Assembly: GCA_020853095.1 (NCBI GenBank)
Contig: JADYZN010000006.1
Location: forward strand, 1-57,743
Source: Phycisphaerales bacterium
Lineage (GTDB): Bacteria; Planctomycetota; Phycisphaerae; Tepidisphaerales; Tepidisphaeraceae
Direction of reading: 5' to 3'
DNA length: 57,743 nucleotides
Of this stretch, positions 1-57,743 are shown one piece after another. Position 1 is the stretch's first letter; every line of letters begins with the position of its first letter. Position numbers and translations under genes: made by a program. Under the pieces are notes generated by a model. It was given only the letters and a program-made list of their open reading frames with translations. It was not told where the DNA came from and did no database searches.

Positions 1-14
1 ATCTGCCGTCGGCC

Positions 15-61
15 GCGTCATCGCGGGCATCTCCGCTACGCTCCGATGCCCGCGATGACGC
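15..61. repeat. Perfect 16-bp inverted repeat (REP-like palindrome)
   Basis: Bases 15-30 and 46-61 are exact reverse complements around a 15-base loop (31-45), which would form a very stable GC-rich hairpin. No T-run follows on either strand, so a terminator is unlikely. The upstream gene lies outside the window. A REP-like extragenic palindrome is the simplest reading. No second copy was seen in the window. Confidence 0.6.
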
Positions 62-105
62 ATCTGTCATTGAAGCACGTTTTGCCTGCAAAGGGAATAT
101 ACGAG

Positions 106-201
106 GGGTCACGTTGATATATCGGCCTTCATTTGTATGACGAACTCGCCGGTATTTGGATGAAAGAGTAGCCGCCGTCGGTCGATAAATCAACGTGACC
201 C
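106..201. repeat. Imperfect 22-bp terminal inverted repeats around ~52 bp (MITE-like)
   Basis: Bases 106-127 and 180-201 are reverse complements at 20 of 22 positions, with the outer 13 bp (106-118 and 189-201) exact. They enclose about 52 bp with no ORF. The size and terminal repeats fit a miniature inverted-repeat element or a long hairpin. No flanking target duplication could be made out and no other copy was found here, so mobility is only an inference. Confidence 0.45.
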
Positions 202-233
202 TATTTATCTGCCCGGGGGGGATTGTTGCACGT

Positions 234-1145
234 TCAGGAGGGTCTTGATCCGCCCGGCCACATTTTGAGCAAGGCCGACCGGCCGGCCGAGGCGGCGGCG
301 AGAGGATCGGCCAGGGAAGCGGGGTCGAGGGTGATCGAGCCGCGATAGTCGGCGTGATGGAGGTTGGACAGCAGGTGGGGCCAATCGACGTTTCCGGTAC
401 CGACGGGGACGAGGCGGGTTCGATGGCGGTCGCCGAGCAGGGCATCGCGGGCACGAACGTGTTGGATCAAGGAGCCGGCGACACTGAAGAGCTGGTCGAT
501 GTCCCAGTCATCGGGCAGCAGGGCCACGGGGTCGAGATCGATGCCGAACCAGGGGCAGTCAACAGCGCGGATGACATGGATCAGGGCGGCGAATCCGGAC
601 AACCCGCTGTGCAAGGCCAGCGGCACACCGTACCGGTCGGCCCGGTTGCCCAGTTCGGCCAGTGCGCCATCGACCTGCGGGGTGAAGTGGGGGGCAATCC
701 CGGCGGGGGGGGCATCAGGCGATTTGGCGGGGGTGAAATCGGGGATCAGGATCAGGCCGGCCTGTTTGGGGGTGATGGCGGGGGGTGGCGGTTGTGAGGG
801 TGGGGATGGCAGAGGCCCGACGTCCAGGCTGACCAGCGGACAATGAAGGTTGGCGGCGGCGCGGAGGATTTTTTCGAGGATGTTCAACTGGTGGTCGATA
901 TCGGCGCCGTGGGAAAAGCCTTTGGGGTCGAGGGGGGCGCGCAAGGCGGTCAATTTGACGTTGGCGGCCGACAGGAGGTGGCGAAATTCGCGGATTCCGG
1001 TGGTTGAAAGGGTGGTGAGGTCGAGGTGGGCGGTGGCCGCGTCGAGCAGGATGCCGCCAAAACCGGCGGCCGAGGCGGTCCGGATGGCCATTGCGGGTGA
1101 ATCCGAACAGGCGGAGGCGACGATAGAGAATAAGGGGCTGGGCAT
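234..1145 (-). CDS. Sugar phosphate isomerase/epimerase-like TIM-barrel protein
   Basis: The roughly 303-residue protein resembles the xylose isomerase-like TIM-barrel (AP endonuclease 2) superfamily. Visible signs are the early AGFGGILLDA segment, an internal GVPLALHSG strand-turn, FGIDLDP and a C-terminal G-S-I-T-L-D-P strand. Members isomerise or epimerise sugars, but the substrate cannot be told. A proline-rich linker sits mid-protein. The start at 1145 (MPSPLFSIVASACSDSP) is chosen because the longer frame adds about 57 Arg/Pro-rich residues unlike the family. It is divergent from spoVR. No Shine-Dalgarno was seen. Confidence 0.6.
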   Translation of the reverse strand: MPSPLFSIVASACSDSPAMAIRTASAAGFGGILLDAATAHLDLTTLSTTGIREFRHLLSAANVKLTALRAPLDPKGFSHGADIDHQLNILEKILRAAANLHCPLVSLDVGPLPSPPSQPPPPAITPKQAGLILIPDFTPAKSPDAPPAGIAPHFTPQVDGALAELGNRADRYGVPLALHSGLSGFAALIHVIRAVDCPWFGIDLDPVALLPDDWDIDQLFSVAGSLIQHVRARDALLGDRHRTRLVPVGTGNVDWPHLLSNLHHADYRGSITLDPASLADPLAAASAGRSALLKMWPGGSRPS

Positions 1146-1266
1146 GGATGAACCGTTGACCGGCAGACTGTAGCGCCGGCGGGGCCGTTGGGCAAGCGGG
1201 GATTTTTTGGCGGACCGGACCGCGGGCGCGGTGCTACAATCCAGTGGACCACGAGGATCAATCGAC

Positions 1267-2811
1267 ATGGCATCACACACATTGGCGACGTTTCCGGCGG
1301 AGCTTCTGGCGGCCAAGAAACAGATCCGCGAGCAGGCGCGATCGTACGGCCTGGATTTTTTCCCGGTCGTCTTCGAGATGTGCGACTACGAGCAGATGAA
1401 CCAGATCGCGGCGTACGGGGGTTTTCCGCAGCGATATCCGCACTGGCGTTTCGGGATGGAATACGAGTCGTTGCGCAAACGGCACTTTTACGGGTTGGGG
1501 CGCATCTACGAGATGGTGATCAACAACGATCCGTGCTACGCCTATTTGCAGGAATCCAACGCGCTGGTGGATCAGAAGCTGGTGATCGCCCACGTTTACG
1601 GGCACGCGGATTTCTTCAAGAACAATCTGTGGTTCGGCCAGACCAACCGCAAGATGATGGATGAGATGGCCAACCATTCCACGCGCATCCGCCGGCACAT
1701 CGAAAAGCACGGGTATGACACGGTGGAGAAGTTTCTGGACGTCTGTTTGAGCATCGAGGACCTGATCGACCCGCACAGCATGTTTTTGAAGCGCGCATCG
1801 GCTGATGAGCCGCGACCGGCCGGCCGGCCGCCGGCCGATGAGACCGAACCGACCGGCAAGTTCAAGGCCAAGGATTACCTGGACCGGTGGATCAATCCGC
1901 CGGACGTGATCGAGGCGGAGGCGAAGAAGCTGCACGATCGGAAACAGAAGATGCGCCACGTCACCCCGTCGGCGCCGACGCGGGATGTGCTGCAGTACCT
2001 GCTTCGCCACGCGCGGCTGGAGGATTGGCAGATGGACTGCCTGTCGATCGTGCGCGAGGAGGCGTATTACTTCGCGCCGCAGGGGATGACCAAGGTGATG
2101 AACGAGGGGTGGGCGAGCTACTGGCACAGCACGCTGATGACCCGGCATTTCGTGGAGGCGCGGGAGATCATCGACTATGCCGACCACCACAGCGGCACGG
2201 TGCACATGCCGCCGGGGAATTTCAATCCGTACAAGATCGGCATCGAGCTGTTCCGCGACATCGAGGAGCGGTGGAACAAGGGGAAATTCGGGCGGGAATA
2301 CGAGGAGGCGGGCGATCTTGGGGCAAAAAAACGATGGGACAAGGGGCTGGGGCTGGGACGGCAGAAGATTTTCGAGGTTCGGCGGGTTTACAACGACGTC
2401 AATTTCATCGACGAATTCATGACGGCGGAATTCATTGAAAAGCACAAGTTCTATCAATATGGGCGCGACCCGCACAGCGGGCAGCTTCGCATCGTGTCGC
2501 GCGACCCGGCGCGCATCAAGCAGACGATGCTTTATCAATTGACCAACATGGGCCGGCCGTTCATCTACGTCGTGGATGGCAACTACGCCAACCGGGGGGA
2601 ACTGTACCTGGCCCACCGGCACAACGGCATGGACATCGAGATCAAATACGCCGCCGAGACGTTGAAAAACGTCCACCGCATCTGGCAGCGTCCGGTACAT
2701 CTGCAGGCGAAGATCGACGATGACATGATCCTGTTTTCGTACGCGGGCGATCAGTGCAAGCAGCAGGTCATTCACGATGATCTGCCCAAGCCCGCGCACG
2801 CGAGCGTCTGA
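1267..2811 (+). CDS. SpoVR family protein
   Basis: The 514-residue protein matches the SpoVR/YcgB family along its length: an N-terminal LDFFPVVFEMCDYEQMN block, a Y-G-H-x-D-F-F-K-N-N segment, HSTRIRRH, an NEGWASYWH motif and HMPPGNFNPYKIG. Known members affect spore cortex formation in Bacillus or are co-expressed with the PrkA/YeaG kinase system. The biochemical role is unsettled. Here the prkA and yeaH partners are absent. The ATG at 1267 follows a CGAGGA-like site. An earlier in-frame start at 1207 would add 20 residues and is less likely. A linker rich in Arg/Pro/Glu lies around residues 178-200. Confidence 0.9.
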   Translation: MASHTLATFPAELLAAKKQIREQARSYGLDFFPVVFEMCDYEQMNQIAAYGGFPQRYPHWRFGMEYESLRKRHFYGLGRIYEMVINNDPCYAYLQESNALVDQKLVIAHVYGHADFFKNNLWFGQTNRKMMDEMANHSTRIRRHIEKHGYDTVEKFLDVCLSIEDLIDPHSMFLKRASADEPRPAGRPPADETEPTGKFKAKDYLDRWINPPDVIEAEAKKLHDRKQKMRHVTPSAPTRDVLQYLLRHARLEDWQMDCLSIVREEAYYFAPQGMTKVMNEGWASYWHSTLMTRHFVEAREIIDYADHHSGTVHMPPGNFNPYKIGIELFRDIEERWNKGKFGREYEEAGDLGAKKRWDKGLGLGRQKIFEVRRVYNDVNFIDEFMTAEFIEKHKFYQYGRDPHSGQLRIVSRDPARIKQTMLYQLTNMGRPFIYVVDGNYANRGELYLAHRHNGMDIEIKYAAETLKNVHRIWQRPVHLQAKIDDDMILFSYAGDQCKQQVIHDDLPKPAHASV

Positions 2812-2874
2812 ATTTGACAAAATCCGGCTCCCGCGCCACATTCGCCACAGGCGAATCAACGACACGAGGTGGCA

Positions 2875-5535
2875 ATGGGTTTCGTTCAGCGGCGGCTGAT
2901 GATGGCCGTGCTGATGGTTGTGAAGCATCCCAAACTCACGCTGGGGGCGGCGGGGTTGGCGCTGGCGGTTTGCGTGGCGGCGGCGGCGATGCGGCTGTCG
3001 ATCTCAACCGATCAGAACAAGCTGTTCTCGCCGGACGTCAAATTCTTCGCCGATTACCTGAATTTCGTGGAGAAATTTCCGGAGAACGAGGCGATCTACG
3101 TTCTGATCGAACCGGCGGTCGATGGGCGGTCGCCGCCGTTTGATCGCTGGATGAGCCTCGCGGACGCCATCGACGCCAAATTGCGGCCGCTGGACGTGGT
3201 GGAATCGGTTGAAAGCAGGGTTCACCCGCGCGACCTGGGAAATCAGGCGCTGCTCTTTGAAGACCACGACATGCTGGAGGCGGACGTGGAGGGTTATCGC
3301 CAGTTTGCCCGGCTGCTGGGCCAACTGGTGGAGAAGCCGGGGGTGGATCGACTGTTGCTGGGCAGCTCCGTGGCCGAGCGGTTTTACGCCTTGATGGCCG
3401 CGGCGCCGGTGGAAGAATCAGCGCCGCTGGTTCAACTGGTCAGTCAAAGCCTGCTGGAGGCGTTGGAGCATCCGGATCGGCCGGTGGCCGGTTTCATGCC
3501 CGATTTTTCGTCGCTGGAGCAGGGCGATCCGCGCCGGCGGGGGTATGCGTATCTGCCCGATGAGTCGGACCCGACCGGCCGCCGGCACATCCTGCTGGTG
3601 ACGGTGCATCACCAGATGCGGTTTGATTCGCTGACGGCGATTTCGCGGACCGTGGGGGAGATTCGCCGTGCCGTGGAGGAGGCGGCCAAACCGTATCCGG
3701 AATTTCACGTCGCCCTGACGGGCCGGCCGGTGCTGGAGGCCGATGAGATGTCCACCACCGACCGCGACACGCACCGCGCGGAGATCGTGGCGCTCAGTTG
3801 CGTCTTCGTCGGGTTGGTGGTGATGCTGCGGTCGTTGTGGCTGGCGCTGGCGGCCGAGCTGGCCCTGGGGGTGGGGATCGGGTGGACGTTCGGATGGGCG
3901 ACGATCAGCATCGGCGAATTGAACCTGCTGTCGCTGGTTTTCGTGATCGCGCTGATTGGCATCGGCATGGATTACCTGGTTCAGATCCTGACGCGATATC
4001 GTCGCGAGTCGCAGCGCTATCCGAGGGCGCGGGCGGTCTGGGCACGGGTGTTTCGATACGTCAGCCCGCCGATCTCGACGGCGTGTCTGGGGGCGGCCGG
4101 GGCGTTTTTTGTGGCGATCTTCACCGATTTTCGCGGGGCGGCCGATCTGGGGGTGATCGCCGGCGGCGGGCTGTTGTTGTGCCTGGCGGCGGGATACACG
4201 GTTTTGCCGGCGCTGCTGGTGTTGTTCCCGATGAAGGTCCGGCCGCAATCTCCGCAACGGCGATATGAGCCTCAGGAGCCGCCGAAGGGCGGATTCAGAA
4301 GGCTCCTCTGGCCGGCGGTCTGGGCGCTGGGGCTGGGGGGGATGGTTCCGTTCATGCTGCGGACGGATTTTGATCCCAATTTGCTCAATTTGCAGGCGCG
4401 GAATCTCGAATCGGTGCGGATGATCCGCAAGTTGCAGACCTGGTCGGCGGTGGTGCTGTCCAGGGATTTGAACGAGCTTCGGCAAGTTCGCCAGTCGTTG
4501 GAAGGGGCCAAGACCGTCGCCGGCACCGAGAGCATTCTGGATGCGTATGACAATCGCCAGTGGCTGATCGACCGGCGGGATCGGTTGCCGGTGATTCAAT
4601 GGGCCGATCCCGCGCCGTTGACCGGCGATGACCTGCCGCGATTGGCCGACCGGATCAAAAAGGTGAGGGAAAACGTACGCGACAACCCGGCGGCGGGTTC
4701 GTTGTCATCGTTGTTGGAGGCGTTGCGGGTTGATTCACCCGTGGAACGCCGCGGGAAGGTCGAACGGATCAATCAATGGCAGGCCGCGCTGGTGATGGAG
4801 ATGAAGGAGCTGGCCGGACAGTTTGCCCCGCCGGTTCCGGATGTGGATCGTTTGCCGCCGCAGTTGCGCAATCACCTGCGGTCGGGGGATGGGATGTACG
4901 CGCTGTACATCTATCCCAGGGAACAGCTCTGGAGCGCCCAGCCTCTGGGGCGGTTCGTGCGGGAGGTGGAAGAGCGCGTGGCTGGCGTGCCGGGACATCC
5001 GGCCGTGACCGGCATCGCATCCAACATTTATCATTCAACCGCCTCGATTGAGCGCTCGTTTTACAAGGCGACCGCCTACGCGCTGGCGTTGATCGTGGTG
5101 CTGGTGTTCATCGATCTGAAAAACGTGGGTCAGACGCTGCTGGCGATCAGCGTGCTGGCGCTGGGGTTGCCGATGCTGATCGGGGTCATGGGGTTGTTTG
5201 ACGTAAAGTGGAACTTCGCCAATTTCTTCGGCCTGCCGATCCTGATCGGGGCGGGGCACGAATATGGCGTGTTCATGGTGCATCGATACCGCGAGACGAT
5301 GCACAATCCGCGGCGGGTCTGGGGGCGATGGGATGTCAGCGATCAGGCGTTGCTGCTGTGCGCGTTCATCACCTCCAGCAGCTTTGGATTCTTCTGGCTG
5401 CTGGGACATCACGAAGGTCTCAAGAGCCTCGGCTGGGTGATGGCGGTGGGGACGGCCTGCATCTATCTGGCGACGATCCTGGTCGTCCGGCCGCTGCTGA
5501 AATGGCGGCTGGCCCGAATCGCCGCGCGGGGTTGA
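2875..5535 (+). CDS. RND superfamily MMPL transporter, HpnN-like
   Basis: The 886-residue membrane protein has two MMPL/RND halves. A first helix (about residues 15-40) is followed by a large periplasmic loop, then a helix cluster with IALIGIGMDYLVQILTRYR, a second periplasmic loop, and a second cluster with LIGAGHEYGVFMVHRYRE. This arrangement and the SISTDQNKLFSPD start of the first loop resemble the hopanoid-associated exporter HpnN, which moves hopanoids to the outer membrane. No hopanoid synthesis gene lies nearby, so the cargo is inferred. ATG 2875 is preferred over GTG 2869 because CGAGG lies about 5 nt upstream. The gene ends 2 bp from the convergent next gene. Confidence 0.8.
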   Translation: MGFVQRRLMMAVLMVVKHPKLTLGAAGLALAVCVAAAAMRLSISTDQNKLFSPDVKFFADYLNFVEKFPENEAIYVLIEPAVDGRSPPFDRWMSLADAIDAKLRPLDVVESVESRVHPRDLGNQALLFEDHDMLEADVEGYRQFARLLGQLVEKPGVDRLLLGSSVAERFYALMAAAPVEESAPLVQLVSQSLLEALEHPDRPVAGFMPDFSSLEQGDPRRRGYAYLPDESDPTGRRHILLVTVHHQMRFDSLTAISRTVGEIRRAVEEAAKPYPEFHVALTGRPVLEADEMSTTDRDTHRAEIVALSCVFVGLVVMLRSLWLALAAELALGVGIGWTFGWATISIGELNLLSLVFVIALIGIGMDYLVQILTRYRRESQRYPRARAVWARVFRYVSPPISTACLGAAGAFFVAIFTDFRGAADLGVIAGGGLLLCLAAGYTVLPALLVLFPMKVRPQSPQRRYEPQEPPKGGFRRLLWPAVWALGLGGMVPFMLRTDFDPNLLNLQARNLESVRMIRKLQTWSAVVLSRDLNELRQVRQSLEGAKTVAGTESILDAYDNRQWLIDRRDRLPVIQWADPAPLTGDDLPRLADRIKKVRENVRDNPAAGSLSSLLEALRVDSPVERRGKVERINQWQAALVMEMKELAGQFAPPVPDVDRLPPQLRNHLRSGDGMYALYIYPREQLWSAQPLGRFVREVEERVAGVPGHPAVTGIASNIYHSTASIERSFYKATAYALALIVVLVFIDLKNVGQTLLAISVLALGLPMLIGVMGLFDVKWNFANFFGLPILIGAGHEYGVFMVHRYRETMHNPRRVWGRWDVSDQALLLCAFITSSSFGFFWLLGHHEGLKSLGWVMAVGTACIYLATILVVRPLLKWRLARIAARG

Positions 5536-5537
5536 GT

Positions 5538-6452
5538 TTATTTCTGCCTGCCCATGATCAGCAGGGCGATGGTGAGGGTCTGCAACATGATCGCCAGCAG
5601 CAGCGAAGCCGGCAGGGCGGCGTCGTTGCGGTTGATGTAGGCGTAAAAAAGGACCGCCAGCGCCAAAATCTGGACGATGCCCGCCATCAGTTTGCTGACC
5701 GAAAAATCGGAATGGTCCCGTTCGCCGCGCCGGCGCAACTCGCGCAGAATTTCCCCGGCCAGATTTTCCAGTTTGGCGGTGGAAACAATCGCCGCCTCGG
5801 TGGATCGGGCCGGTGAATCCGGGGCCGCTTCGACGGCCGGGGGGGAGGGTTGGGGTGAAGGGTCGGTCGTTTCCCGCCGGCCATCATGTTCGATGATCTC
5901 CATCGCCTTCTCCAGGGTGTTGACCGTGAAATCGGGGGCGATCGGGCCGCTCTCCCGCGTCGCGGCCGAGGGCTCAACGGCCGGATCGACCAACAGGATC
6001 GTCCGGCAACCGGCGGCCTTGCCCGCCTCGATGTCCCGCGGCGCATCGCCGATCATCCAGCTTCGCGAAAGGTCCAGGTTCAACTGTTCGGCCGCCTTGA
6101 GAATCATGCCGGGCCGGGGTTTGCGCAGATCGCTGTCTTGTCGATACGCCTCCACGGTCGCCTGAGGATGAAACGGGCAGAATTCGTGCCGGTCGATAAT
6201 CGCCGCCGAATTGTCCGCCGCCAGCAGCGCATCCAGCCGGTTGTTCACCGCCCGCACATCCTCCTCGGCGAACAAACCCCTCCCCACACCGCTCTGGTTG
6301 CTGACGATGATTGTGGCGAATCCCAGTTGTCTGGCCCGCGCCACCGCCTCGGCGGCCCCTTCCAGCAGCACCACCTTCGATGGATCCCCCAGATACCCAT
6401 CGCACGCGATGAGCGTGTTGTCGCGGTCGAAGAAGATGGCCGGTTGTTTCAT
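5538..6452 (-). CDS. HAD-IIIA phosphatase (GmhB-like) with C-terminal membrane tail
   Basis: Residues 1-185 form a histidinol-phosphatase/GmhB-type HAD domain: FFDRDNTL with nucleophile Asp9 and Asp11, IIVSNQSGVGRG, the Cys/His metal-site segment EFCPFHPQ, RKPRPGM and WMIGDAPRD. GmhB removes the 7-phosphate from heptose bisphosphate for LPS. Residues 190-235 are a Pro/Ser/Ala-rich linker, and residues 255-304 hold two predicted transmembrane helices. Ordinary GmhB is soluble and about 190 residues, so the tail is unusual. It is the last gene of the minus-strand group 8777-5538. Confidence 0.75.
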   Translation of the reverse strand: MKQPAIFFDRDNTLIACDGYLGDPSKVVLLEGAAEAVARARQLGFATIIVSNQSGVGRGLFAEEDVRAVNNRLDALLAADNSAAIIDRHEFCPFHPQATVEAYRQDSDLRKPRPGMILKAAEQLNLDLSRSWMIGDAPRDIEAGKAAGCRTILLVDPAVEPSAATRESGPIAPDFTVNTLEKAMEIIEHDGRRETTDPSPQPSPPAVEAAPDSPARSTEAAIVSTAKLENLAGEILRELRRRGERDHSDFSVSKLMAGIVQILALAVLFYAYINRNDAALPASLLLAIMLQTLTIALLIMGRQK

Positions 6453-6500
6453 GTCGTCGCGGGCTGATTGGGGGCCATTATGGAAAAAACGACGGCCGGA

Positions 6501-7406
6501 TCAACCGGTTCCGATGAATCGGCCGCGCCGACGGACCATCAATTGGCCGGGAAACTGCCGCCTTGGGGCGCTGGCCGCATCGCCGGCCATCCGGCACAGC
6601 GCCTCGATCGTCGCCGGGTCGATCCGGTCGGGGCGAACGCCTCGCCCCAGCAGCCATTTTCGGGCCGATTCCTCCGCCAGCGGGGATGGTAAATCGGCCA
6701 GAACCTCCCCGTCAAACATCTCCGGCAGCGAAGGCGCGTTGTCCCGGGTCCAATCGACCCATTGCCGCATCGCCCCCCCCAACTTCCGCAACGCCACCCC
6801 CAGTTCCGGCCTAGTGGCCAGATATCGCCGCAGCACGTTGCGAAAATACCGGTCGGCGCGGTTGCTGGAATCCTCCCGCCAATCCTGTCCGATCGACAGC
6901 AGATGATCACGCAGCGACCGGCCGTCGATCTCCAGCAACGGCCTGAAGATCATCAACCCGCCCACCTCGCATTGGCCCCTCATCCCCACCAATCCGGCCG
7001 GCCCCGACCCGCGCAACAGCCGCTGCAAGATCGTCTCCGCCTGATCGTCGGCGTGATGGGCCAGAATCACCCCCCGCAAACCGTTGTCGCGCACCACGCT
7101 CCTGAAAAACGCCAGCCGGGCGGCCCGATAGCGCGCACTGGGGTTGGGATCGCGCATCTTGTCGGCCAGCTCCACCTCCTCCAACGTCGCGATCGTGCAG
7201 GCAATCCCCCATTTCGCCGCCAACCCTTCCACGAACGCCGACTCGATGTCGTTTTCCATCCCGCGCGTCCGGTGATTCAGATGGGCCACGCGCAATCGCA
7301 GATCATTCCTCTCCCGCAACAACGACAACAACGCCACGCTGTCCGCGCCGCCGCTGACCCCGATCGCATAATCCCCCGGCGGAACCTGTCCGATCGCCTC
7401 GCGCAA
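6501..7406 (-). CDS. tilS: tRNA(Ile)-lysidine synthetase
   Basis: It converts C34 of the CAU-anticodon tRNA-Ile to lysidine using ATP. The PP-loop SGGADS is at residues 18-23, followed by RVAHLNHRTRG, NPSARYRAARL, HHADDQAETILQRLLRGSG and a DWREDSSN segment typical of TilS. At 301 residues it is a short form lacking much of the C-terminal domain of the E. coli enzyme. The start is a TTG at 7406: a TGA (stop of the preceding gene, 7413-7415) lies just upstream in frame, and GAGG (7411-7414) gives a Shine-Dalgarno 4 nt away, so translation is probably coupled. Confidence 0.88.
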   Translation of the reverse strand: MREAIGQVPPGDYAIGVSGGADSVALLSLLRERNDLRLRVAHLNHRTRGMENDIESAFVEGLAAKWGIACTIATLEEVELADKMRDPNPSARYRAARLAFFRSVVRDNGLRGVILAHHADDQAETILQRLLRGSGPAGLVGMRGQCEVGGLMIFRPLLEIDGRSLRDHLLSIGQDWREDSSNRADRYFRNVLRRYLATRPELGVALRKLGGAMRQWVDWTRDNAPSLPEMFDGEVLADLPSPLAEESARKWLLGRGVRPDRIDPATIEALCRMAGDAASAPRRQFPGQLMVRRRGRFIGTG

Positions 7407-7412
7407 GTTTCC

Positions 7413-8126
7413 TCACTTGATCCCCAGCAGCTTCGCCGGGTTTTCCATCGTCAGCCGATCCACCTCATCCTCACCCACCAGCTCGATCGCCCGCCGCAAC
7501 CCCGCCATCCGCGGCGGCAGGTTCTCCAGATGATGCAGATCGGACCCCAGCATGAAATATTTCCCCTGGCGCAAAAATTCCTCCGCCCGCCGCCTGGTCA
7601 TCGACCCGGGCGGATCGACCAGACAATGCAGATTTCCCTGCAACAACACCCCCATCCCCCCGATCCGGTCGGCCTCATCGGGTTCATCCTGGATCGCCCT
7701 CATCCGCTCGGGGTGGGCCAGCACCACCGTCAACCCCAGCGACTGCATCCAACGCACCGCCGGCTCAAAAAAATCGGGCAACGTCTGCGCCCACAGGTCG
7801 ATCAGGCAATAATGCCCGTTCATCCCGTAACTGACCAGATCATCGGGGTCGGTCCTCATCGTGTCGGGCCGCAGGTTGATCTCCCCGCCGGGAAAGACCT
7901 TCAGTTCAATCCCCTCCATGTTCAACGCCACCTGCAACTCCACCGTCCGCTGGGCGATCTCGGCCGGCCTGTTCTCCGGCAGGTTCGGCCAGATGTGGGG
8001 CGTGCAGAAGATGTGCGAATACCCCGCCTCCACCAACAGCCGGGCGCACGCCATCGACTCCTCCATCGTCCGGCACCCATCATCCAGCCCCGGCAACAGG
8101 TGCGCATGCACGTCAATCCGATTCAT
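7413..8126 (-). CDS. PHP-domain tyrosine phosphatase, CpsB/CapC (YwqE) type
   Basis: The N-terminal DVHAHLLPGLDDG metal motif, FCTPHIWP, VLAHPERM and a C-terminal GSDLHH motif match the CpsB/CapC/YwqE family. These manganese-dependent phosphatases dephosphorylate BY-kinases that control capsule or exopolysaccharide export. The ATG at 8126 puts the metal motif near the N terminus as usual. A GTG at 8135 is the alternative. No kinase or polysaccharide export gene is adjacent, so the target is unknown. Its stop overlaps the ribosome site of tilS. Confidence 0.85.
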   Translation of the reverse strand: MNRIDVHAHLLPGLDDGCRTMEESMACARLLVEAGYSHIFCTPHIWPNLPENRPAEIAQRTVELQVALNMEGIELKVFPGGEINLRPDTMRTDPDDLVSYGMNGHYCLIDLWAQTLPDFFEPAVRWMQSLGLTVVLAHPERMRAIQDEPDEADRIGGMGVLLQGNLHCLVDPPGSMTRRRAEEFLRQGKYFMLGSDLHHLENLPPRMAGLRRAIELVGEDEVDRLTMENPAKLLGIK

Positions 8127-8141
8127 ATCCACCACTTTCCA

Positions 8142-8777
8142 TCACCCGGCGGCCGGTTTTTCCATCGACACGCCGCAATCCCCCGAAATATACCCCTCGA
8201 TCTTCCGCACGCTCCCCGACAACGACCGCGCGAAGGCCATCACCTCCGCGGGCTTGTGCCAGTTCAGATACCTCGTGCCGGCCAGCTCGTCGGAACAGAG
8301 GTAATTGAAGACCACCGCCGCGCCGGCCGCCTCGTACGCCCGCTCCAGTGTGCGATAAAACTGCGACTTGGACAACGTGTTCAACGACCCGCTGAAGACG
8401 ATCACCTCCGCCCCGACGAACATCCTCTGCGGATCGGCGACAAAATCCCCTTCAATGATCGCGCACCCCGGCAGATTCCTCCCCGCCGCCGCGCGGGCCA
8501 GCCCCCCGATCGCCTCCAACCCCACGTACCGCGCCGGCGCCTCCTTCCGCCCGATCAAAAACTCCAGCAGGTCCGCCCGCCCGCACCCCACATCCAGGAT
8601 CGAACACCCCTTCATGCTCCGCAACCGGCACAGCGCCTCAAACCGCAGCGCCTGCGTCCTTCGGCTGGCCCACAGCAGCGAGGCGAACCCATTGGCGTGC
8701 CGCCGCGCCGCGCGCGCGTAGGGGGCCAGATACTCCGGCTCCGGTTGCGCCTCTTGTTTGTCCTTTTGACCACCCAT
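8142..8777 (-). CDS. Class I SAM-dependent methyltransferase-like protein
   Basis: The 211-residue product has a Rossmann methyltransferase motif I, CSILDVGCGRADLLEFL, then YVGLEAIGG (motif II acidic residue), an IIEGDF-type motif and VIVFSGSLNTLS in the motif IV position. The substrate is unknown. The start at 8777 is chosen because the longer frame runs into the repeat element 8844-8952 and encodes a low-complexity Pro stretch. First gene of the minus-strand group followed by the PHP phosphatase, tilS and the HAD phosphatase. Confidence 0.7.
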   Translation of the reverse strand: MGGQKDKQEAQPEPEYLAPYARAARRHANGFASLLWASRRTQALRFEALCRLRSMKGCSILDVGCGRADLLEFLIGRKEAPARYVGLEAIGGLARAAAGRNLPGCAIIEGDFVADPQRMFVGAEVIVFSGSLNTLSKSQFYRTLERAYEAAGAAVVFNYLCSDELAGTRYLNWHKPAEVMAFARSLSGSVRKIEGYISGDCGVSMEKPAAG

Positions 8778-8843
8778 CCCCACAGTGTAGACCCCGATCC
8801 CCTCCGATGGAATCCCCGGTGGGGGGGGTGGAGGAAATATTGG

Positions 8844-8952
8844 CCACGGAGACACAAAGAACACGGAGATCAGAAGGAAAAGGGGGCGGAAAATCATAAC
8901 ATTCAATATTTATAATTTGATTGTTCTTCTCCGTGTCTCTGTGTCTCCGTGG
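8844..8952. repeat. ~110-bp inverted-repeat element, copy A
   Basis: Left arm 8844-8875 (CCACGGAGACACAAAGAACA...) and right arm 8921-8952 are reverse complements with few mismatches, around an AT-rich centre. The same layout and centre recur at 35738-35847, and the right arm alone recurs at 31955-31986. This repeated, structured, non-coding unit looks like a MITE or large REP-like element. It lies between the divergent methyltransferase and GH35 genes and could affect both leaders. Confidence 0.75.
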
Positions 8953-9049
8953 CACATTCATTCCTGATCCCCGCGACCGGGAGTGCGCATCGGCGCGGGT
9001 TGATGGTATGATCAGCCCGGACGGGGATTCACTCGATCAGGTTTTTCGC

Positions 9050-11257
9050 ATGCAACCCTTACAGTTTGACTCGCTCAGTTTCCTGCGTGGACAGGAAAGG
9101 ATTTTTCTCATCGGCGGCGAGATTCATTATTTTCGTGTTCCGCCCGACCAGTGGGCCAGCCGGTTGAAGTTGCTCAAGGAGGCGGGAGGCAACTGCGTCT
9201 GCACCTACGTTCCGTGGCTGTTGCACGAGCCGGAGGAGGGGACATTCATCCTCGATGAGCCGGCGCTGGATGTTGGCCGGTTTTTGAAGCTGTGCGCTGA
9301 AATGGGTTTGTGGGCGATCGTGCGCCCGGGGCCGTATCAATACAGCGAATTGCTCAATGCGGGCTTGCCGGGCTGGTTGCTGGAGAATTATCCGCAGGTC
9401 AACGCCCGCCGGATCGATGGATCGCCCCTGGTCTGGCCCAATGGGATGTTTGTCTCGGTCTCCTATCTTCATCCCGATTTTCTGCGACTGACCCGGCGGT
9501 GGTACAAGCGGATATTGCCGCTGTTGGCGGCCCACCAGGTGGATCGCGGCGGCGCGGTGGTGGCGGCGCAGATCGACAACGAATTGATGGGCGTGCACGA
9601 GTGGCTGGGGAGCTGGGATTATCACCCGCTTGTCACCGGCATCGGCCACGAGGATGGCAACTGGCCCGATTTTGTCCGCCGGCGTCATGGCGATCTGGCG
9701 GCGATCAACGCGGCCCATGATTCCAAGGCCCGTACGATGGCCGAGGTGTTGCCGCTGGCCGAGTCGAAGACCGACAGTCTGGCGGATTTGCGCCGGGTGA
9801 TGGATTATCGCGACTTTTATTTTGAACAGATTTCGCAATACGCCCTGAAACTGATCCAATGGATGCGCGAGGAGGGCATCACGGTCCCGCTGGTTCACAA
9901 TTGCGCCAGCCCCTACATGACCGGATATTTTCGTGAGACGGTGGAGCGATGCAGCGGCCAACTGCTGCTGGGGGCGGATCACTATTACAACCTGGACCTG
10001 GACTGGGACCAGAATCAACCCTCGCCCAAGTATGCCAGCAAGTGCCTGATGTCGATGGAACTGCTGCGCGGCTATGGGTTTCCACCGGCGGTTTTTGAGA
10101 TGCCATCGGGGAGTCTGTCCGATTGGCCGCCGATCACCCCCTCGGATGCGGCGTGCGCCTATGGATTGAACCTGGCGATGGGGATGAAAGGGGTGAATTA
10201 TTACGTCTTCGCCGGGGGTGAAAATCCGGCCGGCACGGGAACCACCTGCGATGTGTACGACTATGGCGCGCCGGTCTCGCCCGCGGGCGACATTCGTCCG
10301 CTGTATGCGGCGGTGGCCGGGTTCAACCGGTTTCTGGATCAACATCGCTGGCTGGCATCCGCCGAACAGGCCACCGATTGCCGGATCGGTTATTCGCTGG
10401 ATCAATCCCGCCATCCGCGGAAGCTGCCGGTGGATCAACAGATGTTGATGCCGCCGGGCGAGGCGTGGAGCTTCATGCGCAAAGGATTGATGTTGACGAC
10501 GTTGTGCGGGCACTGGTCGCCACAGATGGTTGATCTGGCCGATGAGGGCTTTGTGAAGGACACCTCGCGCCCGCTAATGGTGGCCGGTTCGACGGTCATG
10601 GCGGCGCAAGAACAGCGACATCTGGTGCAATATCTGCAAGCCGGCGGAAAGCTGATCCTGTCTCCGGTGGTCCCGACGTTGGATGAACGGTATCGCGAAT
10701 GCCGGATATTGGCCGATTTTCTTGGAGGTGTTGAACAAAAACGCTGTTCGCGCGGCGCTCCATTGGCCAGCGTGGGGGAGATCGGCGGCGTCCTGATCAA
10801 TGGCGCGTTGTTTGAATTCACGCAACGGCCGGCCACCGCCGAGGTGATCGCACGGACCCAGCTCGATCCGGCGACGATCGGTATTCGAGTCCAAACGCCC
10901 GGCGGCGGCAGCGCCACCCTTCTGGGTTTTCACTGGCGACAATCCCGCCGGGAACACGAGCGGCTTTTAAGCCAGACTCTCCTGCAATCCGGCGGCCGGC
11001 CCATCATCGAATGCGACAACCCGAACCTCTGGACCTTTGTGCGGTCGGATGGCCGGCAGGCGATGTTGTTCATCCTGAACCTGTTTTCCAGCCCGATGGA
11101 TGCATCCATCCGATTCCGTGATCCCACCCGCCCGGAACAATGGCATTCGACGCCTTCCTGCAAGCTCTCGGCCATGGAAGTCCAGGCCTGGACGCCCGAT
11201 GCGGGGTGTGTCTGGCGGTCTTCTTCGAGTCTATCCGGACAGGCTCTTATGATCTGA
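9050..11257 (+). CDS. Glycoside hydrolase family 35-like beta-galactosidase
   Basis: The 735-residue protein starts with the GH35 signature region: FLIGGEIHYFRVP, WASRLKLLKEAGGN, TYVPWLLHEPEEG and IVRPGPYQYSE. The acid/base glutamate is Glu178 in AAQIDNELMG, and the nucleophile candidate is Glu350 in VFEMPSG. Family members remove terminal beta-galactosyl residues. No signal peptide is evident from this start, so it may act in the cytoplasm. An earlier ATG at 9008 is in frame. A TATGAT hexamer (9008-9013) may be the -10. The first ~100 bp of the gene plus its leader is duplicated at 31760-31986. Confidence 0.85.
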   Translation: MQPLQFDSLSFLRGQERIFLIGGEIHYFRVPPDQWASRLKLLKEAGGNCVCTYVPWLLHEPEEGTFILDEPALDVGRFLKLCAEMGLWAIVRPGPYQYSELLNAGLPGWLLENYPQVNARRIDGSPLVWPNGMFVSVSYLHPDFLRLTRRWYKRILPLLAAHQVDRGGAVVAAQIDNELMGVHEWLGSWDYHPLVTGIGHEDGNWPDFVRRRHGDLAAINAAHDSKARTMAEVLPLAESKTDSLADLRRVMDYRDFYFEQISQYALKLIQWMREEGITVPLVHNCASPYMTGYFRETVERCSGQLLLGADHYYNLDLDWDQNQPSPKYASKCLMSMELLRGYGFPPAVFEMPSGSLSDWPPITPSDAACAYGLNLAMGMKGVNYYVFAGGENPAGTGTTCDVYDYGAPVSPAGDIRPLYAAVAGFNRFLDQHRWLASAEQATDCRIGYSLDQSRHPRKLPVDQQMLMPPGEAWSFMRKGLMLTTLCGHWSPQMVDLADEGFVKDTSRPLMVAGSTVMAAQEQRHLVQYLQAGGKLILSPVVPTLDERYRECRILADFLGGVEQKRCSRGAPLASVGEIGGVLINGALFEFTQRPATAEVIARTQLDPATIGIRVQTPGGGSATLLGFHWRQSRREHERLLSQTLLQSGGRPIIECDNPNLWTFVRSDGRQAMLFILNLFSSPMDASIRFRDPTRPEQWHSTPSCKLSAMEVQAWTPDAGCVWRSSSSLSGQALMI

Positions 11258-11296
11258 TTTTGATTTTTCACTTCGGCCGCCCCACAATCAACGTCT

Positions 11297-11707
11297 ATGG
11301 TTGAATCGACATTAACGTATCAGGGTCAGCTTCATTGCGTCGCCACCCACGGCCCATCGGGTTCCAAAATCGAAACGGATGCCCCGGTGGACAACATGGG
11401 CAAAGGCGAAAAGTTTTCACCCTCCGACCTGGTGGGCGCGGCGCTGGGATCGTGCATTTTGACGATCATGGGAATCGTCGCCCAGAAGCACAATCTGGAC
11501 CTGGCCGGAACCACCTGCCGGGTTCAAAAAGAGATGGTCACAACTCCCATGCGAAGAATCGGCCGGCTGGCGGTGACGGTCAACGTCCCGGTCAAACTCA
11601 GCGGAGATGATCAGCGCCGGCTTGAAAACGCCGCACGCAACTGTCCGGTCCACCGAAGCCTGCACCCAAGCATCGAATCGCCCATCGTCTTTCAGTGGGC
11701 GCGGTAG
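11297..11707 (+). CDS. OsmC/Ohr family protein
   Basis: The 136-residue protein fits the OsmC fold: a Gly-rich start, GKGEKFSPSDLVGAALGSC and a second cysteine in NCPVHRSL. The two cysteines are the peroxidatic and resolving residues in family members that reduce organic hydroperoxides. The short Y-type variant (YhfA-like) is most similar. It stands alone after the GH35 gene and its 3' end overlaps the convergent thiD gene by 16 bp. Confidence 0.85.
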   Translation: MVESTLTYQGQLHCVATHGPSGSKIETDAPVDNMGKGEKFSPSDLVGAALGSCILTIMGIVAQKHNLDLAGTTCRVQKEMVTTPMRRIGRLAVTVNVPVKLSGDDQRRLENAARNCPVHRSLHPSIESPIVFQWAR

Positions 11708-12486
11708 GCCAACACGTTCACCGGAGAGGTGCCGCGGCCCTGGCCTGCGCTGTGTTGAATAGCGGCGGTGACCAACTGCCTGGCCTGGGCGATGGCGTCG
11801 ACCAGCGGCAATCCATTGGACAGGCCGGCGGTGATGGCGGCGCTGTAGGTGCAGCCGCTGCCGTGAGTTTTGGCGTCGTCCAGGGCGGGAGCGGGAAATT
11901 CCAGAAAATCCCGGCCGTCAAAATAGACATCCACCCGCTGATCGGCGATGGGAATGGCTTTGACGATGGCCGAGCGCGCGCCCTGATCGACCAGCCGCCG
12001 GGCGGCCTCGCGGGCGGCGAGAATCGTCACCAGCGACTGAACCTCCAGGCCCGTCAGGACGGCCGTCTCGTGGCGATTGGGGGTGATCACCACGGCCAGG
12101 GGGATCAGTATGCGCTTCAGTGTTTCGATGGCGTCGGGTTGCAACAACCGGCTGCCGGCCTTGGAGACCATGACCGGATCGCAGACATAGGGCTGAATGT
12201 TGTGGCGGATGAGGGCCTCATAAACCGCCTCGATAATCGCGGCGGTGGAGAGCATGCCGGTCTTGCAGGCGTGGATCGGAATGTCTTCGGCGACGGTGTC
12301 GATCTGGCGGGCGATCAGTTGCGGGTCGAGATGAAAGGCCTGCGTGACGCCGAGGGTGTTCTGGGCGGTGATGGCGGTCAGGGCGCTGGCGCCAAAGACG
12401 CCCAGGACGGCAAAGGTCTTCAAATCGGCCTGTATGCCGGCACCGCCGGAGGAATCGGATCCGGCGATGGTCAAGGCATTGTTCAT
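11692..12486 (-). CDS. thiD: Hydroxymethylpyrimidine/phosphomethylpyrimidine kinase
   Basis: It phosphorylates HMP and HMP-P in the thiamine pathway. ThiD features are [22 protein letters not shown] at the start (described by its key SDSSGG and QAD residues), [25 protein letters not shown] and the C-terminal anion-hole motif [11 protein letters not shown]. The ATG at 12486 overlaps the stop of the upstream gene (12483) in an ATGA-type junction, indicating translational coupling. The longer frame to 12567 would overlap that gene and is rejected. No other thiamine gene and no TPP riboswitch was seen nearby. Confidence 0.92.
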
Positions 12487-12803
12487 TGGGGCTTGTTTTC
12501 TAGCAGTTTTTGGATGCGGGATTCGATGACGGGGCGATAACCGTTGAAAAACGTCGCCGCCAGCCACGGCAATTGAACCGCCAGTTGCACGGTGTCGGCG
12601 TGAATGTCCACGTCGCCGGTGATCGTCTGGCCCATGATCGACAATCGAAACTCACCATGCGTCGGGGTGGTCCAGATTTCCCGCAACGAATCAGCATGTT
12701 CCGGATGCTGGGCGCGGGCGTCGGCGATGGCCGAGTCGATCCGCCGTCGGACTTCATCAACCCCAAGCGAATGGGGAAAACTCATGGTAATCGTTTTGGC
12801 CAT
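12483..12803 (-). CDS. Polyhydroxyalkanoic acid system family protein
   Basis: The 106-residue protein has [19 protein letters not shown] at the start and a [18 protein letters not shown] segment, resembling the small PHA-system (PHA granule region) family. The biochemical role of that family is poorly defined, and no PHA synthase is nearby. It sits between carA and thiD: its ATG (12803) is 2 nt after the carA stop and its own stop overlaps the thiD start. The tight packing implies one transcript. Confidence 0.65.
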
Positions 12804-12805
12804 GA

Positions 12806-13984
12806 TCAAACGTCGCCGGTCATTCCCTGCAATTCCTTCAGCCGCCGAGGGGTTGGCGGCTTGCGGGTTTTCATCATTTCGATGAAAGCATCGAACAGAT
12901 ACGAGGCATCGTGCGGGCCAGGCGAGGCTTCGGGGTGATATTGCACGCTGAAGACCGGCAACGTGGCATGGCGAAATCCCTCGACCGTGTCGTCATTGAG
13001 ATTGATGTGCGTGACGACACCGCCGGCCGATTCGAGGGATTGGCGGTCAACCGCGAATCCGTGGTTCTGGCTGGTGATTTCAACCCGGCCGGTGTCGAGG
13101 TTTTTCACGGGCTGATTGCCGCCGCGATGGCCGAACTTCAATTTGTACGTCTTGGCGCCAATCGCACGCGAGAGCAATTGATGGCCAAGACAAATGCCAA
13201 ATATGGGCAGTTTGTCAATTACTTGCTTCAGTGGATTAACGGCATAATCCAGCACGGCCGGGTCGCCCGGGCCGTTTGATATGAACAGTCCATCGGGCCG
13301 GTGTTTGAGGATTTCCTCCGCCGTCACATCCGGCGGCAACACGGTCACTTTGACGCCTCGATCGCTGAAATGGCGTAAAATGTTGTGTTTTGCACCGCAG
13401 TCGATGGCGACGACATGCAGGCCGTCGCCGCGTTCGACTTTCTCCTGCTTCCAAAGACCCTGATCCTGATCCCAGTTGTAACATTCGGTTGGCTTGACCG
13501 CCCGCACCCAGTCGGCCCCGAGCATCTCCTGGGCGGCGCGGGCACGGGCCACCAGAGCGGCATCGTCGAGAATTTCGGTTGAAAGCACGCCGCGCATCGC
13601 GCCCGATAGACGCAATTTACGAACCAGCGCCCGCGTGTCGATCCCCTGGATGCCGATGATGTGGTTTGCCATCAGATAATCGTGCAAACTCATGTCGGCA
13701 CGATAGTTAGAATAATCAGGAGCCAGCTCCTTGACGATAAATCCGGCGACGTGCGGTTGTCGCGATTCGGTATCCTGCTTGTTGATGCCGTAGTTGCCGA
13801 TCAGCGGATAGGTCATCGTGACGATCTGGCCCTTGTAAGAGGGGTCGGTCAGGATTTCCTGATAGCCGCACATCGAGGTATTGAAGACGACTTCACCTTC
13901 GGTGGTGCCGACGGCGCCAAAGCTCCATCCGGTAAAGACCGTGCCATCTTCAAGGGCCAGTTTCGCGGGTCGTTTTTGCATCAT
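12806..13984 (-). CDS. carA: Carbamoyl phosphate synthase, small (glutaminase) subunit
   Basis: It supplies ammonia from glutamine for carbamoyl phosphate synthesis (pyrimidines, arginine). The N-terminal LEDGTVFTGWSFG, NTSMCGYQEILTDPSY and GINKQDTESR segments are typical CarA. The class I amidotransferase part has GLFISNGPGDP, nucleophile Cys265 in GICLGHQ and the His/Glu pair in QYHPEASPGPHD. Length (392) is normal. carB is not in the window. The two tandem ATG codons at 13984 and 13981 have no Shine-Dalgarno, and a TATAAT lies 8 nt upstream, suggesting a leaderless mRNA. Confidence 0.95.
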   Translation of the reverse strand: MMQKRPAKLALEDGTVFTGWSFGAVGTTEGEVVFNTSMCGYQEILTDPSYKGQIVTMTYPLIGNYGINKQDTESRQPHVAGFIVKELAPDYSNYRADMSLHDYLMANHIIGIQGIDTRALVRKLRLSGAMRGVLSTEILDDAALVARARAAQEMLGADWVRAVKPTECYNWDQDQGLWKQEKVERGDGLHVVAIDCGAKHNILRHFSDRGVKVTVLPPDVTAEEILKHRPDGLFISNGPGDPAVLDYAVNPLKQVIDKLPIFGICLGHQLLSRAIGAKTYKLKFGHRGGNQPVKNLDTGRVEITSQNHGFAVDRQSLESAGGVVTHINLNDDTVEGFRHATLPVFSVQYHPEASPGPHDASYLFDAFIEMMKTRKPPTPRRLKELQGMTGDV

Positions 13985-13992
13985 CGGAGGTG

Positions 13993-13998
13993 ATTATA
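13993..13998 (-). promoter_or_regulatory. Consensus -10 box of carA, 8 nt from the ATG
   Basis: A perfect TATAAT on the minus strand ends 8 nt before the carA ATG. Transcription would normally begin about 7 nt after the box, leaving essentially no leader. The -35 region (TTTCCT at 17 bp) is weak. Confidence 0.55.
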
Positions 13999-14081
13999 GA
14001 GCCGAATGCCACCGGAGGAAAATCACGGCGCGCGACGGGAAAAATAAATTCAAGTCGTAAAGATTCGTAGACGATAACTTT

Positions 14082-14169
14082 GATAAAGGCTGTGGGTCTC
14101 CGGCCTATATTGGCTGGGCAGCCTGACTGTAGGAGACCGGTGTCACGGCGAGCACCGGTCTCTTTTTTT
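14082..14169 (+). ncRNA. Candidate small RNA or orphan attenuator
   Basis: A roughly 90-nt plus-strand segment ends in a textbook intrinsic terminator but follows no plus-strand gene; both neighbours are on the minus strand. GGTCTCC (14095-14101) can pair with GGAGACC (14132-14138), enclosing a smaller GGCT/AGCC hairpin. That pairing competes with the terminator stem, which uses bases 14133-14142. This is the antiterminator/terminator arrangement of attenuators. No promoter is convincing and no known RNA family was recognised. Confidence 0.4.
14133..14169 (+). terminator. Rho-independent terminator (orphan)
   Basis: Stem GAGACCGGTG (14133-14142) pairs with CACCGGTCTC (14153-14162) over a 10-nt loop, followed by seven T residues (14163-14169). 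The T-run is only on the plus strand, so it does not serve the minus-strand gene ending at 14179. Confidence 0.8.
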
Positions 14170-14178
14170 GCGCGCATT

Positions 14179-15363
14179 TCATCGACGCAGCAATGCCGGT
14201 TCGATCCAGTTGAACCGGTCCTGCACGTCCATCGTCTGGCCGTAATCCACTTCGAGGGTCAGGGTGGAAGCACCCGAAAGGGGTATCAAAACCACCGGCG
14301 ACAGTACGCCCGCCTTGAAATCGGCCTGTTCGTGAACCACTTTGCCATCCAGCAGGATTTTCACCGTCACATCGGCATAACGACCATCGGAATCGGTGGT
14401 GTCGATGGCATATTGCGTGCGGAAAGTGGCGAATTGGCCTTCGAGCGCATAAACCAGCCTGGAATAGGAATGAACACCGATGCCGTGGGTGTAGATGCGG
14501 TCGGCATATCGGATCGGCCGGCCAAGGACGTTTCGGTCCATTTGTGCGGGAAGGGAGATGGAGAAATATGGAATCTGAACGTTTTCTTTTGGTGTCACTT
14601 TGGAAAGCCAGACCACCGGGCCGTTGAGTTGTTCGATGGCGTTGATCGCTCCGAGAGGAATGTCGCGGGTGGCTTTGTCGGCGAATTTGATCTGCACGCG
14701 CCCATTGGCCAGATGGATGGACCGGACGACCAGCGAGGAACCATCCACAAATCGCAGTCGAAATGCGGGTTCCGTGGATGATTTTGGCGTGGCGATGGCG
14801 GCGAAAGCGATGCGAACGACGGATTCCAGCGGCACGGTGGCCGTCTCGCCGGAGGCGGGTTGAACAACCAGTCGAGTGGAATCCAGCAATGTCAGAATCC
14901 CGTGCAAAGTGTCGCCATTGGCCAGGGTGATGACATCATCCATGCGGGGGTCGGTCGAGGTTGAAGTGGATTGGCCGACGCGGTCAATCGCGACAATTTG
15001 TCGCAGTGAAATGGACAACTCACCAACAATGGGATTGTTCCATGTGAGTTTTTCCTGTTGAGTTTGGATGGGATCGCCAACGAGTTGATCGCCGGAGAGC
15101 AGATGCAGCACAAAACGCCCGGCCGGTTTGGGCACGGGGGGCTGGTTGCGTTCCAGTTCGAGGAATTGAGTCAGGGGAATGGTGCGTGAAGGTTCGCCGG
15201 ATTGGACACCAGCGGAAAGGGTATGATCGTCGATGGAGGTCGGCACAAGGGTTTGCTGTTTGAAATCGGCGGTGGTCAATGTCCAGGCATCCGGATCTGC
15301 CGCGTGGGCACAAAGCGAAGGCACAAGCAGCAGGCAGACAACGATAAGTCTGGCGTTTAACAT
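14179..15363 (-). CDS. Secreted NPCBM/NEW2 domain protein
   Basis: The 394-residue protein has a signal peptide (residues 1-21, ending CAHA-AD), a middle region of beta-rich repeats such as VITLANGDTLHGILT that resembles planctomycete regulatory-like beta domains, and a C-terminal NPCBM-type carbohydrate-binding region (about 245-394) marked by GRPIRYADRIYTHGIGVHS and a DSDGRYADVTVKILLDG segment. It starts 3 nt after the stop of the prenyltransferase-repeat gene, so it is the last gene of the moxR operon. It probably binds glycans in the periplasm or at the cell surface. Confidence 0.75.
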   Translation of the reverse strand: MLNARLIVVCLLLVPSLCAHAADPDAWTLTTADFKQQTLVPTSIDDHTLSAGVQSGEPSRTIPLTQFLELERNQPPVPKPAGRFVLHLLSGDQLVGDPIQTQQEKLTWNNPIVGELSISLRQIVAIDRVGQSTSTSTDPRMDDVITLANGDTLHGILTLLDSTRLVVQPASGETATVPLESVVRIAFAAIATPKSSTEPAFRLRFVDGSSLVVRSIHLANGRVQIKFADKATRDIPLGAINAIEQLNGPVVWLSKVTPKENVQIPYFSISLPAQMDRNVLGRPIRYADRIYTHGIGVHSYSRLVYALEGQFATFRTQYAIDTTDSDGRYADVTVKILLDGKVVHEQADFKAGVLSPVVLIPLSGASTLTLEVDYGQTMDVQDRFNWIEPALLRR

Positions 15364-15366
15364 GGT

Positions 15367-16542
15367 TTATGAGCCGGGGCCTTTGCCGGAAAATACCGGC
15401 AGATAACGATTGGGCATTTGCAGAACAATCAAGGCGATGGAGGTGGAATAATCTTCGGAGACTTCGGCGCCGGGCCAACTGCCGGTGTTGGCATCCTGTT
15501 TGGCGAGCAGTTCTTCGCGGATGGCGGGATACCAGCGTGCCCAGTAGTCGCCGCCGGCGAGGAACATGGCCTGGACGGCATAGTATTGGCCGTAGTAGTA
15601 GTGGCTGATGGTCTGTCCGCCAACCCCCGCGCCGGGGAGGAATTGTTTGATGTAATCGAGGCCGCGGCGAATGTCATCCCCTTCAAAGACGCCGGCGTAA
15701 TAGAGTGCGGCGACGCCGGCGGCGGAACGTTCAAAGCCGCTGCCTCCTCCGCCGCCGAAATTGGCCATGTAGCTGAAACCGCCGTCGGCGTTTTGACAAC
15801 TGCGGACGTAATGGATGGCGCGGTCGATGGTCTCTTTTTCGACTTTGATGCCGGCATCGCGGGCGGCGCGCAGCGCCATGACCTGGCAGATGGTGACGGA
15901 GATGTCGGCGTCGAGGGGGATGGGCAGATAGCGCCAGCCCCCTTCGCGATTCTGGCATTGTTGGATCAACCGGATGGCTTTCTGGAGCTTTTCCTTGACG
16001 TTTTCGTCGCCGGTCATGCCGTAAACTTCGGCCAGAAAAAGGGTTGCAAAGCCGTGGGAATACATCACGCCGTGGGAATTGTCGGCGGCGAGCAGGCCGG
16101 ATTCCTGTGAGCAGGCGAGGATGTAATCGACGCAGCGCTGGGTGTTTTCGCCATATTTTCCACGGCCGGGGAGATTGCCGGCGGACATGAAAGCCAGGCC
16201 GGCCAGGGAGGTGATGGCGGAGGTGGCGCCATATCCGCCGGCGCGGGCGCCGTATTCACCGTTGGGGCCTTGGTTGCGGGCGAGCCATTCGAGGCCTTTT
16301 TCGACGGCCTGACGCTGCTGTGGGGTGATCTCATCGCCACGAACGAGGCCGGGTTGTTCGGCCAAGCCATCAGGGCGGCGCGAGGGGGCGGTTTGGGCGA
16401 ACGAGGGCCAAGACAGGCAGAGGGTGAGGGCAAAGGCAAGCAGACCATTTGGACCAAAGCCCGCGATCCGATGCCTCACCGAGATTCCGGAGGAGCAGAC
16501 AATTGGAGATAATCGAGGTTGTGTTTCGGGTCGGTACGGCAT
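15367..16542 (-). CDS. Secreted prenyltransferase/squalene-oxidase repeat protein
   Basis: The 391-residue protein contains alpha/alpha-toroid repeats of the prenyltransferase/squalene oxidase type: GLEWLARNQGPNGEYG, AIRLIQQCQNREGGWRY and HYVRSCQNADGGFSYM, each with a Q-x-x-x-G-G-[WF] core. The catalytic DxDD of squalene-hopene cyclase was not seen, so it is more likely a binding or structural protein. A hydrophobic segment (about 33-49, ending SFAQ-TA) looks like a signal peptide with a long N-region. The start may be later. It begins 3 nt after the DUF4175 gene stop. Confidence 0.75.
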   Translation of the reverse strand: MPYRPETQPRLSPIVCSSGISVRHRIAGFGPNGLLAFALTLCLSWPSFAQTAPSRRPDGLAEQPGLVRGDEITPQQRQAVEKGLEWLARNQGPNGEYGARAGGYGATSAITSLAGLAFMSAGNLPGRGKYGENTQRCVDYILACSQESGLLAADNSHGVMYSHGFATLFLAEVYGMTGDENVKEKLQKAIRLIQQCQNREGGWRYLPIPLDADISVTICQVMALRAARDAGIKVEKETIDRAIHYVRSCQNADGGFSYMANFGGGGGSGFERSAAGVAALYYAGVFEGDDIRRGLDYIKQFLPGAGVGGQTISHYYYGQYYAVQAMFLAGGDYWARWYPAIREELLAKQDANTGSWPGAEVSEDYSTSIALIVLQMPNRYLPVFSGKGPGS

Positions 16543-16545
16543 GGA

Positions 16546-19500
16546 TTAACGTTCGGTCGCCTTGGTGGCCAGGGAACGATAATAATCGTCCACGAGGCTT
16601 TTGTATTTCTGGATGATGGTTTCGTTTGAGCCTTCGATGACGGCCTGGCGTTGGCGGGGAGTTAGGCCGCCCCACTCGGCCATGTTCTGGTGAATGTCGG
16701 TGGTGGGGTCGGCGTTGGGGGTCTGGCCCGGGGTGACGGTGGAGGATTGGGCGGGGGTTTGGGCGTGGTTGGGCTGTGATTGGCCGGGTTGCTGGTTGGC
16801 CGGATCGCCGGGCTGGGGTTTGGGTTGCTCGGCCACCTGGGGTTTGGAACTGCTGTTGTTGCTGTTGGTCTGCTGGTTGCGGGCCATCTGGATCAACTCA
16901 TCGAGATTGTTGATGATGCGATCCTGAATGATCTGCGTGGTTTTGCCGGGATCGTTGTTGAGGGCGAGGCGTTGGCGCGAACGGGCCATGCGGTCACCGA
17001 TGCGGTTGACATCCTTTTCGATCTGTTCGGTGGTGGGTTCATCCGTCAGCAGGGTGTTTTCCAATTCCTGATTTTCGACCTCTTCGACGCTGGCTTCCTC
17101 AGGCAATTGATCCTTGTTGTCCGGTTCGGGGCCGAGTTTGATCCGGCCTTTGGACGATTGCTGCAGAAGTTGATCGAGCAGGTTGCGCAATTCACCCTGG
17201 CGGTTGCCCAGTTCGAGCAGTTGGGCCTTGGGTTTGTCGGGCAGCGCATCGATGGCCTTGGTGTTGCGATTGACGGCAAGTTGCAATTCCTTGAGCAGCC
17301 GCAGTTCGACTTCGGGCGGGAGGGTCGGCGCGCCGTTGCCCTGGCCGGAACCGGAGCCTCCGCCGCCGTTGCGGTTGGCGAATTTGGATTGCTGGGGTTC
17401 GATGGCGAGGTTGCGGATCATGGCGTCAAGCTGCTCGATGATGCGGGCTTGTTCGGCCTGGGTCGTCTTTCCGGTGAGGGGTTTGGCCAGTTGATCCTTG
17501 ACCTGGTTCATGGACGTGGCAATGTCCTTGTTGGCCCAGATGTAGACGATGCTGCCGACGGCGGCGAGGTCTTCTTCGAGTTTGGTGATGCGGTCGGCGA
17601 GTTGGGCCTGCTGGTCGGGCAGCCGGGCAAGCCGCACGGCCTCTTCGCGGTGGAAACTGCCATCCTCCAGCCGCGGCGATTGGTCGATGCGGGTGGTTTC
17701 CTGGTTGAGTTTTTCCTGTTCCTGTTTGATTTTTTCGTATGCCTGGCGGACGGCTTCTTTTTGCTGCTGTTCGAGCTTTTGATCCGCGGCGGCTTTTTGC
17801 TCATCGACGATTCGCCGGGCTTCTTCCAGTGAGGCAAGGGCCTCAACCATTGATGGGTCGTAAGCGACGGCGGGATTGTTTTCGCGAAGCGAGACGATGG
17901 CCCGCTCCATCTTGCCGGCGGCGCGGGTGAGATGGGCGGCGGGTTCGGCGCCGTTGGGGGAATCTTCGAGCGTTTTGGCGATGTCGCGCGTATTGCGGGC
18001 GGTTTGTTCCTGGGCGGTGGTCAGTTGAGGCAATGCGGGGGCGGGCGGAAGCTGGGCCTTGTCGCGGCCGGCTTTGTCGGCCAATTCGTCGATCAATTTT
18101 GAGCCGACCTGCTTGATGCGATCGGGGCCTTGAAGGGCAAGATCGTCGAGATTGTGGCTTGCCTGTCGGCGGATGAGGTGGGCGATCTGTTCCTGAATCT
18201 CGGCCAATTTTCTGGACAATTCCTCCAGCTTGCGGCGTTCGGCCTGGCGGAGGTGGTCGAGCATCATTTGAAGACCCAGTTCAGCCTGTTTTTGCGAGGC
18301 CTGGGCCTGGGCTTGCTGATTTTGGGCCGTCTGCTGAGCGGCGCGGGACTGGTTGGCGGCAACCTGCTGCTGCTGGCCGGTCTGGGCGGATTGTTTCATC
18401 GCGTCGGAGGTGGCCGGGTCGCTTTTGGACATCTGTTCGGCCAGTTTTTGCATGTCGGCGATGGCCTGTTCGGTGCGGCGGGCGAGGGCTTGCTGTTCCT
18501 TGGAAAGTTTGTCGAGCCTGGCACGGTCCTCGGCGTTCATCTGTTCGGGGGTTTTGCCCAGGTTGCGACGGCCGATCTCGGCGGTTTCCTGGGAGAGCCG
18601 CTGCTGCTCGGCCAGCAAGTCCTTGATTTTGTCCATCGTCTGCTGAAGGCTGCCGATGTTGCCCATGCGATCCAGCGCCTTTTGCAACTGGTCGGCGGAT
18701 TGTTGCTGGTTTGATTGCGCAAGCGCCAGTTGGTTGTTGCGATCCTGGGCGGATTGTTCGGGCTGGCGGGCGGAATTGAGATTTTTGGCGGCCTCCTTCA
18801 TTGGGTTTTCGGCGGTCTGGTTGAGCTGATCGCGAACATCGGTCGCGGTCTGTTTCAATTCGCCGGAGGTGGATCGGTTTTCGTGCAACCGCTGGAGGAG
18901 GGCATCCATCCTGCCGGCCACCTGCTTGGTCTGTGATGCGGCGGTGCTTTGCTGGTTGGCGATGCGCTCGGCGGCGGCGCGGTCGGCGGTGTTCAATTCG
19001 GGGCGATCCTTGGTTTCACGGGCGAGGTTTTCGGTTTCTTCGCGGGTGCGGGTCTGGGTGTTGCGGATTTCGTTGATCTGGCCGGCCATCGTGCGCAATT
19101 CATCGGTCACGCGGTTGGCCAGTTCCTCCTGCGTGATGATCGCGATGCGCAACTTGCCGCTGGGGACCGGCGGATGAACGGATGAGCCGATGGCGTAATT
19201 GTCCTGGACTTGGATGAAGTATTCCAACACGTCGCCGCTTTTAAGATTCGCATCGGCCAGTTGAGAGAGTTCCCATTGCCAACCCAGCCGGAAACGCCTG
19301 CGATCGGCGCCGCCGTCGATGGGACTCCATTGCACGCCGGCGACGGGCGAACCATCGGCCACGAGTGGAATTTCCCAGTGTTTTTTGTCGCCCAGCCGAT
19401 CGACGATCAGCGTGGCGGTTCGGATGCCAAAATCGTCGTCGGCCATTGCCATCAGCGGGATGAACGATTCGGGCGTGCGATCTTCATTGCGGCGGGGGTT

Positions 19501-20736
19501 TTCGATTTGAACGGTGGGATTCTGATCCGGGCGGACGATCAATTCGTATTCTTCCAGCCCGCTGTTGCGAAAACCATCGGCGTCGGTGGCGATCAGATGA
19601 AACCGCAGGGATTGGACGGCGGTCATGCGGGCGATGGCGGATGTGGGGCTGGTTCGGTCCCATTCGATCTTCCAAATCGCGGCCGAATCGTCGAATTGAT
19701 TGATGCTTTGCAGGAGGATCGGGAGCGATGGATCGAGCGGCTTGTTGAATCCAATGGTCAATTCAATCGTGGAGCCGGCGGTCATCAGCGCCGGTCCCTG
19801 GCCGAGGTTGATGAGGGTGGGGGTGGTCTGCGCATAGGCCGGCGGGGTGATGCGGGCGGTCACCTGCGTGATGGCCAGGCGCGGCACGACCGTGATCGGG
19901 GGCAACTGATGTTCATCATCGCCGCTTTTGAGCCAGACCTGCAACGGGCCGGCATCGGCGCTGTCGGCGGCGCGGGCGTCCAGAGAGACCGAATACGTGC
20001 CATCGACGCCGCGGGTCATGTATTCCCGCTGGACCGGGCCGTTGCCCTGGCGGTAGTAGACGATGGCCTTCATCGAATCGCGATCGCCGCGGGCGAGGCG
20101 CATGCGCACGTCGACGCGCTGGCCGACCGGAACGCGGGTGGGGACCGAGCCGACCATTTCGATCAGGATGCGTTTGGGCCAGTTGGGGGCGCCAAATGGA
20201 TCGAACAGCCGTGACAGGGCGATGCGGGTGTATTGCGGGCCGATCAGCAGCGCCAAACCGGCCAGAACCAGCAACGCTCCGGCCGCCCCACCGGCCGAAT
20301 AGATCGCCGGACGGGCAACCACCGCGCGCGACAGGTTGATCTGCCGGGCCATGGACGTGGCTTCATTGACCACCTGTTGTTTCATCACTGGCGAGCCGGG
20401 AAGATCGTCGTTGAGAAAATCGAGCGTGCTGCGAAGGCGGTCGTTGAATTGTGGAAAGGTTTGTTCCAGCCGCCCGGCCACATCCGACAGGGTCAGTCTG
20501 GCCCATGTCGGCTGGATGACCCATCGAACCATCGCCCAGACCATGGCCGCCACGGCCGCCGCGATGATCAGCAGCCGCGCCGGGGCGCGGAGATTAAACA
20601 GATAATCCACCCCCACGCCGGCCAACAGCAGCGCCGCGGCGCAGACAACGACGATCCCCAGTCCATAGGCCAGCCCCAGCAGTTTTGCCCGCCGGCGAAC
20701 GCCTTGCAGCGACTGGATCAGGATGGTGGGCGGCAT
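16546..20736 (-). CDS. Giant DUF4175-like membrane-anchored coiled-coil protein
   Basis: The 1396-residue product has two N-terminal transmembrane helices (about 21-45 and 55-72) and a third near 150-168, then beta-sandwich-like regions (about 190-520), then a very long Gln/Ala/Glu-rich coiled coil (about 540-1290) and a Gln/Asn/Pro-rich tail. This matches the DUF4175 family, of unknown function, often found with MoxR/DUF58/VWA genes. It probably lies in the periplasm, anchored to the inner membrane. CGGAG lies 8 nt before the ATG at 20736. Confidence 0.75.
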   Translation of the reverse strand: MPPTILIQSLQGVRRRAKLLGLAYGLGIVVVCAAALLLAGVGVDYLFNLRAPARLLIIAAAVAAMVWAMVRWVIQPTWARLTLSDVAGRLEQTFPQFNDRLRSTLDFLNDDLPGSPVMKQQVVNEATSMARQINLSRAVVARPAIYSAGGAAGALLVLAGLALLIGPQYTRIALSRLFDPFGAPNWPKRILIEMVGSVPTRVPVGQRVDVRMRLARGDRDSMKAIVYYRQGNGPVQREYMTRGVDGTYSVSLDARAADSADAGPLQVWLKSGDDEHQLPPITVVPRLAITQVTARITPPAYAQTTPTLINLGQGPALMTAGSTIELTIGFNKPLDPSLPILLQSINQFDDSAAIWKIEWDRTSPTSAIARMTAVQSLRFHLIATDADGFRNSGLEEYELIVRPDQNPTVQIENPRRNEDRTPESFIPLMAMADDDFGIRTATLIVDRLGDKKHWEIPLVADGSPVAGVQWSPIDGGADRRRFRLGWQWELSQLADANLKSGDVLEYFIQVQDNYAIGSSVHPPVPSGKLRIAIITQEELANRVTDELRTMAGQINEIRNTQTRTREETENLARETKDRPELNTADRAAAERIANQQSTAASQTKQVAGRMDALLQRLHENRSTSGELKQTATDVRDQLNQTAENPMKEAAKNLNSARQPEQSAQDRNNQLALAQSNQQQSADQLQKALDRMGNIGSLQQTMDKIKDLLAEQQRLSQETAEIGRRNLGKTPEQMNAEDRARLDKLSKEQQALARRTEQAIADMQKLAEQMSKSDPATSDAMKQSAQTGQQQQVAANQSRAAQQTAQNQQAQAQASQKQAELGLQMMLDHLRQAERRKLEELSRKLAEIQEQIAHLIRRQASHNLDDLALQGPDRIKQVGSKLIDELADKAGRDKAQLPPAPALPQLTTAQEQTARNTRDIAKTLEDSPNGAEPAAHLTRAAGKMERAIVSLRENNPAVAYDPSMVEALASLEEARRIVDEQKAAADQKLEQQQKEAVRQAYEKIKQEQEKLNQETTRIDQSPRLEDGSFHREEAVRLARLPDQQAQLADRITKLEEDLAAVGSIVYIWANKDIATSMNQVKDQLAKPLTGKTTQAEQARIIEQLDAMIRNLAIEPQQSKFANRNGGGGSGSGQGNGAPTLPPEVELRLLKELQLAVNRNTKAIDALPDKPKAQLLELGNRQGELRNLLDQLLQQSSKGRIKLGPEPDNKDQLPEEASVEEVENQELENTLLTDEPTTEQIEKDVNRIGDRMARSRQRLALNNDPGKTTQIIQDRIINNLDELIQMARNQQTNSNNSSSKPQVAEQPKPQPGDPANQQPGQSQPNHAQTPAQSSTVTPGQTPNADPTTDIHQNMAEWGGLTPRQRQAVIEGSNETIIQKYKSLVDDYYRSLATKATER

Positions 20737-20809
20737 AGATCGACTCCGACGATTCAGGTGAAGGCCCGCGCGGGATACGGGTTTTCACGAGGGTGTTCAC
20801 CTGGGTTCT

Positions 20810-23224
20810 TCACAGCATTCCGTACATCTTGCGTAAAATCCATTCGGCCGTGATCAGTAAAACGAACAGCGCCATCGCCAGCGGGGCGTTCCAGAGGGGT
20901 TGGCTGGCCTCCACCGGAATAATCTTGGCGGCACTGGTAATTATAGTCGGCAATTGGGCGCGAGCCTGTGACAATTGCACGGTTTGGCCCATGGTTTCGG
21001 AAGCCAGCCGGCCGAGCAGGGTGAGATCGACCTGCGGGGTTGACAGTTCCAGCCGGGGAACAACCACCTGGATGGGAAGCTCCTTGGCGTCGATCCCACC
21101 GGCGATGGCGGGAAGGTGGAGCGTGAATCGGCCGGTGTGGTCGGCGGTCCACGAACCGGCGTACAGGTCCATTTGGCCTTCCTGACGCATCAGATTCTCC
21201 TGGCGGACGATCTGGCCTTTGTCATCCTGTATTTCGACGCGGATCTGATCGGGAAGTTGCTGTAATAATTGCGGGTCGAGAATGCGCAGATCAATCCGCA
21301 CCCGCTCGCCCAGCTCGTACGACGGCCGGGATGAGGTCAGCGTCAACCGGCGTTGTCCCAGCTTCTTGCCGCGGGCGAGGTAACGCAGTTGCTGGACCCA
21401 GTAGGTGTCGAAGATGCTTTCGCCGGTGTAGTAGCGCCAGCGCCACGAATCGTCAATGGCGGAGAACATCGTCCGGCCGGCGCCAAATCGACCCAGAACG
21501 AGGATCGGTGCTTTGCGGCCGTCGGGGCCGGTGTCGGTGGGATGTTCGGCGTACACTTCGCCGACGCCCGGTTTGACGGTGATGCCGTGGCAATACCAGA
21601 ACAGCGGTTGCCATGAGTCTTTCAGAAATTGCTCATTGACCTGACGATCGGCGAAGAAGCGGAAGATCGACGATGCAGCGCCCTGGCGGGTCAACACCGG
21701 CCGGAAACCCTGCGCGATGTTCACCGAATCCGACTCTTCCACGCGCGCGATGGAGACCGGCAGCAATGGTTCGATGGCGGTGTTGTGCCATGCCTGCGGC
21801 GACCAGCGCGGGCCGGCGACCATGCCGAATCCGCCCCCTTTTTTGGAGACGAATTCGCTGATCAGTTGGAGTTGGGCGTCGGAAAATTGCCGTGGATCAA
21901 CGTCGCCGAACAGCACGACGTCGTAATCCAGCATTTCGCCGATGCTTTCAGGGAATCGGCGGATGGGCCGGTCCCCCTCCTGTGCGAAATTGGGATCGGC
22001 GCTGGTGAGCAGACAGGAGATGTCCACGGTTTTGTCGCGGATCATCTCGTTTTTGATGTAGCGATAGTCCCAGCGAGGGTAGCCATCGACGTACAGCACC
22101 GCGATTTTGGCGTCAAGCACGGCGATCTGTGCCAGACGAAGGTTGTCCTGATCGTCCAGTTCGCCGGGTTGGGTTTCGGCTTCGACGACGAGATCGAGCG
22201 TGCCGGCCTGCGTGGGTTTGAATTGCAGTTCCGCTTCAACCGGCTGGTCATTGGGCAATTGAATGGTTTCCCGCACCGGAGAACCATCCGCACGCAGCAG
22301 CGGCTGGCCGGTTGTTTTGTCCTTGAGGATCAATTGAACCGGATGATCGGCCTCATATCCGCTGGCGCGGATGGTGGCTTTGACGTTGACGTAATCCCCC
22401 TTGAAGGCGCTGTCCTGCACGCTGACGGATTGCACCTCGATGTTGCGGGGAGGTTGATCGGTGCCGACCGGGATGGGGAAGATTTTGACGCCGCGGTTTT
22501 TGAGCGATTCGATGGCGGATGCGATGGGTTCGCGAGGGGTTTCGCGGCCGTCGGTGAGCACGACCACGCCGGCGAGGCGCTGGCCTTGCAGGTCGTTGAG
22601 GATAGTCGCGATGGAGCCGATGACCTGCGTCCGCTGACCCTGTGGCGTCAGTTGTGAAAGCGATTTTGACAAATCAGCGGAGGCATCGTGACCGGTTTGC
22701 GATTGATCAGCGGATTGATGAAATTCGCCGATGGGTTGGGCATCGGCATCGAAACGATAAAGGCGAATGTCGTGTTCCCTGGCGAGGTCGCGCAGCAATT
22801 GCCGCTGGTCGCCATCGAGCAGTTGCACCGCCGCCTGGAGACGGGACAAAGGCCCGCCATTGGGGCCGGCACCGCCATCGGGGATTTTCATGCTGATGCT
22901 GTCATCGACCATGATGGCCAGCACCGATGGTTCGATGCGGCTTTGGCCGAGGGTGAGGATCGGCCGGTTGAGAAGAATCAGGACAAACGCCAGCAGCAAT
23001 CCGCGCAGCACCGCCAGCGTGATTCGTGATCGCCTGGAGCGTCCTTCGCGGCGGTAGATGTAAATCACCAGAAGCAGCGCCGCCAGCGCGAGCAGGAAAT
23101 TCCACGTCCCGGCGCCGATGGACTGCTGGCCGGGCCACTGCGGCGCGAAGCGCACGGCAAAATCACCTTCCCTGCCGAGAAAGCCTTTGTCGAGGCCGAG
23201 CAATAGTTCAAGCAGACGCTGCAT
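20810..23224 (-). CDS. Membrane protein with VWA domain and amidotransferase-like region
   Basis: The 804-residue protein has two N-terminal helices (about residues 35-52 and 65-85), then a von Willebrand A-type region starting SVLAIMVDDSISMKIPD (a D-x-S-x-S MIDAS) with VVVLTDGRETP, then a glutamine amidotransferase-like Rossmann region (KIAVLYVDGYPRWDYRYI, YDVVLFGDVDP), and a C-terminal helix near the end. This architecture is common in planctomycete moxR operons. The start at 23224 follows AGAGAG overlapping the upstream stop. The longer frame would overlap the upstream gene. Confidence 0.78.
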   Translation of the reverse strand: MQRLLELLLGLDKGFLGREGDFAVRFAPQWPGQQSIGAGTWNFLLALAALLLVIYIYRREGRSRRSRITLAVLRGLLLAFVLILLNRPILTLGQSRIEPSVLAIMVDDSISMKIPDGGAGPNGGPLSRLQAAVQLLDGDQRQLLRDLAREHDIRLYRFDADAQPIGEFHQSADQSQTGHDASADLSKSLSQLTPQGQRTQVIGSIATILNDLQGQRLAGVVVLTDGRETPREPIASAIESLKNRGVKIFPIPVGTDQPPRNIEVQSVSVQDSAFKGDYVNVKATIRASGYEADHPVQLILKDKTTGQPLLRADGSPVRETIQLPNDQPVEAELQFKPTQAGTLDLVVEAETQPGELDDQDNLRLAQIAVLDAKIAVLYVDGYPRWDYRYIKNEMIRDKTVDISCLLTSADPNFAQEGDRPIRRFPESIGEMLDYDVVLFGDVDPRQFSDAQLQLISEFVSKKGGGFGMVAGPRWSPQAWHNTAIEPLLPVSIARVEESDSVNIAQGFRPVLTRQGAASSIFRFFADRQVNEQFLKDSWQPLFWYCHGITVKPGVGEVYAEHPTDTGPDGRKAPILVLGRFGAGRTMFSAIDDSWRWRYYTGESIFDTYWVQQLRYLARGKKLGQRRLTLTSSRPSYELGERVRIDLRILDPQLLQQLPDQIRVEIQDDKGQIVRQENLMRQEGQMDLYAGSWTADHTGRFTLHLPAIAGGIDAKELPIQVVVPRLELSTPQVDLTLLGRLASETMGQTVQLSQARAQLPTIITSAAKIIPVEASQPLWNAPLAMALFVLLITAEWILRKMYGML

Positions 23225-23232
23225 CCATCTCT

Positions 23233-25500
23233 CTATGAAACCTGTGCCGTGCCGCGGCGGTAATGACCAAAACGCATCGCCATGAACGATTCGGCGGCCA
23301 CAAGAACCAGGACCAGCAGCATAACCGTCCACCCCAGATCATTACCCCGATCCCGGTCGGCCGGTTCGGGCATAAGCACGTCGCCTTGCAGGTCGATGTC
23401 GATGTCGCCCAAGGCGGCTTTGATGGCGCCGTTGTCCAGCGTGCGCACGTCCGCCTCGTCCGCGGGTGGATTGACGACGATGGGGAAGGTGAGCGTTCCG
23501 GTGGACAGGACATAAACGCCGGGGGTAGTCAATGGCGGGCTGCGGTACAGCGGCTGGCTGCCATCGACGGAAGATTGATTCAGAACGACCGGCTTTTGGG
23601 CGGGGTCGGTCAACGTGGGGGCGGCCGTCAATTTCAAGGTTGAAGGCAATACCAGCGGCTGGCCTGCGATGACGTTCATCCAGTCATCGTTGCTGTTGAC
23701 GCTGCCGAGGAGCAATTCGTGCATCAGCGTGACGTAGGCGGGCTTGGCGGGAAAACTGGTCCAGTCGGCGTTGGCGGTGGTGGAGAAGAAAACAACCCGG
23801 CCGGCGCCCATGGATTGAACGGTGATGGCAGGATCGGCCGGGTGGGCATTGGACGTGGTGGAGGTGGTGGTGGAAGGCGATGCGCCGGCCGGCAGATAGT
23901 CCAGGACACGTTCAACTCCGTTGCCATCGGGTTCGACCTGCCAGTAGGTGAAAACCTGGGCGGTGTCGAGACCGGATTTGTCTTCACCACGAAAGAGGCT
24001 TAACAGCGGATGGAGCGATCCGTTTGGGTTGAAATCAAAGGTGAAACCGTTCTGATCGGACCCCACGCTCATGCGTTTGGTCAATGGGCCGGGCATCAGG
24101 TGGCGCGGCAACAGGATTGTGTTGTAGCTGTCGGCGTTGACCTGTTCGCCCATGAACAGCATGAGCGTCCCACCCCGCTGAACGAATTGCCGCAACTGAT
24201 CCGCCTGTGCGGCCCCGATCTGGGCGACGTTGGTGAAAATAACCGCGCGATAGTCGGCCAGCACCTTGTTCGCCAGTTCCAGATCGCTGATCAATTCCGG
24301 TTCGATGACGCTGTTGGATTTGACATTGCCATGAGCCGAAGCGTCGGCGGGCGGGGCGAGCGCGAGCGTGAGAAACGCCGCCGATCCGGACATCAGGCCC
24401 ACGCCGTGATCGCCTTCGACGACGAGCACCTTGAGTTCCGAAACCACATCGACCACCCGCCGGCGGACGTTGTCGATCGGGAGCGCATCCTGACCGATGG
24501 CCGACACGCTGATGATGTGAGGCCCGCCGGTGCGGATCATCAATTGAGACTGAATCTGCGGCGGGGTTTGGGTGTCCGGTTTGATGGTGCCGCCGCCGGG
24601 TAGGGGCTGATTGTCGAGTTTCCACTGGAGCGTGGCATCGGATGTGGGGCCGAACCCTTTGATGTCGGCGATGAATTCGTTGTTGAACCGGGTGGTAAGC
24701 AGATTGGATTGCGGATGCAAATCCAGAACCGCTTGATTCCACTGGTTTTGGCCGCCCAGATTGAAATGGGTGACGTGATAAAGCTTGGCGAGCTGTTGGC
24801 CCAACTGTTGGAGCTGGTTGGCACGCGGCGCATCCCAGGCGCCGCGGGTGCCATCGGTCAGGAGATACAAATCGCGTCGCAAGGTGGCCGGCTGACTTTC
24901 GGCAACGTGCAGGGCCAGTTGCAATGCGCCGGCCAGATCGGTGCCGACGGTGGTTTGTTCGATGCGGTCGATGGCGGCCTTGGCGGCTTGCAGATCATAC
25001 GACGGCTGGGAGATGACGGCGGATGCGGGGTTGGCGGCGGTCAGAATGACCACCGATTCGCCGCCACTGGAAAGCCGGTCGATCAGTTGTTTGGCGAGCA
25101 ATTTGGCCTGTTGAAGATGCGTGCGGGCCTCGGGGCGATGGGCTTCGTATCCCATCGAGTAACTGTTGTCGATCACGATCACGTGCAGGCCGCTTCGCTG
25201 GGCGCCGGCGGCGGCGAGGTTGGTTTGACTGCATGCCAGCGGCCGGGCCAGCGCCAGTCCCAGCAGCGCCAGCACCAGGCAGCGGGTCGCCAGCAGGATC
25301 CATTGTTCAAACCGCAGCCGGCGGCGGTTTTTGCGCATCGCCGCCAGCAGATATTCCATCGCCGCCCACCGCACGACCTTGAATCGACGGCGATTGAGGA
25401 TGTGAATGATGATCGGCACGGACGCCAGGAGCACGCCGGCGATCAGAAATCCGGGCGTGATCAGCGACGTCGCCAACATCCTGTGCAGTGTCATCGTCAT
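23233..25500 (-). CDS. BatA-type membrane protein with VWA domain
   Basis: The 755-residue protein begins with an aerotolerance BatA-type N-terminal membrane domain: a helix at about 12-33, IIIHILNRRRFKVVRWAAM, and a second helix at 65-86. A VWA region follows with IVIDNSYSMG (D-x-S-x-S) and LYLLTDGTRGAWD. Further on are beta domains and an amidotransferase-like segment ADYRAVIFTNVAQIG. A final helix lies at about 725-745. It is part of the moxR operon, 8 nt upstream of the next VWA gene. The role is presumably in a MoxR-dependent envelope assembly or stress system. Confidence 0.8.
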   Translation of the reverse strand: MTMTLHRMLATSLITPGFLIAGVLLASVPIIIHILNRRRFKVVRWAAMEYLLAAMRKNRRRLRFEQWILLATRCLVLALLGLALARPLACSQTNLAAAGAQRSGLHVIVIDNSYSMGYEAHRPEARTHLQQAKLLAKQLIDRLSSGGESVVILTAANPASAVISQPSYDLQAAKAAIDRIEQTTVGTDLAGALQLALHVAESQPATLRRDLYLLTDGTRGAWDAPRANQLQQLGQQLAKLYHVTHFNLGGQNQWNQAVLDLHPQSNLLTTRFNNEFIADIKGFGPTSDATLQWKLDNQPLPGGGTIKPDTQTPPQIQSQLMIRTGGPHIISVSAIGQDALPIDNVRRRVVDVVSELKVLVVEGDHGVGLMSGSAAFLTLALAPPADASAHGNVKSNSVIEPELISDLELANKVLADYRAVIFTNVAQIGAAQADQLRQFVQRGGTLMLFMGEQVNADSYNTILLPRHLMPGPLTKRMSVGSDQNGFTFDFNPNGSLHPLLSLFRGEDKSGLDTAQVFTYWQVEPDGNGVERVLDYLPAGASPSTTTSTTSNAHPADPAITVQSMGAGRVVFFSTTANADWTSFPAKPAYVTLMHELLLGSVNSNDDWMNVIAGQPLVLPSTLKLTAAPTLTDPAQKPVVLNQSSVDGSQPLYRSPPLTTPGVYVLSTGTLTFPIVVNPPADEADVRTLDNGAIKAALGDIDIDLQGDVLMPEPADRDRGNDLGWTVMLLVLVLVAAESFMAMRFGHYRRGTAQVS

Positions 25501-25508
25501 CCGCGCCC

Positions 25509-26486
25509 TTATTTAACGCTGGCGGCCCGTGTGGCCAGAAATCCGCTGAGCGCCACATCCAGCGGTTCGCCGCTGTTCATGCGGACAAAGTCGATGTCCA
25601 TGCCGCGGCAAAGACGTTTCAATTCATCCGTGAATTTCGCCAGTTGATCGAGGTATCCCTGTCGCAGCGACCGCGGTTCGGTCAATAATTCGCCCATCTC
25701 CTCCAGGCCCTTGAAAAGGATCACATCCTCAAACGGGAAATCCACCTCCATGGGGTCGAGGATCTGAAACACCATCAGTTCATGTTTTTTGTATCGCAGG
25801 TGGCGAAGTCCTTTTTTGATGCTTTCGATGCCGTCAAAGAAATCCGACAACAGCACGATCAGACTGCGCTGGGTCAATTTCTCGGCCAGTTGATCCAGCA
25901 CCCGGCCGGTGTTGGTCTTTTTCAGACGCGGCGTCTGCTGCAATTCGTGGGTGATGATTTTCCATTGCGCCGGGGCGTTGCTCGGTTTGAAATACCGCTT
26001 CAACTCGTTGTCGAAGATGGCCAGGCCGACCGAATCCTGCTGCTGGATCGCCATGTACGACAGCACGGCCGCGATGGCGGTGGCGTGATCGTATTTGCTC
26101 CACGTTCGGGCTTCGCTTGGCCCCAATAAATTGGCCACCCGTTCCAGCGCCGTCGGCTCATCGACCACCGGCGCCACGCTCCCAAAAGCCATCGACTGAC
26201 TGGCATCGACGATGCACAACAGGTGCAGGTTCGTCTCCTCCTGATACTGCTTGAGATAAATCTTGTCGGTCTTGCCGAAGACCTTCCAGTCCACGTGCCG
26301 GATGTCATCCCCCGCCACGTACGGCCGGTGCTGCGCGAACTCGACCGAAATCCCCTGATACGGCGATCGGTGCTGCCCGGTCATCAACCCCTCGACGATC
26401 AACCGCGCGCGGATGTCCAGCGAACTGACCCGCGCCAGCACGCGCGGGTCGAGATAGCGGCGATAATCAACGGCGACATTGGTCAT
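25509..26486 (-). CDS. DUF58 domain protein
   Basis: The 325-residue protein carries the DUF58 signature (GQHRSPYQGISVEF, YVAGDDIRHVDWKVFGKTD, YQEETNL) followed by a VWA-like stretch with CIVDASQSMAFG and SLIVLLSDFFDG. DUF58 proteins are typical partners of MoxR ATPases and are thought to be clients or adaptors. It is cytoplasmic, with no membrane segment. It lies 28 bp after the MoxR gene and 8 bp before the BatA-type gene. Confidence 0.9.
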   Translation of the reverse strand: MTNVAVDYRRYLDPRVLARVSSLDIRARLIVEGLMTGQHRSPYQGISVEFAQHRPYVAGDDIRHVDWKVFGKTDKIYLKQYQEETNLHLLCIVDASQSMAFGSVAPVVDEPTALERVANLLGPSEARTWSKYDHATAIAAVLSYMAIQQQDSVGLAIFDNELKRYFKPSNAPAQWKIITHELQQTPRLKKTNTGRVLDQLAEKLTQRSLIVLLSDFFDGIESIKKGLRHLRYKKHELMVFQILDPMEVDFPFEDVILFKGLEEMGELLTEPRSLRQGYLDQLAKFTDELKRLCRGMDIDFVRMNSGEPLDVALSGFLATRAASVK

Positions 26487-26514
26487 GAAACATCGGATGG
26501 AAGATCATTCATTC

Positions 26515-27606
26515 TCACGCGGCCGGCTGGTCACGGAGCATTTTGGCGGCGTTTCGGTCCTGGTCTTCGTATTGCTGCCGGGGGATGAAATCGATCAGCC
26601 TCTGGACGATGACATCGCTTTTGATCCCTTCCGCCTCGGCGTTGAAATTGGTGACGATGCGATGCCGCAGGACCGGCAGCGCCACCTGGCGGATGTCATC
26701 GGTGCTGACGTGGTAGCGGCCCTTGAGCAGCGCCCGCGCCTTTCCCGCGAGAATCAGATGCTGGCTGGCGCGCGGGCCGGCGCCCCAACTGACGAAATCA
26801 TTGACAAAATCTGGGCATCCACCTTCGGTGCGGCGGGTCAATCGGGCGAATTTCAATGCGTAATGGATGACGTGATCCGCCACTGGAACTTTGCGCACGA
26901 TCTCCTGCAACAACAGGATTTCCTCGCCGCTGAGGACGTGGTCCAGTTGCACGTGCCGGCCGGCCGTCGTCAGGCGGACGATCTGAAATTCCTCCTCCTC
27001 GGTGGGATATCCCACGTTGATGTTGAACATGAACCGGTCGAGCTGCGCTTCGGGCAATGGATAGGTTCCTTCCTGCTCGATCGGATTCTGCGTCGCCAGC
27101 ACGAAAAACGGCTGCGGCAGTTGATGCTGCTTGCCGCCGGCCGTCACCTGGTGTTCCTGCATCGCCTCCAGCAGCGCCGCCTGTGTCTTGGGGGGCGTGC
27201 GGTTGATTTCATCGGCCAGAATCACGTTGGCGAAGACCGGCCCGCGCACGAACCGTAACTGCCTGGTTCCCGTGGATTTGTCCTCCTCGATCACTTCGGT
27301 TCCGGTGATGTCCGAAGGCATCAGGTCCGGCGTGAATTGAATCCGGTTAAAGCTCAACCCCAGCGTCCGGGCCAACGTGGAAATCAGCAGCGTCTTGGCC
27401 AAACCGGGAACCCCCACCAGCAGCGCATGGCCCCGGCAGAACATCGCGATCAGCAGCTCCTCGATCACCGCATCCTGCCCCACGATCACTTTCGACAACT
27501 GCTGGCGAATGTCCCGATACCCATTTTGCAGTTTCTCCACCGCGGCCAGCTCGCCGGCATTCATTTGATCCGCGTTCGGCCTCGCCGCGCCCTGTTGATT
27601 GTCCAT
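26515..27606 (-). CDS. MoxR family AAA+ ATPase
   Basis: The 363-residue ATPase has Walker A GVPGLAKT, Walker B VILADEIN with sensor region [11 protein letters not shown], and the [19 protein letters not shown] block diagnostic of MoxR. MoxR proteins act as chaperone-like ATPases for VWA/DUF58 partners, which follow in the same operon. The ATG at 27606 (MDNQQG) is preferred because GGGAG lies 8 nt upstream; the ATG at 27639 has none. It is the first gene of a minus-strand operon that runs to 14179 and is divergent from mutM. Confidence 0.92.
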
Positions 27607-27660
27607 GCAATTGGCTCCCGTTCGATTTGAATCGGACATTAGTGTTTCTTATTTCATTTT

Positions 27661-27691
27661 AGGCGCAAAACGCCTTCCTGTCGCCTATAAT
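27661..27691 (+). promoter_or_regulatory. Intergenic hairpin and -10-like box between moxR and mutM
   Basis: AGGCG (27661-27665) and CGCCT (27671-27675) form a small inverted repeat. A TATAAT at 27686-27691 on the plus strand could serve mutM with about a 40-nt leader, but no clear -35 box was seen. The call is tentative. Confidence 0.35.
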
Positions 27692-27740
27692 CGACCACGC
27701 CTTCAACTTATATTAGACGTTCCCACACGGCCAAAGTTCC

Positions 27741-28544
27741 ATGCCCGAACTGCCCGAAGTCCAAACCATCGTCAACACGCTTCAGCCGCAGGTCGCCCGC
27801 CGGCGGATCGTTGGCGTTGAGCTGCGCCGGGCCGATGTCCTGACCCCACCTGGATTTGACCTGCCCAACCATCTGGATGGTCGAAAAGTCCAATCCATCT
27901 CCCGACGGGGTAAGCGGATCGTTTTCCGGCTCGATTCCGGCCAGGGCTTCTTCATTCATCTGGGCATGTCCGGCCAACTGACCATTCACCTCCCCGCCGA
28001 TCCGGTCGCGAAACACACCCACCTGATCATTCATCTGTCCAAATCACTGCATCTTCGATTTCGCGATCCCCGCCGGTTTGGCGGCATCCATTGGCTGGGC
28101 GATCAATCCCCCGATGGCTCGATGGGGCCGGAGCCTCTCACCTTGCGAACCGCTCAGTTGGCAAAACGGCTGTCGCACTCCCGCCGGCCGATCAAATCCG
28201 CCCTGCTCGATCAATCCGTAATCGCCGGGCTGGGCAATATCTACGTCGATGAATCGCTGTTCTCCGCCGGCATTCACCCGATGAAGCTGGCTTCAGACCT
28301 CCTACCGGGGCAAATCATCCGGTTGAATCGAGCCATCAAATCCACCCTCCGGCGGGCCATTCAACTGGGCGGCAGCTCGCTGCGCGACTATCGGGATGCG
28401 AATGGCCAACCTGGTGGCTTTCAACACCACCATCGTGTCTATCACCGGGACGGCCGGCCATGCGTTTCCTGCAAGCAAAAGATTGAAAAAATTATCCTCG
28501 CCGGACGATCCACCCATTTTTGTCCCCGATGTCAGCCAGGTTGA
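27741..28544 (+). CDS. mutM: Formamidopyrimidine-DNA glycosylase
   Basis: It excises oxidised purines such as 8-oxoG and cleaves the abasic site. The N-terminal PELPEVQT carries catalytic Pro2 and Glu3, and Lys58 lies in RRGKRIVF. The helix-two-turn-helix region has SVIAGLGNIYVDESLF, and the C-terminal zinc finger uses CVSCKQ and FCPRCQ. Length (267) is normal. recR follows 40 bp downstream with its own promoter-like sequence beginning just after the mutM stop. Confidence 0.95.
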   Translation: MPELPEVQTIVNTLQPQVARRRIVGVELRRADVLTPPGFDLPNHLDGRKVQSISRRGKRIVFRLDSGQGFFIHLGMSGQLTIHLPADPVAKHTHLIIHLSKSLHLRFRDPRRFGGIHWLGDQSPDGSMGPEPLTLRTAQLAKRLSHSRRPIKSALLDQSVIAGLGNIYVDESLFSAGIHPMKLASDLLPGQIIRLNRAIKSTLRRAIQLGGSSLRDYRDANGQPGGFQHHHRVYHRDGRPCVSCKQKIEKIILAGRSTHFCPRCQPG

Positions 28545-28545
28545 A

Positions 28546-28575
28546 ATGACTCGACCGGCATCGGATGTTTATAAT
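28546..28575 (+). promoter_or_regulatory. recR promoter: ATGACT -18 bp- TATAAT, leaderless
   Basis: A -35-like ATGACT (28546-28551) and a perfect TATAAT (28570-28575) are 18 bp apart. The recR ATG follows the -10 after only 8 nt and no Shine-Dalgarno is present. Confidence 0.55.
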
Positions 28576-28583
28576 GGTCACAC

Positions 28584-29186
28584 ATGAACAATTACACCCA
28601 AAGCCTTCAAAATCTGATCCAGCGATTGTCGAGCCTGCCGGGCATCGGTATGCGTTCGGCCGAACGCATCGCATTTCATCTGCTCAAGTCGCGCCCCGAA
28701 GAAGCCATGCAACTGGCCGATGCCATCCGTGACGTGAAGACGCGGATCAAACATTGCTCAACTTGTTTTAATCTCACGGAACAAGACCCCTGTTCGATCT
28801 GTTGCGATTCAACCCGCGATCAGGGGTTGGTCTGCATTGTCGAACAGCCCAAGGATTTGCTGGCCTTGGAAGCGGCCGGGCTGTATCGGGGGGTGTATCA
28901 CGTCCTATTGGGGCGAATTTCTCCGCTGGAAGGGATCGAACCAGGCGATTTAACCATCGACGGCCTGCTTCAGCGTTTGGCTTCCGGAAAGATTCGTGAA
29001 GTCATTATGGGCACCAACCCCACCATGGAAGGGGATGGAACAGCGCTTTACGTTCAGAATTTGATCGCCCAATACCCGGCCATCGCCGTGACCCGATTGG
29101 CGCGCGGCCTGCCAACCGGCAGCAGCATAGAATACGCCAACCGCAATATGCTGGCCGATGCCATCGCCGGCCGACAAAAGATGTAA
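28584..29186 (+). CDS. recR: Recombination mediator RecR
   Basis: It acts with RecF/RecO in loading RecA at gaps. It has the helix-hairpin-helix SLPGIGMRSAERIAFHLL, a four-cysteine zinc site (HCSTCFNLTEQDPCSICCD) and the Toprim domain with CIVEQPKDLLALE and GTNPTMEGDGTALY, plus the C-terminal TRLARGLPTGSSIEYAN. Length 200 is standard. The usual partner dnaX/yaaK is not nearby. The start is fixed by family length; the mRNA is probably leaderless. Confidence 0.95.
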   Translation: MNNYTQSLQNLIQRLSSLPGIGMRSAERIAFHLLKSRPEEAMQLADAIRDVKTRIKHCSTCFNLTEQDPCSICCDSTRDQGLVCIVEQPKDLLALEAAGLYRGVYHVLLGRISPLEGIEPGDLTIDGLLQRLASGKIREVIMGTNPTMEGDGTALYVQNLIAQYPAIAVTRLARGLPTGSSIEYANRNMLADAIAGRQKM

Positions 29187-29219
29187 CTCTTTGCCCTGTC
29201 GTAACTTGTGGCTCATAAC

Positions 29220-29272
29220 AAAAAAACAACCCATGAATCGCGATACCGCTTTTGTATACCGCGATCCACGGG
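29220..29272 (-). terminator. Intrinsic terminator of the lipoprotein gene
   Basis: Read on the minus strand, an arm at 29272-29254 pairs (with G-U wobbles) with 29245-29230, followed by TTG and a run of seven T residues (29226-29220). It lies about 30 bp after the lipoprotein stop at 29301. Confidence 0.65.
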
Positions 29273-29300
29273 CTGATAGATCAACCGAGAAAACCCGGAT

Positions 29301-29702
29301 TTAGTGGGCGCCCGGCAAGGTCAGGCCTTTGCCCGACTTGGCCGCATCCAGCATCGAGCGGGCGTTGGCCAGTTGCGACCGGATGCTTTCCGGCAGCGAA
29401 TCTTTGATCTTTTCCAACTCGTTGAGGGCCTTTTCGGCCAGATCGAGCTTGTTTTCCTTGATGTATTGCACCACCTGGGTGACTTTTTCCTGGGCCTCTT
29501 TGACGGCCGTATCGGACAGGCTGGCGGCCTTTTCGGCGGCATCATGCCCGACAGATTCAGGTGTTGCATTGCCGTGGCTCGGAGTGCTGGGAGCACCCGG
29601 AATCGCCGGCGTGGCCGGGGTGGGTTTGCTGTCGGTCTTGGTGTCGCAACCGACCACCATCGCGCCGGCGAGAACCATCGAACAAATGGCCAGAGTACGC
29701 AT
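29301..29702 (-). CDS. Small lipoprotein of unknown function
   Basis: The 133-residue protein starts MRTLAICSMVLAGAMVVGC, a lipoprotein signal peptide with a lipobox ending VVG-C. A Pro/Thr/Ser-rich spacer (about 20-50) precedes an amphipathic, probably coiled-coil region rich in Lys/Glu/Ala (about 55-125). AGGAG lies 5 nt before the ATG at 29702, so the longer frame to 29852 is rejected. It is anchored at a membrane. No family was recognised. It is divergent from prfC. Confidence 0.7.
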   Translation of the reverse strand: MRTLAICSMVLAGAMVVGCDTKTDSKPTPATPAIPGAPSTPSHGNATPESVGHDAAEKAASLSDTAVKEAQEKVTQVVQYIKENKLDLAEKALNELEKIKDSLPESIRSQLANARSMLDAAKSGKGLTLPGAH

Positions 29703-29886
29703 AATGCTCCTTTTCAAAAAAAATGAGTCCATGCCAAAATTGGCGTGGTGAATTGTAATCAACCCCACAAAAGGCCGCCATAGGAATTTTTCGCACATTT
29801 TTTCATTCGGACATGCCATGGCCCCCAGGCGTACAAACCAGTACAAAGACAACCTTTATTGAATCGAAATCCAGAAAACGATCACC

Positions 29887-31500
29887 ATGCACCTACAAGA
29901 CCAAATCGCCCGCCGGCGGACATTCGCCATAATTTCGCACCCCGACGCCGGCAAGACGACCCTGACGGAAAAATTCCTGCTCTACGGCGGCGCGCTGCAA
30001 CTGGCGGGTTCGGTGACGGCCCGTAAACAGCAGCGGGCGGCCACGTCCGACTGGATGGAACTGGAGAAAAAACGCGGCATCTCGGTCAGCTCGACCGTGC
30101 TGCAATTTGAATACCAGGGTTATTACGTCAACCTGCTGGACACGCCGGGGCACAAGGATTTTTCAGAAGACACCTACCGCGTCCTGACGGCGGTCGATGC
30201 GGTGGTGATGGTGATTGACGCGGGCAAGGGGATCGAAAGCCAGACGCGCAAACTGTTTGAAATCTGCCGCCGTCGCGGGGTGCCGATCTTCACGTTCATG
30301 AACAAGCTGGACCGGCCGGCGCTCGATCCGATGGGGTTGATGGACCAGTTGGAATCGGTGTTGGGGATCGGCGCTTACGCCATGAACTGGCCGCTGGGGA
30401 TGGGGCCGGATTTTCAGGGGGTTTTTGACCGCATCGGCCGGCAGGTTCACTTTTTTGAACGCACGCCGGGCGGGGCATATCGGGCGCCGGTGAAAGTGCT
30501 CAATTTGTCCGATGAGGCGGTGCGGAAGAAGCTGAGCGCCGAAACCTATCACAAGGTCGTGGAGGAACTGGAGACGCTGGAGGTGGCGGGGACGAGCTTT
30601 GACCAGGATGCGGTGCTGACGGGCAGATTGACGCCGGTTTTTTTTGGCAGCGCGGTGAATAATTTCGGCGTGCAACTGCTGCTGGACTCGTTTTTACAAC
30701 TTTCCACCCCGCCGCGGGGCAGGGTCGCCGGAGAGTTGCACCTTGAACCGGATCGGCCGGGATTTTCGGGGTTTGTGTTCAAAATCCAGGCCAACATGGA
30801 CCCCCGCCACCGCGACCGCATCGCCTTTGTGCGCATCTGCACCGGCAAATTCACGCGCGAAATGGCCGTCACGCACGTCCAGAGCGGCAGGCGGGTGCGG
30901 CTTTCCAGTTCGCACAAGCTTTTTGGGCGGGATCGCGAGACGGTGGATGAAGCTTACGCGGGGGATGTCATCGGGCTGGTGGGCCACGCCGACTTCGGCA
31001 TCGGCGACACGCTGACGGAGGAGGATGGAATCGTCTTCGACGAAATTCCGCGGTTCGCCCCCGAATGTTTCGCCTATCTGCACAGCACCAGCACCTCGCA
31101 ATTCAAACGATTCCGCGAAGGCTTGGACCAGTTGCTGCAGGAGGGCGTGGTGCAGACGTACAAGGTCAAGGATTCGATGCAGACCGCCCCGTTGCTGGCG
31201 GCGGTGGGTCCGTTGCAATTTGAGGTGGTGCAATACCGCCTGCAAAGCGAATATGGCGCCGATTCGAGATTGGAAACCGCATCGTGGGAATTGCTGCGAT
31301 GGGTCTCGCCGCAAGTTGCGCCAGAAGTTTTGGATTCCGCGACGCTGCCCACCGGTGTTCGGCACGCAACCGATCCGCAGGGATTAGCGGTTTTGCTGTT
31401 CCCCAGCGAATGGTCGCTGGGCTATTTCCAACGCCAAAACCCGAACATCATCCTGCTGGATGCGCCGGCCAAGGGCCAACCGCAAAAAGCGACGACGTAG
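29887..31500 (+). CDS. prfC: Peptide chain release factor 3
   Basis: This GTPase recycles RF1/RF2 from the ribosome after termination. The G domain has HPDAGKTTLTEK (G1), RGISVSS (G2), LDTPGHKDFSEDTYR (G3) and TFMNKLDR (G4). The RF3-specific pattern (FKIQANMDPRHRDRIAF, GDTLTE) and a length of 537 separate it from EF-G. No Shine-Dalgarno is obvious. The gene ends just before the transposase remnant that opens the accessory island. Confidence 0.95.
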   Translation: MHLQDQIARRRTFAIISHPDAGKTTLTEKFLLYGGALQLAGSVTARKQQRAATSDWMELEKKRGISVSSTVLQFEYQGYYVNLLDTPGHKDFSEDTYRVLTAVDAVVMVIDAGKGIESQTRKLFEICRRRGVPIFTFMNKLDRPALDPMGLMDQLESVLGIGAYAMNWPLGMGPDFQGVFDRIGRQVHFFERTPGGAYRAPVKVLNLSDEAVRKKLSAETYHKVVEELETLEVAGTSFDQDAVLTGRLTPVFFGSAVNNFGVQLLLDSFLQLSTPPRGRVAGELHLEPDRPGFSGFVFKIQANMDPRHRDRIAFVRICTGKFTREMAVTHVQSGRRVRLSSSHKLFGRDRETVDEAYAGDVIGLVGHADFGIGDTLTEEDGIVFDEIPRFAPECFAYLHSTSTSQFKRFREGLDQLLQEGVVQTYKVKDSMQTAPLLAAVGPLQFEVVQYRLQSEYGADSRLETASWELLRWVSPQVAPEVLDSATLPTGVRHATDPQGLAVLLFPSEWSLGYFQRQNPNIILLDAPAKGQPQKATT

Positions 31501-31578
31501 CCGTAGCTTCCGCACCGAGCTTGTGAACTTTTTACCTGAAGCGCGATTTTTTGAAAGGAATGCGCTATAAGAGAGCCC

Positions 31579-31762
31579 GTGAGCTATCAACCTTCTGACG
31601 TGCGTTTGCGGCGGGCGGACCGGAGCCAAATGGTGATGTCGATGCAGTGCCCCAACGATCTGATCGGCGGGGATCATCCGGCGCGGATCATCTGGAAGAT
31701 CGTGGAGGGCTTGGACCTGTCGGCTTTTTATGCCCCGATTCAGGTGCGCGCGGGCACGGTCG
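31579..31762 (+). pseudogene. Truncated IS1182-like transposase (5' end only)
   Basis: From a GTG at 31579 about 60 residues read like the N terminus of an IS1182/IS5-group DDE transposase: RSQMVMSMQCPNDLIGGDHP, then a LDLSAFYAPIQVRAGT segment. The frame then enters an inverted copy of the GH35 gene leader and stops at 31848 with unrelated residues. The catalytic domain is missing, so this is a dead remnant. Confidence 0.75.
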
Positions 31763-31986
31763 GGCGGAACACGAAAATAATGAATCTCGCCGCCGACGAG
31801 GAAAATCCGTTCCTGTCCGCGCAGGAAACTGAGCGAGTCAAACTGTAAGGGTTGCATGCGAAAAACCTGATCGAGTGAATCCCCGTCCGGGCCGATCATA
31901 CCATCAATCCGCGCCGATGCGCACCCCCGGTCGCGGGGATCAGGAATGAATGTGCCACAGAGACACAGAGACACGGAGAAGAACAA
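31760..31986 (-). pseudogene. Inverted duplicate of the GH35 gene 5' end and leader
   Basis: The minus-strand sequence is nearly identical to 8921-9149: the right arm of repeat element A, the leader with its TATGAT, and the first ~33 codons of the GH35 gene (through IHYFRVPPD). Identity ends sharply at 31760, where it meets the transposase remnant. Only a few substitutions separate the copies. It could still fire as a promoter fragment but encodes no enzyme. Confidence 0.85.
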
Positions 31987-32013
31987 ACCGTGGCTTGCAT
32001 CCTGCGGATCTTT

Positions 32014-33699
32014 TCAATCATCCGCCGGATCGAACAACTCCCGTTCCCGCTTCCGGTCCCTCTTCGCCCTGGGCGCTTTGCGGAACGTGCGCAGGTCGCC
32101 GGTTTGCGGCATCCCGATCCGTTCGGTTCCGTTCAACAACCCCTCGATGGTGAGAATCTGCACCTTCGCGTGACTGGTCCCCCAGGGGGAGTCGTAAATC
32201 CCCGCCCCGGCCGCCTCCGCCCGCATGGGCGCGGTCGGCTCCTCCAGCGTCATCAGCACGCCGATGACCGCCCCGCCCGCCTTCTCCCGATCCAGCACCC
32301 CCTTCAAATCCCGCACATCCCGCGCGGAGACCTTTCCGCTCTTGACCTGCAAAATCACCTGCTTGGTCGCCGCCACATTGTCCGGATCATCGTGGAAAAA
32401 GAGCCGCCCATCCACCCCCTTGTCCGCCCCCTTGCGGTCTGAACTCGCCGTGCGCGCCTTGACCAATCCCAAGGCCCAGGATTGAAACTGAAACCGATCC
32501 TCCCCGGCCAGTTGCTCCGCCCCCTTCAAATCGGTCGGCTCGCCGACCACCTTGTATCCCACCGGCCCACCCTCCACCGGCGCATCGGTCACCTTGAACG
32601 CATCCCACAACCGATGCTTGATGAGATTGATCGCCAGATGGGTCACATCAATCCCGATCCAGCGCCGATTGAGTTTCTGCGCCACCGCCACCGCCGTCCC
32701 GCACCCGCAAAAGGGATCGAGCACCACATCCCCCTCGTTGGATGAGGCGTTGATAATCCGCTCCAGCAACGCCTCGGGCTTTTGCGTGGGATAGCCGAGG
32801 CGCTCCTGCGCCTGGGAGTTGATGGGAGGTATATCATCCCAAAGCGCAGGCATGGCCGCGCCCTTCTGTTCATCGAGATAGCGCACGAGGTAGGGCGTCC
32901 CGGACTTCGTCCATTCGATACGCCCGTCGGCGTCCAGCGATTCAAGCTTTTCACGTTTAACTCGCCATCCCCACTTGGGTGTAAATTCCTTGTATTCATA
33001 GGAGAGATTGGGACGGGGGCCCATGCTTGCGGAACGGATTATGTTGTCTAAGCGGTAGATGCGTCCCGCAGTGTCCTTCTTATTGTAGTGGGTTTTGAGA
33101 TAGTGTTCGCTATGTTCAACGTGCTGCGGGTTCCAGATTGCGCCGCGCGATTTGACGTAATAAAAGATACTATCTTTTACGTCCGCAAACCGCTTTGCGT
33201 CGTTATGTGACCCCGTCCGCTTCCACACGATCTCATTCCGAAAATTCTCCGCCCCAAACACCGCATCCATGAGCATCTTGAGATAATGCGACGCCGTCGG
33301 GTCGCAATGGAGGTAGATGGAGCCGGTCGGTTTGAGGACCCGGCGCAGTTCGATGAGTCGAGGGGCCATCATCGCCAGATAGGCCAGCATGTCGCTTTCG
33401 CCCAGCATGGCGTGAAATCCCTGCATGGCGGCGGGCACGCGCCCCCCCTGGCCCGCGCCCGATTGCACCGCCTCATGAAACGCCCGCGCGGCCGCTTCAT
33501 CCCATTTCCAGGTGTCCCCGAAGGCCATGATCTGCGCCGCCGCCTCGGTGTGATCCTTCTCGGCAAAGAGGACGTTGTAATCGGCGTTGGAGTTGAAGGG
33601 GGGGTCGAGATAGATCAGATCGACGCACTCATCGCCGACATAGCGCCGCAGAATCTCGAGGTTGTCGCCGTAATACAGGGTGTTGGGCGGGGTCTCCAT
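32014..33699 (-). CDS. Beta-class DNA methyltransferase fused to a PD-(D/E)xK-like nuclease domain
   Basis: The 561-residue protein starts with the motif IV-like LDPPFNS (Asp32), then a target-recognition region, [14 protein letters not shown] and motif [10 protein letters not shown] near residue 330. The IV-before-I order is the beta class that makes N6-methyladenine or N4-methylcytosine. The C-terminal part (about 390-520) contains [12 protein letters not shown] and ILQVKSGK, a D...QxK pattern of Mrr/PD-(D/E)xK nucleases. One polypeptide may thus modify and cut, or the nuclease may be modified. The start at 33699 follows TAGACT by 10 nt, and no Shine-Dalgarno is seen. A frame extension through the 21-bp array to 34107 is judged non-coding. 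Confidence 0.82.
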
Positions 33700-33810
33700 G
33701 TGGCCGGTGAGTCTACCGGCCCGATGGTGGCGGGTCGAGAGGATGGGGTCGGGGATGGGGTCGGGCCGGAAGGTTATCGGCCATCCGGCCGCGCCCTGCC
33801 CCCATCCGTT

Positions 33811-34020
33811 GGCGCGGACAAGGGTTTTATTGGCGCCAAAATGATCTCCGTTGGCGCCAAAATGGTTCCCGCTGGCGCTAAAATGATTCCCCGTGGCGCC
33901 AAAATGATTCTCGCTGGCACCATTAAGGTTTCCGTTGGCGCCAAAATAGCTCCTCTTGGCGCCAACATGATTCCCATTGGCACCAAAATGATTTCCCTTG
34001 GCGCCAACGGAAGTCATTTT
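33811..34020. repeat. Ten-unit exact 21-bp tandem array centred on TTGGCGCC
   Basis: Ten units begin at 33811, 33832, 33853, 33874, 33895, 33916, 33937, 33958, 33979 and 34000, each exactly 21 bp, with a partial eleventh at 34021. The consensus is GGCGCCAAAATGATTCCCGTT. Where flanked by TT and AA the core is the 10-bp palindrome TTGGCGCCAA. Units differ by substitutions but never in length. The array fills the divergent promoter region between the methyltransferase and the unknown gene. A 21-bp period puts all cores on one face of the DNA helix. Confidence 0.92.
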
Positions 34021-34196
34021 GGCGTGGATTAGGCTCAAAAACGGGCCATTTCGTGATGGATTGGCGGCATAAAGCCATCGCCCTGGGCTGACAAAGGGAC
34101 CGGACAAGCGTCTGATCAGCTCTGACGGCTCCTTTTACCGGGCCGTGTTGGCATTGAGGGCGTGGCGGCGTTGTCACGAGATGGGCCATTCTCGCC

Positions 34197-34225
34197 ATGA
34201 CACGCGATCCGCGCGCGATTACAAT
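34197..34225 (+). promoter_or_regulatory. Promoter ATGACA -17 bp- TACAAT, leaderless gene
   Basis: ATGACA (34197-34202) and TACAAT (34220-34225) each match the sigma-70 consensus at five of six bases with ideal 17-bp spacing. The start codon of the next gene is only 10 nt after the -10 box. Confidence 0.6.
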
Positions 34226-34235
34226 CATTTTACAA

Positions 34236-34985
34236 ATGAAGACGCTCGAACGCATACTCATCACCGTTCGCACCTATCCCACCATCAGCACGAAATACAT
34301 GGAAACGGTTTGTACCGGCGGAATCACCGACAAGGGTCAGTGGCGACGACTTTATCCCGTGCCGCTGCGATACATGGACAAAGCGCAGCAATATAGTACG
34401 TTCGATATCATCGAAGTCGATGTGGAAGAGGCCAAGGATGGGCGAGCCGAAAGCCGCCGTCCGCATAATCCATCGCTCAAAGTCGTCGGATCGGTGAAAG
34501 GATGGCAGGAGCGGCATGCGTGGGTTGGCCCCACGATCCATGAGTCTCTGGCGGCGATGCGAGCGGCCGGGCGTACGCTGGCTCCGGTTGCCGTGCGGGA
34601 GGTCCAGGAGTTCATCGCCGAGAAGTCGTCGACAGAGTGGACCCCGGAGCAGTTGGCAAAGCTGAAAGAGATGAACCTGTATGAGGAGCGACGCCCGTTG
34701 GAAAAGATCCCTTTTGAGTTTCGCTTCCGATGGCTCGACAACGACGGACAGGAACACAATTCAATGATTCTGTCATGGGAATTCGGCCAGACATGGCGGA
34801 AGTACCATGAGAGTTATGCCGATCCGATCGTTGTGATGAGGGACAAATGGATGAATGATCTGTGCGGACCGGATCGGCAGGTCAGTTTTTTCATGGGGAA
34901 TCTGGCGCAGCGCCGACAAGTATTTACGGTGTGCGGCGTATATGGTCCGCCCAAAAAGGAACTTCAGCAGGGAAATTTGTGGTAA
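34236..34985 (+). CDS. Unrecognised protein paired with DUF488
   Basis: The 249-residue soluble protein was not recognised. It starts MKTLERILITVRTYPTIS, has TVCTGGIT and GQWRRLYPVPLRYM early, several Arg/Lys/Trp-rich stretches, and a C-terminal half with PFEFRFRWLDNDG and SFFMGNLAQRRQVFTVCGVY, with no membrane segment. It lies 1 nt before the DUF488 gene and is divergent from the methyltransferase-nuclease, so a role in a DNA modification or defence module is plausible but only inferred. The start is set by the promoter at 34197-34225. An ATG at 34197 lies inside the -35 box. Confidence 0.6.
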   Translation: MKTLERILITVRTYPTISTKYMETVCTGGITDKGQWRRLYPVPLRYMDKAQQYSTFDIIEVDVEEAKDGRAESRRPHNPSLKVVGSVKGWQERHAWVGPTIHESLAAMRAAGRTLAPVAVREVQEFIAEKSSTEWTPEQLAKLKEMNLYEERRPLEKIPFEFRFRWLDNDGQEHNSMILSWEFGQTWRKYHESYADPIVVMRDKWMNDLCGPDRQVSFFMGNLAQRRQVFTVCGVYGPPKKELQQGNLW

Positions 34986-34986
34986 T

Positions 34987-35526
34987 ATGAGTGTAGACAC
35001 CAAAAAGGCGGCCAATGCACGCGCCCTGTCGGCGTTCGGTGCGACAGTATTGGGCACAGGCGAGTATGCCCGCACCATCCGACAAGGGACGACCGTAACG
35101 ATTTATACCATTGGTTACGAAAAGCGGGACGGCGAAGGCTTGATGAGCATCCTGGTGGATCAGGGAATCAAAGCGCTGGCGGATATCCGTCAGCGTCCAT
35201 TGTCGCGCAAACCCGACTTCAGGGCGGCGACGCTTGAGGCAGCCTGCGGCAACGCCGGCATTGAATATCAATCGTGGCCGGAATTGGGATCCACGGAAAA
35301 TCAGCGGGAAGGATTGCAGGAAACCGGGGATTTCGCGACGTTTGCCAGGCGGTTCCGCGCACACGCCAGGCGCACGATGTCGGATACGATCAAGCAACTT
35401 GCCGGATCGGCCAAACGGAAGCCGACCGCGTTATTGTGCTACGAGCGTCTCCACGAAGAGTGCCATCGTAGCATCATCGCGGAGCTTGTGGCCGGGGAGC
35501 TTGATGCAACCATTATTGCCCTGTAG
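34987..35526 (+). CDS. DUF488 family protein
   Basis: The 179-residue protein has a ~30-residue leader then the DUF488 core: IYTIGYEKRDGEGL, ALADIRQRPLSRKPDF, an IEYQSWPELGS segment and LLCYERLHEECHRSIIAE with the conserved Cys...Cys-His-Arg cluster. The function of the family is unknown. The stop of the preceding gene is at 34983-34985 and this ATG is at 34987, so the two are translated as a pair. The upstream frame to 34855 overlaps the neighbour and is rejected. Confidence 0.85.
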   Translation: MSVDTKKAANARALSAFGATVLGTGEYARTIRQGTTVTIYTIGYEKRDGEGLMSILVDQGIKALADIRQRPLSRKPDFRAATLEAACGNAGIEYQSWPELGSTENQREGLQETGDFATFARRFRAHARRTMSDTIKQLAGSAKRKPTALLCYERLHEECHRSIIAELVAGELDATIIAL

Positions 35527-35737
35527 TGGGTTAGGTTGGGCCTTTGGCCTGCCACAATGGATTAATCCCGTCGGACTCGGGGGGCGATGTTGGCCCGCTT
35601 TGTATTGATTCGTTTCCCTTCCTAGACGCCCCATAACCGGCGCAACCGTCGTAAATATCACAAACCGATTAAAGTGAACCGGTCGCCGCGGAGGGCGATG
35701 GGATGAAGGTCGCGGCGTAGGGAAAGCGGGTAATGTG
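35527..35737. other. Gene-poor stretch after DUF488
   Basis: No credible ORF, RNA gene or terminator was seen. The sequence may contain decayed gene remains. It leads into repeat element copy B. Confidence 0.4.
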
Positions 35738-35847
35738 CCACGGAGGCACGGAGATCACGGAGATCAGAAAGAGAAGGGGGTGGAAAATCAGAACATTCAA
35801 TTTTTATATTTTGATTGTTCTTCTCCGTGTTCTCTGTGTCTCTGTGG
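35738..35847. repeat. ~110-bp inverted-repeat element, copy B
   Basis: The arms (CCACGGAGGCACGGAGATCA... and its complement ending CTCTGTGG) and the AT-rich centre match copy A at 8844-8952, in the same orientation, with a 1-bp length difference and scattered substitutions. It marks the right side of the accessory stretch 31.5-35.9 kb. Confidence 0.75.
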
Positions 35848-35903
35848 CGACATCTCTGTCATAATGGGGGTGATTGTCATTGCTTTATTCACCGGAGGTC
35901 ACC

Positions 35904-36842
35904 ATGCCCAGACGAATCACCCTGAGCACCTTCAGCGGCGTTCCACCGGCCGTCGAACACGGGACATCGCAGGAGCGGGCGGTGGGACAGGTCATCGAAC
36001 ATTGGCGGATGAAACTGGGCAACGTGTTGCCGGACCGCCCCGATCTGATCCTGCTGCCCGAAGTGGCCGACATGCCGGCGAACCATGCGGAGGATCTGGA
36101 GGCCTATCTGGCGGCACGCGGCACGCGGGTGATGGATTTTCTGGCCTCGGTGGCACGCGAGAACCATTGCCACATCGCGTATTCCACGCTGCGGACCGAT
36201 GAAACCGGCATCCGGCGCAATTCGATGGTGGTGCTGGATCGACAGGGCCGGCCGGCGGGTCATTACGACAAACGACACATCACGATCGATGAATTCAACC
36301 ACCAGGGGCTGCGCTATGGCGACGGCGGGGCGATCATCGACTGCGATTTTGGCCGTGTTGCCTGCGTGATCTGCTTTGATTTGAATTTCGACGATGCCCG
36401 CCAGCGCATCGCCGCTGCCCATCCCGACCTGATTCTATTCTCCTCGATGTACCACGGCGGGTTGATGCAGGGATATTGGGCGTATTCCTGCCGTGCCCAT
36501 TTCGTCGCGGCGGTGCACAACACGCCCAGCGCCATTCTCCTGCCCACGGGCGATGGTGTCGCGACCACCACCAATTATTTCGATCACGTCACCGCGCGCA
36601 TCAACCTCGACTGCGCGTTGTTCCATCTTGATTACAACCGGCCAAAACTCGAGGCGGCCAAGGCCAAATATGGCCGCAAGCTGTCATTGCACGATCCGGG
36701 TCGGCTTGGCTCGGTCCTGCTCACGTGCGAGGACGATGAATTGACTCTGGACCGGATCGTCCGTGAATTTGATCTGGAGCGGCTGGATGACTATTTCAAA
36801 AGGGCGTTGACCCACCGGAAAACCCACCTGAATGACCATTGA
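35904..36842 (+). CDS. Carbon-nitrogen hydrolase (nitrilase superfamily)
   Basis: The 312-residue protein has the Glu-Lys-Cys triad pattern: Glu in LILLPEVADMP, Lys in HYDKRHITIDE and Cys in ACVICFDLNFDDAR. Family members hydrolyse nitriles, amides or carbamoyl groups; the substrate cannot be told. GGAGG lies 7 nt before the ATG at 35904, so the longer frame from 35874 is rejected. It may belong with the carbohydrate locus downstream but is separated by the oppositely oriented regulator. Confidence 0.8.
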   Translation: MPRRITLSTFSGVPPAVEHGTSQERAVGQVIEHWRMKLGNVLPDRPDLILLPEVADMPANHAEDLEAYLAARGTRVMDFLASVARENHCHIAYSTLRTDETGIRRNSMVVLDRQGRPAGHYDKRHITIDEFNHQGLRYGDGGAIIDCDFGRVACVICFDLNFDDARQRIAAAHPDLILFSSMYHGGLMQGYWAYSCRAHFVAAVHNTPSAILLPTGDGVATTTNYFDHVTARINLDCALFHLDYNRPKLEAAKAKYGRKLSLHDPGRLGSVLLTCEDDELTLDRIVREFDLERLDDYFKRALTHRKTHLNDH

Positions 36843-36878
36843 GAACCCACCGGGGCCCCGTCGCCGTCGGGACATTCA

Positions 36879-38102
36879 TTACTCCATGCCGGCCGGCAGG
36901 TTTCTCGTGGAAGGGTTCATCCCGGCGGAACGCGACTCGCGGCGATAGGCGGTGGGCGTGGTTCCAAAGGTTTGCGTAAAGACCGCCGTGAGGCCCGAAG
37001 CGTAATTGAAACCGCAATGGGCGGCGATGTCCGGCAACGGCATCTGCGAGTGGCGAAGCAGGTACTTCACCCGTTCCAGCCGAACGCGGAGAATTTCCTG
37101 ATGGATGGTTCGGCCCAGATGACGTTTGAAGGCGATCTCCAGTCGTCTGCGCCCAAAGGGAAGCTGCCGGAGCATCTGCCCGATCCCTTCGGCGTGCAGG
37201 GCGTGATCGCGAATCCAGCGGACGGCCGTGCGCACCTCATCATCCTCCACCGCCAGCACATCCGATGACTGCCGCTCCACCACCTGCACGGGCGGCACGC
37301 GGATGGGTTGCGACGGAGGCGCCTGACCTTGCATCATTCGATCCAGCAACGCGGCCGCCTCATACCCCGCCCGGTCCATGCCATGATCGATCGCGGACAA
37401 GGGAGGCGTCGCCATTTCACCATCGATCTCATCATGCCCCACGCCGAGAATCGCCACCTCATCCGGAACGGCGATCCCAACCGATCGGCAGGCGGTGGCC
37501 GCCTGGCGGGCCGGGATGATCGCACCGGCGAACAACGCCATGGGCTTTGGAATCGTCATCAGCCATTGTCCCAGTTCCTTTTCAATGGCGGCCGGTGGAC
37601 GGCTGAAATCCATCAAATCCGCCGGCGGCCGGAACAACTGGCGGCCATCCCGTTCCACCGCCTCCTCGAAGGCCTGCCGCCGCTCATCAAATACCCACAG
37701 GCCGGTTCGCTCAAAATAGGCATAATTATGAAAACCCTTTGTTTTGTAGTAATCATACGCCATGCATCCGATGCGATGGCTGTCCGACAGGACCGTGGGA
37801 AAGGCATCGCTCCGCTGCTCGATCAGGACCACCGTATCGCTGTGGCGTTTCAGCAGTCGCACCGACCGAGGGGCGATCGTCGGCGCCGACACCTCATGCA
37901 GCAGCACCCCGTCGATCTCCTTGTGGATTTTGAGCTTGAAGTCCAGCGGTTCGGGGCGGTGGTTGAATAGAAATTCCCACGCCGGCTGAATGGCCCGGGC
38001 ATAGGCGATGATGCCTCGAAGCATCTGACGTTGATAGGCCGCCGTGGCATCAATGGCAACCAGTATCCGCCTCATCCGCACCGGTTTGGTACCCATTTCC
38101 AT
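36879..38102 (-). CDS. XylR-type transcriptional regulator (LacI-like sensor plus AraC HTH)
   Basis: Residues ~10-285 form a periplasmic-binding-type sugar sensor (RRILVAIDAT, LLHEVSAP, VAILGVGHDEIDGEMATPPLS) as in E. coli XylR. Residues ~300-395 are a double HTH AraC domain (GRTIHQEILRVRLERVKYLL, DIAAHCGFNYASGLTAVF). It probably senses a sugar and activates the divergent oxidoreductase/glycosidase operon. Tandem repeats in the 97-bp intergenic space are candidate sites. The ATG at 38102 follows TATGAT by 7 nt with no Shine-Dalgarno. Confidence 0.88.
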   Translation of the reverse strand: MEMGTKPVRMRRILVAIDATAAYQRQMLRGIIAYARAIQPAWEFLFNHRPEPLDFKLKIHKEIDGVLLHEVSAPTIAPRSVRLLKRHSDTVVLIEQRSDAFPTVLSDSHRIGCMAYDYYKTKGFHNYAYFERTGLWVFDERRQAFEEAVERDGRQLFRPPADLMDFSRPPAAIEKELGQWLMTIPKPMALFAGAIIPARQAATACRSVGIAVPDEVAILGVGHDEIDGEMATPPLSAIDHGMDRAGYEAAALLDRMMQGQAPPSQPIRVPPVQVVERQSSDVLAVEDDEVRTAVRWIRDHALHAEGIGQMLRQLPFGRRRLEIAFKRHLGRTIHQEILRVRLERVKYLLRHSQMPLPDIAAHCGFNYASGLTAVFTQTFGTTPTAYRRESRSAGMNPSTRNLPAGME

Positions 38103-38109
38103 GCGCTAT

Positions 38110-38164
38110 ATCATAAAATAAAAACGCCATTTCGTACACCGGCTCCATTTGTACGGGGTATATT
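38110..38164. promoter_or_regulatory. Divergent promoter with tandem operator-like repeats
   Basis: CCATTTCGTAC (38127-38137) and CCATTTGTAC (38145-38154) are direct repeats about 18 bp apart, as expected for AraC-family sites. A plus-strand TATATT (38159-38164) sits right after the second repeat with a poor -35, fitting an activator-dependent promoter for the oxidoreductase operon. A minus-strand TATGAT (38110-38115) would serve the regulator gene. Confidence 0.5.
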
Positions 38165-38199
38165 TCTCTGGCATACAGCCGGTTGCGAGGAAATCAGCG

Positions 38200-39474
38200 A
38201 TGAGCGAGCGTGTCACATTTGGATTGATCGGTGCCGGCAAAATCAGCCGTTCACAGCACCTGCCCAATCTGGTCCGCGCGCCCCATATCCATCTTAAAAC
38301 GGTCTGTGATCTGAATGCGGACCTCGTTCATGAGGCGCGGCGACAGTACGACATTCCGCACGGAGTCACACGGCACGAGGATTTATTGGCCGACCCGGAC
38401 ATCGAGGCGGTGCTTATCGCCACGCGCGATGATGTGCACGTGCCGCTGGCCATCGCGGCCATGGAGGCGGGAAAGCATGTCTACGTGGAAAAGCCGCTGG
38501 CGGAGACGCCCGAGGAATGCCGGCGGATCATTCGGGTACAGGAAAAAAGCGGCCGGCGGCTGGCCGTCGGGTTCAATCGACGCATGGCGCCGGCCTATCA
38601 GTTGGCCAAACGGATCATGGCATCGCACGGTGGAGCCAGGAATCTCCATTACCGCATTTCCGACGCTTATTTCATCTGGGGCAAGGAGTTCGGCGCGGCC
38701 CCCGGGACGCGCATCATCCACGAAGTCTGCCACGTGTTCGACCTGTTGTGCTACCTGACCGGCTCGGAGGTGACGAGCATCTACTGTGCCGCGGCACGGG
38801 ATGATGATGAATCCATGCTGTTGAGGTTCGCCAACGGCGCGGTGGCCAGTGTCCTTTCCAGCGGCTATGCCACCTACGACATGCCGAAGGAAACCATGGA
38901 GGCCATCCTAGAACTGGGATCGTTGACCGTCAGCGATTGCGTGGAGCTGCGGACTTTTGGTCTGGATGATTACCAACCCGTCCACCGCTTCGCGGGCCAC
39001 GTGCATCCGGAGCGCGATGCCATCCACAGCGAATTGTTTGAAAAGATGGGTGAGGAGGCCATGATCCAGTTGCGCCGGATTTATTACGAAAAATCCACGC
39101 GGCTCGATGCGCTGCGCGCAACCGGAGGGAACCCGGCCCTGCGCCGGCAACTGGAAGACGACCTCGGTCATCACGCCCCGATGATCAATTACATGATGGA
39201 CAAGGGATGGCTTCATGCGGTGGATCATTTCGCACAATGTCTGTTGAAAGACCTCCCCTGTGAACTGGCCACCACTGAGGATGGACTTCGGGCGGCACGG
39301 ATCACGCAGGCCGCCATCCAGTCCCGCCGGGAAGGCCGGGTGGTGCGATTGGAAGAGCCCAAGGCCGGCCTGGCGTCTCAAACCCGCACGGTACGGATCG
39401 ATGCCTCTGATTCAGCCAGACGCATGCCCGCGCGGACTAAGTCCGCGGCGCCACTGTCAGGAGGAATCTTATGA
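38200..39474 (+). CDS. Gfo/Idh/MocA family oxidoreductase
   Basis: The 424-residue protein has the N-terminal NAD(P)-binding [29 protein letters not shown] and the signature [14 protein letters not shown] with the catalytic-site Lys. The second half has the GFO/IDH C-terminal fold, including [13 protein letters not shown]. Such enzymes oxidise, reduce or help epimerise sugars. GAGGAA lies 9 nt before ATG 38200. The last four bases overlap the pseudopilin start (ATGA), so the two are coupled. It is the first gene of a probable four-gene operon. Confidence 0.9.
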
Positions 39475-40292
39475 CCGATGGAAACAGGGAAATGATGGAC
39501 AATCGCCGACCTCGACATGGTTTCACGTTGGTCGAATTGCTGGTCGTCATAGGCATTATCGCTCTTTTGATCAGCATCCTTCTGCCGGCGTTGAATAAGG
39601 CACGCGAACAGGCCAGGGCCGTCGCCTGCGCTTCCAATATGCGACAGATCGGGACGGCGCTGGTCATGTATTCCCAGAACAACAAGGGATTTCTGCCGTG
39701 CGTCGTGGCCGTGGGCGATAACATGATCGGCACGGGTCCCCATCTCCAGATCTGGGTGGACCTGATGCTCCCCTACGTGGGCAAGAGCGGTGAAAGTTTC
39801 TTCGGCACCCCGATCGGCACGCGGATGATGCCCAACAACGTCTTCGCCTGCCCCTCGGTCATCCAGCCCAATCAGTTGTCGTATGGGATTCAGACAACCT
39901 ACACCACTACGACCGGTGGTTGGACCCGCTGCTATAACAGCGATGGAGAGCAATACTATGCCTCGGCGGTCTATTACCCGCGGAAGTTCACCGAGTATGG
40001 CGGCCGCACCGCCCAGACCGCGCTGCTGTGTGATGCCGAGCCAAACGAATGGGGTCGCGGTTCGCTGCGGATGACCACGTCCAGCAATGAAGGTGGAACC
40101 TACTGGTATGGGTTGGATTACAACCGCGCTGCGCCGATGCACAGCAAAAACACGAACTGGCTCTTCGCCGACGGCCACGTCGTGCAGCGGCCCTACGCTC
40201 CAAAAAATTATTACGTCGGTGTCGGCAGCGCCGGCACGAACATCTACGAAGGCGCGGCCGAGTTCACCGCCAAATGGCTTTTGTTGAAGTGA
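39471..40292 (+). CDS. Type II pseudopilin-like protein with H-X9-DG C-terminal signature
   Basis: The 273-residue protein has a prepilin cleavage/methylation motif: G17 then FTLVELLVV with Glu22 at position +5, and one hydrophobic helix to about residue 40. The C-terminal part ends with His224-X9-Asp234-Gly235, the H-X9-DG signature of the expanded planctomycete DUF1559-type pseudopilins. GGAGG precedes the ATG, which overlaps the oxidoreductase stop. These proteins are thought to help surface or secretion structures. Its place in a sugar operon suggests a role in substrate capture. Confidence 0.9.
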
Positions 40293-40335
40293 TGATTCAT
40301 CACCAGAGGATCCGGGTCGAATTGAGGATGTTGTG

Positions 40336-43299
40336 ATGAGAACGTGGATAAACGGATTTATTCTGACGACGTTGCTGTTCACCGCCGCGGTCAGTGCGCA
40401 GGAGATTCAGCAGGCGGGGCCGTACGTGCTCCACCCGCAGGCGCTGTTTTATGAAGAAGAACGCATCTTCGGCAATTATGACGGCATGTGGGCCTCCGAT
40501 GAACCGGTGCGCAACGAGCGGTTCATCTTCGCCAACGTCAAGCCTCGAGTTGAAAAGACCGACGATCGGGTTCGACTGACCTACGAAGCCGACGGCGATC
40601 TGGGGAGCGGCAAAAAGATCGTGACGATCTCCCCCAATGGGTACGTGCTGGATTATGAACATCAAGCCAAAGCCTTCAAAGGATATGGCGAAATCGGTTA
40701 TTGGATACCCATCGAGTTCCTCTCGCCCAAGGGAGAGGCGATCACGGTCCTGGATCCGGACGGGAAACGCATCGACCTGCCCGCGGAAGCGGGAGACAGA
40801 AACAACATCATCCGCATCGCCAACGGCCAGAAAATCATCGTTCAGGGCGAACGGGCCGTGGAGATTTCCCTCGATGGGATGACCGACTGCTATGGCGGGT
40901 TTTTGCAGGATTATCGCGGCGTTGACAAGCCGCCGGCCGCTCATTCCCTGCGATTTGTGGTGACATGGTCCGCCCAGACGACCACGAACGTCCAGGGAAG
41001 AATCCGGATCCGGGTCGTGGACAAAAAACAGATCAAGCCGGCCCAGACTTCCGATGCAAGCCCGCAGGGAAAGCTTCAACTGACGGCCCCGGCCCCTTAT
41101 TTCATCACCACCGGACAGAGCATTCAAATCCCGGCCCAGTTCAATGGCGCTGCGCCGCATGAGGCAGGTTCCGTGCAATGGCGGTTGATTAACGAACAGG
41201 GCAACGTGCAGGATCAGGGATCCATTGATATCCGGGGCGACATCAATCAATGGCGCCACGTGTTTGATCTGAAAGTCGGCCGCAACGGCTCATATCGGCT
41301 GGAAGCGACGTTGACCTCGGGGCAGGATTCATGGCGTGATGAATCGCTCTTTTCCGTCTTTCCGCCGGCGTTGGACCGGGCCCGCGCCACCAGCGACATC
41401 CTGGGCGCATCGGGCATCATGGAAGATTTCGGAGACATCGCCGCGGCGGTCGGCCTGACCTGGAACCGCCGGTGGTGCGGGGTGGGGGACATGCGGCCAG
41501 CGCTGGCGATGAAGGATGGCAGGCCCAACGTCGAGTACCTGAGCCACGCCAACCAGTGGGAGCAAAAACGCGGATTCATCCCCCTGGGCAGTCTCACCGC
41601 GATGATCGACTACAACCATCCCAAGAGCGACTGGGGTAAAAACCGTGCGGCCGATGACGCCTACATCGACGCCTGGATCGCCAATCAGGTCGAGCCGATG
41701 GTGCGTCAGGACATGGGGCACATCCGTTACTGGGAGGTGCTCAACGAACCGTATTACGAAATCCGCGAACACCCCGAGGTCTATTTTGAAATCCTCAAAC
41801 GGACCTACACCGCCATCAAGGCGATCGACCCGACGTTGCAGGTGGTCGGCGTCTGCGGCCCGCCCGACAGCATCGGCGATGAATGGTATCGAAGCCTCTT
41901 CGCCCTGGGCGCCATGAAATACATGGACATCATGTCCTTTCATCAATACAGCTTCACGAACCAGCTCATCAGCAATCCGGAACAGCGCCTGGAAACGTGG
42001 ATCGCACACCTCCGCAAGCTGATGCGGGAGTATGGCGGACGGGAACTGCCCCTCTGGAACGATGAAGCCTCCCTCACGCCGCCGGCCACGATGTTCACCC
42101 TGCCGCGTTACCTGAAGAATGTCGGGTATCTGGACGACAAAAAATCGCCAGACCCGCGCGAACAGGCGGCCGTCATGTCGCGCATCCTCACCGTGCATTA
42201 CGCCGACAACGTCAAATATTTCTTCCATCTGTTCAATGCCTCATCCGAATACACCTGCCACCCGATGGAATTCAACGGCGCCCCCATCCCCCTGGCGGTG
42301 GCGATGGGCGGCATTCATCATTTTCTGGAAGGCAAACGTCCGGTCGGAAAGGATTTCTCCCACAAACGCCTGCCCCTGTATCTCTTTTCGGCCGATGACA
42401 ACCGGCACGTCGTTGTCTGCTGGCTTCAGCGGTTTTATCCGGAAGAAACCGTTTCCATCCAATGGCCCGCCTCCTGGAGCGATGTGCGGGCGCACGATCT
42501 TTTCGCCAATCCCGTCGACGTCAGCGCCGCCATCGGCCCGGAGCCGATCTTTCTGACCTTCAACAGCGGCGCATCCGATGCCGAGCTTCTGAGCCAGCTC
42601 GCGGCGATGCGGGTCAACCTGCGACAACCTCAGAAGGATGCCGCGCCGCAGATCGGCACCCTGGTGGCCGCCCAGCCATCGGACTGGGTGGGTTATTTTC
42701 CGGTTGATCTGAAGCCATACGTCAATCGCGGCCTGGCCGACGAGGTGGCCGGCGACAAAAACGGAGGCTTCACGGATGAAGGAACCAACGATCTGAGCCT
42801 GCTTCCTCCCGGCGACTACAAAACCGATGGCGTGCCCTTTCGGATCATTGACCCACAGGCCAACGACGGCAGGGCGTGCCTTGTGCTGGGCAGCCAGTTA
42901 CGCTCGTACTTTCCCATGCAAATCAACGGCATCAAGGTCAATCAACGCCTCAGCCGGATCAGCTTCTTCCACCTGATCACCAACGGCCACGCGGCCGGAT
43001 ACGGATCGCAGGAAAAATCCGCCTTCACCTACATCATCCACTTCGCCGACGGCACGAGTGAAACGATCGCCGTGAAGGAAGGGGACAACGTGGCCGACTG
43101 GTGGCACCAGGGCAACCTGCCTCATGCGCGGGTCGCCTTTGAAATGCCCGGCCCGCAGACGGATCGGGTGTCGGTCTTCCAATACGACTGGACCAGCCCC
43201 AAAGGGGCCGCGGCACGGATTGAATCCATCGACGTTCACAGCGGCAATGACGTGGCCATCCCCGTGGTTCTGGCCATTACCGGAGTGCTGTCAAACTGA
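40336..43299 (+). CDS. Secreted large glycoside hydrolase-like protein (GH39/GH5-type clan A barrel)
   Basis: The 987-residue protein has a signal peptide (about 1-21, ending SAQ-EI), N-terminal beta-rich regions (about 25-340), a TIM barrel (about 350-700) and a C-terminal carbohydrate-binding-like domain (about 780-985). The acid/base candidate is Glu471 in YWEVLNEPYYEI and the nucleophile candidate is Glu577 in LPLWNDEASL, the clan GH-A pattern. The exact family and substrate are uncertain. GAGG lies 8 nt before ATG 40336; a GTG at 40333 is also in frame. Confidence 0.75.
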   Translation: MRTWINGFILTTLLFTAAVSAQEIQQAGPYVLHPQALFYEEERIFGNYDGMWASDEPVRNERFIFANVKPRVEKTDDRVRLTYEADGDLGSGKKIVTISPNGYVLDYEHQAKAFKGYGEIGYWIPIEFLSPKGEAITVLDPDGKRIDLPAEAGDRNNIIRIANGQKIIVQGERAVEISLDGMTDCYGGFLQDYRGVDKPPAAHSLRFVVTWSAQTTTNVQGRIRIRVVDKKQIKPAQTSDASPQGKLQLTAPAPYFITTGQSIQIPAQFNGAAPHEAGSVQWRLINEQGNVQDQGSIDIRGDINQWRHVFDLKVGRNGSYRLEATLTSGQDSWRDESLFSVFPPALDRARATSDILGASGIMEDFGDIAAAVGLTWNRRWCGVGDMRPALAMKDGRPNVEYLSHANQWEQKRGFIPLGSLTAMIDYNHPKSDWGKNRAADDAYIDAWIANQVEPMVRQDMGHIRYWEVLNEPYYEIREHPEVYFEILKRTYTAIKAIDPTLQVVGVCGPPDSIGDEWYRSLFALGAMKYMDIMSFHQYSFTNQLISNPEQRLETWIAHLRKLMREYGGRELPLWNDEASLTPPATMFTLPRYLKNVGYLDDKKSPDPREQAAVMSRILTVHYADNVKYFFHLFNASSEYTCHPMEFNGAPIPLAVAMGGIHHFLEGKRPVGKDFSHKRLPLYLFSADDNRHVVVCWLQRFYPEETVSIQWPASWSDVRAHDLFANPVDVSAAIGPEPIFLTFNSGASDAELLSQLAAMRVNLRQPQKDAAPQIGTLVAAQPSDWVGYFPVDLKPYVNRGLADEVAGDKNGGFTDEGTNDLSLLPPGDYKTDGVPFRIIDPQANDGRACLVLGSQLRSYFPMQINGIKVNQRLSRISFFHLITNGHAAGYGSQEKSAFTYIIHFADGTSETIAVKEGDNVADWWHQGNLPHARVAFEMPGPQTDRVSVFQYDWTSPKGAAARIESIDVHSGNDVAIPVVLAITGVLSN

Positions 43300-43313
43300 C
43301 AACAACCCCAAAC

Positions 43314-43342
43314 AGGAGGAGAGCATGAAACAATTGTTTTGA
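43314..43342 (+). other. Five-codon minigene (MKQLF) behind a perfect Shine-Dalgarno
   Basis: AGGAGGAG (43314-43321) is followed 3 nt later by ATG and only AAA CAA TTG TTT before TGA (43340-43342). Downstream is a small hairpin (GCGCC 43366-43370 with GGCGC 43376-43380) and then the real ribosome site of the SUMF1/PEP-CTERM gene. It may be a leader peptide or the stub of a lost gene. Confidence 0.45.
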
Positions 43343-43413
43343 AGCGGCAACCCTTTGAGCACGAAGCGCCGTTGTGGCGCATGGGACACAAGGATTCCTT
43401 TTAGGAGTAGAAA

Positions 43414-44340
43414 ATGAAAAAGTTCATCATGGCGACCGCGGCGATGCCCGCGGTATTGTTTCTGACGACCGCCGCCCCTGCGACGGTGGTGTTCGACTGG
43501 ACAACGGTGGGAAATGCCGGCAATGCGGCAGACTCCACCACCTACGGCGCGGTGAGTTACGACTACAAAATCGCCAAGTACGAAGTAACCAACACGCAGT
43601 ACGCGGAGTTTCTGAACGCCGTCGCGGCGACGGACAGCCACACGCTTTTCGTCTCTGGTGGCGGGATCACGCAAAACGGGTCATCGGGCAGTTATACCTA
43701 TACCGTGAACAGCGGGAAGGGCAACGTGCCGGTGACCAGGGTGACCTGGAACAGCGCTGCCCGTTTCATCAACTGGATGAGCAATGGACAGGGATCGGGT
43801 GATACCGAAACCGGGGTCTATGACCTGTCGCTGTCAACCCCCACCCGTGCCGTCAATGCGTCGATTTTCCTTCCCACTGAAAACGAGTGGTACAAGGCGG
43901 CGTATTACGACCCCACCAAAGGCGGGTCGGGTGGATATTGGACCTATGCCACCCAGAGCGATACCGCGCCGGCATATAACGTACCGTGGACTGTCACCAA
44001 CGACGCTGTCTACAACGGTTGGAGCGGCCCCTATGGTGGCGGGCCGACGGATGTGGGGACATTCTCCAGTTCCGACAGTTATTACGGCACGCTCGACCAG
44101 AGCGGAAACGTGTGGGAATGGAATGAAACCATCTACTCCCCCTCGTCAATCCATCTGCGAGGTGGTTCGTACAGCGAGGGCGCGACAAATATCTCATCCG
44201 CCGGCAGCAGCACCGTTTCACGGGGTAACCTATTCGGCAGCGTCGGCTTCCGTGTCGCCGCTGCTGTTCCCGAGCCGGGTTCATTGCTGGTGATCCTGGG
44301 CGTGGGCGGCCTGGCGATGGCTCGCAGACGACGATCCTGA
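43414..44340 (+). CDS. SUMF1/formylglycine-generating-enzyme-like protein with PEP-CTERM tail
   Basis: The 308-residue exported protein has a signal peptide (about 1-23), a sulfatase-modifying-factor (SUMF1/EgtB/PvdO) domain at about 45-275 (YEVTNTQYAEFLNAV, LPTENEWYKAAYYD, GNVWEWNETI, RGGSY) and a C-terminal PEP-CTERM sorting tag (VPEPGSLLVILG, then a basic end ARRRRS). The catalytic cysteines of true formylglycine-generating enzymes were not seen. The tag implies processing by an exosortase encoded elsewhere. AGGAG lies 6 nt before the ATG. Confidence 0.88.
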   Translation: MKKFIMATAAMPAVLFLTTAAPATVVFDWTTVGNAGNAADSTTYGAVSYDYKIAKYEVTNTQYAEFLNAVAATDSHTLFVSGGGITQNGSSGSYTYTVNSGKGNVPVTRVTWNSAARFINWMSNGQGSGDTETGVYDLSLSTPTRAVNASIFLPTENEWYKAAYYDPTKGGSGGYWTYATQSDTAPAYNVPWTVTNDAVYNGWSGPYGGGPTDVGTFSSSDSYYGTLDQSGNVWEWNETIYSPSSIHLRGGSYSEGATNISSAGSSTVSRGNLFGSVGFRVAAAVPEPGSLLVILGVGGLAMARRRRS

Positions 44341-44377
44341 CGGGATAGTGGCGGGTCGTCCGGTGGACGAGAAATGC

Positions 44378-44413
44378 AAATGGCCGTGGCGGACAACATC
44401 GCCACGGCCATTT
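44378..44413. terminator. 14-bp stem hairpin after the SUMF1/PEP-CTERM gene
   Basis: AAATGGCCGTGGCG (44378-44391) and its exact complement (44400-44413) flank an 8-nt loop, 37 bp after the stop. Short T-runs end both strands, so it could act as a weak two-way terminator. Confidence 0.6.
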
Positions 44414-44544
44414 CCGCATTCTGGCCCAAACGATTGCCGGCGGCGGAACCGGGCCGGGAAATGCGGCGAAAAAAGCGGTGCAAAATCCGGCGCAGCAACC
44501 GCACCCGGATGACCGCAATGCATCGCACGATAAAGCTTGGAAAA

Positions 44545-44575
44545 CGAAAAACCCCGCGACTTGCGGGGCTTTTCG
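44545..44575 (-). terminator. Intrinsic terminator downstream of tRNA-Glu
   Basis: Stem CCCCGC (44552-44557) and GCGGGG (44563-44568) with a 5-nt loop is flanked by A-runs and T-runs on both sides. On the minus strand it ends in TTTTT about 45 bp beyond tRNA-Glu. It may also stop plus-strand transcripts. Confidence 0.75.
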
Positions 44576-44616
44576 CCAGACTGCGGCAGGGCACGATGAC
44601 CCTGTCAAACACCTAA

Positions 44617-44689
44617 TACCCCCAAGGGGAGTCGAACCCCTGTCCTCTGGCTGAGAACCAGATATCCTGGGCCACTAGACGATGGGGGC
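44617..44689 (-). tRNA. tRNA-Glu (anticodon CTC)
   Basis: The 73-nt minus-strand sequence folds into a full cloverleaf: acceptor GCCCCCA/TGGGGGT (first pair G-U) with discriminator A, D arm beginning TCGTCTAGTGGCC, anticodon stem TCTGG/CCAGA with loop TTCTCAG (CTC, reads GAG), and T arm AGGGGTTCGACTCCCCT. CCA is not encoded. The D-arm sequence is typical of tRNA-Glu. Confidence 0.95.
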
Positions 44690-44816
44690 GTTGGGGGCGT
44701 TGATCCCGCCAGGATGGGTGGGATTATCGTGAGGGGTGGCGGAGACGTCAAGCGACGGTCGGGCATGGGATGCGGTGGGGGGCGGTTGGGGAATCGGCCT
44801 CGAAGCGGTACAGTCA

Positions 44817-45413
44817 ATGGAAGCCCGTTCGGATGCAACTTCCGATCCGTTGGCGCATGATCCAATGAGGACCGACGATGCCGGCAAGCTCGACCCCACC
44901 ATCGCCCTGTTTGAACAGGCGGTTGAAGCCCATTCCAAACGGCTGTTGACCATTGCCCGGGCGATCATCGGATATCGCGGCTCTCCGGAAGATGTGGTGC
45001 AGCAGGCGATGATGAATCTTTACCGGCATCGTCAACGGTACGATTGGCGCGAGCCGGGGGGGTTGATGCGGCGGGCGGTGGTCAACGAATCGCTGCGGCT
45101 GCTGCGACAACCCCGCATGGGCCTGGTCGGCGACGATCATCCGGGCCGGTCGATCACCCCGCCGGGCGAAATCATCGCCAACGAGACCATTCAGCAGGTT
45201 CGGCGGGCGATCGACAAGTTGCCGGAACATTTTCGAACCGCGCTGGTGCTGTGCGAATATGAGAATCTGTCGTATGCGCAGATCGCCGAGGCGATGGAGG
45301 CGAGTATCCCGCAGGTGAAAACGTGGCTCCATCGCGGCCGGAGGCGGTTGGCGGAGATGCTTAAAGGGTACGTCGAGGGGGAACGGGAAAAAGTGGAAAA
45401 CCGAAAGACGTGA
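44817..45413 (+). CDS. ECF-type RNA polymerase sigma factor
   Basis: The roughly 198-residue protein has sigma region 2 (about 35-90: RLLTIARAIIGYRGSPEDVVQQAMMNLYRH) and region 4 (about 135-185: AIDKLPEHFRTALVLCEYE, SYAQIAEAM, VKTWLHRGRRRLAEML), described here by key segments. Region 3 is absent, as in ECF factors. The following membrane protein is likely its anti-sigma partner. The start is uncertain: ATG 44817 and ATG 44865 both lack a Shine-Dalgarno, and the second fits the family better in length. Confidence 0.88.
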   Translation: MEARSDATSDPLAHDPMRTDDAGKLDPTIALFEQAVEAHSKRLLTIARAIIGYRGSPEDVVQQAMMNLYRHRQRYDWREPGGLMRRAVVNESLRLLRQPRMGLVGDDHPGRSITPPGEIIANETIQQVRRAIDKLPEHFRTALVLCEYENLSYAQIAEAMEASIPQVKTWLHRGRRRLAEMLKGYVEGEREKVENRKT

Positions 45414-45440
45414 CGATGATTCCTTGTAGGAGTGTTGTTT

Positions 45441-46013
45441 GTGGATGAACCGATGGAACAAGATCAACTGCTCGATGCCCACCTCGATCAGGCGCTGACG
45501 GCGGAGGAATCGGCCGGGCTGGAGTCGCGGCTGCGCGTTGACATGGAATTGGCCGGCCGACTGGAAGCGCTGCGCCAGGAACGCCTGTTGCGCCAACAAG
45601 TCTGGCAACGGATGGAGCCGACGGAACTTCAGACGGAACGATTCAACGACCGGCTCAAACAACGGATGCAAACCCGCGATCCCTGGCGGCAGCGAGCTGG
45701 GGTTTTGCGATGGGTCAGCGCGGTGGCGGCCTGTCTGCTGATCGGATTCATGAGCGGTTACGTCAATCGGGGCACGCTGTTCGGGCCGGATGAGCCAGCC
45801 GGTTCATCGCGGGTGCGAAAGGTGTCCGATGAGGCCGCCGGCCGCCGGGGATATCACGTCAGTCTGGTCGATGAGACCGGACAGGTCGTCGCCACGCAGA
45901 CGTTTGACACCCTCGAACAGGCACAGGAATTCGCCAACGATGTCGGCCGGTGGCAGGCCACCCGCCGGCAGGCGCAGGATGGGCACATGCAGCTCGTGGC
46001 CGATGAATTTTAG
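45441..46013 (+). CDS. Single-pass membrane protein, probable anti-sigma factor
   Basis: The 190-residue protein has an N-terminal LLDAHLDQALTAEESAGL segment like the start of anti-sigma/zinc-finger proteins, one transmembrane helix (about 91-107, RWVSAVAACLLIGFMSG) and a soluble C-terminal part. The HxxxCxxC zinc motif is absent. The GTG at 45441 follows AGGAG by 8 nt. It lies between the sigma factor and the PDZ protein, consistent with a sigma/anti-sigma/protease-like envelope module. Function is inferred from context. Confidence 0.6.
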   Translation: MDEPMEQDQLLDAHLDQALTAEESAGLESRLRVDMELAGRLEALRQERLLRQQVWQRMEPTELQTERFNDRLKQRMQTRDPWRQRAGVLRWVSAVAACLLIGFMSGYVNRGTLFGPDEPAGSSRVRKVSDEAAGRRGYHVSLVDETGQVVATQTFDTLEQAQEFANDVGRWQATRRQAQDGHMQLVADEF

Positions 46014-46016
46014 TGG

Positions 46017-47246
46017 ATGCGAAACCGCGTCATGAATCATCCTTCCGACCCAATTGTTTCCCGAAGCGGCCGCCGTGGCGTGGTGCTGGGGGCGGCGTTG
46101 TTGATCCTGGGCGGGGCATGGCTGATCGCCCGCGCTGAGCCGGCCACGCAGCCCACCTCGCTGGAACAACTGAGCCAGGAGACCCGCGTTGCGTATCAGA
46201 ATGTGCGGAGTGGGATCGTTCGACTGCAACTCCCCACGCCGCGCTGGTTGACGCGACTGGCCGAACAGCAAAACCCGCTGCGCAAATGGAACAGTCAACT
46301 GCATCCGGACGTGCGCCGGCGGTTGGAGGAGGAGCAGGCGCATCCGAATCAGCTTCCGCGTTATGCGACGGTCATCATGCCGACGACGATCCCCGCTTCG
46401 TCGCAGCCGATGGGCCGAACCTGGCGGGTGATCCTGCCGGATGGCGCCCAGGTGGTGGTTGTCGAACCGGCCGGCCAGGTGGATCGGGCGCAGTCCGTCC
46501 AGGGTCGGTTCGTCGCGAACAACATCGGTTTGTTGCTCGATGATGAGGCGCATGTCCTGGTCCCGCTGTACATTGAAAAAGAGGCCTTCGCCGGTCAATC
46601 CGCGCTGGCGATGCTGGGGGATGGCACGTTGACCTCGGCGCATTTTGTCACTTCGGATCGCCCGACCAATCTGACGTTGATGCAACTGGATCATCCGGCC
46701 GGCCGGGCGGTGGGCATGTCCAACCGCAAGCCGGAGGAGGGAAGCCTGGTGTTGATGCTGTCCCCTGGCGGCACGCCGGCGCGGCTGGCGGTCTGGGCCG
46801 TCGGTATGCCGGATTATGGCGTGGTCGTGGCGCTGGATGGAAGCGTGGCGGGGTTTTCGCGATTTGGCCAGTTCATGGATGGGGAGCTTTGCCGGCCGGT
46901 GGTGGATCAGATGATTCAACATGGCCAGGTGAGAAGGGCCGTGCTGGGCGTGATGATCAGCACGGTTCGGCCGGACGATCCAGCGCGTCGTCAAAATGAG
47001 GCGCTGGGCAATCGACCGGCCATTCGCATCGAACAGGTCAATGATGGCTCGCTCGCAGACGCCGCCGGATTGCACAAGGGGGATTACATCCTGTCCCTGG
47101 GAGATCGAACGGTGGGGGACACGCCAACCTTCGCGGCCGTCATGGCGGCACGGACGGGCCTGACGGAATTTCAGATTCTGCGCCAAGACCAACCCCTGAA
47201 GGTCTCCATCGACCTGACGCCGGCGGGGGGGGAGGGGGGGGATTAA
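46017..47246 (+). CDS. Exported PDZ-domain protein, HtrA-like without the catalytic serine
   Basis: The 409-residue protein has an N-terminal hydrophobic segment (about 21-38, signal anchor or signal peptide). A middle region resembles a trypsin-like fold ([20 protein letters not shown]) but no GNSGGP-type serine motif was found. A PDZ domain lies at about 305-400 ([21 protein letters not shown]). It is therefore probably a binding or sensing protein rather than an active protease. It lies 3 nt after the anti-sigma candidate and overlaps glnA by 4 bp at the 3' end. Confidence 0.75.
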
Positions 47247-48655
47247 ATGTCAAAATACATGCAGAATTCGTAGGGGTGGGGGCGCATCCGGATGGCATCC
47301 ACCTCGTTTTCGCGCTTGTACTTGATCCAGTAATGAATCACGTCCGCGGTGAAGACATCCCCATTGAGCAGAAACTGGTGGTCGGCCTCCAATTCATTGA
47401 GGGCCTCTTCCAATGATCCGGGCGCCGAGCCGATGCGTTCGTATTCGGCGGGCTTGAGATTGTAAATGTCCTTGTCCATCGGATCGCCGGGGTGGATTTT
47501 GTTTTCGATGCCATCCACGGCCGCCATGACGATGGCGCTGAACGCGAGATAGGGATTGCACGAGCTGTCCGGACAGCGAAATTCGAGTCGTTTGGTCTTG
47601 GGGTTGTCGCTGTACATGGGGATGCGCACGGCGGCCGAGCGGTTGCGGCTGGAATAAACCAGGTTGACCGGCGCTTCATAACCGGGGACCAGCCGCTTGT
47701 AGCTGTTGGTCGTCGGATTGCACAGCGCGCACAGGGCGCGGGCGTGCTTGAGGATTCCGCCGATGGCGTACAGGCCCATGTCGCTCATGCCGGCGTATCG
47801 GTTGCCGGCGAACAGCGGTTTTCCCCCCTTCCAGAGCGAAAAATGGACGTGCATTCCCGAACCGTTGTCCTGAAACAGCGGCTTGGGCATGAAGGTGACG
47901 ACCTTTCCATGTCGGGCGGCGACGTTTTTGCAGACGTATTTGTACATCATCACGTTGTCGGCCATGGTCACCAGGTCCTGGTAACGCATGTCGATCTCGC
48001 ACTGGCCGCCGGTGGCGACCTCGTGATGATGGGCCTCGACCGGGATGCCCAGGTCGATGAGCGTCGCCACCATTTCGCCGCGGATGTTGTGCATCGAATC
48101 CATCGGCGGCGTGGGAAAATACCCTTCCTTGAGTCGGATTTTGTATCCCAGGTTGGTCGGGTCCTCATCCCCGCGTCCCCAGATGCCTTCGCGCGACCCG
48201 ACGTAATATTTCGAGAAATTGATCCCCTGGTCGTAGAACGCCTGGTCGAAAATGAAAAATTCCAGCTCCGGCCCGAACTGGGCGGAGTCGGCGATTTTGG
48301 AAGTTCGCAGATATTGTGTCGCCTTGCGCGCGATGGAGCGGGGATCGCGGGAATATTCCTTTTTGGTGATGGGATCGCGCACGTCGCAGATCAGCGACAG
48401 GGTCGTGTGGAGCATGAACGGGTCGATTTTGGCGGTGTCGGCGACCGGGACCAGCAGCATGTCCGATTCGTTGATGGCCTGCCACCCGCGGATCGAACTG
48501 CCGTCAAACCCAAACCCGCGATCAAAACTGTCCAGGCCAAATTCGCTGATCGGGCAGGTGGTGTGTTGCCACAGTCCCGGAAAATCCATGAAACGCAGGT
48601 CAATAAACTGGACTTTTTTCTGATTGCACAGCTTGATGACCTCTTGTGGGGTCAT
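47243..48655 (-). CDS. glnA: Type I glutamine synthetase
   Basis: It makes glutamine from glutamate, ammonia and ATP. GSI features are [29 protein letters not shown], the His-rich [17 protein letters not shown], the ATP-site region [28 protein letters not shown] and the C-terminal KDIYNLKP with a Tyr in the adenylylation position. Length 470 is standard. GGAGA lies 5 nt before ATG 48655, so the upstream in-frame ATG at 48676 is not chosen. tRNA-Ser lies directly upstream on the same strand. Confidence 0.95.
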
Positions 48656-48708
48656 GGTTTCTCCATGCCGGGACATTGAACCGGGCCGCGAGGAAATCGG
48701 AACGGAAA

Positions 48709-48799
48709 CGGAGAGGCCGGGATTCGAACCCGGGGTAGCAGTTTTAGCCGCTACAACGGTTTAGCAAACCGTCGCCTTCAGCCGCTCGGCCACCTCTCC
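48709..48799 (-). tRNA. tRNA-Ser (anticodon GCT)
   Basis: The 91-nt minus-strand sequence has acceptor GGAGAGG/CCTCTCC with discriminator G, D arm TGGCCGAGCGGCT, anticodon stem ACGGT/ACCGT with loop TTGCTAA (GCT, reads AGC/AGU), a long variable arm (TTGTAGCGGCTAAAACTGCTA) as in class II tRNAs, and T arm CCGGGTTCGAATCCCGG. CCA is not encoded. Confidence 0.95.
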
Positions 48800-48858
48800 A
48801 GACTGTCGCTCAAAAAAGTACGCCCATCGGCCGTTAAATGCAAGCATCGGATGCGCCA

Positions 48859-49515
48859 TCACCGCCTGGCCACGCGCAGGGGGTCGGGTTTGCCCGATTG
48901 TTGAAAGGCCGCCTCACGGCCGCGACACCCCCGGCACGCCCAGCAGGGTTCGGGGGTGTCGGCCGTGCAACTCCACGTTTTTTCAAAGGGCGCGCCCACC
49001 TGATACCCCACGTCCACCACCTGCCACGGTTCCAGTTCCAACAGCGGCAGCATCAGCTCCAATTCACCCTGATCGCACGGCAGTTGAATCAGCTCGTTCC
49101 AGACCTGGCCGAATTCCGTCGCCCGCGCCAGTTCATCGGTTCCCGCCCCCACGCGCAGGCCCATGTAAATCGCCGCGGCCTGGTAATGGGCGGCGAACCG
49201 GCTGGCCAGCGACACCAGCGGCAGCAATTCCATCAGCGCCGGCCCCATTTCCGGCCGGTATCGCGGATCGGGAACGGTCGGCGCCTGGGGCGTCGACGTC
49301 TGCACGGCCGACAAAAACGGCATCGCCAGCGTGTGTTCGCGATAGGGCTTGAAATGGGCCACCTGCAGGTCGTACGCCGCCCGCCCGCGCGAACCGGCCG
49401 GGTCCATCACCTGGCCGTTCAACATCACCAGCCGGTATTTCTGGGCCGCCAGCGCGGAGATCACCGCCGAGTTGAGGCTGCCGTTGTTCAGCACGATCGC
49501 CAGGTCCTTGGCCAT
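48859..49515 (-). CDS. QueC-like protein with a degenerate ATP pyrophosphatase loop
   Basis: The 218-residue protein keeps the C-terminal zinc-site pattern of QueC (7-cyano-7-deazaguanine synthase): GAPFEKTWSCTAD, PCWACRGCRGREAAF, four cysteines in order. The N terminus reads LAIVLNNGSLNSAVISAL where QueC has SGGxDS, so the ATP-binding PP-loop is changed to NGSLNS. It may be an inactive or repurposed paralog in 7-deazaguanine metabolism of tRNA or DNA. The start ATG at 49515 has a weak AGGA 10 nt upstream. Divergent from nuoC. Confidence 0.7.
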   Translation of the reverse strand: MAKDLAIVLNNGSLNSAVISALAAQKYRLVMLNGQVMDPAGSRGRAAYDLQVAHFKPYREHTLAMPFLSAVQTSTPQAPTVPDPRYRPEMGPALMELLPLVSLASRFAAHYQAAAIYMGLRVGAGTDELARATEFGQVWNELIQLPCDQGELELMLPLLELEPWQVVDVGYQVGAPFEKTWSCTADTPEPCWACRGCRGREAAFQQSGKPDPLRVARR

Positions 49516-49600
49516 AGGAATCACATCCTATCCCCATCGACAACTTGACGCCACCGGCCGGACGTTCAACAATGCAATGCTGTTTATCATGAAGGAAACC

Positions 49601-50179
49601 ATGGCCCGAACCTTAGACCATCCCTCGTTGCCGCCGTTGAAGGCGAAATTCCCCCAGATGAAACTGCTGGCCGGCGAATTTCGCGATCAGACCACCGTCG
49701 TCGTGCCGCGTGAATCGATCATCGAAGTGGGAACATTTCTGCGTGATGACCCGTCGCTGCGTTACGATCTGCTGTCGGAACTGAACGGCGTCGATTATCT
49801 CAATTATCCCGGCGCCACGCATCGCTTCGCCGTCAATTACGGCCTGGTTTCAACCACGGCCTCCCGACGGCTCTGGTTGAAAGTCTTTCTCGACCCCACC
49901 CATGACACCGCCCCCAAAACCGCCCCGCGGGATGAAAACATCGTCGATGAGGGGGATCCCGGCCTGAAGGTCGATTCGGTCACGTCCATCTGGCCCGGCG
50001 CTGAATGGATGGAACGCGAAACCTACGACATGTTCGGCATCATCTTTCTCAATCACCCCGACCTGCGTCGAATCCTCACCTGGAACGGTTTTGGTTCGTA
50101 TCCGCTGCGCAAGGATTATCCCCTGCGCGGCATCGGCGAGCGGGAAAATTACAAGATCGTCACCCGTCAGGGCGCCTAA
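49601..50179 (+). CDS. nuoC: NADH-quinone oxidoreductase subunit C
   Basis: The 192-residue protein has the 30-kDa complex I subunit pattern: YDLLSELNGVDYL, RLWLKVFLD, DSVTSIWPGAEWMERETYDM with FGIIFLNHPDLRRIL, and YPLRKDYPLRG. It would be a peripheral-arm subunit near the quinone site. No nuoB or nuoD is adjacent; nadB follows. AAGGA before ATG 49601 decides the start over the ATG at 49589. A TTGACG / AACAAT pair (49545-49573) is a candidate promoter. Confidence 0.9.
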   Translation: MARTLDHPSLPPLKAKFPQMKLLAGEFRDQTTVVVPRESIIEVGTFLRDDPSLRYDLLSELNGVDYLNYPGATHRFAVNYGLVSTTASRRLWLKVFLDPTHDTAPKTAPRDENIVDEGDPGLKVDSVTSIWPGAEWMERETYDMFGIIFLNHPDLRRILTWNGFGSYPLRKDYPLRGIGERENYKIVTRQGA

Positions 50180-50234
50180 GATCATTGCCCATTCCAAATG
50201 ACCCAAACCGCATCGGGAATTGAGCCTCCAGACC

Positions 50235-51917
50235 ATGTTTGAATCGATCACCCAACGCCGCTATCTGCTGCCTTTCAAGGCCGCCCGGCTGCCGCAGCAG
50301 TTCACCGAGGTGCTGGTGATCGGCGGGGGGGTGGCCGGCTTGCGTGCCGCCATCGCAGCGGCACAGGAGGGGGCCGAGGTCCTGCTCCTGACCAAGGACA
50401 CCATCGACCAGTCCAACACCTGGTACGCGCAAGGGGGCATCGCGGCCGTCCTTCAGCCGATGGACAGCGTCGAATCCCACGAACAGGACACCGAGGTCGC
50501 CGGCGCGGGGTTGTGCGATCACAAGGCGGTCGAAATTGTCATCCGTGAAGGTCCGCAGCGCGTTCTCGAATTGTTGCAGTGGGGGGCGCATTTCGACCGG
50601 CAGGCCGGCAACGCCTACAACCTGGCCTTCACCCGCGAGGGAGGTCACAGCTTCGCCCGCATCGTTCATGCCTATGGCGATGCCACCGGCAAGGAGCTCG
50701 CCCAAACCCTCATCCGCACCGTCCGTAACTGCGATTCCGTGCGCATCCAGGAAAAAAGTTTCGTGCTGGACCTGGTCACGGACAATGGTCGTTGTCTGGG
50801 CGCGTTGGCCTTGGTCAACAACCAGCTTCACCTGATCTGGGCCAAGACCACCATCCTCGCCTCCGGCGGGGCGGGCCAGCTCTATCGCGAATCGACCAAC
50901 CCCGAAATCGCCACCGCCGATGGTCACGCCATGGCCTATCGTGCCGGAGCCACCCTCCAGGACATGGAGATGGTCCAGTTTCATCCCACCACGCTCTACG
51001 TCGCCGGCGCCAGCCGGGCGCTGGTCACCGAGGCCGTGCGCGGCGAAGGGGCCTATCTGGTCGATCGCACCGGCTATCGTTTCATGAAGGATTATCATGA
51101 AATGGCCGAGCTGGCCCCGCGCGATGTGGTCTCCCGCGCCATCGTCGAACAGATTCGCAAAACCCATTACACGCACGTCTTCCTGGATGTGCGACATCTG
51201 CCCACGTCCGAGTTTCGCGAGCGATTCCCCCAACTGGCCCAACTGGTGGATCAGTTCGAGATCGACGTTTCCAAGGATTTGATTCCCATTCACCCCGCCG
51301 CCCACTACATGATCGGCGGCGTCGATGCCGACGACATGGGACAAAGCAGCCTCCCCGGCCTGTACGTCGTTGGAGAGGCCAGTTGCAGTGGCCTGCACGG
51401 GGCCAATCGCCTGGGGAGCAATTCGTTGCTCGAAGGGCTGGCCTTTGGCGCCCGCGCCGGCCAACACGCCGCCCAGACGGCCCGCGCCGGCAAAATCGAT
51501 TTTCCCCTCAGCCTCGAACACCGCGTGCCCCCTTCCAGCCGCACCGAACTGGACATCACCGACGTCAAAAGCAGCCTGCGCTCCATCATGTGGCGCAACG
51601 TCGGCATCGAACGCACCGGCGACCGCCTCGCCGAAACCCGCGAAATCATCGCCTTCTGGTCCCGCTACGTCATGGACAAGGTCTTTTTGCCCGACATGCC
51701 GGCCAACCCCGCCCGCCCGATCTCGCCACAATCCGGTTGGGAATTGCAGAACATGCTCACCGTCTCCTTCCTGATCACCACCGCCGCCCATGCCCGCACC
51801 GAGTCGCGCGGGGCGCACTATCGGCTGGATTACCCCCAGCGCGATGACGACCACTGGCGGCTCCACCTCCTGTGGCGTCGAGCCACCGAAACCCCCACCC
51901 CCGAACCTCTCTCGTAA
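50235..51917 (+). CDS. nadB: L-aspartate oxidase
   Basis: It oxidises aspartate to iminoaspartate in NAD synthesis. FAD-binding VLVIGGGVAGLRAAIAA is near the start, followed by SNTWYAQGGIAAV, the active-site region REGGHSFARIVHAYGD, ASGGAGQLY, MVQFHPTTLY and the C-terminal GEASCSGLHGANRLGSNSLLE, described by segments. Length about 560 is normal for NadB and the Arg/His layout separates it from succinate dehydrogenase. nadA and nadC are not in the window. ATG 50235 is chosen over TTG 50220. Confidence 0.94.
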   Translation: MFESITQRRYLLPFKAARLPQQFTEVLVIGGGVAGLRAAIAAAQEGAEVLLLTKDTIDQSNTWYAQGGIAAVLQPMDSVESHEQDTEVAGAGLCDHKAVEIVIREGPQRVLELLQWGAHFDRQAGNAYNLAFTREGGHSFARIVHAYGDATGKELAQTLIRTVRNCDSVRIQEKSFVLDLVTDNGRCLGALALVNNQLHLIWAKTTILASGGAGQLYRESTNPEIATADGHAMAYRAGATLQDMEMVQFHPTTLYVAGASRALVTEAVRGEGAYLVDRTGYRFMKDYHEMAELAPRDVVSRAIVEQIRKTHYTHVFLDVRHLPTSEFRERFPQLAQLVDQFEIDVSKDLIPIHPAAHYMIGGVDADDMGQSSLPGLYVVGEASCSGLHGANRLGSNSLLEGLAFGARAGQHAAQTARAGKIDFPLSLEHRVPPSSRTELDITDVKSSLRSIMWRNVGIERTGDRLAETREIIAFWSRYVMDKVFLPDMPANPARPISPQSGWELQNMLTVSFLITTAAHARTESRGAHYRLDYPQRDDDHWRLHLLWRRATETPTPEPLS

Positions 51918-52009
51918 TATCCATCCGGACGTACCGCCCGCCAGAGTCAAAAGACCTCCTTGTCCAATTCCTCGTATGAGCATAGTCTGTACACCCAGGA
52001 GATTGGTTT

Positions 52010-54754
52010 ATGACGCAAAGCAACTCCCAACCCCAGACCGACCGTTCCCACGATGTTCTTCGTGAAGTCCGCCAGCCGCTGGAAGCGTTTTTTTCACCCC
52101 GCAACGTCGCGCTGATCGGGGCCACCGAAACCCCCGGCAGCGTGGGGCGGACGCTGCTTTGGAACCTGGTCAGCAACCCCTTCGGCGGGACGATTTTCCC
52201 CGTCAACCCCAAACGTCCCAGCGTGCTGGGCATCAAGGCCTATCCCGACATCAGCGCCATCCCCGACAAGGTGGACCTGGCCGTCATCGTCACGCCCGCC
52301 GCGACCGTCCCCGGCATCATCGGCCAGTGCATCGACACCGGCGTCAAGGCGAGCATCATCATTTCCGCCGGTTTCAAGGAACTGGGCGCGCCGGGCATCG
52401 CGCTGGAACAGAACGTTCTTGAACAGGCCCGCCGTGGCAAATTACGCATCATCGGCCCCAACTGCCTTGGCGTGATGAACCCCATCACCGGCCTGAACGC
52501 CACGTTCGCCGGGGCCATGGCCCGGCCGGGCAACGTCGCCTTCATCAGCCAGAGCGGCGCGCTCTGCACGGCCGTCCTGGACTGGAGTTTCAAACAGCAG
52601 GTCGGTTTCAGCGCCTTTATCTCCATTGGCTCGATGCTGGACGTCAACTGGGGCGATTTGATCGACTATTTTGGGGATGACCCGCGCACCCAGAGCATCG
52701 TCATCTACATGGAATCGATCGGCGACGCCCGCGCGTTTTTATCCGCCGCCCGCGAGGTGGCGCTGAACAAACCGATCATCGTGATCAAGGCCGGCCGCAC
52801 CGAAGCCGCCGCCAAGGCCGCCGCCTCGCACACCGGCTCATTGACCGGCAGCGATGAAGTCCTCGACGCCGCCTTTCGCCGTTGCGGCGTGTTGCGCGTC
52901 AACGACATCTCCGAAGTCTTCGACATGGCCGAGGTGTTGAGCAAGCAGCCGCGCCCAAAGGGTTCGCGTCTGACCATTGTCACCAACGCCGGCGGGCCGG
53001 GCGTGCTGGCGACCGATGCCCTGATCCTCGCCGGCGGCGAGCTGGCGCAGATTTCCCCGCAGACCACCCAGCAGCTCGATCAATTCCTTCCCGCCGCCTG
53101 GAGTCGCAACAATCCCATCGACATCCTCGGCGACGCCGACCCCGACCGTTATTCCAAATCTCTCGAAGTCGCCTCGCAGGACCCCGCCAGCGACGGCCTT
53201 CTGGTCATTCTCACCCCGCAGGACATGACCGACCCCACCCAGACCGCCGAAAAACTGCGGCCCTATGCGAAAATTCAGGGCAAGCCGATCCTGGCCAGTT
53301 GGATGGGCGGACCGGTCGTCGCCGCCGGCGAACACATTCTCAACAGCAGCGGCATCCCGACATACCCCTACCCCGACACCGCCGCCCGCGCGTTCTACTA
53401 CATGTGGAAATACAGCTACAACCTGCGCGGCCTCTACGAAACCCCCACCATGGCCACCGATGCCGAAAGCGCCATCAACCGCGACGCTGCCAATGCCATC
53501 ATCCAGACCGCCCGGCGCGATGGCCGGACGATCCTGACCGAGGTGGAATCCAAAAAACTCCTCTCCACCTACGGCATCCCCACGGTTCCAACCTCCATCG
53601 CCGATTCCGCCGATCTGGCCGTCCGCGAAGCCGACCGCATCGGCTATCCGGTCGTGCTGAAACTCTATTCCCACACCATCACCCACAAAACCGACGTCGG
53701 CGGCGTCAAGCTCAACTTGCGCGACAGTGCCGCCGTTCGCGATGCCTATGCCCAGATTCAATCCTCGGTCGCCAAAACCGCCGGCGCGGAACATTTCCAC
53801 GGCGTCAGCGTCCAGCCCATGATCCGACTCGATGGTTATGAAATCATCGTCGGCAGCAGCATCGACCCCCAGTTCGGGCCGGTCCTGCTGTTCGGCACCG
53901 GCGGCCAACTGGTCGAAATTTTCAAGGATCGCGCACTTGGATTGCCCCCCTTGAACGCCACCCTCGCCCGCCGGATGATCGAACAGACCCGCATATACAA
54001 AGCCCTCAAAGGCGTTCGCGGCCGCCCGCCGGTCGATCTGGCCGCCCTCGATCATCTTCTGGTCCGCTTCAGCCAACTGGTCGTCGAGCAGAAATGGATC
54101 AGGGAGATCGACATCAACCCGCTGCTGGTCTCCGATCAGCGGCTGATTGCGCTCGATGCCCGCGTCGTCGTCCAAGGCCCCGATGTCTCCGAAACATCCC
54201 TCCCTCGTCCCGCCATTCGCCCCTATCCGACCCAGTACGTCACCCCCTGGGCGCTCAAGGATGGCTCGGCCGTCACCATCCGACCCATCCGCCCCGAAGA
54301 TGAACCGCTGCTGGTCCATTTCCACAAAACCCTCAGCGAACGCAGCGTGCGGCTTCGCTATTTTCATCCCATGAAACTCAACCAGCGCACCACCCACGAA
54401 CGCCTGACACGGGTCTGTTTCAACGATTACGATCGCGACATCGCCCTGGTCGCCGACCACCACGATTCCGCCACCGGCCAACACGAAATCCTCGGTGTCG
54501 CCCGCCTCAGCAAGCTCCCCTTTGGCAATCAGGCCGAATTCGCCATGCTCATCAGCGACCAGTGGCAAAATCGCGGGCTGGGCAGCCGGATGCTCGACCT
54601 GCTCATCCAGGTTGGCCGGGATGAAAAACTCTCGCGGATCGTCGCTGACATTCTTCCCGACAATCTCGAAATGCAGCGCATTTGTCAGAAACTTGGCTTT
54701 TCCCTGACGCAAGACCCCCTCGCACCGGTCATCAAGGCCGCCATCGCGCTGTAA
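52010..54754 (+). CDS. PatZ-type protein: ADP-forming acyl-CoA synthetase-like domain with C-terminal GNAT
   Basis: The 914-residue protein has CoA-binding and succinyl-CoA synthetase-like domains ([40 protein letters not shown]), the phospho-His region [10 protein letters not shown] (His274), an ATP-grasp domain (about 500-700) and a GNAT acetyltransferase domain (about 750-905; [27 protein letters not shown]). This matches E. coli PatZ/YfiQ, a lysine acetyltransferase. In some homologs the ligase part is active as acetyl-CoA synthetase. His274 is present here, so activity cannot be excluded. AGGAGA lies 7 nt before the ATG. Confidence 0.9.
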
Positions 54755-54769
54755 ACAATCCGCCAGCGG

Positions 54770-55567
54770 CTACTTGCTCCCCTCCGGCAGCAGCCGCCCC
54801 GAGTTCCGCAGCCGCCCCATGATCCAGCGGCGGACCACAAAATAAGGTTTGAACACGATCCGGTGCAGCCGGATGAGCGGGCTTTTGTATTCGGCGATCT
54901 TCCGTTCGACATCGGTCAATTCATCCGGCCGCATCCGGCGTTTGTGCTTCAAAATGTGATAAACATCCGCCCGTTGCAACCGGCCCAGCCACCAGCGGCT
55001 GAAGGGGTTGAACCCCCTGGCCTCCCAACTGATCTGAAAGTCGATCAGGTGCGGCTTTCCATCGTCACCCAGCAGGATGTTCTGCGGCTTGTTGGTGTCC
55101 ACGTACGCCATCTTCCGCCGGTGCAATTCCACCATCAGTTCCTGCAACTGGGCGAAAAAACCATCCGGCACCGGATGTTCCCTGGAAAGCGGCCGACCCT
55201 GCACGTATTCGTGCGCAAAACCCGTCCTCCCCACCCGGCCCAACACCGCCGGCACGTTGGGCACATCCGCCAGCCGTTGATAAAACCGCAGCTCCCTCCC
55301 GCACAACCACCGCCCGATCCATTCCAGCGGCAACCCCGCCAGCGGCGCGGTTCGCCCCATCTTCACCACCGCCCGCCGGCCGTCGGCCCGCTCATAAAAT
55401 CCCGTCACCGCGAAAAAATCATGCTTGATCGTCTGCGACAGCAGATATTCCCCGTCGATCAGTTCCACCTTGTCCGGCAGCCGATCTCGTCCCAATGCCC
55501 GCAACGCATACGCTAGTCCCGATTGGCGCACCGGGGCTTCCAGATGTTTTTGGGTCTCATCGGCCAT
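54770..55567 (-). CDS. Small atypical protein kinase-like (RIO/LPS-kinase type)
   Basis: The 265-residue protein has an atypical kinase pattern: RAVVKMG (ATP-site Lys), MAYVDTNKPQNILL in the catalytic-loop place (Asp and Asn), and PHLIDFQIS in the DFG place. The C-terminal part is rich in Arg/Lys/Trp. RIO kinases and LPS heptose kinases share this shape, so the substrate could be a protein or lipopolysaccharide core. The start at 55567 is 2 nt after the ygfZ stop, so the two are coupled. Confidence 0.7.
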   Translation of the reverse strand: MADETQKHLEAPVRQSGLAYALRALGRDRLPDKVELIDGEYLLSQTIKHDFFAVTGFYERADGRRAVVKMGRTAPLAGLPLEWIGRWLCGRELRFYQRLADVPNVPAVLGRVGRTGFAHEYVQGRPLSREHPVPDGFFAQLQELMVELHRRKMAYVDTNKPQNILLGDDGKPHLIDFQISWEARGFNPFSRWWLGRLQRADVYHILKHKRRMRPDELTDVERKIAEYKSPLIRLHRIVFKPYFVVRRWIMGRLRNSGRLLPEGSK

Positions 55568-55569
55568 CC

Positions 55570-56709
55570 CTAATTCCCATGCACGAACGGCAAACCTGCC
55601 ACCCTGGCCGGCCTCATCCGTCCTTCGGCCGCGATCCACACCGCCGTGCCATCGGCCACGAAGGGGCGTTTGACGTACCCCAACGCGATCGCCGCATTGC
55701 TCAACACCGGCGAAACCGTGCTGCTGGTCACGCCACCGATCACGTTGCCCCCTTCATCGTGAATGGGCGCCCCTTCGATCGGCAACGCTTCACCTTCCAT
55801 CTTCATCCCCACCAGTTGCCGCGAAAATTGCCCCCGCGCGTGCATCCGCGCCACGATCTCCTGGCCCAGGTAACACCCCTTGGTCAAGCTCACCGCCTTG
55901 TTCATCAACCCCGTCTCCGCCGGCAGCACCGAATCATCAAAATCGATCCCGTACATCGAGCGGCCCGCCTCGATCCTCGCCGCGTTGAACGCCGCCCACC
56001 CCACCGGCCGCAGCCGCCGTTTCCCCAGTTCTTCGCCTTGTCCGAACCTCTCCACCAATTGATTCCACACCGTCGCCGCCGACGAAACCGCGACGATCAG
56101 ATAAAACCCCGGCACGCCCGCCCGGTCATCGCGATGGATCGTCACCACCTGACCAAACGCTTCGGCCTCCATCGACCCCAGTTGCATCAGTTGATCCACC
56201 TCACGCCCCGTGGACTGATTCAAAATCTCCGCCGCCAGCGGCCCATGCAGCGACATCTGGTGCAACTTCCCCAGTTGGGGTTCGATCTTCACCTTTTCGG
56301 CGAACAGATACTTTTCCAGCATCGCCGCCATCGGCTCGATTTTGCGAACTTCCATCTCCAGCAGGGTCGATTCCCCCCGCTCCAGCACGTTCACATCGGT
56401 TTCGATCCGTCCCTTGCCGTTGAGGAAAAAACCGTACACCCCCCGGCCGGCCGCCAGCCCGCTTTTGGCCGACTTGTCCCAGGTCTGGTTGGTCAGCAAA
56501 TTGTTCAAAAACGCCAGCCGGTCCACCCCGGCGAGTTGGATCAACCCGCGCTGCGGCAGATCCATCAACCCGCACGCCTTGTGGATCGCCGCGTATTCCG
56601 CCTGTGGCTGTCCAAAGGTGCTGACGATCGGAATCTGGCCATAATCCTGAAATTCCGCCCCGGCCTGTTCGTGCAATTCTCGTAACGGATTGGCATTCAC
56701 CACGGACAT
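55570..56709 (-). CDS. ygfZ: Folate-binding YgfZ/GcvT-like protein
   Basis: The 379-residue protein matches YgfZ: GcvT-like N-terminal domain with CGLMDLPQRGLIQLAG, AFLNNLLTNQ, and the YgfZ signature KGCYLGQEIVARMHARG with Cys279. YgfZ helps iron-sulfur cluster assembly or repair in a folate-dependent way. A glycine cleavage T-protein was weighed and is less likely because of the KGCYxGQE motif. It is followed by the kinase gene on the same strand. Confidence 0.9.
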   Translation of the reverse strand: MSVVNANPLRELHEQAGAEFQDYGQIPIVSTFGQPQAEYAAIHKACGLMDLPQRGLIQLAGVDRLAFLNNLLTNQTWDKSAKSGLAAGRGVYGFFLNGKGRIETDVNVLERGESTLLEMEVRKIEPMAAMLEKYLFAEKVKIEPQLGKLHQMSLHGPLAAEILNQSTGREVDQLMQLGSMEAEAFGQVVTIHRDDRAGVPGFYLIVAVSSAATVWNQLVERFGQGEELGKRRLRPVGWAAFNAARIEAGRSMYGIDFDDSVLPAETGLMNKAVSLTKGCYLGQEIVARMHARGQFSRQLVGMKMEGEALPIEGAPIHDEGGNVIGGVTSSTVSPVLSNAAIALGYVKRPFVADGTAVWIAAEGRMRPARVAGLPFVHGN

Positions 56710-56736
56710 ACTTCACCTGAACCACAACCCATGCGA

Positions 56737-57552
56737 TTAAACCCCCGCACCGACCTGCTGAACGTGCGCCACGGCATTGCGGAACAGCCTCAGCCCCCGA
56801 CCCTCGCCGCCGGACTGGCGGAGGCTCGTCCAGGCGGGATGCTGCCACGGCGACACAAATCGTTCCGGATGCGGCATCAACCCGAAGACCAACCCCGTCC
56901 GGTCGCAGATCCCCGCGATGTCATCCACCGATCCATTGGGATTGTCCGGAAATTCCCCCCGCGCCGGCGAACCATCTTCCCGACAATATATCAACGCCAC
57001 CTGGTCGTTTTCCCACAATTGCCGCCGGATCGATTCGTTGGCTGGAATGAATTTCCCCTCTCCATGCGCGATCGGCAGCGGCAACGGCTCGGAGGAGCCG
57101 GCATCCCGCGTCCAGATGCACAGGTCGCTTTTGGAACACAAATTGACCCATCGGTTGATAAAACGCCCGCAATCGTTGTTGGTCAGCGTCGACGTCTGGT
57201 GGCCGGTTTGTCCCTCCCCGATCGCTCCCGGCAGCAACTCGGTCTTCACCAGCACCTGAAACCCGTTGCAGATGCCGATGATCGGTTTGCCCGCTTCGAC
57301 AAACCGTTTGAGCACATCGGCCAGATGATGGGTGATCTGATTGGCCAGAATCCGCCCGGCGGCGATGTCATCGCCATAGCTGAACCCGCCCGGAATCGCC
57401 AGAATTTGATATTCCTCCAGCAACGCCGGCCGTTCCAGCAGCCGGTTGATATGAACCCGCCTCGGATCGGACCCCGCCAGCTCAAAGGCATGGGCGGTTT
57501 CCCGGTCACAATTCGTCCCCGCGGCACGAAGAATCAAGGTGCGTGGCAACAT
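56737..57552 (-). CDS. purQ: Phosphoribosylformylglycinamidine synthase, glutaminase subunit
   Basis: It supplies ammonia for FGAM synthesis in purine biosynthesis. The start MLPRTLILRAAGTNCDRET is followed by LAIPGGFSYGDDIAAGRI, the nucleophile motif IGICNGFQVLV and the His/Glu pair FGLMPHPERF. The 271-residue length is on the long side for PurQ (usually about 230). ATG 57552 is chosen because TACAAT lies 7 nt upstream; the other ATG (57561) overlaps that hexamer. purL and purS are not in the window. Confidence 0.93.
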   Translation of the reverse strand: MLPRTLILRAAGTNCDRETAHAFELAGSDPRRVHINRLLERPALLEEYQILAIPGGFSYGDDIAAGRILANQITHHLADVLKRFVEAGKPIIGICNGFQVLVKTELLPGAIGEGQTGHQTSTLTNNDCGRFINRWVNLCSKSDLCIWTRDAGSSEPLPLPIAHGEGKFIPANESIRRQLWENDQVALIYCREDGSPARGEFPDNPNGSVDDIAGICDRTGLVFGLMPHPERFVSPWQHPAWTSLRQSGGEGRGLRLFRNAVAHVQQVGAGV

Positions 57553-57559
57553 GCCGCCC

Positions 57560-57565
57560 ATTGTA
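57560..57565 (-). promoter_or_regulatory. -10-like TACAAT of purQ, 7 nt from the ATG
   Basis: TACAAT on the minus strand ends 7 nt before the purQ ATG at 57552, and no Shine-Dalgarno intervenes. This fits the leaderless pattern seen at several genes in this window. No good -35 box was seen. Confidence 0.45.
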
Positions 57566-57678
57566 TCGCGAATCGGCGGCGGGGAAACGTCGAATGATCA
57601 AAAACGGGCGATTCAGCCGTAATCCCATGAAAGGCTCTGCAGATCGAGCGGTATGATACCCGATCAAAGGAGATTCTC

Positions 57679-57743
57679 ATGGAAAACACCACAATCGTAT
57701 CGTACGCCGGCATGGACTGCCATCGCACCTTCAGTCGTCTGAC
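57679..57743 (+). mobile_element. IS110-like transposase, 5' end (cut by window edge)
   Basis: After AAGGAGA and a TATGAT box (57653-57658), ATG 57679 opens MENTTIVSYAGMDCHRTFSRL, which resembles the N terminus of IS110-family transposases, where the first catalytic Asp lies in a G-x-D-x-H context. The gene continues beyond the window. Confidence 0.7.

Follow-up and report, generated by a model that had tools for sequence, protein, structure and literature searches.

A QueC homolog without the synthase motifs

Why is a QueC-like protein kept when it no longer carries the pyrophosphate loop of QueC? The gene that raises this question lies on the minus strand at positions 48859–49515 of a 57,743-nucleotide window, which is the whole stretch of DNA that we analyzed and makes up the entire contig C6 of a 3.6 Mb genome in 77 contigs. 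It starts with an ATG at 49515, ends with a stop codon at 48861–48859 (included in the coordinates), and encodes 218 amino acids. The protein matches PF06508 over residues 6–207 (51.3 bits, E 1.4e-13, above the cut-off of 22), and by its sequence it is a real QueC homolog. Against TIGR00364, the NCBI QueC equivalog model, it scored 33.2 bits, well under the cut-off of 150.3.

The original prediction held that this protein had lost the SGGxDS loop and kept the zinc site, and both parts stand. In the sequence and alignments, residues 10–16 (49468–49488, minus strand) read NNGSLNS where QueC has xSGGxDS. The four cysteines of the zinc site, C183-x7-C191-xx-C194-xx-C197 (48925–48969, minus strand), are all present, with a first spacing of x7 as compared to x8 in canonical QueC. 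Alignment also revealed that VPxRN, YPDC, YxQxHxxE, and the Tyr after the first Cys are missing, with the stretches PALMELL and ELARATEF aligned at the VPxRN and YPDC positions. Because the loop, VPxRN, and YPDC are all lost, preQ0 synthesis by this protein is very unlikely, in agreement with the earlier proposal that the synthase reaction may be gone.

An AlphaFold2 model of the protein (mean pLDDT 90.5, pTM 0.88) found its closest solved fold in QueC 3bl5 (Z 21.7 over 188 residues, rmsd 3.5), followed by QueC 2pg3 (Z 20.7), Cap9 (Z 19.0), and QatC (Z 15.0); the top ranks in Foldseek were Cap9, 2pg3, and 3bl5. The predicted fold is thus that of an intact QueC: as modeled, the active site is lost and the fold is not. 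The protein resembles canonical QueC (PF06508, TIGR00364; PDB 3BL5, 2PG3) in this fold, in the four zinc cysteines, and in its similar length, and differs from it in all of the motifs named above. Preservation of the zinc site probably reflects no more than preservation of the fold.

Two QueC relatives, Cap9 and QatC, indicate that QueC proteins are able to change their reaction (PMC13279940; main text of PMC13329287). The loop of QatC grips the beta and gamma phosphates through its Ser, Asp, and Ser, and a mutant with both Ser residues changed is dead; the deazaguanine is held in Cap9 by a Tyr and an Asp that B. subtilis QueC also has (PMC13279940). Alanine mutants of E. coli QueC at Y35, R99, Y131, and Y189 are inactive, and Cap9, QatC, and the other clusters detailed in the QueC family survey retain SGGxDS (main text of PMC13329287). 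Clusters 7, 8, and 10 are not analyzed in that main text, in which the string 'Planctomycet' does not occur, and our searches of open-access main texts turned up no account of a QueC clade lacking the loop.

Cap9 of type IV CBASS (PDB 9NTO), which is the best PDB sequence match of the window protein (E 8.1e-6), shares its QueC fold and zinc site but has SGGxDS and YxDC (main text of PMC13329287) where the window protein has NNGSLNS. QatC of the qatABCD system (PDB 9Y01, 9Y02) shares the fold and the loss of the Tyr and Asp that recognize CDG, but is about 400 amino acids long and carries SGGxDS. Among the functional positions of QatC, Cap9, and QueC, the window protein retains only the last loop Ser; because the other key residues are lost, we infer by analogy that it would neither carry out ATP-driven activation nor bind CDG.

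Past the gene's start, the opposite strand carries a NuoC-like gene (Complex1_30kDa) and one for an FAD-dependent oxidoreductase; past the gene's end, on the same strand, lie tRNA-Ser(GCT) (48708–48800, minus strand) and, beyond it, a glutamine synthetase gene. The window also contains tRNA-Glu(CTC) at 44617–44689 on the minus strand. The four neighbors tested (glutamine synthetase, Complex1_30kDa, the FAD oxidoreductase, and a PDZ protein) included no CD-NTase as in Cap9-containing type IV CBASS, and no qatA, qatB, or qatD. PADLOC gave no QatC match at E 0.01. We rejected a role in defense, as the sole PADLOC match at that threshold was the generic QueC model and the four neighbors are not defense genes.

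Conservation within the family of the window genome

The family of the window genome (f1) comprises 26 genomes, itself included, and an ortholog was found in 20 of them, one being shortened. Within the genus, the copy in the second genome shares 91% identity with the window protein; matching public contigs are titled Phycisphaerales, Phycisphaerae, and Humisphaera sp. None of the 19 full-length f1 members, the window protein among them, has SGGxDS, and all 19 have the four cysteines. Their loops carry Asn at the first loop Ser in 16 cases and Ser at the second Gly in 17, and the Asp is lost in 18. The shortened copy (L053:7343-7864, minus strand, genome G017) has the loop SGGANS and ends before the zinc domain; the frame directly behind it resembles, by eye, a gamma-carbonic anhydrase. 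We excluded L053 from all paralog counts, and L083, which is cut by a contig end, from the zinc counts and the trees.

A gene decaying under relaxed selection could leave such a pattern, with 6 of the 26 f1 genomes lacking a copy, one copy shortened, and long branches in several lineages. However, among the genomes lacking a copy are incomplete ones (two are 58 and 60% complete), there are no internal stops in the 20 f1 orthologs, and 38 columns are invariant across the 19 full-length members. Comparing the genus's two genomes, we estimated dN 0.044 and dS 0.62 for the paralog (Nei-Gojobori, one pair), and dN 0.048 and dS 0.49 for canonical QueC in the same pair. In this single genus-level pair, the paralog is under strong purifying selection, with dN/dS of about 0.07. 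Decay is thus barely credible, and we discarded the notion of a pseudogene given the invariant columns and this selection. The possibility raised earlier, that the change is private to this genome and accompanied by decay, does not apply to a gene with orthologs across most of its family.

Altered loops across the class

A profile search of 248 genomes of the class, together with 40 further loci, extended the paralogs to the whole class; full-length copies, those of f1 included, number 54. We read motifs in 102 homologs and divided the paralogs into sub-clade P1 (f1, f5, f15, and f18; 26 rows) and sub-clade P2 (28 rows). Every listed motif position is intact in 41 of 41 canonical QueCs. An intact SGGxDS is missing in 52 of the 54 paralogs, the exceptions being two P2 members (L086 and L098, 2/28, versus 0/26 in P1), and a whole YPDC or VPxRN is found in none; the Asn of VPxRN is missing in every one. 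The four cysteines are present throughout (26/26 in P1, 28/28 in P2). Both the Tyr and the Asp of YPDC are absent from P1 (0/26 each), whereas P2 has the Tyr in 11 and the Asp in 17 of its 28 rows. Arg occupies the VPxRN Arg column in 4/26 P1 rows, although the alignment is unsure there, and in 0/28 P2 rows. Outside f1, the loops vary: SGGLNS in f3, SGGLHS and SGGLRS in f5, GGGVLG and GGGIKG in f14, SGGMRS in f18, and DGGPAS in f15. Our structure alignment (A4) held 53 rows, including four canonical QueCs and excluding L053, L083, L095, and nine f14 rows.

The first Gly of the loop is retained in all 54 paralogs and the last Ser in 48, so by sequence the paralogs might still bind a nucleotide. 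P1 also has invariant residues of its own, Q51, E134, and Q165 (26/26 rows), and E134 aligns three residues past the Cys of YPDC, which would place it near the old pocket. These features would fit a changed catalysis, in which a nucleotide is bound through the kept Gly and Ser and a different reaction is run with Asn and Ser in place of the lost residues, and Cap9 and QatC offer a precedent for altered QueC reactions (PMC13279940 and PMC13329287). In the clusters detailed in the main text of PMC13329287, though, SGGxDS is kept, Cap9 and QatC included, and the paralogs have lost the loop Asp together with VPxRN and YPDC. A new reaction is therefore an unlikely explanation.

In a tree of 101 rows, the 54 full-length paralogs formed one side of a branch with SH-aLRT 99. 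With the loop columns removed, SH-aLRT reached 100 for both the paralogs and the 19 f1 rows, 99 for P1, and 96 for the paralogs joined with the QueCs from families f2 and f11. A third tree, which had 96 rows and a larger set of outside QueCs, again put the 23 paralogs included on one side of a branch (95). All three trees are quick searches without bootstrap and contain long branches. On this sequence evidence, the 54 paralogs are one class-wide clade, and the altered loop marks a conserved group within it, as had been suggested. The minimum number of changes on the loop-free tree is 4 for the loop Asp and 3 for an intact loop.

A search of 391 genomes across the phylum at E 1e-34 matched 59, and our reading is based on 30 loci, including 4 that belong to this class. 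The 26 loci read from other classes contained no altered-loop copies; all have intact SGGxDS, VPxRN, and YPDC. Outside the phylum, we read 65 (L173-L237) of 80 listed loci by motif; apart from L184, a planctomycete paralog, they resemble ordinary or partial QueC. Working QueCs in the class are mostly of the THSCYDP type in most families and of the TWSCY type in f2 and f11 (e.g. L001, L078-L083), and other classes of the phylum have QueCs of the TWSC or SWSC type.

A locus shared with intact QueC

In relatives within f1, the QueC-like gene follows murI, a gene for a HEAT-repeat protein, and an MDR dehydrogenase gene, all on one strand and usually with short gaps. The order in f2 and f24 is murI, HEAT, MDR, a PgeF-type protein, and QueC. 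The PgeF-type protein belongs to PF02578, which we take to be the family of FAMIN and YfiH, in all four genes tested (two from f3, two from f24). Leaving the window aside, 29 of 60 loci have the MDR gene inside the fetched flank, some flanks being cut by contig ends: 11/19 in f1, 2/2 in f2, 4/4 in f11, 3/3 in f24, 7/11 in f3, 1/3 in f5, and 1/2 in f18, where it lies some 2.6 kb off, on the opposite strand. Flanks of the f7, f12, f14, f15, and f17 loci, some of which end at contig ends, contained none. In the window's own genus, the MDR locus is on another contig, beside alanine racemase and without a QueC-like gene, indicating that linkage is not needed. One f18 genome has a gene for a MobA-like NTP transferase (PF12804) directly upstream of the QueC-like gene (L116:5007-5693, minus strand).

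The QueCs of f2 and f11 occupy this same locus and share TWSC and the C(x)7CxxCxxC zinc signature with the window protein, but differ from it in having all synthase motifs intact (6/6; one ends at a contig end before the zinc site). The best QueC matches in these genomes range from E 1e-47 to 1e-68, and the one f11 copy tested against TIGR00364 passes with 176.9 bits. Because the paralog clade shares its locus with these intact enzymes, it probably descends from a working QueC. The third tree places f2 and f11 with outside TWSC-type QueCs (support 83), apart from the paralogs, so it is mainly synteny that links f2 and f11 to the paralogs. We set aside a cell-wall function, which murI, the PF02578 protein, and, in some relatives, alanine racemase might suggest, because intact QueC sits at the same place in f2 and f11.

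Paralogs and the preQ0 pathway

The window genome has a canonical QueC elsewhere, as the original prediction had asked, at G000:C24:29872-30522 (253 bits; SGGLDS, VPARN, and YPDC present). It also has QueE on contig C55 (E 3.2e-120), three PTPS homologs, and TGT, so the genome does not lack other preQ0 pathway genes; such a lack would have counted against the prediction. Its two remaining PF06508 matches resemble, by eye, asparagine synthetase and NAD synthetase. PTPS proved unusable as a pathway marker, with two or three family members in most genomes. In G046, G060, G076, and G224 (f15 and f18), the TGT match (PF01702) is split in two inside a single open frame, as if there were an insert in mid-enzyme.

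Canonical QueC is present in 16 of 16 genomes that have a full-length P1 copy and are at least 90% complete (best E 1.3e-64 or better). This co-occurrence is what one would expect if the paralog regulated preQ0 synthesis by joining the working enzyme in a mixed complex. However, canonical QueC occurs without a P1 copy in some genomes (G008, G021), and P2 members are kept in 16 genomes that have no canonical QueC. We consider such a partnership improbable.

These P2-bearing genomes come from two families. The 12 f3 genomes have the paralog in 11 cases and TGT in all 12, with no QueC match better than E 1.3e-43 and no QueE at E 1e-12. Five f14 genomes (G045, G149, G178, G226, G144) have the paralog and TGT but no canonical QueC (best E 5.9e-27 to 7.8e-25, or 2.7e-28) and no QueE at E 1e-12. 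We searched for QueE with a nine-row alignment, since a single-protein query missed clear positives; the negatives, which also include G052, G036, and G080, hold at E 1e-12 and are not absolute. Sixteen genomes thus carry a paralog but no route to CDG that we could detect (INDEPENDENCE from the pathway), and they may salvage queuine or preQ1.

The earlier suggestion that the protein might bind a deazapurine without making it fared poorly. A protein that descends from QueC, keeps the QueC fold, and resides in a genome with canonical QueC and QueE could in principle still hold CDG, preQ0, or another deazapurine. However, all P1 rows have lost the Tyr and Asp through which Cap9 and QueC hold deazaguanine (PMC13279940), and the 16 genomes that retain paralogs but lack canonical QueC and detectable QueE speak against a deazapurine role. 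We regard this form of binding as very improbable.

Discussion

Taken together, we favor, with moderate confidence, a conserved QueC-derived pseudo-synthase with a binding or scaffold role and a putative ligand or partner. Several observations count against a pseudo-synthase: two of the 28 P2 members have SGGxDS, the first Gly and last Ser of the loop are mostly retained and might still serve a nucleotide, L053 has no zinc domain, 6 of the 26 f1 genomes have no copy, and the third tree puts f2 and f11 with outside QueCs.

As for how a pseudo-synthase could have arisen, a second QueC may have taken over preQ0 synthesis, freeing the old copy, which would no longer activate a carboxylate with ATP. 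Its remodeled pocket, where the P1 invariants Q51, E134, and Q165 would lie, would most likely bind a ligand or partner protein, and the zinc site would most likely serve to hold together the C-terminal portion of the fold. The full scenario, in which the displaced QueC left 7-deazaguanine metabolism to become a non-catalytic binder of a ligand or partner, with a conserved pocket that is new and the zinc-held scaffold as the sole remnant of the enzyme, is a tentative one to which we give somewhat less than an even chance.

QueC proteins have recently become known as repurposed, in Cap9 and QatC, and a conserved clade without SGGxDS would show that the scaffold can be of value even when its chemistry is gone. 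Since the clade and an intact QueC occupy one locus, the order of events can be traced. For these bacteria, QueC calls made by Pfam score alone overstate the number of preQ0 synthases.
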